Below, piece after piece: positions 1 to 33,576 of a stretch of DNA of 33,576 nt. The translations under genes and the position numbers were made by a program. The stretch covers positions 1 through 33,576 of the forward strand of contig JAMOPL010000127.1 in assembly GCA_027064515.1 (NCBI GenBank). The letters are read 5' to 3'. The notes under the pieces are model-generated. The model was not told where the DNA came from and ran no database searches. It was given only the letters and a program-made list of their open reading frames with translations. The stretch comes from Sulfurimonas sp. Its GTDB lineage: Bacteria; Campylobacterota; Campylobacteria; Campylobacterales; Sulfurimonadaceae. Within the stretch, counting starts at the first letter, position 1. The number at the start of each line of letters is the position of its first letter.

Positions 1-120
<120 letters not shown>

Positions 121-171
121 TTATAAAATTTTCGCATTGTATCTATTCGGTGTTTAAACGGTTCTTTAAAA

Positions 172-180
172 TGATATAAT
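172..180 (+). promoter_or_regulatory. Extended -10 promoter of the cinA-like gene
   Basis: TG-A-TATAAT is a perfect extended -10 element. Transcription would start near 187, about 30 nt before the ATG at 217. No good -35 is seen at the expected distance (GTTTAA at 152-157 is weak). Confidence 0.55.
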
Positions 181-216
181 ACCAATATAAACTCTCTTAA
201 AAAGGTTATGAGTAAA

Positions 217-1305
217 ATGAAATTACATCTAATATTTATTGGTAATATGTTTATATACAATAAGTCTCTTCAAGAATATATAATAAGAAAAATTGAGGAT
301 GGAAATGAATTTATAAGTTCTATCACTTATTTTAAAGATGGTGATAATTCTATATTTTTATATTTAGAGGAGGAGTTGAACTCTTCAAATAAAAGTATCA
401 TTATTACAAATAAACAAAATTCTGCAACAATTGGAAAATTAATATCAACTGTAACAAGTGATAATCAAGTTTTAAAAGATGGTATGTTAATACCATCAAA
501 TGCTCTTATTACACAAGAGCGAAGTTATTTACTTGAATACAAAGATAGTGTTATCAATATAATACAAATTGATGAGATGCAAAAGATGCCAACTATTTTA
601 ATTTCAGATGCTATTTCAAGTGAAAAAGTATTTATTTTTGGAGAGGAAAAAGATAATGCTATCGCCTTATTAGAACCTATTGCTCAAACATATGAAGTGA
701 ATATTGAAGTTATTGTAATTGTAAATGGTTTTTTAAAAGTAAATGCATTTAGTAAGAAGTATGGGAATTTATCAAAATTTATAAATTATGCAAAACACTT
801 ACTTCCAAGAAAATTAATACATACTTCAAATATAATCACACACATAATAGATAAACTATCAAAAGATAGTAAGAAAATAACATTTGCCGAGAGTTGTACA
901 GGTGGATTGATGAGTTATTATCTTACAAAAGAAAATGGTGCATCAGAGATACTAGATGGTTCTTTAGTTACTTATTCTAATAAATTAAAAGAAAATTGGT
1001 TAGCTGTAAGTAAAGAAGTTATAGAGAGTGAAGGGGCAGTTAGTTCAGATGTAGTTAGTGAAATGAGTGATGGTGCTTTAAATGTTAGTGATGCTGATTA
1101 TAGTATAGCTATTAGTGGAATCGCAGGAGATTTTGGTGGGACTAAAGATAAGCCAGTAGGTACTGTTTATATTGGAGTGCGAACTAAAGATGAGCATATT
1201 GAAGAACATTTAGTATTATTTGGAGACAGAAATTATGTACAGCATCAGAGTGTATTACATGCACTAAAAATGCTTATAAATATAGATAAAAATCAATTTT
1301 TCTAA
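217..1305 (+). CDS. CinA family protein (nicotinamide-nucleotide amidase domain)
   Basis: The last ~150 residues form a CinA C-terminal domain: an FAESCTGG motif carrying the conserved serine/cysteine region, then SLVTYSN, EGAVS and ISGIAG blocks. In characterised members this domain deamidates nicotinamide mononucleotide to nicotinic acid mononucleotide (pyridine nucleotide salvage). The first ~200 residues do not show an obvious MoCF/COG1058 pyrophosphatase signature and look like the divergent N-terminal half seen in epsilonproteobacterial homologues. Start choice: an ATG at 208 is only 2 nt from the AAGG at 202-205, whereas the ATG at 217 is 11 nt away and gives a natural MKLHLIFIGN start. 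I prefer 217; 208 would add three residues. The amidase domain is clear; the role of the N-terminal half is not. Confidence 0.8.
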   Translation: MKLHLIFIGNMFIYNKSLQEYIIRKIEDGNEFISSITYFKDGDNSIFLYLEEELNSSNKSIIITNKQNSATIGKLISTVTSDNQVLKDGMLIPSNALITQERSYLLEYKDSVINIIQIDEMQKMPTILISDAISSEKVFIFGEEKDNAIALLEPIAQTYEVNIEVIVIVNGFLKVNAFSKKYGNLSKFINYAKHLLPRKLIHTSNIITHIIDKLSKDSKKITFAESCTGGLMSYYLTKENGASEILDGSLVTYSNKLKENWLAVSKEVIESEGAVSSDVVSEMSDGALNVSDADYSIAISGIAGDFGGTKDKPVGTVYIGVRTKDEHIEEHLVLFGDRNYVQHQSVLHALKMLINIDKNQFF

Positions 1306-1322
1306 ATTTTTTTAAAAAAAGC

Positions 1323-1351
1323 TTGACATTGAATTTGAATTTGTCTATAAT
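1323..1351 (+). promoter_or_regulatory. Perfect-consensus sigma-70 promoter of the tRNA cluster
   Basis: TTGACA (1323-1328) is followed after exactly 17 nt by TATAAT (1346-1351). Both hexamers and the spacing are consensus. Transcription should begin near 1358, about 34 nt before the first tRNA. Most other promoters in the window have a good -10 but no recognisable -35, so this one stands out as suited to strong stable-RNA transcription. Confidence 0.9.
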
Positions 1352-1391
1352 TCCGTCAACAAACAAAACAGAGATGATTTGTTTAGAAAAT

Positions 1392-1467
1392 GTCTTGTTA
1401 GCTCAGCTGGTAGAGCACGTCACTTTTAATGATGTGGCCGATGGTTCGAATCCATCACAGGACACCA
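1392..1467 (+). tRNA. tRNA-Lys (anticodon TTT)
   Basis: A complete cloverleaf of 76 nt with encoded CCA. The acceptor stem is GTCTTGT/ACAGGAC, the D-arm is GCTC/GAGC, and the anticodon stem CGTCA/TGATG encloses CTTTTAA, giving anticodon TTT. The T-arm is GATGG-TTCGAAT-CCATC. It is the first gene after the consensus promoter. The leader (TTTAG 1382-1386 and AAAT 1388-1391) can pair with the trailer (ATTT from 1467 and CTAAA 1474-1478). Confidence 0.97.
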
Positions 1468-1488
1468 TTTAGACTAAATTATATATAT

Positions 1489-1565
1489 GCGGTGGTAGTT
1501 CAGCTGGTTAGAATATCTGCCTGTCACGCAGAGGGTCGCGAGTTCGAATCTCGTCCACCGCGCCA
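1489..1565 (+). tRNA. tRNA-Asp (anticodon GTC), copy 1
   Basis: 77 nt with encoded CCA. The acceptor stem is GCGGTGG/CCACCGC, and the anticodon loop CTGTCAC gives GTC. It is identical to the second Asp gene at 2038-2114. The flanks form an inverted repeat: leader GACTAAAT plus an AT run (1472-1488) against trailer ATATATTTAGTC (1565-1576), which would extend the acceptor stem of the precursor. Confidence 0.97.
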
Positions 1566-1584
1566 TATATTTAGTCGATTTAAT

Positions 1585-1660
1585 GGGCGTTTAGCTCAGT
1601 TGGTAGAGCGCTACCCTTACAAGGTAGATGTCACAAGTTCGAGTCTTGTAATGCCCACCA
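1585..1660 (+). tRNA. tRNA-Val (anticodon TAC), copy 1
   Basis: 76 nt with encoded CCA. The acceptor stem is GGGCGTT/AATGCCC, and the anticodon stem CTACC/GGTAG encloses CTTACAA, giving TAC. The sequence is identical to the second Val gene at 1911-1986. It is followed by a 147-nt spacer with an imperfect inverted repeat. Confidence 0.97.
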
Positions 1661-1666
1661 TTTTAA

Positions 1667-1738
1667 TTATTTGCACTTCAGCTTTTAACTCATGTACTTT
1701 AGTACACTTCGTTGAAAACTTCAGCACAATTATTTTAA
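1667..1738. repeat. Imperfect inverted repeat in the tRNA-Val/tRNA-Glu spacer
   Basis: The 147-nt spacer (1661-1807) holds no gene. Its centre is a clean small hairpin, TGTAC-TTTA-GTACA (1693-1706). Outward from it the two sides remain partly complementary (TTTT..AAC against GTTGAAAA, then GCACTTC/GAAG blocks, then AATTATT on both flanks). ACTTCAGC also occurs twice as a direct repeat. It has no T-run like an intrinsic terminator. It may be an RNA-processing structure or a small dispersed repeat; the function is unknown. Confidence 0.45.
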
Positions 1739-1807
1739 AAAAGTTTCAAAAGTTTTGTATCTTTAAAATACAGCATTGACAAACCATTTGTTTTTGTGAA
1801 TGAAAGT

Positions 1808-1883
1808 GACCCTTTCGTCTAGTGGCCAAGGACACTATCACTTCATGGTAGGAACGGAGGTTCAAATCCTTTAGGGGTCGCCA
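1808..1883 (+). tRNA. tRNA-Glu (anticodon TTC)
   Basis: 76 nt with encoded CCA. The acceptor stem is GACCCTT/AGGGGTC (one G-T pair), and the anticodon stem CTATC/GGTAG encloses ACTTCAT, giving TTC. The T-stem contains two G-T pairs (GGAGG/CCTTT). It sits in the middle of the cluster, between the two Val copies. Unlike its neighbours it shows no convincing leader-trailer pairing. Confidence 0.96.
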
Positions 1884-1910
1884 ATTATTGGTGTTCATAA
1901 AGTCATAAAT

Positions 1911-1986
1911 GGGCGTTTAGCTCAGTTGGTAGAGCGCTACCCTTACAAGGTAGATGTCACAAGTTCGAGTCTTGTAATGCCCACCA
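1911..1986 (+). tRNA. tRNA-Val (anticodon TAC), copy 2
   Basis: Identical in all 76 positions to copy 1. The leader GTCATAAAT (1902-1910) and trailer ATTTAGTGAC (1986-1995) are complementary with a single-base bulge, so the precursor can form a stem beyond the acceptor arm. Confidence 0.97.
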
Positions 1987-2037
1987 TTTAGTGACAAGTT
2001 TTACTTTTGTAAAACATCTTTTCAATACAATATAGGT

Positions 2038-2114
2038 GCGGTGGTAGTTCAGCTGGTTAGAATATCTGCCTGTCACGCAGAGGGTCGCGAGTTCGAATCT
2101 CGTCCACCGCGCCA
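2038..2114 (+). tRNA. tRNA-Asp (anticodon GTC), copy 2
   Basis: Identical to copy 1 across all 77 positions. ATAGGT (2032-2037) and ACCTAT (2114-2119) flank it and pair beyond the acceptor stem, followed at once by a run of T. That arrangement could help end transcription at the 3' end of the cluster, but no conventional GC-rich terminator hairpin is present. Confidence 0.97.
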
Positions 2115-2196
2115 CCTATTTTTTTCATTAAATTATTTATTATTATTATTTTCTTTAAATTAGACTTATTGAAATTTATATTTTATTTTTATTTGA

Positions 2197-2214
2197 CAGA
2201 TTCTATCGAATCTG
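2197..2214. repeat. Hairpin across the proA stop codon
   Basis: CAGATTC (2197-2203) and GAATCTG (2208-2214) are perfect 7-bp arms around a 4-nt loop. On the minus strand the structure overlaps the last codons and TAG of proA. The following bases are A-rich rather than T-rich, so it is not a standard intrinsic terminator. It may protect the 3' end of the message. Confidence 0.4.
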
Positions 2215-3435
2215 CCCATTTCCATATATTTTAAACTTATAAGTAGTTAGTCCCTCTATACCCATAGGTCCTCTTGCATGAAGCTTATTTGTACTAATTC
2301 CAACTTCTGCTCCAAAACCAAATGCACTACCATCTGTGAATCTTGTTGAAGCATTAACATAAACTGCTGCAGCATCAATCGCATTTAAAAACTCTTCAGC
2401 AGTTGTTATATTTTCTGTGATGATTGCTTCTGAATGCCCTGAACCAAATTTAACAATATGCTCAATAGCTCCATTTACACCATCTACAATTTTAATATTT
2501 AAAATATTTGCTAAGTATTCAGTATTATAATCTTCATCTGTTGCTAATTCAATATCTAAAATATCTTTTGTTTGTAAACATCCTTTTAGTTGAGTGTTTT
2601 CTTTATCAAACTCAGTTTTTAGAAGAGGAAGAGCAATTGATGCAATATTATTGTCTACTAAAAGAGTTTCCATTGCATTACAAACTCCTGGTCTTTGAAC
2701 CTTTGCATTTATAGCAATAGCGATAGCATCAGTTAATTTTGCATCTTTATCTATGTATGTATGGCACTGACCTTTATCATGTTTAACAACACTAACTGTG
2801 GCATTTTCACTAACATACTTAATTAGTCCTGCTCCACCACGAGGGATAATCAAATCAACATACTTATCCATTTTAATAAGTTTTGCAACACCCTCTCTTG
2901 AAGAATCTGGAATAAGTGAAATTAGAGATGGTGGTAAATCATTTGCAATCAAAACATCTTTTAAAACACCAGCAATAGCTTTGTTTGAGTATTCAGCCTC
3001 TTTTCCACCTTTTAGTACACAAACATTTGAACTTTTAAAACATAAAGCTGCCGTATCTGATGTAACATTTGGACGAGATTCATAAATGATTCCAATCACA
3101 CCAATTGGGATACTAACTTTTTCTATCTTTAAATCATCTTCAGTTACCCAACCATCAAGAACACGACCAACAGGTTCTTTTAACCCTGCTATCTCCTCTA
3201 TTGCAACTGCCATAGAATCTATACGATTCTCATCTAAAAATAGTCTATCCATAAGAGCAGATGAGAGATTGTTTTCTTTTCCTGCACTCATATCTTTTGC
3301 ATTTTCTATTTTTAATATTTCTGTACTATCTCTAAGAGCTTTTGCCATCTCTTTTAAGATTTTATTTTTTTCACGACCACTAATTGTTGCCAATACTCTA
3401 CTTCCACTTTTTGCTTCTTCTAAAAATTTTTCCAT
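2203..3435 (-). CDS. proA: Gamma-glutamyl phosphate reductase
   Basis: 410 residues, the usual length of ProA. It catalyses NADPH-dependent reduction of gamma-glutamyl phosphate to glutamate semialdehyde, the second step of proline synthesis, in the cytoplasm. It is an aldehyde dehydrogenase-fold enzyme. The catalytic cysteine is Cys252 in QRPGVCNAME, and family blocks YESRPNV (about 118-124), LKGGKEA, IPRGG and the C-terminal FGFGAEVGIST are all present. An AAGG ribosome-binding site lies 8 nt before the ATG. It follows proB on the same strand but is separated from it by a 35-codon ORF whose stop lies 2 nt before the proA ATG, so translational coupling is likely. No defect is seen. Confidence 0.96.
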   Translation of the reverse strand: MEKFLEEAKSGSRVLATISGREKNKILKEMAKALRDSTEILKIENAKDMSAGKENNLSSALMDRLFLDENRIDSMAVAIEEIAGLKEPVGRVLDGWVTEDDLKIEKVSIPIGVIGIIYESRPNVTSDTAALCFKSSNVCVLKGGKEAEYSNKAIAGVLKDVLIANDLPPSLISLIPDSSREGVAKLIKMDKYVDLIIPRGGAGLIKYVSENATVSVVKHDKGQCHTYIDKDAKLTDAIAIAINAKVQRPGVCNAMETLLVDNNIASIALPLLKTEFDKENTQLKGCLQTKDILDIELATDEDYNTEYLANILNIKIVDGVNGAIEHIVKFGSGHSEAIITENITTAEEFLNAIDAAAVYVNASTRFTDGSAFGFGAEVGISTNKLHARGPMGIEGLTTYKFKIYGNGQIR

Positions 3436-3437
3436 TC

Positions 3438-3545
3438 TTATGCCTTTATATAACTATAACAGTAATCTGTAACAGTTTTTATTTTCAAATTAAAAGATGA
3501 ATTTGCAGGTAGATTAAAACTCTCAGGTGTTTCTAGTTTTATCAT
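3438..3545 (-). CDS. Small 35-residue ORF of unknown function between proB and proA
   Basis: Starting at the ATG at 3545-3543 the frame runs 35 codons to TAA at 3440-3438. The peptide begins MIKLETPESFNLP and ends near DYCYSYIKA. It starts 1 nt after the proB stop and ends 2 nt before the proA ATG, and has its own AAAGGA ribosome-binding site 7 nt upstream, inside the last codons of proB. The packing and ribosome-binding site argue that it is translated. No membrane segment, signal or known domain is apparent; the peptide is soluble-looking with one Cys and three Tyr near its C-terminus. It could be a small regulator or partner of the proline enzymes, or a translational relay keeping ribosomes moving into proA. 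I do not recognise the family. Confidence 0.5.
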   Translation of the reverse strand: MIKLETPESFNLPANSSFNLKIKTVTDYCYSYIKA

Positions 3546-3546
3546 T

Positions 3547-4326
3547 TTAGTTTCCTTTATTGTTGTTTTTTTTTGTAAAAAGAGTACCCTTATTGTGTAC
3601 CCCATCTATTAAATACTCTCTTGCAGAAGTTAAATCATAGCCATTACATAAAAACATCTCTCTATTTTTACTCATAATATACTCAGCTGCTTTAAGTTTT
3701 GTAACAATCCCTCCTGTAGCAAACTTAGAGTTTGGAGTATGTTTTTGCTTTAATTCATCAGGTTTTATCTCTGTAACAATTTTTCTAATTTTTGCTTTAG
3801 GATTATCCTTTGGATTTGTATCAAAATAACCATCAATATCACTTAAAATCACAAGAAGATCTGAATCTGTATAATGTGCTACATGAGCCGATAATTGATC
3901 ATTATCTCCAAAAAGCTGATCAGGAGTTGTTGAAATATCATTTTCATTTACAATAGGTAAAATATCATTTTTCAAGGTTCTATCAATAATATCTTGAAAA
4001 ATTTTAGTATGTACTCTAGAGTCAAAATCTTCCTCAGTTAAAAGAATTTGAGATATATTTACATTAAATATATCAAATTTATTTTTATAAGAACTCATCA
4101 ATATAGGTTGTCCAACTGAAGCTAAAATTTTTTTACTAGTGGGAATATTTCTATCTAATTGGAGAGCTGTATATCCAGCAGCAACAGCACCAGAAGAAAC
4201 AAGTATTACCTCATATTTTTTTCTGGCTTCTGCTATTAATGAAACTAAATTCAACATCCTCTCTTTTGCAATAACCGTTGTTTCTGTTAATACGCTACTA
4301 CCAACTTTAAAGACTATTCTTTTCAT
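3547..4326 (-). CDS. proB: Glutamate 5-kinase (short form, no PUA domain)
   Basis: 259 residues from the ATG at 4326, which has AAGGA 6 nt upstream; an in-frame upstream ATG at 4395 lies beyond the promoter and would add 23 unrelated residues. It phosphorylates glutamate to gamma-glutamyl phosphate, the first and normally proline-inhibited step of proline synthesis. Amino acid kinase-fold motifs are visible: FKVGSSVLT at the N-terminus, VSSGAVAAG, VNENDIST, FGDNDQLSAHVA and KFATGGIVTK. The E. coli enzyme is about 367 residues because of a C-terminal PUA domain; that domain is missing here, as in other short bacterial ProBs. It is the first gene of a proB-orf35-proA unit and is divergent from proC. 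Confidence 0.95.
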   Translation of the reverse strand: MKRIVFKVGSSVLTETTVIAKERMLNLVSLIAEARKKYEVILVSSGAVAAGYTALQLDRNIPTSKKILASVGQPILMSSYKNKFDIFNVNISQILLTEEDFDSRVHTKIFQDIIDRTLKNDILPIVNENDISTTPDQLFGDNDQLSAHVAHYTDSDLLVILSDIDGYFDTNPKDNPKAKIRKIVTEIKPDELKQKHTPNSKFATGGIVTKLKAAEYIMSKNREMFLCNGYDLTSAREYLIDGVHNKGTLFTKKNNNKGN

Positions 4327-4350
4327 TAGATTCCTTTTGTTTTGAATTCC

Positions 4351-4378
4351 ATTATAGCATTTTTTATAAATCATACAA
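4351..4378 (-). promoter_or_regulatory. Promoter of proB-orf35-proA
   Basis: On the minus strand a perfect extended -10, TG-C-TATAAT (4359-4351), follows a weak -35 TTGTAT (4378-4373) after 16 nt. Transcription would begin near 4344, giving a leader of about 18 nt ahead of the proB ATG at 4326. This also supports the short proB start. Confidence 0.65.
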
Positions 4379-4400
4379 AATTCTAATATAAACACAATAA

Positions 4401-4409
4401 TGATATACT
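4401..4409 (+). promoter_or_regulatory. Extended -10 promoter of proC
   Basis: TG-A-TATACT. The expected start of transcription is near 4416, about 17 nt before the ATG at 4433, with AGGA in the leader. It lies back to back with the proB promoter, so both arms of the proline pathway could share regulation in this 106-bp gap. No clear operator is seen. Confidence 0.5.
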
Positions 4410-4432
4410 AACATAAAAAATTTAGGACTATT

Positions 4433-5194
4433 ATGAAAAAAACTATTACTTTTATTGGAAATGGGAATATGGCATTGAGTATTGCTCAAGGGTTAAAAGA
4501 AAATTATAAAATTGAAATGGTTGGTCGAAGTTTAGAAAAACTAGAGAAGTTTGAAAATAAGCTTGGTGTAAAAATTGAAAAAGCACTTATGAATGGTTTC
4601 GATATGAGTGATAAAGCAATTTTATTATGTGTTAAACCTGCTAATGTTGAAGAGATTTCAAAGATTCTAAAAGGTCAAGCTAGAGTTATGTTTTCAGTTT
4701 TAGCTGGAACAAAAGTTGAAAAACTAAGAGAGAATCTAAAACCTCATGCTGTTGTGAGAACTATGCCAAATCTTGCGGCTAGTATTGGTCGTTCTATGAC
4801 AACTCTTACTGGTGATAAAGAGTTTAGAGTAGAAGCTGAAGAACTTTTAGGGGCAATTGGATCAACTTTATGGTTATCTAGTGAAAAAGAGTTAGATATT
4901 GCTACTGCTTTAGCTGGAAGTGGCCCAGCATATTTGGCATTGATAGCTGAAGCATTAACTGATGGTGCAGTGAAGCAGGGGATGAAAAGGGCAGAAGCTA
5001 TGGAAACAATGAGAGGTCTTTTTGGTGGTTTTGGTGAACTTATACAAGAGATTCATCCTGCTTTATTAAAAGATGCTGTTATGAGTCCAGGTGGAACTAC
5101 TGCTGCTGGATATGGTGCATTAGAGGATGGAAATGTTAGAAGTGGGTGTATTAATGCAGTAGAGACTGCATATAAAAGAGCAACTGAACTTTAG
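4433..5194 (+). CDS. proC: Pyrroline-5-carboxylate reductase
   Basis: 253 residues, slightly shorter than the ~270 typical of ProC. It reduces pyrroline-5-carboxylate to proline with NAD(P)H, the last step of the pathway started by the divergent proB and proA. The N-terminal Rossmann motif GNGNMA is at about residues 9-14. The VKPANVE and RTMPNLAA blocks follow, then AGSGPAYLALIAEAL, and the C-terminal signature MSPGGTTAAGYGALE. AGGA lies 6 nt before the ATG. All three proline genes sit together within 3 kb, so the pathway from glutamate is complete here. Confidence 0.95.
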   Translation: MKKTITFIGNGNMALSIAQGLKENYKIEMVGRSLEKLEKFENKLGVKIEKALMNGFDMSDKAILLCVKPANVEEISKILKGQARVMFSVLAGTKVEKLRENLKPHAVVRTMPNLAASIGRSMTTLTGDKEFRVEAEELLGAIGSTLWLSSEKELDIATALAGSGPAYLALIAEALTDGAVKQGMKRAEAMETMRGLFGGFGELIQEIHPALLKDAVMSPGGTTAAGYGALEDGNVRSGCINAVETAYKRATEL

Positions 5195-5199
5195 TTCAG
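5184..5199. terminator. Possible bidirectional terminator between convergent proC and thrC
   Basis: CTGAAC-TTTA-GTTCAG forms a 6-bp hairpin spanning the proC stop codon. On the minus strand it is followed by TTGCTCTTTTATA, which is moderately T-rich; on the plus strand by CTACTCTTTAG. The hairpin is short and not GC-rich, so the call is weak, but its place between two convergent genes fits. Confidence 0.35.
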
Positions 5200-5214
5200 C
5201 TACTCTTTAGTAAA

Positions 5215-6684
5215 TTATAGAAATTTTAATATCTCTTCTTCAATATCTTCTTTTTCTATTACAGTATCATGAATAATCTTTTTAGTAAATAACTCTTTTA
5301 TCATAGTTGGAATCTCAACATTAGCTTTTTTAGATATAGATTCTAGAGCTTTAATATCTTCTGTATCATTTTCTCCAGTCAGTGCATTTGCTATTACAGG
5401 TGAAAATTTTGTCCATTCTGCTGTTGAATAGATAATAGTTTTGATATTTGGATTTGATTTTGTTTTATATGTTTTAAAACAAGTTGCAGTGTGAGGATCC
5501 ATTAAGTACCCATCTTCAAATACTGATTTGATATATGATTTCCCCTCATCATCACCACAAAAATCAGCAATAAAAATCTCTTGTAGTTTTGCTAATTCTG
5601 AAGCTCTTAAAGTATATATATTATCTTTATCAAGGTTCTCCATCAGTTCCCTTGTTCTATCTGCTCCATAAAGACTGAATAAAACTCTCTCAACATTAGA
5701 AGATTTTAAAATATCCATAGCTGGAGATGTTGTTAATTTTAATTCAGAATCTCTAATATCATAAATTCCAGTTTGAATAAGACGAGTTAGAATATTATTC
5801 TCATTAGATGAGATAACCAACTTCTCAACTGGAAGTCCCATCTCTTTTGCATAGAATCCACCAAGTACATTACCGAAGTTTCCACTTGGAACATTTAAGT
5901 ATACTTTTTCACCAATCTCTATACCATTTTGTCTAACTAATTCAAGATAATTATGAATGTGATAAACTATTTGAAAGATAATTCTTCCAAAGTTTACAGA
6001 GTTTGCTGCTGATAAAGATATATTTTTCTCATTAAGATTATTTTTAAAGTTTTCAGATGCTAAAAGAGTTTTTAATGCACCTTGAGCATCATCAAAACTA
6101 CCTTTAATTCCAATAACTTTTAAATTGTCAGCATCTTCTGTAACCATTTGAAGTCTTTGAACATCTGATGTCCCATTAGCTGGATACATACAAACAACTT
6201 TAACATTTTTTTGATTTTTAAATGTTTCTAGTGCTGCTGGACCTGTATCACCACTTGTTGCAGCTAAAATTAGATAATTTTCATCTTTTTTTTGGGCAAT
6301 AGAAGATAAGATTTTACCAAAAGGTTGAAGTGCCATATCTTTAAATGCACGAGTTGGACCATGATAAAGTTCACTTACATATAAATTTTCTTTTAGTTTT
6401 ATTACTGGAACGGGATTTGAAGAATCATCAAATTTATCATAAAGTGATAAGGCTTCATCAATTACATTTTGTTCTATATCTATTTCAAAACGATTAAGTA
6501 AATCAGATGCCAACTCTTTATATGATGAGTTTAAATGTTTATTTAAAAATTCAATACCTAAATTTGGTAAAGTTTCTGGTACATAAAGACCACCAAAAGA
6601 TGCGATTGGAGCTAAGATAGCTTCTGAAAAAGTAACTGTTTTAGGAGTATTTTTAGCTACCCCTCTAGTTTGAATAAAGTTCAT
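5215..6684 (-). CDS. thrC: Threonine synthase
   Basis: 489 residues. PLP-dependent enzyme converting O-phosphohomoserine to threonine in the cytoplasm. The PLP-binding lysine is Lys115 in GPTRAFKDMALQ. The AATSGDTGPAA phosphate-binding loop and SGNFGNVLGG block follow, typical of the longer bacterial/fungal ThrC type. The start ATG at 6684 gives MNFIQTRG, a standard ThrC beginning, with a weak purine-rich (AGAG) ribosome-binding site. It lies 44 bp after the envC-like gene on the same strand but has its own extended -10, so it may be transcribed both alone and by readthrough. It has no obvious functional link to the upstream cell-division genes. Confidence 0.96.
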   Translation of the reverse strand: MNFIQTRGVAKNTPKTVTFSEAILAPIASFGGLYVPETLPNLGIEFLNKHLNSSYKELASDLLNRFEIDIEQNVIDEALSLYDKFDDSSNPVPVIKLKENLYVSELYHGPTRAFKDMALQPFGKILSSIAQKKDENYLILAATSGDTGPAALETFKNQKNVKVVCMYPANGTSDVQRLQMVTEDADNLKVIGIKGSFDDAQGALKTLLASENFKNNLNEKNISLSAANSVNFGRIIFQIVYHIHNYLELVRQNGIEIGEKVYLNVPSGNFGNVLGGFYAKEMGLPVEKLVISSNENNILTRLIQTGIYDIRDSELKLTTSPAMDILKSSNVERVLFSLYGADRTRELMENLDKDNIYTLRASELAKLQEIFIADFCGDDEGKSYIKSVFEDGYLMDPHTATCFKTYKTKSNPNIKTIIYSTAEWTKFSPVIANALTGENDTEDIKALESISKKANVEIPTMIKELFTKKIIHDTVIEKEDIEEEILKFL

Positions 6685-6710
6685 TGTTTTCTCTATTTTT
6701 AATTTTTGAA

Positions 6711-6719
6711 ATTATATCA
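6711..6719 (-). promoter_or_regulatory. Extended -10 promoter of thrC
   Basis: On the minus strand TG-A-TATAAT (6719-6711) lies in the 44-bp gap after the envC-like gene. The expected start near 6704 leaves a ~20-nt leader before the thrC ATG. Confidence 0.55.
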
Positions 6720-6728
6720 AAATAGAGA

Positions 6729-7952
6729 TTATTTAAAAAGTCTTATTGGATTTATATGATACGATTTTTGAGTAACTTCAAAAATTAGCTCATCAGTAAC
6801 ACGCCCAATTGCATATCCTTTTTTAATTTTTTTACCTTTTCTTATATTTGGAGATATTTGTGATAGATTTGCATATATTGTATGAAGTCCATTTTTATGT
6901 TCAATAATTACAATATTATTTAAAACAGCAGTTTTATCAGCATAAATTACTTTACCATTAAATACAGTTTTTACTTTTGCATTTGATTCATTAGGTTTTA
7001 GTGATATCGATTCGTTAAATATTTTTATTCCATATATAGGGTCAGTGTAGGTCCCATACTTTTTTGTAATTTTATATGAACTCAATGGTGCTATTGTTTT
7101 TTTACCTTTATATTTTTTTGTTTTTACAACCTTATAACTGCTTCCATGTTTTTTAACAGTTGGTAGATTCTTAGATGAAATAGTTGTTTTTTCAGCAAAT
7201 GCTTTCCTTCTTGCTTTTTCTTCCCTCGCTTTTTTTTCATTATCTATTTTAATAATATTTAATTTAGCTAATGTTTTTTTGAGTGCATCTTGTTTTTTTA
7301 TAAGATTTTTCAACTCTTTTTTATATGCATTTTTGTCTTTATTTAATTTTATAAGTAGTTTTTTATTTTTCTTTTGTATATAGATAACTGTTTTTCTTTT
7401 TTTATCAATATTTGAAATAGCAACCTCTAAATTAGCTGTACGCATATTAAGTTTATCTATATTTTTTGCATTTAGATAAAATCTATTATTAAGTTTGTTC
7501 GCTTTATTTTTTGATTCTAGTAGCATATGTTTCAATACTTCAAACTCTATAAGGGAGTCTGTATCTACTGCATTTTTTTCTTCAAGAATAACTGATAATG
7601 AAACGCTTTTAGCAATCATAAATACTAAGTCACCTTCAATACTATTTTGTTTTAATTTTAGATTAGAGTTATATTTTTTTAGTATTTTTAACTCTTTAAT
7701 ATTATTTTGATAATTAACCTCTTTCTCTAGAAGTTTTTTTTGTATATTTTTTAAGATAATATTTTGTTTTTTTATTACCAATTTTTGTTTTAGTATAGCT
7801 TTTGCAGTTTTAGATAATTTTTGATTTACTGATTTATATGATTTAGAAGATAAATCTAATTTCTCAGAAGTTTTTTTTATATCTTTAACTGTTGTAGAGG
7901 CAGATAAAATAATAGTTATACTAAATGTTAGGAAAAATAATAAACGAATCAT
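6729..7952 (-). CDS. EnvC-like murein hydrolase activator with degenerate LytM domain
   Basis: 407 residues: an N-terminal signal peptide (RLLFFLTFSITIILSAS), then a long lysine-rich coiled coil (about 20-240), then a C-terminal LytM/M23 domain (about 295-407). The M23 zinc ligands are gone: the HxxxD region reads YGIKIFNE, the usual YAHLS reads YANLS, and the usual HLHFE reads ELIFE. This is the signature of EnvC/NlpD-type regulators, which activate amidases rather than cut peptidoglycan. In the known system EnvC is controlled by FtsEX; here its ATG overlaps the ftsX stop (ATGA) and ftsE lies just upstream, so it is almost certainly the periplasmic partner. It corresponds in position to C. 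jejuni Cj1275c (from memory). Which amidase it activates cannot be told. Confidence 0.85.
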   Translation of the reverse strand: MIRLLFFLTFSITIILSASTTVKDIKKTSEKLDLSSKSYKSVNQKLSKTAKAILKQKLVIKKQNIILKNIQKKLLEKEVNYQNNIKELKILKKYNSNLKLKQNSIEGDLVFMIAKSVSLSVILEEKNAVDTDSLIEFEVLKHMLLESKNKANKLNNRFYLNAKNIDKLNMRTANLEVAISNIDKKRKTVIYIQKKNKKLLIKLNKDKNAYKKELKNLIKKQDALKKTLAKLNIIKIDNEKKAREEKARRKAFAEKTTISSKNLPTVKKHGSSYKVVKTKKYKGKKTIAPLSSYKITKKYGTYTDPIYGIKIFNESISLKPNESNAKVKTVFNGKVIYADKTAVLNNIVIIEHKNGLHTIYANLSQISPNIRKGKKIKKGYAIGRVTDELIFEVTQKSYHINPIRLFK

Positions 7953-8761
7953 ACCTCTTCTTTATGCCCTATAACTATCATTATAGCTAGTAGTATAGAT
8001 AATGAAATTGCAGTTGTAAATAATATTGCAAAATCATAAATATTGTCAAATATAATAATATTTATACCGATATTATTCAAATACTCTTGTATTAATACAC
8101 TATTTGAAAGATATGAAAAAATCATAAATATTAACACACTAGAGATGATAGCATCTACAATAGCTAATCTAAATAAAACTGCTGAACTAAGCCATATAGG
8201 GGAACCAAATAAGCCCATAATGTTCATTCTTTCGCTATGTTTAAATTGCCAGATTCTAAGCTCTTTTAAAATCAATAATGTAGTAACTACAAATATAGTT
8301 CCTGCAAATATAGAGATGATATTTTTCAATAATAGTAGAAGTTTATATGTTATATTATGATTAGTAGCGAAATCTTCTACTTTTGTTATTGCTCTATTTT
8401 TAAGTAAATCTTTTGTAAGTTTTTTAATCTCATTGGGAGTAGGGTAGTGTTTCATTTTTAATTTATAAAATTTTGGTAATGATAGTTTTAACAACTCTAT
8501 ATTTTTAGCACCCATATTAGCATTTAGTCTTTTTATTACTGAATCAGGTTTTAGTTCTGTATATGTATTTATTAAAGGGTTAATTGCTAGAATTGTATCT
8601 TTTGATAATTGTTTTTGACTTACAATAACAACAGAGTAATTTGTTGCTAAATTTTCTTTATATGAATCTACAGCTCTGTCTATAATAATAAAAATTTGAA
8701 TAGTAAATAGTATACTTAATAATGCGATTACAAGAGAAAAATGGTTGCTAATTGACTTCAT
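7949..8761 (-). CDS. ftsX: Cell division ABC transporter permease-like protein FtsX
   Basis: 270 residues from the ATG at 8761 (GGA 7 nt upstream); an in-frame ATG at 8773 is possible but less well placed. It has the FtsX layout: a first membrane segment at about residues 8-30, a periplasmic domain of ~100 residues, then three membrane segments in the C-terminal half (about 145-170, 190-220 and 240-262). FtsX does not transport; with FtsE it transmits ATP hydrolysis to a periplasmic hydrolase regulator at the septum. It overlaps ftsE by 14 nt and the envC-like gene by 4 nt, so the three are translationally coupled. Family sequence is poorly conserved; the assignment leans on topology and context. 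Confidence 0.85.
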   Translation of the reverse strand: MKSISNHFSLVIALLSILFTIQIFIIIDRAVDSYKENLATNYSVVIVSQKQLSKDTILAINPLINTYTELKPDSVIKRLNANMGAKNIELLKLSLPKFYKLKMKHYPTPNEIKKLTKDLLKNRAITKVEDFATNHNITYKLLLLLKNIISIFAGTIFVVTTLLILKELRIWQFKHSERMNIMGLFGSPIWLSSAVLFRLAIVDAIISSVLIFMIFSYLSNSVLIQEYLNNIGINIIIFDNIYDFAILFTTAISLSILLAIMIVIGHKEEV

Positions 8762-9419
8762 GAATAGTTCCAAACTCTATGTGAAAATGTTTATAATCAA
8801 TATTCATATTTTCAGGTATATGATGTGTTACAACAATAACAGTAGTATTTAGTTGGTTGTTAGCACCCTCTAAAAGATTCCAAATAAGTTGAGATGAATA
8901 CTCATCTAGATTACCAGTAGGCTCATCAGCTAAAATTAAAATAGGGTTATGTGACAATGCTCTAGCCATAGCAACTCTTTGTTGCTCCCCACCACTTAAT
9001 TCAGGGGGATATTTACCAGCTTGGTGTTTTAATCTTACATGTTTGAGTAGGCTATCAACCTGTGTTAGAGATACTGCTTTTTCATATCCATTAATTATGA
9101 GTGGTAACATAATGTTTTTTTCTACTGTCCACTCTTTTATAAGTTTGTAGTCTTGAAATACTATACCAATATGTTTTCTTAATAGGTTTCTTTTTGAAGT
9201 TGAAACTCCATTTAGTTCAACTCCTCCAACAATAAGACTTCCTTGTTGTGGTTTTAGTGCTCCATACAAAGATCTTAGTAGTGTTGACTTGCCACTACCA
9301 CTTGCCCCTGTTATAAAAACAAATCCACCAGAGTTTATAGAAAAATTTACTTTATTTATAATATTTTCATTATCAGTATATGAAAGAGATAAATTATTAG
9401 CAATTATAACTTTATCCAT
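8748..9419 (-). CDS. ftsE: Cell division ATP-binding protein FtsE
   Basis: 223 residues, the standard FtsE length. It is an ABC ATPase with Walker [10 protein letters not shown] (38-46), Q-loop FQDYKL, signature LSGGEQQR, Walker [13 protein letters not shown] and a switch histidine in VVTHH. It acts on the inner face of the membrane with FtsX. Start: the ATG at 9419 has GGGA 7 nt upstream; the alternative at 9431 has no ribosome-binding site. The ATG lies inside the end of trmB (8-nt overlap). LolD-like or MacB-like ATPases look similar, but pairing with the FtsX-type permease and EnvC-like gene settles the call. Confidence 0.92.
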
Positions 9420-10581
9420 TAATAATCCCATCTAAAAAATTATGTGCCCTTAAATTAGATTTTGTTTTTAATGGTGCTTGTGGATAATAAGATATAGAAT
9501 CTTCTATAATTACATACAGGTGTTCAGGTCTATCAAAACTACCCATAGATAATCGAAGCATAGTTCCATTTTGTGTTGTATAAACTCTTTCAAAATGGAT
9601 AAATCCACCATCAAATTTTTTAGTAACTCCATGAAGTTTTAGTATTTTAGAATTTTCAGATTTAAAATCATTAAATTTAAAACTACCGTTTAATGAGATT
9701 GGTTCAGAATCTTCCTCATTTATCATTGTTAGATCATAAATATTTTTTTCCATTTTTTTCCATCTATCTTCATATTTGGAACTGATAGCTATCTCTTTAT
9801 TTTTAGATATATTTAGAGTTGTTTTCTTAAATGCAATAAATGTTTCATATGAGTAAGCATAGTAATTTTCACTATCCGTACGAAGTTCTAGTTTTCCATC
9901 AACTCTTAAAACTCTATTTGCCTCTTCAATAAAACTTGTTGATATAACTCTACGATGTGGTTTTTTATCCCAAGGAACAGGAAAATGCACATATATTTTT
10001 TCAACAATATTAGATGGTACAAGCTCCATAAATAGTCTCGCATCATAATCAAGAATTAAAAGATTATCTAAGTTTTGAATAGTTATCTGTTTTAATACTT
10101 GTAAAATTGAAGCTCTATGAATCTCAATACCTATATATAGTGTATCTGGATTATTTTGTGCTTGGTGAAGTAGATGTCTACCAGAACCAAAGCCAACTTC
10201 AATAGATACTTTTTTATCTTTTGGAAAATTTGATGCAAAGTACTCTATATTTTTAAGAGCTGTAACCTCTTCTAAATGTATATTTTTTTGCATATCAGGC
10301 ACATTAGAAGAGATAATATTTAACTCTGCCAGTTTTGCATAAGAGAGCAGGGCTTTATGCACATTATAAATAGAAGCAGGTCTTGTAAGTTTATCAGATT
10401 TTAATAGTGATCTATTCTCTTCAGCTTTAAGTAGTAAAAAGAACTCATCATTCTCAACTTTTACGGAAATTAACTTTTCATCAGAATGATTAGAGTTCTC
10501 AGCTATAAAATTAAACTCTACACCCTCGTAGCTTTGAGGAAACTCTATCTCTTTAAATTTTTCAATATGTAAATGTGGCAT
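9412..10581 (-). CDS. trmB: tRNA (guanine-N7-)-methyltransferase, long epsilonproteobacterial form
   Basis: 389 residues against about 240 for E. coli TrmB. The methyltransferase core lies in the middle: SAM motif EVGFGSG (128-134), IGIEIH (150-155), catalytic-region [11 protein letters not shown] (199-209) and RTDSENY (234-240). The enzyme makes m7G46 in tRNA variable loops. The first ~115 and last ~110 residues are additional; such extensions are, from memory, normal in Campylobacter and relatives, and may contribute to tRNA binding. The ATG overlaps the stop of the FN3 lipoprotein gene by one base (TAATG), and ftsE begins inside its 3' end. It has no functional relation to FtsEX beyond operon membership. 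Confidence 0.92.
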
Positions 10582-11969
10582 TAAATCTCACTTAAATCTA
10601 TATCATTTATTGGTGTAACAATACTTTCTTTTGGTATATCTGTTTTAATTACATTATTTTCAGTTTGTATAGTTTCTTGATATTTATCTGTTTTACTAGA
10701 ATCTATTTTACCCTGATTTTTTAATGTTTTTACTTGAACTTCTATACTAGGCTCTGATTTTATTCCAAATTCATCTACACTATAAATCTGATACGAATAG
10801 CTAGAATCTGGTAAGATATTAGAATCTATATAATGTGTAGATTTTATATTTGTAAATTCCTCTTTATCACTACTTATCCAGCTATTATTACTTTTCTTAA
10901 GAACTATATAGCTTTTAACTCTTTTATCAGTGTTTTTCCATTTAAGTTTAACCTTATTGTTAACAATAGTTGCTTCAAGCATTGATGGTGCAGTAGGTTT
11001 GATAAGAGTTATACCTTGAATTGATAAATCTTTATAGTTACTTTCCAATCCATCTTTATCAACAACACTTACACGATAAAAATATATTTTTCCATCTTTA
11101 TCTATCTCATCAACATAATAATTATTTGGTGTTTTTACAATTAAGTCATACCAAATACTTGTACTACCTGAACGATAAATATTATAGTTGGCAAAATCTT
11201 TTATATCAGTTTTTTCCCAAGATAGTTCAATTCTTTTTGGTAAGTTTTTTGATGCTTTGATTTGTACTAGAGACTTTGGCAAAGGTTTAGTTACAATTGT
11301 AACAACTTTACTAGGATTTGAAATCATATCATCATAAGTTAAAACTCTAATTCTATATTTATAAACAAAATTATCTTTTAAATCAGAATCTATATATTCA
11401 GCATTTAATCTACCATTAATAGTTGCTAGACTTTTCCAATCATCATTTTCAAGTGTCATTCTTTCTAATAGGTATGCTTTTACTTTTTGGTTACTATGTG
11501 GTCTCCAAATAATTTTAGCACTTCTTGGCATATTTTTTGTAGCATGTATCCATGCTACTGAATTTAAAGCAGCTAATGAATTTACTGTAATTATTTTACT
11601 TTTTTGAGATTGAGAATCTTTAGAAAATGTTCTGAAATAATAACTGTATTTAGAGTTAGGATTTATTTCATTATCTACATAATGTGTAATAAAACGACTA
11701 TTTAAAGTTGTATGATACTTATATGTTGGATCTTTATCGCCTAAAACATCTTTATATATATATATACCATCCACTCTAGGGTCTGTTATCGTTTTCCATT
11801 CAAAAGCTATGGCATTCATATCTGAATATACACCATTTTGAGTAAGCTCAACTACTTGAAGAGTAGAATCAATAGTTGAATCATTTTCTGGTTTTGGGCT
11901 TGTGTTTACACAGCCACTAAATAGTAGTAGTGAAACTGTGTACAATGTAGTTAGTGTCCATAACTTCAT
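10581..11969 (-). CDS. FlpA-like lipoprotein with four fibronectin type III domains
   Basis: 462 residues from the ATG at 11969 (GGAG 8 nt upstream), inside the 3' end of rluD. A lipoprotein signal ends LLLFSGC with the lipidated cysteine at residue 20. After a short linker come four FN3-like repeats of ~90-100 residues (roughly 37-135, 136-232, 233-324 and 325-418), each with the W...Y/YxYRxx...D pattern, then a charged, disordered C-terminal tail. By position (between rluD and trmB) it matches C. jejuni Cj1279c, FlpA, an outer-surface adhesin binding fibronectin. Adhesin activity cannot be assumed in a possibly free-living species; conserved linkage to division and RNA-modification genes may mean an envelope role. 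I therefore give no symbol. Longer in-frame extensions upstream lack a signal peptide. Confidence 0.85.
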
Positions 11970-12888
11970 TAATTTGCTCCATATTGAATTTTTTATTAAT
12001 ATATTGTTCCATTGTAGTATCGAAATTAGCAACAAAAGAGAGTGCTTCTTTTGTTGTTGGATGGATAAAATGTATCTCTCTTGCGTGAAGCAAAATACGT
12101 TCCGATTTTTCTTCTTTAGGGCTTGTAGCATAGATATGATCACCAATTATATGACGATTTATATTTTCTAAATGAACACGAATCTGATGAGTTCTACCAG
12201 TAAAAAGTTTACAAGCAACTAATTGATTTTTTTCATCAGTAGATAGGGCAAGTGATTTAAACTGAGTTTTTGCATATTTTCCAGTTTCAACACAAGCCAT
12301 TTTTAAACGATTGTTTGCACTTCTACCTATATTTTTTTCTATTGTAGTTATATCATCTTTAAGTGGTGGATTTATTACAGCAATATAATAGCGACCCATG
12401 CTTTTATCTTGAAGTTGTTGTGATAAAAATTCATGAGCATCATTGTTTTTTGCAACAACCATAGTTCCACTAGTACCCTTATCTAATCTATGCACGATAC
12501 CATTTCTTTCTTCTCCACTTATAGTAGAGAGTCTAATCCCTTTGTGTTTTAGCCAATCTACTAAAGTAGCATCTTTTACACTTGGAGCAGGGTGCACAGT
12601 AACTCCACTAGGCTTGTTTATAACTAAAACATCATCATCTTCAAATAAAATCTCAACATCAAAATCTACTTTTAATGCAGGTTCTTTTTTAGGAGATGGG
12701 AATTCAACTTTTACAGTTTGGTTTATTTTTAGTTTTACACCAGGTCTTTTAACCTGTTTTTCATCTATAAATACACAACCTTGTTTTATTAATCCAACTA
12801 TTTGTGATCTTGTTTGCCCTATTTGAGTAGATAAAAAAGTATCTAACCTTTCAACCTCTTGAGAAACATAGTTTTTTACTTCATTCAT
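11917..12888 (-). CDS. rluD: 23S rRNA pseudouridine synthase, RluD/RluA family
   Basis: 323 residues. An N-terminal S4 RNA-binding domain (about 13-60, RLDTFLS...RSQIVGLIKQG) is followed by the RluA catalytic domain, with catalytic Asp136 in HRLDKGTSG, the NKPSGVTVHP block (91-100), and TGRTHQIRVHL near the end. Family members isomerise uridines in 23S rRNA (RluD: helix 69). AAAGG lies 6-7 nt before the ATG. It is first in a minus-strand run rluD-FN3 lipoprotein-trmB-ftsE-ftsX-envC-like, with overlaps at nearly every junction, and is divergent from rodA. RluC-like paralogues share these motifs, so the exact target uridines are inferred from family and synteny. Confidence 0.88.
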   Translation of the reverse strand: MNEVKNYVSQEVERLDTFLSTQIGQTRSQIVGLIKQGCVFIDEKQVKRPGVKLKINQTVKVEFPSPKKEPALKVDFDVEILFEDDDVLVINKPSGVTVHPAPSVKDATLVDWLKHKGIRLSTISGEERNGIVHRLDKGTSGTMVVAKNNDAHEFLSQQLQDKSMGRYYIAVINPPLKDDITTIEKNIGRSANNRLKMACVETGKYAKTQFKSLALSTDEKNQLVACKLFTGRTHQIRVHLENINRHIIGDHIYATSPKEEKSERILLHAREIHFIHPTTKEALSFVANFDTTMEQYINKKFNMEQINEVMDTNYIVHSFTTTI

Positions 12889-12900
12889 TATTAACCTTTA

Positions 12901-12909
12901 TGTTACAAT
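12901..12909 (+). promoter_or_regulatory. Extended -10 promoter of rodA
   Basis: TG-T-TACAAT in the 49-bp gap between divergent rluD and rodA. The expected start near 12916 gives a ~22-nt leader containing the GGTGGA ribosome-binding site. Confidence 0.45.
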
Positions 12910-12937
12910 TCCTAAAAATTATTATTTGGTGGAAAAT

Positions 12938-14050
12938 TTGTGGAGATTTGATAAGCGTATTTTAGCACAATTTGATTTTATTTCAATCATATTAATCATT
13001 CCTATCGTAATTATATCACATTGGCTTATTGGTGAGGTTGTTTCATCCCTTGCACAGAAGCAAAGTGCCTATGTTGGTGTGGCTATTTTTGTATTTATAT
13101 TTGTGTTTTTTCTACCGATTCGTAGAATGAGTTGGCTTATACCTTTATTATATTGGCTAAACATCTCTCTTCTGTTAGCCGTAGAGTTTTTTGGACATGC
13201 AAGATTGGGTGCTCAAAGATGGATAGATATACCATTTATAAATGCAACAATTCAACCATCAGAGTTTATGAAACCAGCTTTAATTCTGATGTTAGCTTAT
13301 CTTATACATAAAAAACCACCACCTATTAATGGATATCATATAAAAGATTTTTCTATTCTTAGTTCTTATATACTTTTACCTTTTTTTCTTATAGCTAAAG
13401 AACCTGATTTAGGAACAGCATTAGTTCTTATTATAATAGCTTATGGAATACTCTTTTTTATAGGAGTTCATTGGAAAATATGGGCTTTTATACTTGTGAC
13501 AGTTTTAATATCATCACCCTTAGCCTATAAGTTTTTACTACATGATTATCAAAAAGTAAGAATAAAAGATTTTGTAAGTGAAAAACCATCGTATCATGTA
13601 CAGCAGTCAATAATTGCTATTGGTTCTGGTGGATTATTTGGTAAAACTAAAGATGAAGCTACTCAGACACAAATGAGATTTCTACCAATTGCAACAAGTG
13701 ATTTTATTTTTGCTTTTTTAGTAGAAAGAACAGGTTTTTTAGGTGCCTTAGGAGTTGTTCTTATTTATGTAATGCTTATTTTACATCTTTTGAGTCTTAG
13801 TGTTTATAATAAAGATTACTATATTAAAGTTGTAACTATCGCAATCTCCTTTATGATATTTATCTATATGGGTGTAAACATCTCTATGACGATAGGGTAT
13901 GCTCCTGTTGTAGGAGTTCCATTACCAATGTTTAGTTATGGTGGAAGTAGCTTTTTAAATTTTATGATACTATTTGCGATTATGCAGAATCTGATAACAT
14001 TTAGGTATAAAGATATGTATGATAATAGAGGGACAAAAACTTTTAGGTAG
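12938..14050 (+). CDS. rodA: Rod-shape peptidoglycan polymerase RodA (SEDS family)
   Basis: 370 residues from a TTG at 12938 (MWRFDKRIL) with GGTGGA 5-6 nt upstream; another TTG at 12926 and a GTG at 12929 would extend it by 3-4 residues. It is an integral membrane protein with about ten hydrophobic segments. SEDS motifs are present: GAQRWI, QPSEFMKP, the KEPDLGTA block holding the putative catalytic aspartate, and the C-terminal GYAPVVGVPLPMFSYGGSS. RodA polymerises glycan strands with a class B PBP during elongation. FtsW is the close alternative; the short N-terminus and the position next to rluD (as C. jejuni mrdB, from memory) favour RodA. No PBP2 gene is adjacent. Confidence 0.9.
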   Translation: MWRFDKRILAQFDFISIILIIPIVIISHWLIGEVVSSLAQKQSAYVGVAIFVFIFVFFLPIRRMSWLIPLLYWLNISLLLAVEFFGHARLGAQRWIDIPFINATIQPSEFMKPALILMLAYLIHKKPPPINGYHIKDFSILSSYILLPFFLIAKEPDLGTALVLIIIAYGILFFIGVHWKIWAFILVTVLISSPLAYKFLLHDYQKVRIKDFVSEKPSYHVQQSIIAIGSGGLFGKTKDEATQTQMRFLPIATSDFIFAFLVERTGFLGALGVVLIYVMLILHLLSLSVYNKDYYIKVVTIAISFMIFIYMGVNISMTIGYAPVVGVPLPMFSYGGSSFLNFMILFAIMQNLITFRYKDMYDNRGTKTFR

Positions 14051-14083
14051 TAATTTTATTAATTTCAAAAGATAAAAGAGAGT

Positions 14084-14827
14084 CTATTTTCCCTTTAATT
14101 TTCTTTTTAAATTAACTCTGTTTTCTAGAATTTTTGCCTCATCTAAAACTATTTTGATAGCTTCTTCTTCATTATAATTACAAAGTTTTGCATACTCTTT
14201 TGCAATAAGTACTAAATCATTTTTATCTTTTGCCCAAAATTTGTTGAAGTTTTTTAGTCCATCATTTGCAGATATAGTTTTAAATTCCATTCTATTAATA
14301 TCTACAAGTGAAAATTTATATTTAGAATCCTCTTTAGTTATAAGAATATTTCCAAGTGAATAATCAACATGCCAAACACCTTTTTGATGAATCTCATAAG
14401 TAAATTTTGTAAACTGTTTTAAAATTTCTTGATGATTTTCTACTTTATGGTGAAAAACTTCTCGAATTGTTACATCATAAGCTTCATACTTTGATATAAA
14501 ATAACTTTCTTTGAGTAAACCTAGAGAGAAAAACTCTATAATAGCGATAGGCTTAGGTGTGTTTACATCTAACTTTTGTAGTTTTATAGCATTGAGATAA
14601 GATTTTTTTGCTTTCCCATCTCTTATATAGCTATAAGCGATTCGATTAATTATATGAGGAATTTTAAAAGCTTTTACAACACATTTAATCCCATTTAACT
14701 CAATGATTTTCAATTCATTTCTTGCTTTATGAATACTGTTATCAGTATCATTAAAAATAGATTTTATATTTAAAAGATCATTTTTAAAATGTTCATAATT
14801 AGTGTTTATTCTGTATTTAAAACTCAT
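14084..14827 (-). CDS. Lipopolysaccharide core kinase-like protein (KdkA/WaaP type)
   Basis: 247 residues with a protein-kinase-like fold as in Kdo and heptose kinases. A candidate ATP-binding lysine is Lys52 (CVVKAF). The catalytic loop is HVDYSLGN (His153, Asp155, Asn160), and the metal-binding aspartate corresponding to DFG is Asp176 (LVDIN). Such enzymes put phosphate on inner-core LPS sugars on the cytoplasmic side. The gene starts 5 bp after the phosphoethanolamine-transferase-like gene on the same strand, so the two are probably co-transcribed: one could add phosphate and the other phosphoethanolamine to the same core. The gene is convergent with rodA. The acceptor sugar cannot be read from sequence. 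Confidence 0.75.
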   Translation of the reverse strand: MSFKYRINTNYEHFKNDLLNIKSIFNDTDNSIHKARNELKIIELNGIKCVVKAFKIPHIINRIAYSYIRDGKAKKSYLNAIKLQKLDVNTPKPIAIIEFFSLGLLKESYFISKYEAYDVTIREVFHHKVENHQEILKQFTKFTYEIHQKGVWHVDYSLGNILITKEDSKYKFSLVDINRMEFKTISANDGLKNFNKFWAKDKNDLVLIAKEYAKLCNYNEEEAIKIVLDEAKILENRVNLKRKLKGK

Positions 14828-14832
14828 AAGAG

Positions 14833-16470
14833 CTACTTAAGTATTTTAGGTATTTGAGTGTTGTTTTCATCAAAAGAGAGTTTAAGTATCCCTGCTAAAC
14901 CAGAAATATCTGAATCACAAACGAAGCAATCCTCTTTTTTATTGAACTTTTTATATTTATTTTCATAACCCATAAGGTAACTCAACATTTTTGAGATTTG
15001 ATAGTGTGATATATAATCAAATTTTGTAAATTTATCAGTAATATTTTTAGCACCATTTATTGAATAAACAAAAAATGGAACTTGATATACAGAATCATAA
15101 TCTAGTCTTCCATGACCATGTCTGCTACTATCTCCAATATTTGTAGCATGATCAGATGTAAAAACAAAGTAGGTAGGTTTATCTGTTTTAGATTTGATTT
15201 TTTCTATAATTTTAGAAAAAACATAATCTGTATATAAAATAGAGTTTTGATACTCTAGAGTATTTTGTAAAATTGTTTTATCTGTTGTATTCTCTTTTGT
15301 GAATACTTCAAACTTTTTAGGGTAATCAACTTTAAAAGGTGTATGTGAGCCTCTTTGGTGAAGTACTATAAAATTAGACTTTTTAAAATCAATTTTATCT
15401 ATTGTTTCAACTAAAAACATATCCAAAGCAGCTGTGTTAACATCTTTTGTTTTTGCTGTTCCATCTATATAATTATCAATATATGAAGGGCAAAGATAAC
15501 CTTTTAGTTGAGCAAGTTGATCTTGTGCCTGAGCACTATAAAAATAGGTTTCAAATCCATTCTTACTAGCCATCTTAAATAGGCAAGTGTTTGTTGAGAT
15601 TATTTGTGGTACTCCATCAGGTTTTTTAATCATATTGAAAAATGATGGAATTGAAACATCTGTAACTACTCCAGAAGCGATAGCTTTTTTATATATAAAG
15701 TTTGGAGAGTTTTTTATAGAATCTAAATAAGGTGTTGTTTTAATCTTGTAATCATAAAGTGACATATATTGATTATGTAGAGATTCCCCCATAATCATTA
15801 CAATATTTATATCTGGATTCTTTTCAATTATGGTTGGTGTTTCTACTATGGGCTGTTCCAATCCACTATTTCCTGAAAGTTTTTTAGGCATAATATTTCC
15901 AAAAAGATAGGAGAGTGTAGTTACTGTATTTTTAATAGCATAATATTCCATATTTGGTCTTGCACCTTTTTTAGAATCTTTTATAAAATTTTTCACAGGC
16001 ATAGAGATTAAAAATATAATTAGAATAATTCCTAAATAAGGAATTTTAGCTCTATCATCTTTTAAGTTTTTAAGAATGAAATAGATTCCAATAGAGACAA
16101 TAGCCATTAAAGTTGTAGGAACAATTCCTATTGTTGCAACTGTTTTAAAGGTATCAAATGTTTCTTGGAATTTTGTGAAAAATAGATAATACTCAAGAGG
16201 AAAAATCCATGTGCCAAAATAAGAGAAATGCATAAATTGGAACCATACGAATGTGATTAAAATAGCATAGGCAATGGAGATTGCTCTTTTACTCATAAGG
16301 GATAAAATTAAAAAATTTATAATTAGATGTTCAGCAAAACTTTTAGGAGTAAGATTAAAAACTAAAATATCGTTGTATATTCTATAAATCTGTTCAGTAG
16401 TTATAAAAAGTAAACTAATCAATAGAGATATAGTTAAATTATAGAGAATATTTTTGTATATTTTTTTCAT
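14833..16470 (-). CDS. Phosphoethanolamine transferase-like protein (EptA/CptA family)
   Basis: 545 residues. Four to five membrane segments (about 10-25, 48-85, 112-135 and 143-160) are followed by a periplasmic alkaline-phosphatase/sulfatase domain. Key residues match the family: zinc ligand Glu229 in IMGES, nucleophile Thr270 in SGVVTDVSIPSF, His376 in RGSHTPF, Asp440-His441 in TSDHATN and His451/453 in RHGHG. These enzymes move phosphoethanolamine from phosphatidylethanolamine to lipid A, core sugars or, in C. jejuni, also flagellar rod protein. It is first of a two-gene unit with the kinase-like gene and divergent from the glycosyltransferase operon. AAGG lies 7 nt before the ATG. Family is secure; substrate is not. 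Confidence 0.85.
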   Translation of the reverse strand: MKKIYKNILYNLTISLLISLLFITTEQIYRIYNDILVFNLTPKSFAEHLIINFLILSLMSKRAISIAYAILITFVWFQFMHFSYFGTWIFPLEYYLFFTKFQETFDTFKTVATIGIVPTTLMAIVSIGIYFILKNLKDDRAKIPYLGIILIIFLISMPVKNFIKDSKKGARPNMEYYAIKNTVTTLSYLFGNIMPKKLSGNSGLEQPIVETPTIIEKNPDINIVMIMGESLHNQYMSLYDYKIKTTPYLDSIKNSPNFIYKKAIASGVVTDVSIPSFFNMIKKPDGVPQIISTNTCLFKMASKNGFETYFYSAQAQDQLAQLKGYLCPSYIDNYIDGTAKTKDVNTAALDMFLVETIDKIDFKKSNFIVLHQRGSHTPFKVDYPKKFEVFTKENTTDKTILQNTLEYQNSILYTDYVFSKIIEKIKSKTDKPTYFVFTSDHATNIGDSSRHGHGRLDYDSVYQVPFFVYSINGAKNITDKFTKFDYISHYQISKMLSYLMGYENKYKKFNKKEDCFVCDSDISGLAGILKLSFDENNTQIPKILK

Positions 16471-16503
16471 TGTTTGCCTTATGAATTGTGGGATAAGTTT
16501 GGA

Positions 16504-16509
16504 ATTATA
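16504..16509 (-). promoter_or_regulatory. -10 element of the phosphoethanolamine transferase-like gene
   Basis: TATAAT on the minus strand (16509-16504). The expected start near 16497 gives a leader of ~27 nt with an AAGG site, i.e. an ordinary leadered message, in contrast to the divergent gene at 16561. Confidence 0.4.
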
Positions 16510-16545
16510 TTAAAAAATTCCTTAATGAAACCACAGATAAAAATG

Positions 16546-16554
16546 TGATAGAAT
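16546..16554 (+). promoter_or_regulatory. Extended -10 placed for leaderless transcription of the GT2 gene
   Basis: TG-A-TAGAAT ends exactly 6 nt before the ATG at 16561, so the usual +1 would fall on the A of the ATG. Only an AGG at 16555-16557, 3 nt before the ATG, could serve as a ribosome-binding site. Confidence 0.5.
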
Positions 16555-16560
16555 AGGCTT

Positions 16561-17301
16561 ATGAAAATTACAGCAAATATTATTACATTAAATGAAGAAA
16601 AAAACATTGAAGCAGTTATAAAATCAGTTCAAGAGGTTTGTGATGAGGTGCTTGTTGTTGATTCTTTAAGTACAGATAGAACTTGTGAAATTGCCGAATC
16701 TTTAGGAGCGAAAGTTATCCATCAAAAGTACTTAGGCGATGGCCCTCAAAAAGCTTTTGGTACTCCATTAGCTAAGTATGATTGGATATTGAGTATTGAT
16801 GCTGATGAGAGACTAGATTTAAATGCAATAGAAGAGATAAAAAAATTAAAACTTGAATCAACAATTTATGATGCTTTCTCTTTTGCTAGAAAAACATATA
16901 TAGGAAAAGAGTTTATAAAACTTTGGTATCCAGATAGAGTTACAAGGCTTTATAATAGAACTAAATGTCAGTATACAGTCGAGGGTGGACATGCTAAGGT
17001 GGATACTCAAAATGTAGAAGATTTAAAAGCTGATATGCTTCACTACTCTTATGAAAATTATTCTGAAATGATTAAGGTTAGTCATAAATTTATAACAAGA
17101 GGTGCAAGAATCTCTTATGAATCTGGGAAAAGAGTTTCATCTTTTGACCCATTTTTACATGGAATAGGTGCTTTATTTAAAGCTCTTATATTAAAAGGTG
17201 GTGCTTTTCATGGGGTAAATGGTTGGAATGTTGCTGTTGTGTCTGCTTTTAGTTCATATATGAAGTATGCTTTGATATTAGAGATGCAAACAAATGAGTA
17301 A
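16561..17301 (+). CDS. Glycosyltransferase family 2, WaaE/LgtF-like
   Basis: 246 residues, a GT-A fold enzyme of the type that adds a beta-glucose to inner-core heptose in LPS. Visible motifs: NIITLNEEKNI at the N-terminus, VVDSLSTDRT (nucleotide binding), the metal-binding ILSIDADERLD, and a following LWYPDRVTRLYNR block typical of the WaaE/LgtF subfamily. It heads the plus-strand glycosyltransferase operon; the next gene overlaps its end by 8 nt. It is a cytoplasmic or peripheral membrane enzyme. The donor and acceptor are inferred from the subfamily only. Confidence 0.85.
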   Translation: MKITANIITLNEEKNIEAVIKSVQEVCDEVLVVDSLSTDRTCEIAESLGAKVIHQKYLGDGPQKAFGTPLAKYDWILSIDADERLDLNAIEEIKKLKLESTIYDAFSFARKTYIGKEFIKLWYPDRVTRLYNRTKCQYTVEGGHAKVDTQNVEDLKADMLHYSYENYSEMIKVSHKFITRGARISYESGKRVSSFDPFLHGIGALFKALILKGGAFHGVNGWNVAVVSAFSSYMKYALILEMQTNE

Positions 17302-18403
17302 AATAAAAGTAATTGAGCTTTGTTTATCTCCTGACTTAGGGGGATTGGAACTATATATGATTAGTACAGCGAAACTATTGAAAAATGATTTTGAAGTATT
17401 ATCAATAATCAATAAAGATTCTAAAATTTCAAAATATTATGATGAGAATGATAGATATAGAGAGATTGAAAGAAAGTCATCTTTTTTTATGTTTGGTGGT
17501 GCTAGAAAATTGGCAAATATTATAGATGAAGAGGGTGTGAAGATTATTCATATACATTGGACTAAAGATATACCTTTTGTTGTTTTAGCAAAATTACTAT
17601 CAAAATCAAAACCTAAAATAGTTCAAACTAGGCATATGACAATGACAAGATTCAAAGATGATTTTTATCATAAGTTTTTATATAAAAATCTTGATTTAAT
17701 TTTGGCTGTAACAAAACAGGTAAAAGAACAATTAGAAAAGTTTATTCCCAATGAGATTAGACCAAAAATTGAACTTTTATATGCAGGTGTTAAAAAACAA
17801 AAAGCTCTTTGTGGAATAGATGTGGAAAATTTAAGATCTGAATTAAACTTTAGTAACACAAGTTTTAATATTGGGATGGTAGGTAGAATAAATGAGGCTA
17901 AAGGGCAATATTTACTTATAAAAGCAGTGGATATTTTAATTAAAAAAGGGATTGATGTAAAAGCTTATTTTGTAGGTAATCCGATGGAGAAATCTTATCT
18001 TGAAGAGTTAAAAAATGATGTAATATCTAAAAATTTAGAAAATAATATACATTTTTTAGGATTTATGAAAAATCCACATAATTTTTATCAGATTTGTGAT
18101 TCAATTGTTTTAGCATCTAAAAGGGAAACATTTGGTTTGGTATTAGTTGAAGCGATGGGGATGCAAACTGCTGTTATTGGCTCAAATAGTGGTGGGGTTG
18201 TTGAGATAATTGAAGATAAAAAAACTGGTTTGTTATTTGAAGTAGAGAATGAAAATAGTTTGGCAGATAAAATACAATTTATGATTGAGAATTTAGAATT
18301 GAAAAAAGAGATGGAATCTTTAGCAGTAAAAAAATGTGAAGAGTTATTTGATGAAGAGAAACAATATAAAAAAATAAAAACTATATTTAAGAAGTTAATA
18401 TGA
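17294..18403 (+). CDS. Glycosyltransferase family 4 (first of three)
   Basis: 369 residues with GT-B architecture. The N-terminal half begins with LSPDLGGLELY, the glycine-rich acceptor-side motif. The C-terminal half carries VGRINEAKGQ, FLGFMKNPHNFY and the donor-binding ASKRETFGLVLVEAMG (E-x7-E type) with GSNSGGVVEII. Retaining GT4 enzymes of this sort add hexoses or heptoses to LPS core or O-chain from nucleotide sugars on the cytoplasmic face. It overlaps the GT2 gene by 8 nt and the next GT4 gene by 4 nt (ATGA). The sugar specificity is not readable. Confidence 0.85.
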   Translation: MSKIKVIELCLSPDLGGLELYMISTAKLLKNDFEVLSIINKDSKISKYYDENDRYREIERKSSFFMFGGARKLANIIDEEGVKIIHIHWTKDIPFVVLAKLLSKSKPKIVQTRHMTMTRFKDDFYHKFLYKNLDLILAVTKQVKEQLEKFIPNEIRPKIELLYAGVKKQKALCGIDVENLRSELNFSNTSFNIGMVGRINEAKGQYLLIKAVDILIKKGIDVKAYFVGNPMEKSYLEELKNDVISKNLENNIHFLGFMKNPHNFYQICDSIVLASKRETFGLVLVEAMGMQTAVIGSNSGGVVEIIEDKKTGLLFEVENENSLADKIQFMIENLELKKEMESLAVKKCEELFDEEKQYKKIKTIFKKLI

Positions 18404-19476
18404 GTAAGAAAAATACAGCTGTAATTTGTTTGTCACCTGTAAATGGTGGGATGGAATTAGCATCGGTAAAACTAGCTAGAATCTTATCTGGAGATGTTAG
18501 GGTAGATTTTATCGCTAAAAAAGATAGTTATATAGAAAAAAAAGCTGATAATGATTTTTCAAAAAATGGTATAGAACTTCATACAATAGATTTTAAAAAA
18601 TATTTTAGTTTACATTTGATAAAAAAAGTAAGAGAGATATTGATACAAAGGGAGATAAAAAATATAATCTTTCTTGGAGCTTCAGAGATGAAGTCTCTTT
18701 ATTTTGCAACATATGGTTTAGATATTAATTTTATAATCAGACAAGGTTCAAAAAAAACAACTACAAAGAAAGATATTTTACACAAACTTTTTTATAGTGA
18801 TGTAAATTATTTTGTTGGAAATTGTGAATATATAAAACAAAATATTATTGATATATTGCCGATTCCAAAAGATTCTAGTGTAGGTAGAATCTACTCATCA
18901 TTAAAAATAGATGGGGGGATTCAACAAAGTTCTTATCAAGATAAATTGAAAATAGTGTTGGTTGGTAGAGTGCACCCTTTTAAAGGGCAGTTTGAAGCTA
19001 TCAAAACTTGTGAGATTCTTTTTGATAATAATATTGATTTTGAAATTAAATTTTTAGGTGATATTCAAGATAAAAATTATTATAAAGAGATTCAAAATTA
19101 TTTAGTTGATTGTAAATATAAAGACAATATAGAATTTGTTGGTTATACAAACAGGGTAAAAGAATATTTACAAGAATCTGATATATTTTTATTTCCTAGT
19201 TTAGGGGAGGGGATGAGTAATGCTATAATTGAAGCATTAGGATATGGTTTAATTACTATAATTTATGATGATACTTCATCTCCTGAGTTTAAAGAGTTAG
19301 GGTTTCATATACATTTAACAGAGGAGAATAGTGTTGAGGTTTTAAAAGAGAGATTACTTTTTGTTGCTGAAAATATTGTTAGTGAAAAAGAGAAAGCTTT
19401 AAAAAATATAGAGTTAGCACAAAAAGTATTTGCCCCAGCTCGTGAAAAAGATGAGTATATTGAATTATTGGTATAA
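18400..19476 (+). CDS. Glycosyltransferase family 4 (second of three)
   Basis: 358 residues, GT-B fold. The N-terminus reads CLSPVNGGMELASVKLAR, resembling the start of the preceding gene (LSPDLGGLELY), so the two may be old tandem duplicates. The C-terminal domain has VGRVHPFKGQ, FVGYTNRVKEYL and FPSLGEGMSNAIIEALGYG, the E-x7-E donor motif, followed by TSSPEF. The start codon overlaps the previous stop (ATGA). A 30-bp gap separates it from the ligase gene, which may have its own promoter. Likely an LPS core or O-chain hexosyltransferase; donor unknown. Confidence 0.83.
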   Translation: MSKKNTAVICLSPVNGGMELASVKLARILSGDVRVDFIAKKDSYIEKKADNDFSKNGIELHTIDFKKYFSLHLIKKVREILIQREIKNIIFLGASEMKSLYFATYGLDINFIIRQGSKKTTTKKDILHKLFYSDVNYFVGNCEYIKQNIIDILPIPKDSSVGRIYSSLKIDGGIQQSSYQDKLKIVLVGRVHPFKGQFEAIKTCEILFDNNIDFEIKFLGDIQDKNYYKEIQNYLVDCKYKDNIEFVGYTNRVKEYLQESDIFLFPSLGEGMSNAIIEALGYGLITIIYDDTSSPEFKELGFHIHLTEENSVEVLKERLLFVAENIVSEKEKALKNIELAQKVFAPAREKDEYIELLV

Positions 19477-19491
19477 AATTAAGTGATAATT

Positions 19492-19500
19492 TGATAATAT
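19492..19500 (+). promoter_or_regulatory. Possible internal extended -10 before the ligase gene
   Basis: TG-A-TAATAT ends exactly 6 nt before the ATG at 19507, the same spacing as at 16561, 27610 and 27671. The hexamer matches consensus at only four of six positions, and AAG close to the ATG is a poor ribosome-binding site. Confidence 0.3.
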
Positions 19501-19506
19501 AAGAAT

Positions 19507-20847
19507 ATGGATAATTTAATCACAAAAATCAGACCTTCCCAAGAGTTACAAGATAAAATAACATTATGGCTTAATCATCTTTTAGTTGTATATGCTTTTT
19601 TAATACCTATACATAACAAATCAAAGGGTAGCCTTTTCTTTGTAATGTTGATTTTATTTTTATATCGGATGAATTTTATGAAGTATTTGAAAGATGCTTT
19701 ATCAAATAAAATTGTACAAGCTTTTATCGCTTTTTACTTAATATGGTTATTTGGATTTATATATTCTGATAATTTAATATATGCTAAAGATTCAATTAGT
19801 AAAGCTAAATTTTTATTATTTCCATTACTATTTTTAAGCTTTTTAGATAAAAGATTTACTTTTAGAGTAGTAAGTGCCTTTGTTTTAGGGATGCTTTTTA
19901 GTGAATTAGTTTCATATGGTATACGATTTGAATTATTACCTCATGCTTTATATATTCAATCTTATGAAATATATAAAACTGTTCTTAGTGATCCTTCTCC
20001 ATTTTTTAAACATACTGATCATAATGTTGGATTAGCAATTGTTGTGGCATTGCTATTATATCAACTTTTAAATAAAAAAATTTCTACTAATTTGAAAATA
20101 ATTAGTATATTTTTCATGACAACAGCAACAATAAATATGTCTTTTATTGGTAGTAGAACAGGATATATTTTATATATATTTTTAATTTTATTAGTTTTAT
20201 GTATAACATATAAAAAAAATTTAAAAAAAGCAATTCTAATAGGTTTAATTATTATAGTACCAATAGCATATTTAGCATATAATTATTCTAGTATGATTAA
20301 TCATCGAGTAAATTTAACTTTAGTTTCTTTAGGCAAAGTATTAAATGATGATAATTATAATTCATCAGTAGGTTTAAGATTAGGGTTCACGAAATATAGT
20401 TTAAAAGTGATAAAAGATAATCCTATACTTGGTGTTGGAACTGGTGACTATATGGATGAAGTGAGAGCTATTATTCCAGAAAAACATAAGTACATTGCAA
20501 ATCCAACTTTGATAGCTCAGCCACATAATGTATACATTAAAACATTATTACAGTTTGGTATTGTTGGTTTACTATCATTATTATTTATATTTTATAGGCT
20601 TTTTACATATAAAGATTGTGATGAATATAATAAGGGGGTAATTATAATTTTAACATCAGCTGTTATGTTATTTATGTTACCAGGTAAATTTTATGGATAT
20701 TTTATATTGCCTATGTTTGTAACATTGATTTCAGCAATGATTACTCAAAAACAAAGAGATATAGATTATAAAGATATAGATATAAAAACATTATCAGCAT
20801 ATGCTTTTATTACACTACTGTTTTTAACTATTGGAATTACAAAGTAA
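19507..20847 (+). CDS. waaL: O-antigen ligase family membrane protein (WaaL-like)
   Basis: 446 residues, with about eleven hydrophobic segments and a larger periplasmic stretch between roughly residues 265 and 350. That loop region carries IGSRTGY before it and NPILGVGTGDY plus QPHNVYIKTLLQFG at its end; the histidine in PHN is the conserved catalytic-region residue of Wzy_C ligases. WaaL joins undecaprenyl-linked O-chain to lipid A-core in the periplasm. Being inside a core glycosyltransferase cluster with msbA downstream favours ligase over a Wzy polymerase, but the two share the fold and a polymerase role cannot be excluded. No wzx/wzm flippase gene lies in this window. Confidence 0.75.
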   Translation: MDNLITKIRPSQELQDKITLWLNHLLVVYAFLIPIHNKSKGSLFFVMLILFLYRMNFMKYLKDALSNKIVQAFIAFYLIWLFGFIYSDNLIYAKDSISKAKFLLFPLLFLSFLDKRFTFRVVSAFVLGMLFSELVSYGIRFELLPHALYIQSYEIYKTVLSDPSPFFKHTDHNVGLAIVVALLLYQLLNKKISTNLKIISIFFMTTATINMSFIGSRTGYILYIFLILLVLCITYKKNLKKAILIGLIIIVPIAYLAYNYSSMINHRVNLTLVSLGKVLNDDNYNSSVGLRLGFTKYSLKVIKDNPILGVGTGDYMDEVRAIIPEKHKYIANPTLIAQPHNVYIKTLLQFGIVGLLSLLFIFYRLFTYKDCDEYNKGVIIILTSAVMLFMLPGKFYGYFILPMFVTLISAMITQKQRDIDYKDIDIKTLSAYAFITLLFLTIGITK

Positions 20848-20866
20848 AGTATAAAGGAGATATAAA

Positions 20867-21985
20867 TTGAAAATTGTATATATATCAAGGTCAATAATAC
20901 CATCAAGAACAGCAAATAGTATCAATGTGATGAAGATGTGCAGTACATTTGCATCTTTAGGTCACGAAGTGATTCTTCTAGCTCCATGGACAAAAAAACT
21001 TGAAGAGAAAGGTATTGATGATATATTTGAATACTATGGTGTTGAGAAAAATTTTATATTAAATAAACTTTATTCCCCAAACATTAAATATATGAAGAAA
21101 AGAATATATTCATTTAGATGTTTAGGTCAAGTGAAAAAAATAGAGCCTGATATTGTTTATGGTAGAGATGATATGTTAGCTTTTTATTTAACACAAAAAA
21201 ATGGCTTTTATACTGTATTTGAAAAACATGAACCTTTTGACAATAAAGGATTTAATGATTATTTTTTTAAAAAATTTATAAATAATAAAAATATAAAAAT
21301 GATAGTTAATTCAAATGAACTAAAGAAAATGTATCTTAAGTCATGCAATATAAAAGATGATTCAATTTTAGTAGCAAATAATGGAACAAATATAATAGCT
21401 GATAAACAAATTCCTAGTGGAATTGATATTGACAAAAACAAGATTCAGATTGGTTATGTTGGTAGTTTGTTTAGGGGTCGTGGAATTGATATAATTGTTG
21501 AATTAGCGAAAAGAATACCAGAAGCTAATTTTCATATTATTGGTGGAAAAGATAAAGATTTAGAGTATTGGCAGAAGCAAGTAAATTACAAAAATCTAAT
21601 TTTTCATGGTTTTGTGGAACCAAAAGAAACATATAAGTATAGAAATATGTGTGATATATTATTAGCACCTTATCAAAGTGATAATGAGGGTAATCGCTCA
21701 AGTAAATATATGTCCCCTATTAAACTATTTGAATATATGTCATCAAAAAGGGTGATTATTTGCTCAAACTTTAAAGTAGTATATGAGGCTTTAAATGATG
21801 ATTGTGCAGTATTAGTAGATAGTTCTAATATTGATGAATGGGAAAATGCAGTAATAAACTTGATAAATGATAAAAATAAGAGAGAAAAATTAGCAAATAA
21901 AGCTTATGAAAACTTTTTAGAAAATTTTACTTGGAAAAGTAGAGCTCAAAAGATTTTAAAATTTTTAGATGTTAAAGATGATTGA
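20867..21985 (+). CDS. Glycosyltransferase family 4 (third of three)
   Basis: 372 residues from a TTG start at 20867 with a strong AAGGAGA site 6 nt upstream, the best ribosome-binding site in the locus. GT-B features: N-terminal SRSIIPSRTANSINVMKMC, then VYGRDD, EKHEPF, VGSLFRGRGID and HGFVEPKETYKYRNMCDILLAPY in separate blocks, and SPIKLFEYMSSKRVIICSNF as the donor-side motif. It differs clearly from the other two GT4 genes. Its 3' end overlaps the YrbL-like gene by 17 nt. Probably an LPS core or O-chain sugar transferase of unknown specificity. Confidence 0.83.
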   Translation: MKIVYISRSIIPSRTANSINVMKMCSTFASLGHEVILLAPWTKKLEEKGIDDIFEYYGVEKNFILNKLYSPNIKYMKKRIYSFRCLGQVKKIEPDIVYGRDDMLAFYLTQKNGFYTVFEKHEPFDNKGFNDYFFKKFINNKNIKMIVNSNELKKMYLKSCNIKDDSILVANNGTNIIADKQIPSGIDIDKNKIQIGYVGSLFRGRGIDIIVELAKRIPEANFHIIGGKDKDLEYWQKQVNYKNLIFHGFVEPKETYKYRNMCDILLAPYQSDNEGNRSSKYMSPIKLFEYMSSKRVIICSNFKVVYEALNDDCAVLVDSSNIDEWENAVINLINDKNKREKLANKAYENFLENFTWKSRAQKILKFLDVKDD

Positions 21986-22580
21986 ATTAAGTGATTCATA
22001 TTATATAGGTAAAGGTACAAACAGGGGATGTTATATTCATCCTGAAGATGATCAAAAATGTATAAAAATCACAGTTTCTAATGACTATTCAGAATCTAAA
22101 AAAGAGATAAAATATTATAAGTTTTTGCAAAAACAAAATATTTCGTGGGATAATATAGCAAAATATTACGGATTAGTTAAAACAAATTTAGGGGATGGTG
22201 CTATTTTTGATTTAGTTAAAGATTTTGATGGAGAAATTTCTAAAACATTATCTTATTATCTACAAAAAGATCAGTTAACAAAGCAAATTTTAAACCCCAT
22301 TATATTATTAAAAAGATTAAAAAAATATACCTTAGAAGAGGGTATCGTTGTAAAAGACCTTAATACAAAAAATATGTTATATCAAAAAATAGATAAAGAT
22401 AATGCAAAGTTAGTTCTTATAGATGGTGTTATAAATAATAATTTTTTATTTTATTCAAATTATTCAAATTACTTAGCTAATAAAAAAATAAAAAAGTTAT
22501 GGAGTGATTTTGAATCTACATTATCAAAAAAATATGCTTTTAATAAATACTTTATTAATTTATTGAATGGTTTGAACTAA
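21969..22580 (+). CDS. YrbL-like protein kinase-fold protein (copy 1)
   Basis: 203 residues. It resembles the PhoP-regulatory-network YrbL family, a compact kinase-like fold. A candidate nucleotide-binding lysine is Lys33 (CIKIT), a catalytic-loop-like KDLNTKN has Asp130 and Asn135, and VLIDG gives Asp152 at the DFG position. A glycine-rich KGTNRGC (15-21) is at the N-terminus. The catalytic residues look intact, so it may phosphorylate a sugar or lipid, most likely part of the LPS being built by neighbours. The start is uncertain: ATG at 21969 or 21978, neither with a good ribosome-binding site, both inside the upstream GT4 gene, suggesting coupling. A second copy lies at 26975-27610 on the other strand. 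Confidence 0.7.
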   Translation: MLKMIELSDSYYIGKGTNRGCYIHPEDDQKCIKITVSNDYSESKKEIKYYKFLQKQNISWDNIAKYYGLVKTNLGDGAIFDLVKDFDGEISKTLSYYLQKDQLTKQILNPIILLKRLKKYTLEEGIVVKDLNTKNMLYQKIDKDNAKLVLIDGVINNNFLFYSNYSNYLANKKIKKLWSDFESTLSKKYAFNKYFINLLNGLN

Positions 22581-23869
22581 TGGCTAAAGAGTTAAAAAAA
22601 GATATAAGTGAGGTTGTTGAACAATATTTATGTCATAGTTGTGGTTCGTGTTTTACATCTTGTGGACATGATAGTATCAGTTATAGTAAAACAGTAGCAG
22701 GTTATCTATTTCCTAAAATAGATTATGATACATGTACAAATTGTGGTTTATGTTATGATATTTGTTCTGGTGAGCATTTTAATGAATCTTTAGTTGCTAA
22801 AACTCCAAGTGATCCATTTGTTGGAGATGTGATAGGTACATATATTGGTAAATCAACAGATGAGTTTATATATAAAAACTCACAAAGTGGTGGTATAGTT
22901 ACTTCTATTTTAACATATTTACTTGATTCGAAAAAAATATCAGCTGCTATTGTAACAACAATGAATAGTGATTATATGCCTGATTCAAAAGGGATAGTTA
23001 TAACTTCCTCAAAAGAGTTATTAGAAGCACAAAAATCAAAATATATACCAACAAATATTACATCTTTACTTCCAAAAATTGAAAAAATAGATGGAAATAT
23101 TGCTATGGTTGGTCTATCTTGCCATATGCATGGTTTAGAAAATTTAATAAAAATTAAGAAAAAATTGAATAGTAAAATTATTAAAATTGGTTTAGTATGT
23201 GATAGAGTAATGTTACATTCATCAATAGAGTTTTTGTCTAAAAGAGTTACAAACTCAAAAGTAGATAATTTTGTATTTCGGGATACATCAAATAGTAAAT
23301 ATCCAGGTGATATAACAGTTTATAGTGATAATAAAATCAATATTTTAGATAAAAGTTATAGAAAAACAATGAAAAATTATTTTACACCCGCTAGATGTTA
23401 TTTATGTTTTGACAAGATGAATATATATTCAGATATAGTTGTTGGTGATCCACATGGTTTTGATGGTATAGATAGGGATAATGGAGAGAGTTTGGTAATT
23501 ACTAGAACATCCCTTGGTGAAAGTATAGTCCAAGAGGTAATAATTGCTAATACTATATTGTTAAGAGATGCATCTTTTGAACTAGCCATTGAGGGTCAAG
23601 ATATTAATGGTAAAAGAAAAAAATGGAATGCTAATTATAGAGCATGGGAAGAGTTAGGTTATAAGTTACCTAGTTACCCAAAAGATGTTATTGAAAATTC
23701 TATTGTTGCAGAAAAAAAAGATATAGAAAAAGCAAAAAAAGCTTTAAAGCATTCATTGAAACTCGATAAGTATATAACAAGAGAAGAGTTAATTAAAGAT
23801 GCTAATGATTTTTATGAAAATAAAACATCAAAGAAGTCTATTTTTAGTTTTATAAAAAAATTATTTTAG
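22580..23869 (+). CDS. FrhB-type iron-sulfur flavoprotein-like protein of polysaccharide loci
   Basis: 429 residues. Two 4Fe-4S ferredoxin motifs are near the N-terminus (Cys18-21-24-28 and Cys52-55-58-62), followed by the coenzyme F420 hydrogenase/dehydrogenase beta-subunit domain (about 80-400) with NSQSGGIVTSI, VGLSCHMHGL, CDRVMLHS, and ARCYLCFDKMN...DIVVGDPHG. It is not a methanogen enzyme: F420-independent members of this family occur beside polysaccharide pyruvyl transferases in many exopolysaccharide and LPS clusters, as here (next gene 20 bp downstream). A redox role in sugar modification is plausible but unproven. Its ATG overlaps the YrbL-like stop (TAATG). Confidence 0.75.
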   Translation: MAKELKKDISEVVEQYLCHSCGSCFTSCGHDSISYSKTVAGYLFPKIDYDTCTNCGLCYDICSGEHFNESLVAKTPSDPFVGDVIGTYIGKSTDEFIYKNSQSGGIVTSILTYLLDSKKISAAIVTTMNSDYMPDSKGIVITSSKELLEAQKSKYIPTNITSLLPKIEKIDGNIAMVGLSCHMHGLENLIKIKKKLNSKIIKIGLVCDRVMLHSSIEFLSKRVTNSKVDNFVFRDTSNSKYPGDITVYSDNKINILDKSYRKTMKNYFTPARCYLCFDKMNIYSDIVVGDPHGFDGIDRDNGESLVITRTSLGESIVQEVIIANTILLRDASFELAIEGQDINGKRKKWNANYRAWEELGYKLPSYPKDVIENSIVAEKKDIEKAKKALKHSLKLDKYITREELIKDANDFYENKTSKKSIFSFIKKLF

Positions 23870-23888
23870 AACAAAAAAAGGAGTATAT

Positions 23889-25025
23889 ATGTTAGTTGAG
23901 ATAAGGGGTGTAGGTTTTGTAAATAAGGGTGCAGAACTTATGTTACACGCAATATTGCAAAAAATGCAAGAGAAATATCCTGATGCAAGATTTGTAATGA
24001 CACCTAGTATAAATGTATCCCCTTATATAAAAAGAGCAAAATTAGGTTTATATCAAAAAGTAACATATAAAAAACTCGGCATTGAATGGGGAAATCTAGT
24101 AAGGCTTATAACTAAAAAGAGAAGAGATATGTATGGCTTGGTTTTAGATAGTGAGATAGATGTAGTTCTTGATGCTTCTGGATTTGCTCATGGTGATCAA
24201 TGGGGTGCTAAAAATACTATAAAATTAAAAAAATTAACTAAAAAATGGAAAAATAATAATACTAAAGTAATATTACTTCCTCAAGCTTTTGGACCTTTTG
24301 AAAATAGCGAAATAAAAAATAATATGATAGATTTAGCTAATAATGTTGATTTGATTTTTTCAAGAGAAACTACCTCTTACAATTATTTAAGTTCAATAGT
24401 AAAGGATAAATCTAAAATATATAATATGCCAGATTTTACAAATTTAGTTATCGGCATAAAACCTAAAAATTTTAATAGTGAAAAAAATAATTTTTGTATT
24501 ATTCCGAATTATAAAATGGAAAGTAAGAGTTGGTCTAATGGTAAAGGTGATTATTTAACTTTTATAGTAAAGTGTATTAAATACTTACAAATAAATGGCA
24601 AAAAACCATTTATTTTAGTGCATGAGGGTAAAAAAGATATGGCATTGGCTAAAAAAATATCTGATGAAGTTGGTGGATTGAATATCTTGACAGAAGAAGA
24701 TGCTCTTAAAGTAAAAGGTATTATAGGGGCTTGTGAAGGTGTGATTGGCAGTAGATTCCATAGTTTAGTTAGTTCTTTAAGTCAAGGGATACCAACTTTA
24801 GGAACAAGCTGGAGTCATAAGTATCAAATGCTATTTGAAGATTATAATTTTAAAGATGGTATATTGCAATTAGATGCAAGCGATAAAGAGATAGAGGAAA
24901 AGATAGATTTGATGCTAGTCGAAGAAAAAAGAGAAATACTTATAGATAGTTTAGAAGTTAAATCAAAAGAGTTAAAAAAGTTATCTAATCAGATGTGGGA
25001 AAAAGTTTTTGAGACAATAAGATAA
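23889..25025 (+). CDS. Polysaccharide pyruvyl transferase family protein
   Basis: 378 residues. Family features are the N-terminal RGVGFVNKGAELML (the glycine/asparagine loop), VVLDASGFAHGDQWG, LLPQAFGPFEN, the SRETTSY region and the C-terminal GSRFHSLVSSLSQG with GTSWSHKY, where Arg and His are the expected catalytic/PEP-binding residues. CsaB/WcaK-type enzymes move pyruvate from PEP to form ketal-pyruvylated sugars, giving a negative charge. AAAAGGAG lies just before the ATG. It pairs with the FrhB-type gene 20 bp upstream, and is the last plus-strand gene before an inverted island. Some family members have sulfhydryl or other roles, so pyruvyl transfer is likely but not proven. Confidence 0.78.
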   Translation: MLVEIRGVGFVNKGAELMLHAILQKMQEKYPDARFVMTPSINVSPYIKRAKLGLYQKVTYKKLGIEWGNLVRLITKKRRDMYGLVLDSEIDVVLDASGFAHGDQWGAKNTIKLKKLTKKWKNNNTKVILLPQAFGPFENSEIKNNMIDLANNVDLIFSRETTSYNYLSSIVKDKSKIYNMPDFTNLVIGIKPKNFNSEKNNFCIIPNYKMESKSWSNGKGDYLTFIVKCIKYLQINGKKPFILVHEGKKDMALAKKISDEVGGLNILTEEDALKVKGIIGACEGVIGSRFHSLVSSLSQGIPTLGTSWSHKYQMLFEDYNFKDGILQLDASDKEIEEKIDLMLVEEKREILIDSLEVKSKELKKLSNQMWEKVFETIR

Positions 25026-25030
25026 TAATT

Positions 25031-25079
25031 AATATATCTCTAATGAATTGGACTAAATCTTTTTATTAGAGAATATATT
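25031..25079. terminator. AT-rich hairpin between convergent genes (possible bidirectional terminator)
   Basis: Arms 25031-25044 and 25065-25079 are complementary over 14 pairs with a one-base bulge; the loop is 20 nt. It occupies nearly the whole 52-bp gap between the pyruvyl transferase and the P-loop gene and overlaps the stop codon of the latter. The stem is almost entirely A/T and has no adjoining clean T-run, so efficient termination is doubtful. Confidence 0.4.
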
Positions 25080-26016
25080 ATTTAAGAAGATTGATTTTTT
25101 TACCAATATAAAAAATATTATTTTTGCAATTATCTAAATTATTCCCTGTATTTATATAACTATAAACAACAGCTGGTTTTTCTAAATAAATTTTAAAATT
25201 TAACTCTCTATATTTATCTATATCATCTGAACTAAGCTCATCTTTTCTAGTTAAAATAATTTCACTTTTTGCATCAAGATGGATTATCCAAAATGTTCTA
25301 GGGATAAACTTTAAAAGTAATTGCCAGTTTTCCCTTATGGTAGTAGTTTTATCCATAAAAGATATATTTTTTAGCAGAGAATCATTAAAGAATCTATCAA
25401 TAAAAATTAATTTTTTTGAAATTAATGAGATAGCTATTAAATATGGATAATACAGTAAAGCAACTAAAATAATTAATTTATGATGTTTATCATCATGCTG
25501 ATCCTTTTCAGGTTTTTTACCAAGTTTTTTTCTTAAAATCGCTCGATTTATTGGATATAAAATATTATAGATTATTGATCTTCTAACAATTTTTTTAAAT
25601 CTTTTAATCATAAATTTTTGATTTAGAGAGTTTAAAATTGTAGTTAATAGTGTTGTCTTACCAACACCATCAGGACCAATTATTGGTATAATTGTAATTA
25701 TTTTTAAAATACTGTTTTTAAGTTTATAAAAATTAGAATTTATTTTATAAGAGGCAGAATTATTATCTCTTTGTAATTCTAAAATAATTGTTTTTATATC
25801 AGAGTTTTTTTTATCAAATATACTGATTATACATTTATCATATTCTTCTCTATTGATTGAAAAAGAGTATTCATTTTTAGAAGAGATATTAAAAAGAATT
25901 AATAGAATCTTATTTAAGTTTTTAATATCTATTTGTAAATTATTATTGTTTTCTAATATACAAAGATTATTATTTATCTCATTATATATAAGTGTATATA
26001 AATCATCAAGATTCAT
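25078..26016 (-). CDS. Thymidylate-kinase-like P-loop protein with novel N-terminal domain (copy 1)
   Basis: 312 residues. The first ~105 residues form a separate domain (LYTLI, FNISS, EYSFSINR, YKINS blocks) that I do not recognise. Then comes a P-loop kinase domain with Walker A GPDGVGKTT (114-122), a DR motif as in nucleotide monophosphate kinases (IDRFFNDS, Asp207-Arg208), and a lid-like basic region (RKDELSSDDIDKYRELNFKIY). The housekeeping enzyme is ~200 residues and lacks this N-terminus, so a tmk role is unlikely. It is a tandem paralogue of the next-upstream gene: motifs fall at the same residue numbers and more than half the residues look identical. It starts inside the 3' end of that gene (11-nt overlap) with AAAGG 7-8 nt upstream. 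Possible role: phosphorylating a sugar or lipid for the LPS locus. Confidence 0.7.
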   Translation of the reverse strand: MNLDDLYTLIYNEINNNLCILENNNNLQIDIKNLNKILLILFNISSKNEYSFSINREEYDKCIISIFDKKNSDIKTIILELQRDNNSASYKINSNFYKLKNSILKIITIIPIIGPDGVGKTTLLTTILNSLNQKFMIKRFKKIVRRSIIYNILYPINRAILRKKLGKKPEKDQHDDKHHKLIILVALLYYPYLIAISLISKKLIFIDRFFNDSLLKNISFMDKTTTIRENWQLLLKFIPRTFWIIHLDAKSEIILTRKDELSSDDIDKYRELNFKIYLEKPAVVYSYINTGNNLDNCKNNIFYIGKKINLLK

Positions 26017-26962
26017 TTGTAACCTTTTTTAAAACTCCTGTCTCATCACCAATAGTCAATATAGTGTTCTTACAGTTTTCTAAATCATTTCCTGTGTTTA
26101 TATAGCTATAAATAACTGCTGGTTTTTCTAAATAAATTTTAAAATTCAATTCTCTATATTTATCTATATCATCATAACTGAGTTCATTCTTTCTACTTAA
26201 AATTATCTCATTTTTTGCATCAAGTTGAATTATCCAAAATGTTATAGGGATAAATTTTAAAAGTGTTTTCCAATTTTTTCTAAGTAAAATAATTTTGTCA
26301 ATAAATCTTATATTTTCCATAAGGGAATCTTGAAAAAACCTATCTACAAAGATGAGTTTTTTTTGAAAAAAAGCTATCATTATTAAATATGGATAGTATG
26401 TTAAACCAGACATAATTACAAGACCTGGATTTTGGTCACTTATCTCATTTTTACCTTTTTTTATCCCTTTTTTCTTTAGTTTATATACATTTAATGGGTA
26501 TGTTAGATTAAAAACAATAGATCTTCTTGTTATTCTTTTAAATACTTTAAGTAGATATTTTTGATTCAAAGAATCTGTTATAGTAGTTAAAAGTGTTGTT
26601 TTTCCAGCTCCATCAGGACCTATTAAAGGTATGATTGTAATTGCTTTTAGAATACTATTTCTAATAGTATAAAATTTTGAATTTATTTTATATCTAAAAC
26701 TATTCTTATCTCTTATATAAAAAAGAGATATTATTTTTTTAGTAGAACTAATTTTATCAAAGATATAAATTAAACATCTATTATAGTCATCTCTATTTAT
26801 GGAAAAAGAGTATTCATTCGAAGATGATATGTTAAATATGAATAATAAAATATTATCTAAATTTTCAATATCTATCAAATAGCTTAAATCATCTTGTGCC
26901 ACACCAAATTTTTTATCTATTATTTCATTGTTAATAAGTGTATATAAATTATTTAAATCCAT
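26006..26962 (-). CDS. Thymidylate-kinase-like P-loop protein with novel N-terminal domain (copy 2)
   Basis: 318 residues, paralogue of the following gene. It shares the unknown N-terminal domain (1-110), Walker A GPDGAGKTT (115-123), VDRFFQDS (Asp207-Arg208) and RKNELSYDDIDKYRELNFKIY near the C-terminus. The middle segment 155-180 is the most divergent between copies (lysine-rich here, His/Asp-rich in copy 1), whereas the last third is nearly the same even at DNA level. AAAAAGGA lies 6 nt before the ATG, and the gene starts 12 bp after the YrbL-like copy 2. The three genes form one minus-strand unit that points against the surrounding plus-strand locus. Catalytic residues of the P-loop look intact; the substrate is unknown. 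Confidence 0.7.
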   Translation of the reverse strand: MDLNNLYTLINNEIIDKKFGVAQDDLSYLIDIENLDNILLFIFNISSSNEYSFSINRDDYNRCLIYIFDKISSTKKIISLFYIRDKNSFRYKINSKFYTIRNSILKAITIIPLIGPDGAGKTTLLTTITDSLNQKYLLKVFKRITRRSIVFNLTYPLNVYKLKKKGIKKGKNEISDQNPGLVIMSGLTYYPYLIMIAFFQKKLIFVDRFFQDSLMENIRFIDKIILLRKNWKTLLKFIPITFWIIQLDAKNEIILSRKNELSYDDIDKYRELNFKIYLEKPAVIYSYINTGNDLENCKNTILTIGDETGVLKKVTNES

Positions 26963-26974
26963 AATTATCCTTTT

Positions 26975-27610
26975 TTAATATCTCTTAATTGGTCTAACAC
27001 CAAGTTTTATTCTTTTTAAATCTTTTTTATACATCTGCATATATTTGTGCCATTGTTTTTTTATCTTGTATTTTGTATATAGTTTACAGTGTCTATAAAA
27101 CCAAAATTTAAAACCTATTCTTTTCGCTCCTAACCCATCAATTATAATAAGTTTATAGTTTAGAGGATCTATTTTTTTACAAAATACATTGGTCATACTT
27201 GTATCAACAAATAAAATAGAATTTTTTTCTAAATAGAGTTTAAGTTCATTTAGAAGATTTTTTTGTAACTCTATTGGTATTAGTTTGTTTGCTATATAAT
27301 ATCTAAATGATTTTGATGGTTGATTATCATAATCAGTAATCCTTTCAAATATTAGACCGATTCCAAAATTAGTATTTATTTCACCATAATATTTTGCTAC
27401 TTGATTTAAATTAGTTCGTTTCTTTTCTAGATATGACATATATATATGTTCTAACTTATTTTGTTGATTATGAGAATCTTTAACATAAATAATTTTTATA
27501 AGTTTTTTATTGTCATTTGGATGAAGAAAACAGCTCCTCTCTCCACCTTTTGCAATAATATCTTTTTTTTCCAATTCTATATAGTTCATATGATATGTTT
27601 GATTTTCCAT
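26975..27610 (-). CDS. YrbL-like protein kinase-fold protein (copy 2)
   Basis: 211 residues, of the same family as the gene at 21969-22580: glycine-rich KGGERSC (21-27), Lys39 (LIKII), VAKYYGEINTNFG matching IAKYYGLVKTNLG of copy 1, the catalytic-loop-like VDTSMTN (Asp136, Asn141) and IIIDGLG (Asp158). The second residue of the loop differs from copy 1 (VD against KD), but Asp and Asn are kept. It heads the minus-strand unit with the two P-loop genes. The ATG at 27610 lies 6 nt after a TATAAT and has no ribosome-binding site, suggesting a leaderless message; an in-frame ATG at 27589 has no better site. The C-terminus is very basic, which may favour membrane or LPS contact. Confidence 0.7.
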   Translation of the reverse strand: MENQTYHMNYIELEKKDIIAKGGERSCFLHPNDNKKLIKIIYVKDSHNQQNKLEHIYMSYLEKKRTNLNQVAKYYGEINTNFGIGLIFERITDYDNQPSKSFRYYIANKLIPIELQKNLLNELKLYLEKNSILFVDTSMTNVFCKKIDPLNYKLIIIDGLGAKRIGFKFWFYRHCKLYTKYKIKKQWHKYMQMYKKDLKRIKLGVRPIKRY

Positions 27611-27616
27611 TAATTA

Positions 27617-27622
27617 ATTATA
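27617..27622 (-). promoter_or_regulatory. -10 placed for leaderless transcription of YrbL-like copy 2
   Basis: TATAAT on the minus strand (27622-27617) with exactly 6 nt between it and the ATG at 27610. No ribosome-binding site is present between them. Confidence 0.5.
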
Positions 27623-27655
27623 AGTTTTCTTATTCTACAAAAAAATGCATTAAAA

Positions 27656-27664
27656 TGGTATAAT
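27656..27664 (+). promoter_or_regulatory. Extended -10 placed for leaderless transcription of the LTA-synthase-like gene
   Basis: TG-G-TATAAT, a perfect extended -10, with exactly 6 nt between it and the ATG at 27671. The intervening CTGATA has no ribosome-binding character. It lies back to back with the promoter of YrbL-like copy 2 in a 60-bp gap. Confidence 0.6.
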
Positions 27665-27670
27665 CTGATA

Positions 27671-29653
27671 ATGAAAAATAAAAAATACTTTAACTTTATT
27701 ATAAATTCTCTTTACTCACTATTTAAATTATCTTTAGTAATTTTAGCTTTTATGTTTTTATCAAGATTATATCTTTTTATTAGCTATGGCACTAACTCTT
27801 TATATTCAATTACTGAACTATTAAATGCTTTTTGGCTTGGTTTTAGATTAGATTTAAGTATTGTCGCTTATATAAATATTTTACCAACTTTAGTTCTAAT
27901 ATTCATATGGCTTTTTAAACTAGATAAATTGAGAACAATCTCAATGAGAATCTTTAAAATATATTTTATTATATTTACCACATTAATTATTTCATTTACA
28001 TTTATAGATTTAGTTTATTTTTCATTCTTTGCAGAGCATTCAACAATTATGATTTTTGGTGTATTTGACGATGATACAGAGGCTTTAATTAATACAGCTT
28101 TTGCTAACTATAATATCCCTTTAGTAAGTTTAATTGGTTCAATATTTTATATATTAATTTATATATTGGTTTTTAAAATAATAAATAATAAAGAATCAAT
28201 AAAGGTTAACTGGAATTTTAAAAAACAGATTTTATTTATAATCTCATTAGTTGTACTTATTGGAATCTTAGCTAGGGGTTCTCTAGGATTATTTCCTTTA
28301 GCAAAATATATCCCAGATGTTAGTGCTGACCCATTTATAAACAATCTTCCTCAAACTCCAACTTATGCTTTAGTTTATGCTTATAAACAGTATAAAAAAA
28401 GTAAAAGTGGAAAATATAACCTTATTAAAGATTTAGGGTATAAAGGGAGAATTAATGAAGCTTTTAAAGAGCATTTAGAGTTAGAAAACATAGACACAGA
28501 GAATCTTTTAAACAATATAACTTATACAACAAAATCAAACCCTATTGCTAAAAAGAATCCTCCAAATATAGTTGTGGTTATGGTTGAAAGTTTTGGTATG
28601 CCTTTACTTAGTTATCAAAGTGAAACTTTTAATATTATGGGAAAAATTAAAAAACATTTTGAGGAAGATATACTTTTTACAAACTTTATATCAAGCTCAA
28701 ATGGGACAATCTCATCTTTGGAAGCTTTACTTTTAGATATCCCTTCAAGACCGGGAGCGACATCATTTTCACAAAGTAAATATCTTAACACACCATTTAA
28801 ACAAGCTAGTGCTAGAGTTTATCAAGATTCTGGTTATGAAACAAGTTTTGTTTATGGTGGGGATTTGTCTTGGAGAAATGTTGGTAGTTTTATGTCAAGA
28901 CAAGGGTTTGATAGTGTAAAAGGTAAAGCACAAATTGTAAAATCACTTAACTTAGATATTAAGTCTGATGCCCACGATTGGGGAGTTTTTGATGAGTTTA
29001 CTTACAAATATGTTTTAGATAAACTACATAAAGCTACAAAACCACAGTTTATTTTTGTACTAACAACAAACAACCACCCACCATATACAGTTCCAGCTAA
29101 CTATAAATCTAATAAATTAGAGTTCTCTAAAAAGCTAACAGAACATATAAAAGGTGATTTAGACTTAGCTCATAGAAGAGTTAAAGATTATGGTTATGCT
29201 GTTGATATGGCAGGTGATTTTTTAGATAAAATTAAAGATTCTTCACTTGCTAAAAATACAGTTGTTGTGGTAACTGCTGACAACAATACAGTAGAGGGAA
29301 TTATGAGATATGATGACTACTATACACAAACAAAAAGAATCCCATTCTATATATATTTACCAAAATATCTAAGGGGTGTGGAGTTTAATACTAAATTAGC
29401 TTCATCACATAAAGATATTTTTCCAACACTATACAATTTAACTTTAGATAGTAAAAAATATATAGCGATTGGTAAAGATTTGAGTGATGAAACTCAACTA
29501 CATTGTGGTTTTAATAAAGCAGATGTTTTAGTTACAAATGAGAGTGGTTTTAAAGGTTCTAAAGCAAAAGGTGTTTTACAAGAGAGATGTTTAAAACACT
29601 ATAAAGCCTCTTTAGCAGTAACAGAATATATGATAGAATCCCAAGAAAAATAG
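27671..29653 (+). CDS. LTA synthase-like sulfatase-fold phosphotransferase with altered metal site
   Basis: 660 residues: about five membrane segments (15-38, 60-82, 93-118, 148-172 and 185-202), then an extracytoplasmic alkaline-phosphatase-fold domain (about 298-620). Family residues: Glu306 in VMVESFG and the nucleophile Thr346 in NGTISSLEA. Where LtaS and EptA have Asp-His, this protein has Asp537-Asn538 (VTADNNT), so a metal ligand is changed. LtaS/OpgB relatives transfer phosphoglycerol or phosphoethanolamine to glycans; in a Gram-negative LPS locus, a glycan or lipid A modification is the likely role. It precedes msbA by 15 bp and is probably co-transcribed with it. AT-rich, no ribosome-binding site, apparently leaderless. 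Confidence 0.8.
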   Translation: MKNKKYFNFIINSLYSLFKLSLVILAFMFLSRLYLFISYGTNSLYSITELLNAFWLGFRLDLSIVAYINILPTLVLIFIWLFKLDKLRTISMRIFKIYFIIFTTLIISFTFIDLVYFSFFAEHSTIMIFGVFDDDTEALINTAFANYNIPLVSLIGSIFYILIYILVFKIINNKESIKVNWNFKKQILFIISLVVLIGILARGSLGLFPLAKYIPDVSADPFINNLPQTPTYALVYAYKQYKKSKSGKYNLIKDLGYKGRINEAFKEHLELENIDTENLLNNITYTTKSNPIAKKNPPNIVVVMVESFGMPLLSYQSETFNIMGKIKKHFEEDILFTNFISSSNGTISSLEALLLDIPSRPGATSFSQSKYLNTPFKQASARVYQDSGYETSFVYGGDLSWRNVGSFMSRQGFDSVKGKAQIVKSLNLDIKSDAHDWGVFDEFTYKYVLDKLHKATKPQFIFVLTTNNHPPYTVPANYKSNKLEFSKKLTEHIKGDLDLAHRRVKDYGYAVDMAGDFLDKIKDSSLAKNTVVVVTADNNTVEGIMRYDDYYTQTKRIPFYIYLPKYLRGVEFNTKLASSHKDIFPTLYNLTLDSKKYIAIGKDLSDETQLHCGFNKADVLVTNESGFKGSKAKGVLQERCLKHYKASLAVTEYMIESQEK

Positions 29654-29668
29654 AGTAAGGAAAACAAT

Positions 29669-31378
29669 TTGAGAGAGATGTTTAGACGATATTGGCCATA
29701 TATAAAAGAGTATAAATTTCATTACAGTTTAGTTTTGCTGGGGATTCTTATGGTTGTTAGTGCTACAACTGCTACGGCACATATTATGAAACCTTTAATG
29801 GATGAGATGTTTATTAAAAGAGATGAGGAGATGTTATACCTAATCCCTATTGGTTTAATAGCTATATATTTTATAAAAGCTACTGGTACATATATTCAGT
29901 CAATAAATATGAAATATATAGGTCAGCATATAGTTACAAGATTTAGAAAAATGCTTCTTGATAAAATAGTAAATCTTGATATGGAATTTTTATATATTAA
30001 TAGAAGTGGGGAATTAATATCTAGAATCACTTATGATATAAATAGATTAAAATCTTTTGCTTCAAGTATGATTGCTGAATTATTTAGGGAAACATTAACA
30101 GTTATTACTCTTATTATTTATGTTATTTATCTGAATCATATGTTGGCTTTTTATGCATTAGTACTTGTTCCTATCGCAATATATCCATTGATGTTAGTTG
30201 CAAGAAAACTTAAAAAATATGCTCGTCGTGCTCAAAATAAAAATGCAGATATTGTTTCAAGATTGACAGAAGTTTTTAATAATAGTGAAATTATAAAAGC
30301 AAACTCAACAGAAAAATTTGAGATTAATCGGTTTGATAAAGAAAATTGGAAATTTTTTAAGATTAATATGAAAACTATTTATGTTGGTGAACTGGTTTCA
30401 CCTTTTTTAGAATTGTTTGGGGCTGTTGGTTTAGCTGCTGTGATATATTTTGGTGGTAGAGAAGTTTACGATGGAAATATGACTGTTGGTGAATTTACAG
30501 CATTCTTAACTGCTGTTGGTCTTGTTTTTCAGCCACTTCGTCGTGTTGGTACTATCTATTCAAAGATTCAAGATGCCATTGCAGCTAGTGAAAGAGTTTT
30601 TTCTATTTTAGATAGAGATAGTAAAATTATAGATGGAAAAATAGTTCTTGAACAAGATATTACAAAAATAAAATTTAATAATTTATCACTGAAATATGAA
30701 GATACTTATGCATTACAAAATATAAATTTAGAAATTAATAGTGGAGATAACATAGCACTTGTTGGGGATAGTGGAGGTGGAAAAAGTACATTTATAAATA
30801 TGCTTCTCCGTTTTTACGATCCAAATTCTGGAAATGTTTTAGTAAACAATACAAATATCAAAGAATTTACTCAGGAATCATTAAAGCATCATATATCACT
30901 TGTAACACAAAGGATATATATATTTCAAGATAGTTTGGCTTCAAATGTTGCTTATGGACAAGAGGTTGATGAAAAAAGAGTAAATGAAGCACTTAGATTA
31001 GCCGATGCAACAGAGTTCGTTTCAAATCTTGATGATGGTATAAATACTGTGATGGAGGAGTTTGGAGCAAATTTATCAGGTGGACAGAGACAAAGGGTAG
31101 CTATTGCTAGAGCAATTTATAAACATTCCTCTTTATTACTTTTTGATGAAGCTACATCAGCTTTAGATAATGAGAGTGAAAAGAGGATTCAAAGAGCATT
31201 AGATAAATACACAAAAGATAAAATCACTATCACTATTGCACATAGATTAAGTACTATTGAACATGCTGATAAGATTTTAGTGATGCAAAAAGGTAAAATA
31301 GTTGCTAGTGGAACTCATGAATTATTATTGAAATCTTCTGTGGTTTATCAAAAATTGGCTGGTACTTTTGATAAATAA
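29669..31378 (+). CDS. msbA: Lipid A export ABC transporter MsbA
   Basis: 569 residues. An N-terminal six-helix ABC exporter membrane domain (about 15-310) is followed by an ATPase domain with Walker A GDSGGGKST, Q-loop VTQRIYIF, signature LSGGQRQR, Walker B LLLFDEATSALD and switch HRLST. MsbA flips lipid A-core across the inner membrane. The TTG at 29669 has AAGG 8 nt upstream; an ATG at 29678 is an alternative start three residues in. Its place at the end of the LPS locus fits. Other ABC exporters share the fold (for example WlaB/PglK in Campylobacter, which flips N-glycan), but length and context favour MsbA. Confidence 0.82.
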   Translation: MREMFRRYWPYIKEYKFHYSLVLLGILMVVSATTATAHIMKPLMDEMFIKRDEEMLYLIPIGLIAIYFIKATGTYIQSINMKYIGQHIVTRFRKMLLDKIVNLDMEFLYINRSGELISRITYDINRLKSFASSMIAELFRETLTVITLIIYVIYLNHMLAFYALVLVPIAIYPLMLVARKLKKYARRAQNKNADIVSRLTEVFNNSEIIKANSTEKFEINRFDKENWKFFKINMKTIYVGELVSPFLELFGAVGLAAVIYFGGREVYDGNMTVGEFTAFLTAVGLVFQPLRRVGTIYSKIQDAIAASERVFSILDRDSKIIDGKIVLEQDITKIKFNNLSLKYEDTYALQNINLEINSGDNIALVGDSGGGKSTFINMLLRFYDPNSGNVLVNNTNIKEFTQESLKHHISLVTQRIYIFQDSLASNVAYGQEVDEKRVNEALRLADATEFVSNLDDGINTVMEEFGANLSGGQRQRVAIARAIYKHSSLLLFDEATSALDNESEKRIQRALDKYTKDKITITIAHRLSTIEHADKILVMQKGKIVASGTHELLLKSSVVYQKLAGTFDK

Positions 31379-31420
31379 ATAATTTTTATAAAATTAAGTA
31401 TTTATTAATTAGTATATGAG

Positions 31421-31426
31421 TAGAAT
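31421..31426 (+). promoter_or_regulatory. Possible -10 of the cytochrome-chemoreceptor pair
   Basis: TAGAAT, with an expected start near 31433 and a ~24-nt leader containing AAAAGGA before the ATG at 31457. The 78-bp AT-rich gap after msbA suggests that the pair is a separate transcription unit. No -35 is recognisable. Confidence 0.35.
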
Positions 31427-31456
31427 TAATTTAAGTTTAATTTAAAAGGATTATAT

Positions 31457-31954
31457 ATGCTTAAGAAAATTATTTTGGTAGTTGCTATTGTAACTACAAT
31501 GTTTGCTCAGAGTGAATCTACTTTCCCATCAGATTGGAAAAGTTATGAAAGTGTTAGCACGCCACTAGCAATTATAGGATCTCTTCCAGATTGTAATGCT
31601 GATGTATCATCATTACCATTGATTTATCAGGAAACAGTTTCTACTTATTGTGCAGTAAAGTCTGGGGGACCGGGAGCAGTTGCTGTTTTAGTTAACAAAA
31701 TAGGAGAGGAATCTTTTACTAAGCGTAATGGGAACTATCCAGATGGCGCAGTTTTTATTTTACATTTAAAAGACTTAAAGGTACTTTTTGTAACTACATA
31801 TAAAGATAATAAACCACTTTATAGTATTTATACAGAAGATGGAACAGATGCTTCTAATGCAGTTGGAAGTGGATTAAATCCAAATGATTGTAGAACTTGT
31901 CATACAGGATATAGTGCATTTTGTATTAATGGTCAATGTGCTACAAAAAAATAG
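31457..31954 (+). CDS. Secreted c-type cytochrome, cytochrome P460-like
   Basis: 165 residues: signal peptide MLKKIILVVAIVTTMFAQS (cleaved near 18), then a small beta-type domain with the NYPDGAVFILHLKD block, like the cytochrome P460 family, and a C-terminal haem c site CRTCH (Cys145, Cys148, His149). Four more cysteines (46, 65, 156, 161) could form two disulfides in the periplasm. Known P460 proteins oxidise hydroxylamine or bind NO, using an unusual lysine cross-link; whether that lysine exists here cannot be decided without an alignment. AAAAGGA lies before the ATG. The chemoreceptor gene follows after 14 bp, so the haem protein may feed a redox or gas signal to it. Confidence 0.72.
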   Translation: MLKKIILVVAIVTTMFAQSESTFPSDWKSYESVSTPLAIIGSLPDCNADVSSLPLIYQETVSTYCAVKSGGPGAVAVLVNKIGEESFTKRNGNYPDGAVFILHLKDLKVLFVTTYKDNKPLYSIYTEDGTDASNAVGSGLNPNDCRTCHTGYSAFCINGQCATKK

Positions 31955-31968
31955 TAAAAGAATAGATA

Positions 31969-33567
31969 ATGAATCAAAATAAATCATTAAATGATATATC
32001 GTTAGTATATAAGATTATTGTTCCTGTTGTTATATTTTCGATAATATTTGCAATATTTATGGGATATATATTGTTTAGTGAAAAATATGATTCTGAAATT
32101 AAAGGTATGAAAAATACAGCTGAAGCTGGATTTTCTGCCTTAGTTCCTATTGGTGAAGCATCAGTTTCTGGTGCAAATATAATGAAACTAAAGTCTAACG
32201 ATACAAAAGCTATTGCAAAAGCAACAGGGGCATTGGTTATAGATATATATGGTATGAGTAATAAAATACCAAAATCTCTTTTTGCTCCTGAACAACCTCC
32301 AAAAGAGATAAAATATAGATTTGTTAACAGTAAGCAGATTGTTGATTCTAAAATTAATAATTTTATTGATTTTATGCACACATCTAAAAAAGATATAGTT
32401 TTTAAGGATGGATATTTACTTATCAGGGAAAAACTGAAAACAGATAATGGTGGTAGAGTTATTGCTATCTTTGATGCTTCTGCTATTGAAAAAGTAAAAA
32501 TAGATATTATTTTTATGTTGCTAACAGAAATTTTGCCATTGCTTTTATTATATATTGTTTTGCTAATTTTTATAGCAAAAAAAGCATTACAACAAGCAAG
32601 TTATATCTCTAATGTATTAGCAACTGATGTTAATGATTTAACTAAGCATATAGATATTATTAATAGAGATGAACTTGGTGAAATATCTGATAGTTTTAAT
32701 AAATTTGAAAATGAGATTAAAAACTTAGTATTAAATATAAAAGAGAGTGGAGATAAAAATTCTTATCAAGTTGAAGAACTTTTAAGCATATCTTCTATTA
32801 TGCAAACTCATATAAAAAATATGGCAAATGCGATAGAAATAAGTGTAGGATCTTCTAATGAAATAAAAGATGTTTTAGAAGAGAGTACACATGATGCTAT
32901 ACAAACAAAAGATAATATAGTAAATGCAAATCAATCATTAATAGATGTAGATAAAGAGATATCTGATATGAGAAAAACAATAGAACTTGGATTAGAAAAG
33001 GAGTTATTAATTGTACAAAGATTAGAATCTTTAGGTTCTGAGATTCAAAGTATGAGAGATGTTGTTGGTTCTATAAATGATATAGCAGATCAAACAAATT
33101 TACTAGCACTCAATGCAGCTATTGAAGCAGCAAGAGCTGGTGAACATGGTCGTGGTTTTGCAGTTGTTGCTGATGAGGTTAGGAAATTAGCTGAAAAAAC
33201 ACAACACTCATTGAATGAGATAAATGGTGTTATTTCTGTTTTTGTAGAATCTATTACAACTGCAAATATAGAGATTAATGACAATAAGTCAGATTATGAA
33301 AAGCTTGTAAATATCTCAATTGGAGTTAATGAGAAAACACAATCTGTTTCAAATATAATGTTAGAAGCAGTAGAGATGTCTGAAAAATCTTCACGGGTAT
33401 CTATGGATTTATCTTTAAAGATAAAAGATATAATTTTAGAAATTGAAAAAATAAGTCAATCATCAGAAATAAATCTTCAAAATGTTGATAATATATCAGG
33501 CATTTCAGAAACATTAAAAATTACAGCTAAAGAGTTAGATAATCAACTCTCTACTTTTAGGGTATAA
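31969..33567 (+). CDS. Methyl-accepting chemotaxis protein
   Basis: 532 residues. A first membrane segment (about 14-36), a periplasmic sensor of ~140 residues (37-178), a second membrane segment (179-203), a HAMP linker (about 205-258) and a cytoplasmic signalling coiled coil with the conserved hairpin tip [18 protein letters not shown] (374-391) and [16 protein letters not shown] (394-409). The periplasmic sensor shows Cache-like traits near its end (GYLLIREKL then VIAIFDAS) but I cannot name the subtype, and it has no CxxCH haem site of its own. The gene lies 14 bp after the cytochrome gene and is likely co-transcribed. It is complete, ending 9 bp before the window edge. The ligand is unknown. 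Confidence 0.93.
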
Positions 33568-33576
33568 GTTATTATA

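Follow-up and report, generated by a model that had tools for sequence, protein, structure and literature searches.

Kdo and WaaY kinases phosphorylate hydroxyls, and kinases of the thymidylate kinase (TMPK) fold as a rule phosphorylate a phosphate. YrbL-fold proteins share a protein-kinase-like clan with the Kdo and WaaY kinases (families listed in PMC9758233). The function of E. coli YrbL was reported as unknown in a 2024 paper that deals with antimicrobial-peptide resistance mutations in YrbL (PMC11842939). Here we describe a YrbL gene beside two tandem P-loop kinase genes in the lipopolysaccharide (LPS) locus of a Sulfurimonas sp. The window, by which we mean the whole 33,576-nucleotide stretch that was analysed (contig JAMOPL010000127.1), is from a genome that is 80% complete and belongs to the same genus as a Sulfurimonas MAG. 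In the open-access literature searched, we found no description of a YrbL/P-loop pairing and nothing decisive on the phosphate structure of Arcobacter LPS. The parts are known folds, and their combination and its consistency appear to be new.

A minus-strand module within a plus-strand LPS locus

The module consists of three minus-strand genes (Table 1). The P1 and P2 reading frames overlap by 11 bp, and a gap of 12 bp separates P2 from YrbL1. Around them on the plus strand are genes for glycosyltransferases, an O-antigen ligase, an FrhB-like protein, and a polysaccharide pyruvyl transferase. Plus-strand sulfatase-fold (phosphoethanolamine-transferase-like) genes also flank the module, one of which follows the run, and a Kdo/WaaP-family (PF06293) member is at 14084-14827. 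The reading frames and flanking genes therefore confirm the initial annotation of three tightly packed minus-strand genes inside a plus-strand LPS locus. With a G+C content of 21.7% (27.4% for the window), the module is A+T-richer. Six tRNA genes (Lys, Asp, Val, Glu, Val, Asp) are clustered at 1392-2114 of the window.

Table 1. Features of the module (window positions)
Feature	Coordinates	Strand	Basis
P-loop protein 1 (P1), 312 aa: degenerate nucleotidyltransferase (NTase)-like N-terminal domain (likely) and TMPK-like kinase domain	25078-26016	-	ORF
P-loop protein 2 (P2), 318 aa, tandem paralogue of P1	26006-26962	-	ORF
YrbL1, 211 aa, protein-kinase-like fold, partner clade	26975-27610	-	PF10707, YrbL tree, motif alignment
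P1 N-terminal domain, residues 1-105, likely a shrunken nucleotidyltransferase-like domain, DxD lost	25702-26016	-	hhalign, AF2 model
Walker A of P1, GPDGVGKTT, residues 114-122	25651-25677	-	Alignment
Walker A of P2, GPDGAGKTT, residues 115-123	26594-26620	-	Alignment

The P-loop proteins are TMPK-like but distinct from housekeeping Tmk

P1 and P2 are 62% identical over 313 columns. Their dN/dS is approximately 0.27 overall and 0.24 within the P-loop part, which places both under purifying selection. An AlphaFold2 model of P1 from an alignment of 21 homologues had a pLDDT of 92.2 and a pTM of 0.90. Residues 106-312 of the model resembled thymidylate kinases and archaeal adenylate kinases (best Z 13.8, 3.4 A, 182 residues). 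As modelled, the P-loop domain is of the thymidylate/adenylate-kinase fold. The two proteins had been described from the start as P-loop paralogues with intact Walker A and DR motifs, and the alignment bore this out: both copies retain the Walker A sequence GPDGxGKTT, the DR motif, a lid-region R-K-x-E-L, and other near-invariant residues of the family. Fold, Walker A, and DR motif, the criteria for a TMPK-like P-loop kinase, were all present.

P1 and P2 scored 14 and 16.4 bits against TIGR00041 (dTMP kinase), which has a cut-off of 83.25. Both are missing the TREPGG substrate motif and have a basic arm, RFKKxxRxS, instead. R145 is a putative counterpart of the TMPK substrate arginine. An ordinary tmk with TKEPGG, scoring 139 bits, is elsewhere in the same genome on another contig. 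We therefore rejected housekeeping dTMP kinase as an identity for P1 or P2, as the initial annotation had anticipated.

The N-terminal domain

The domain preceding the P-loop part was initially called unrecognised. It had no Pfam match, structure searches with full models returned matches taken up by the P-loop domain, and direct profile searches of Pfam and the PDB yielded little. Assignment as NTase-like therefore depends on a series of linked comparisons together with a conserved DxD motif. The domain is short (approximately 105 residues) in the Sulfurimonas and Arcobacter-type proteins, the latter being the most abundant among the proteins found. In relatives from other Campylobacterota, Vibrio, and Verrucomicrobia, the domain is approximately 235 residues long and carries a helical extension and a DxD that is invariant in the alignment. 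All short forms, including both window proteins, have lost the DxD. The short and long profiles matched each other in hhalign (probability 95.9, E 5.6e-9), so the domain becomes recognisable through its long homologues.

Later links in the chain are weak. The long profile matched the N-terminal domains of TMPK-like proteins of exopolysaccharide loci with an E value of 5.3e-4 and a probability of 31, with the DxD motifs aligned, and the latter profile matched NTP_transf_5 nucleotidyltransferases with an E value of 0.001 and a probability of 21. Direct profile comparisons of the long form with NTP_transf_5, and of the short form with the exopolysaccharide-locus domains, gave no link. One exopolysaccharide-locus protein (L073) has an N-terminal domain that matches PF14907 (NTP_transf_5) at 5.3e-5. 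In the P1 model, the domain runs helix-strand-strand-helix-three strands. In the predicted secondary structure of the L040 protein, the DxD opens the strand that follows the first helix-strand unit. From these sequence comparisons, the domain is likely to be nucleotidyltransferase-like and, in the window proteins, degenerate.

YrbL1 belongs to a clade that accompanies the P-loop gene

YrbL1 was rightly called YrbL-like. It matched PF10707 with an E value of 3.5e-42 (144.6 bits; curated cut-off, 31.5). It scored below the cut-off of PRK10345, the NCBIfam equivalog for true E. coli YrbL orthologues (120.5 versus 227 bits), and gave no Pfam match to PF06293 (Kdo/WaaP LPS kinase). Its kinase signature is complete (Lys39, Asp136-x4-Asn141, and Asp158-Gly-Leu-Gly). 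Partner YrbLs of Campylobacterota and Verrucomicrobia also keep the Lys, D-x4-N, and DGLG. In E. coli YrbL, a Ser occupies the position of the catalytic Asp.

In a YrbL tree, YrbL1 fell within a clade of 18, of which 12 are adjacent to a P-loop gene, 5 are fused to one, and 1 is neither (support 99/91). The second YrbL of the locus, on the plus strand at 21969, is indeed a YrbL (PF10707 E 7.5e-46; 36% identical to YrbL1), but the tree put it in a separate clade of six, none of which adjoins a P-loop gene (support 100/99). This rules it out as the partner of P1 and P2, and it is not part of the unit. The order YrbL (other clade), FrhB-like, and pyruvyl-transferase at 21969-25025 is the same in Arcobacter sp. 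CECT 8985 (L028:4238-7360), with 54% and 64% identity for the FrhB-like protein and the pyruvyl-transferase, respectively. In Arcobacter-type LPS loci (L024, L027, L035, and L036), two or three YrbL paralogues from different clades occur together, as if there were one per different sugar.

We also observed a YrbL class with the sequence IFNYGMMPKN and no catalytic Asp (L030:8769-9332, L043:1511-2077, L078:6079-6654, and L082:1453-2085). In L030 and L043, the P-loop gene adjoins a YrbL of this other class, with GMMPKN replacing D-x4-N. Many members of the YrbL family may be atypical or pseudokinases.

YrbL and the P-loop gene are paired across genera

Carrier searches used the P-loop protein as the sole query. 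Eleven of 397 Campylobacterota genomes had the P-loop gene, and YrbL was adjacent or fused to it in all 11. This was also true of an additional Sulfurimonas genome (G077), making 12 of the 12 Campylobacterota carriers found. PF10707 was above its cut-off in 10 of 200 Campylobacterota genomes. A scan of genome contigs revealed 16 loci with clear P-loop relatives (E <= 5e-18), and in 11 YrbL was fused or adjacent on the same strand. Elsewhere, YrbL was 2 kb away on the opposite strand (L044), the P-loop gene was split into two frames (L048), or it had no adjoining YrbL (L042, L045, and L049). The P-loop gene and YrbL of Aliamphritea (L045, genome G476) each appear to be split into two frames, in different places, and joint decay is possible.

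Four further genomes, of Vibrio (G477), Marinomonas (G478), Verrucomicrobia (G474), and a Helicobacteraceae MAG (G482), contain one YrbL each, and in every case this YrbL neighbours the P-loop gene. Assuming approximately one gene per kb, we estimate the chance of these four adjacencies at about 1e-13. Carriers amounted to 1 of 247 Vibrionaceae and 1 of 245 genomes in the order of Marinomonas, so the wider gammaproteobacterial pairing rests on single genomes. The module is rare and patchy yet paired, which suggests that it has been transferred as a unit.

Two kinds of fusion were found. In three Arcobacter-like genomes, the short N-terminal domain, the P-loop kinase, and YrbL form a single protein of 516 aa. 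The other kind, a protein of 645-651 aa, combines the long NTase-like domain with the same two parts and comes from two genomes that belong to the window's family. The YrbL parts of the two kinds are in different supported clades, a placement that needs two or more transitions to fusion. By this sequence tree, the fusion arose at least twice independently. Thus, the recurrent pairing in LPS loci across genera that was proposed at the outset as a test of a module is seen in Campylobacterota, Vibrio, Marinomonas, and Verrucomicrobia. Homologues were not scattered away from YrbL and glycan genes, and the N-terminal domain did not prove to be a nucleotide-metabolism family.

The surroundings are those of surface-glycan synthesis. 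The syntenic loci of Arcobacteraceae run Kdo-kinase-like, GT9, P-loop, YrbL, unassigned protein, and GT9, whereas the P-loop/YrbL order is flipped in Sulfurimonas. The two GT9 genes in the pair's surroundings are heptosyltransferases, and GT2/GT4/GT90, O-antigen ligase, and Kdo/WaaP-like kinase genes are there too. The Vibrio pair lies amid GT2, GT4, cytidylyltransferase-like (CoaD-like), GT90, and MutM-like genes, which we take to be the usual waa core surroundings. Searches of plasmids, phages, and viral contigs gave no matches to the module, and the sole PADLOC (anti-phage defence) match was to a P-loop stretch (E 0.0066). We therefore rejected a phage, plasmid, or defence origin.

A protein of approximately 350 aa, starting with WDxYSDQPxxxKD and with no Pfam match of note, directly follows YrbL in LPS inner-core loci (L077:3284-4933 on the minus strand, L023:7882-8940, L035:9513-10616, and G000 contig 23 [L078:6681-7940]). 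It is fused to YrbL in G203 (549 aa). By eye, it resembles a membrane-anchored glycosidase-type TIM barrel (ITETNWP).

Related three-part sets occur in exopolysaccharide loci of WOR-3, an unclassified bacterium, and another Campylobacterota genome. In L050:7284-9791 and L055:5865-8339, an NTase-like and TMPK-like protein has an APH-like domain at its C terminus. At L073:1441-3292, such a protein is overlapped at its end by a gene resembling the APH-like part by eye. TMPK-like, nucleotidyltransferase-like, and APH/RIO-like proteins are encoded by three separate neighbouring genes at L033:8699-10585, beside a FemAB-like gene. In this recurring NTase-like/TMPK-like/kinase-like set, the kinase-like partner is of two different kinds, YrbL and APH-like.

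Discussion

The YrbL/P-loop kinase pair is very probably a real functional unit, and as a kinase pair of glycan loci it is well supported. Co-location and fusion are silent on its chemistry. Our overall reading, with a probability of about 0.5, is that the two-kinase unit phosphorylates an LPS intermediate (core or lipid-linked glycan) in the cytoplasm. We somewhat favour LPS or another surface-glycan intermediate as the substrate, and phosphorylation of LPS by the pair is probable. By analogy with its WaaP/Kdo-kinase relatives of the same fold class, YrbL1 would phosphorylate a sugar hydroxyl. The TMPK-like enzyme, again by analogy, would extend the YrbL-made phosphate to a diphosphate or phosphorylate a second position. 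The degenerate NTase-like domain might be a binding or docking part, and two tandem P-loop copies might serve two acceptors. Because the Kdo and WaaY kinases of the YrbL clan act on hydroxyls and TMPK-fold kinases as a rule on phosphates, the order hydroxyl, phosphate, diphosphate is predicted, which we put forward tentatively and as less likely than not. It is doubtful that the two kinase types, YrbL and TMPK, together make up an enzyme dedicated to assembling a diphosphate in two steps on LPS or on a lipid-linked glycan. Counting against the two-kinase LPS unit are the three unpaired P-loop genes, the distant opposite-strand YrbL of L044, the adjoining YrbLs without catalytic Asp in L030 and L043, and the fact that the P-loop fold family also includes adenylate kinases.

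The unit might instead descend from, or belong to, a three-part pathway to an activated phospho-substituent. The kinase-like protein would phosphorylate a small molecule, which the NTase would couple to a nucleotide, and recharging or further phosphorylation would fall to the TMPK-like enzyme, with the NTase step lost from the window version. The three parts do recur together in varied arrangements, as one chain in L031, L032, L050, and L055 and as neighbouring genes in L033, L040, L041, L043, L046, and L073, and the long forms retain the DxD. However, the motif is gone from the window and Arcobacter-type proteins, the commonest among those found, and no transferase for such a product consistently adjoins, so we consider this rather unlikely. 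P1 and P2 could also be nucleotide kinases that recycle CMP, UMP, or dTMP from the glycosyltransferases among which they lie, in keeping with the resemblance of their fold to that of dTMP and adenylate kinases. Their TIGR00041 scores, the basic arm in place of TREPGG, and the genome's own tmk make this improbable, and it leaves the YrbL fusion unexplained.

It is just as improbable that YrbL, as a protein kinase-like protein or pseudokinase, regulates the P-loop enzyme instead of acting on glycan, or that the genes constitute a toxin-antitoxin or defence-like pair. Some toxin systems do contain nucleotidyltransferase and kinase pairs, and some YrbLs outside the partner clade, including that of E. 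coli, have no catalytic Asp. Partner-clade YrbLs of Campylobacterota and Verrucomicrobia have a complete kinase motif, however, and the negligible PADLOC match, the absence of phage or plasmid copies, and the constant placement in LPS/EPS loci argue the same way. Passive pairing, in which two common passengers of LPS loci are together by shared ancestry, would fit the synteny of the Arcobacteraceae loci and the several YrbL paralogues in each LPS locus. It is very unlikely given the flipped order in Sulfurimonas, the two independent fusions, and the sole YrbLs of Vibrio, Marinomonas, and Verrucomicrobia genomes, which neighbour the P-loop gene.

The fixed partner, the independent fusions, and the location in LPS loci lead directly to a testable hypothesis for the role of YrbL. 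If the two-step diphosphate enzyme is true, it would be the first biochemical role for the YrbL family and a new route to pyrophosphorylated surface glycans. The wider NTase-like, TMPK-like, and kinase-like family recurs across many phyla in polysaccharide loci, apparently with no assigned function.

Comparison with known systems places the module near four of them. The fusions of NTP_transf_5 (PF14907, uncharacterised nucleotidyltransferase) to TMPK-like domains in EPS loci have the domain order of the window proteins, but the window domain is approximately 105 aa and is without the DxD and the helical half. P1 and P2 share with thymidylate kinase (PF02223/TIGR00041) the fold (Z 13.8), the acidic P-loop GxDGxGKTT, the DR motif, and the lid-region R-K-x-E-L, but they have no TREPGG, carry an extra N-terminal domain, and fall below the family cut-offs. 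YrbL1 and E. coli YrbL (b3207, PhoP-regulated) are both PF10707 proteins, YrbL1 matching over its length, and both have Lys39 and Asp158. Unlike its E. coli counterpart, to which it is 21% identical, YrbL1 is under the PRK10345 cut-off, retains the catalytic Asp (Ser in E. coli), and is in an LPS locus. The Kdo/WaaP LPS core kinases (PF06293) are found in the same loci as YrbL1 and presumably share its protein-kinase-like fold class, but YrbL1 does not match PF06293 and, unlike them, has a P-loop partner.
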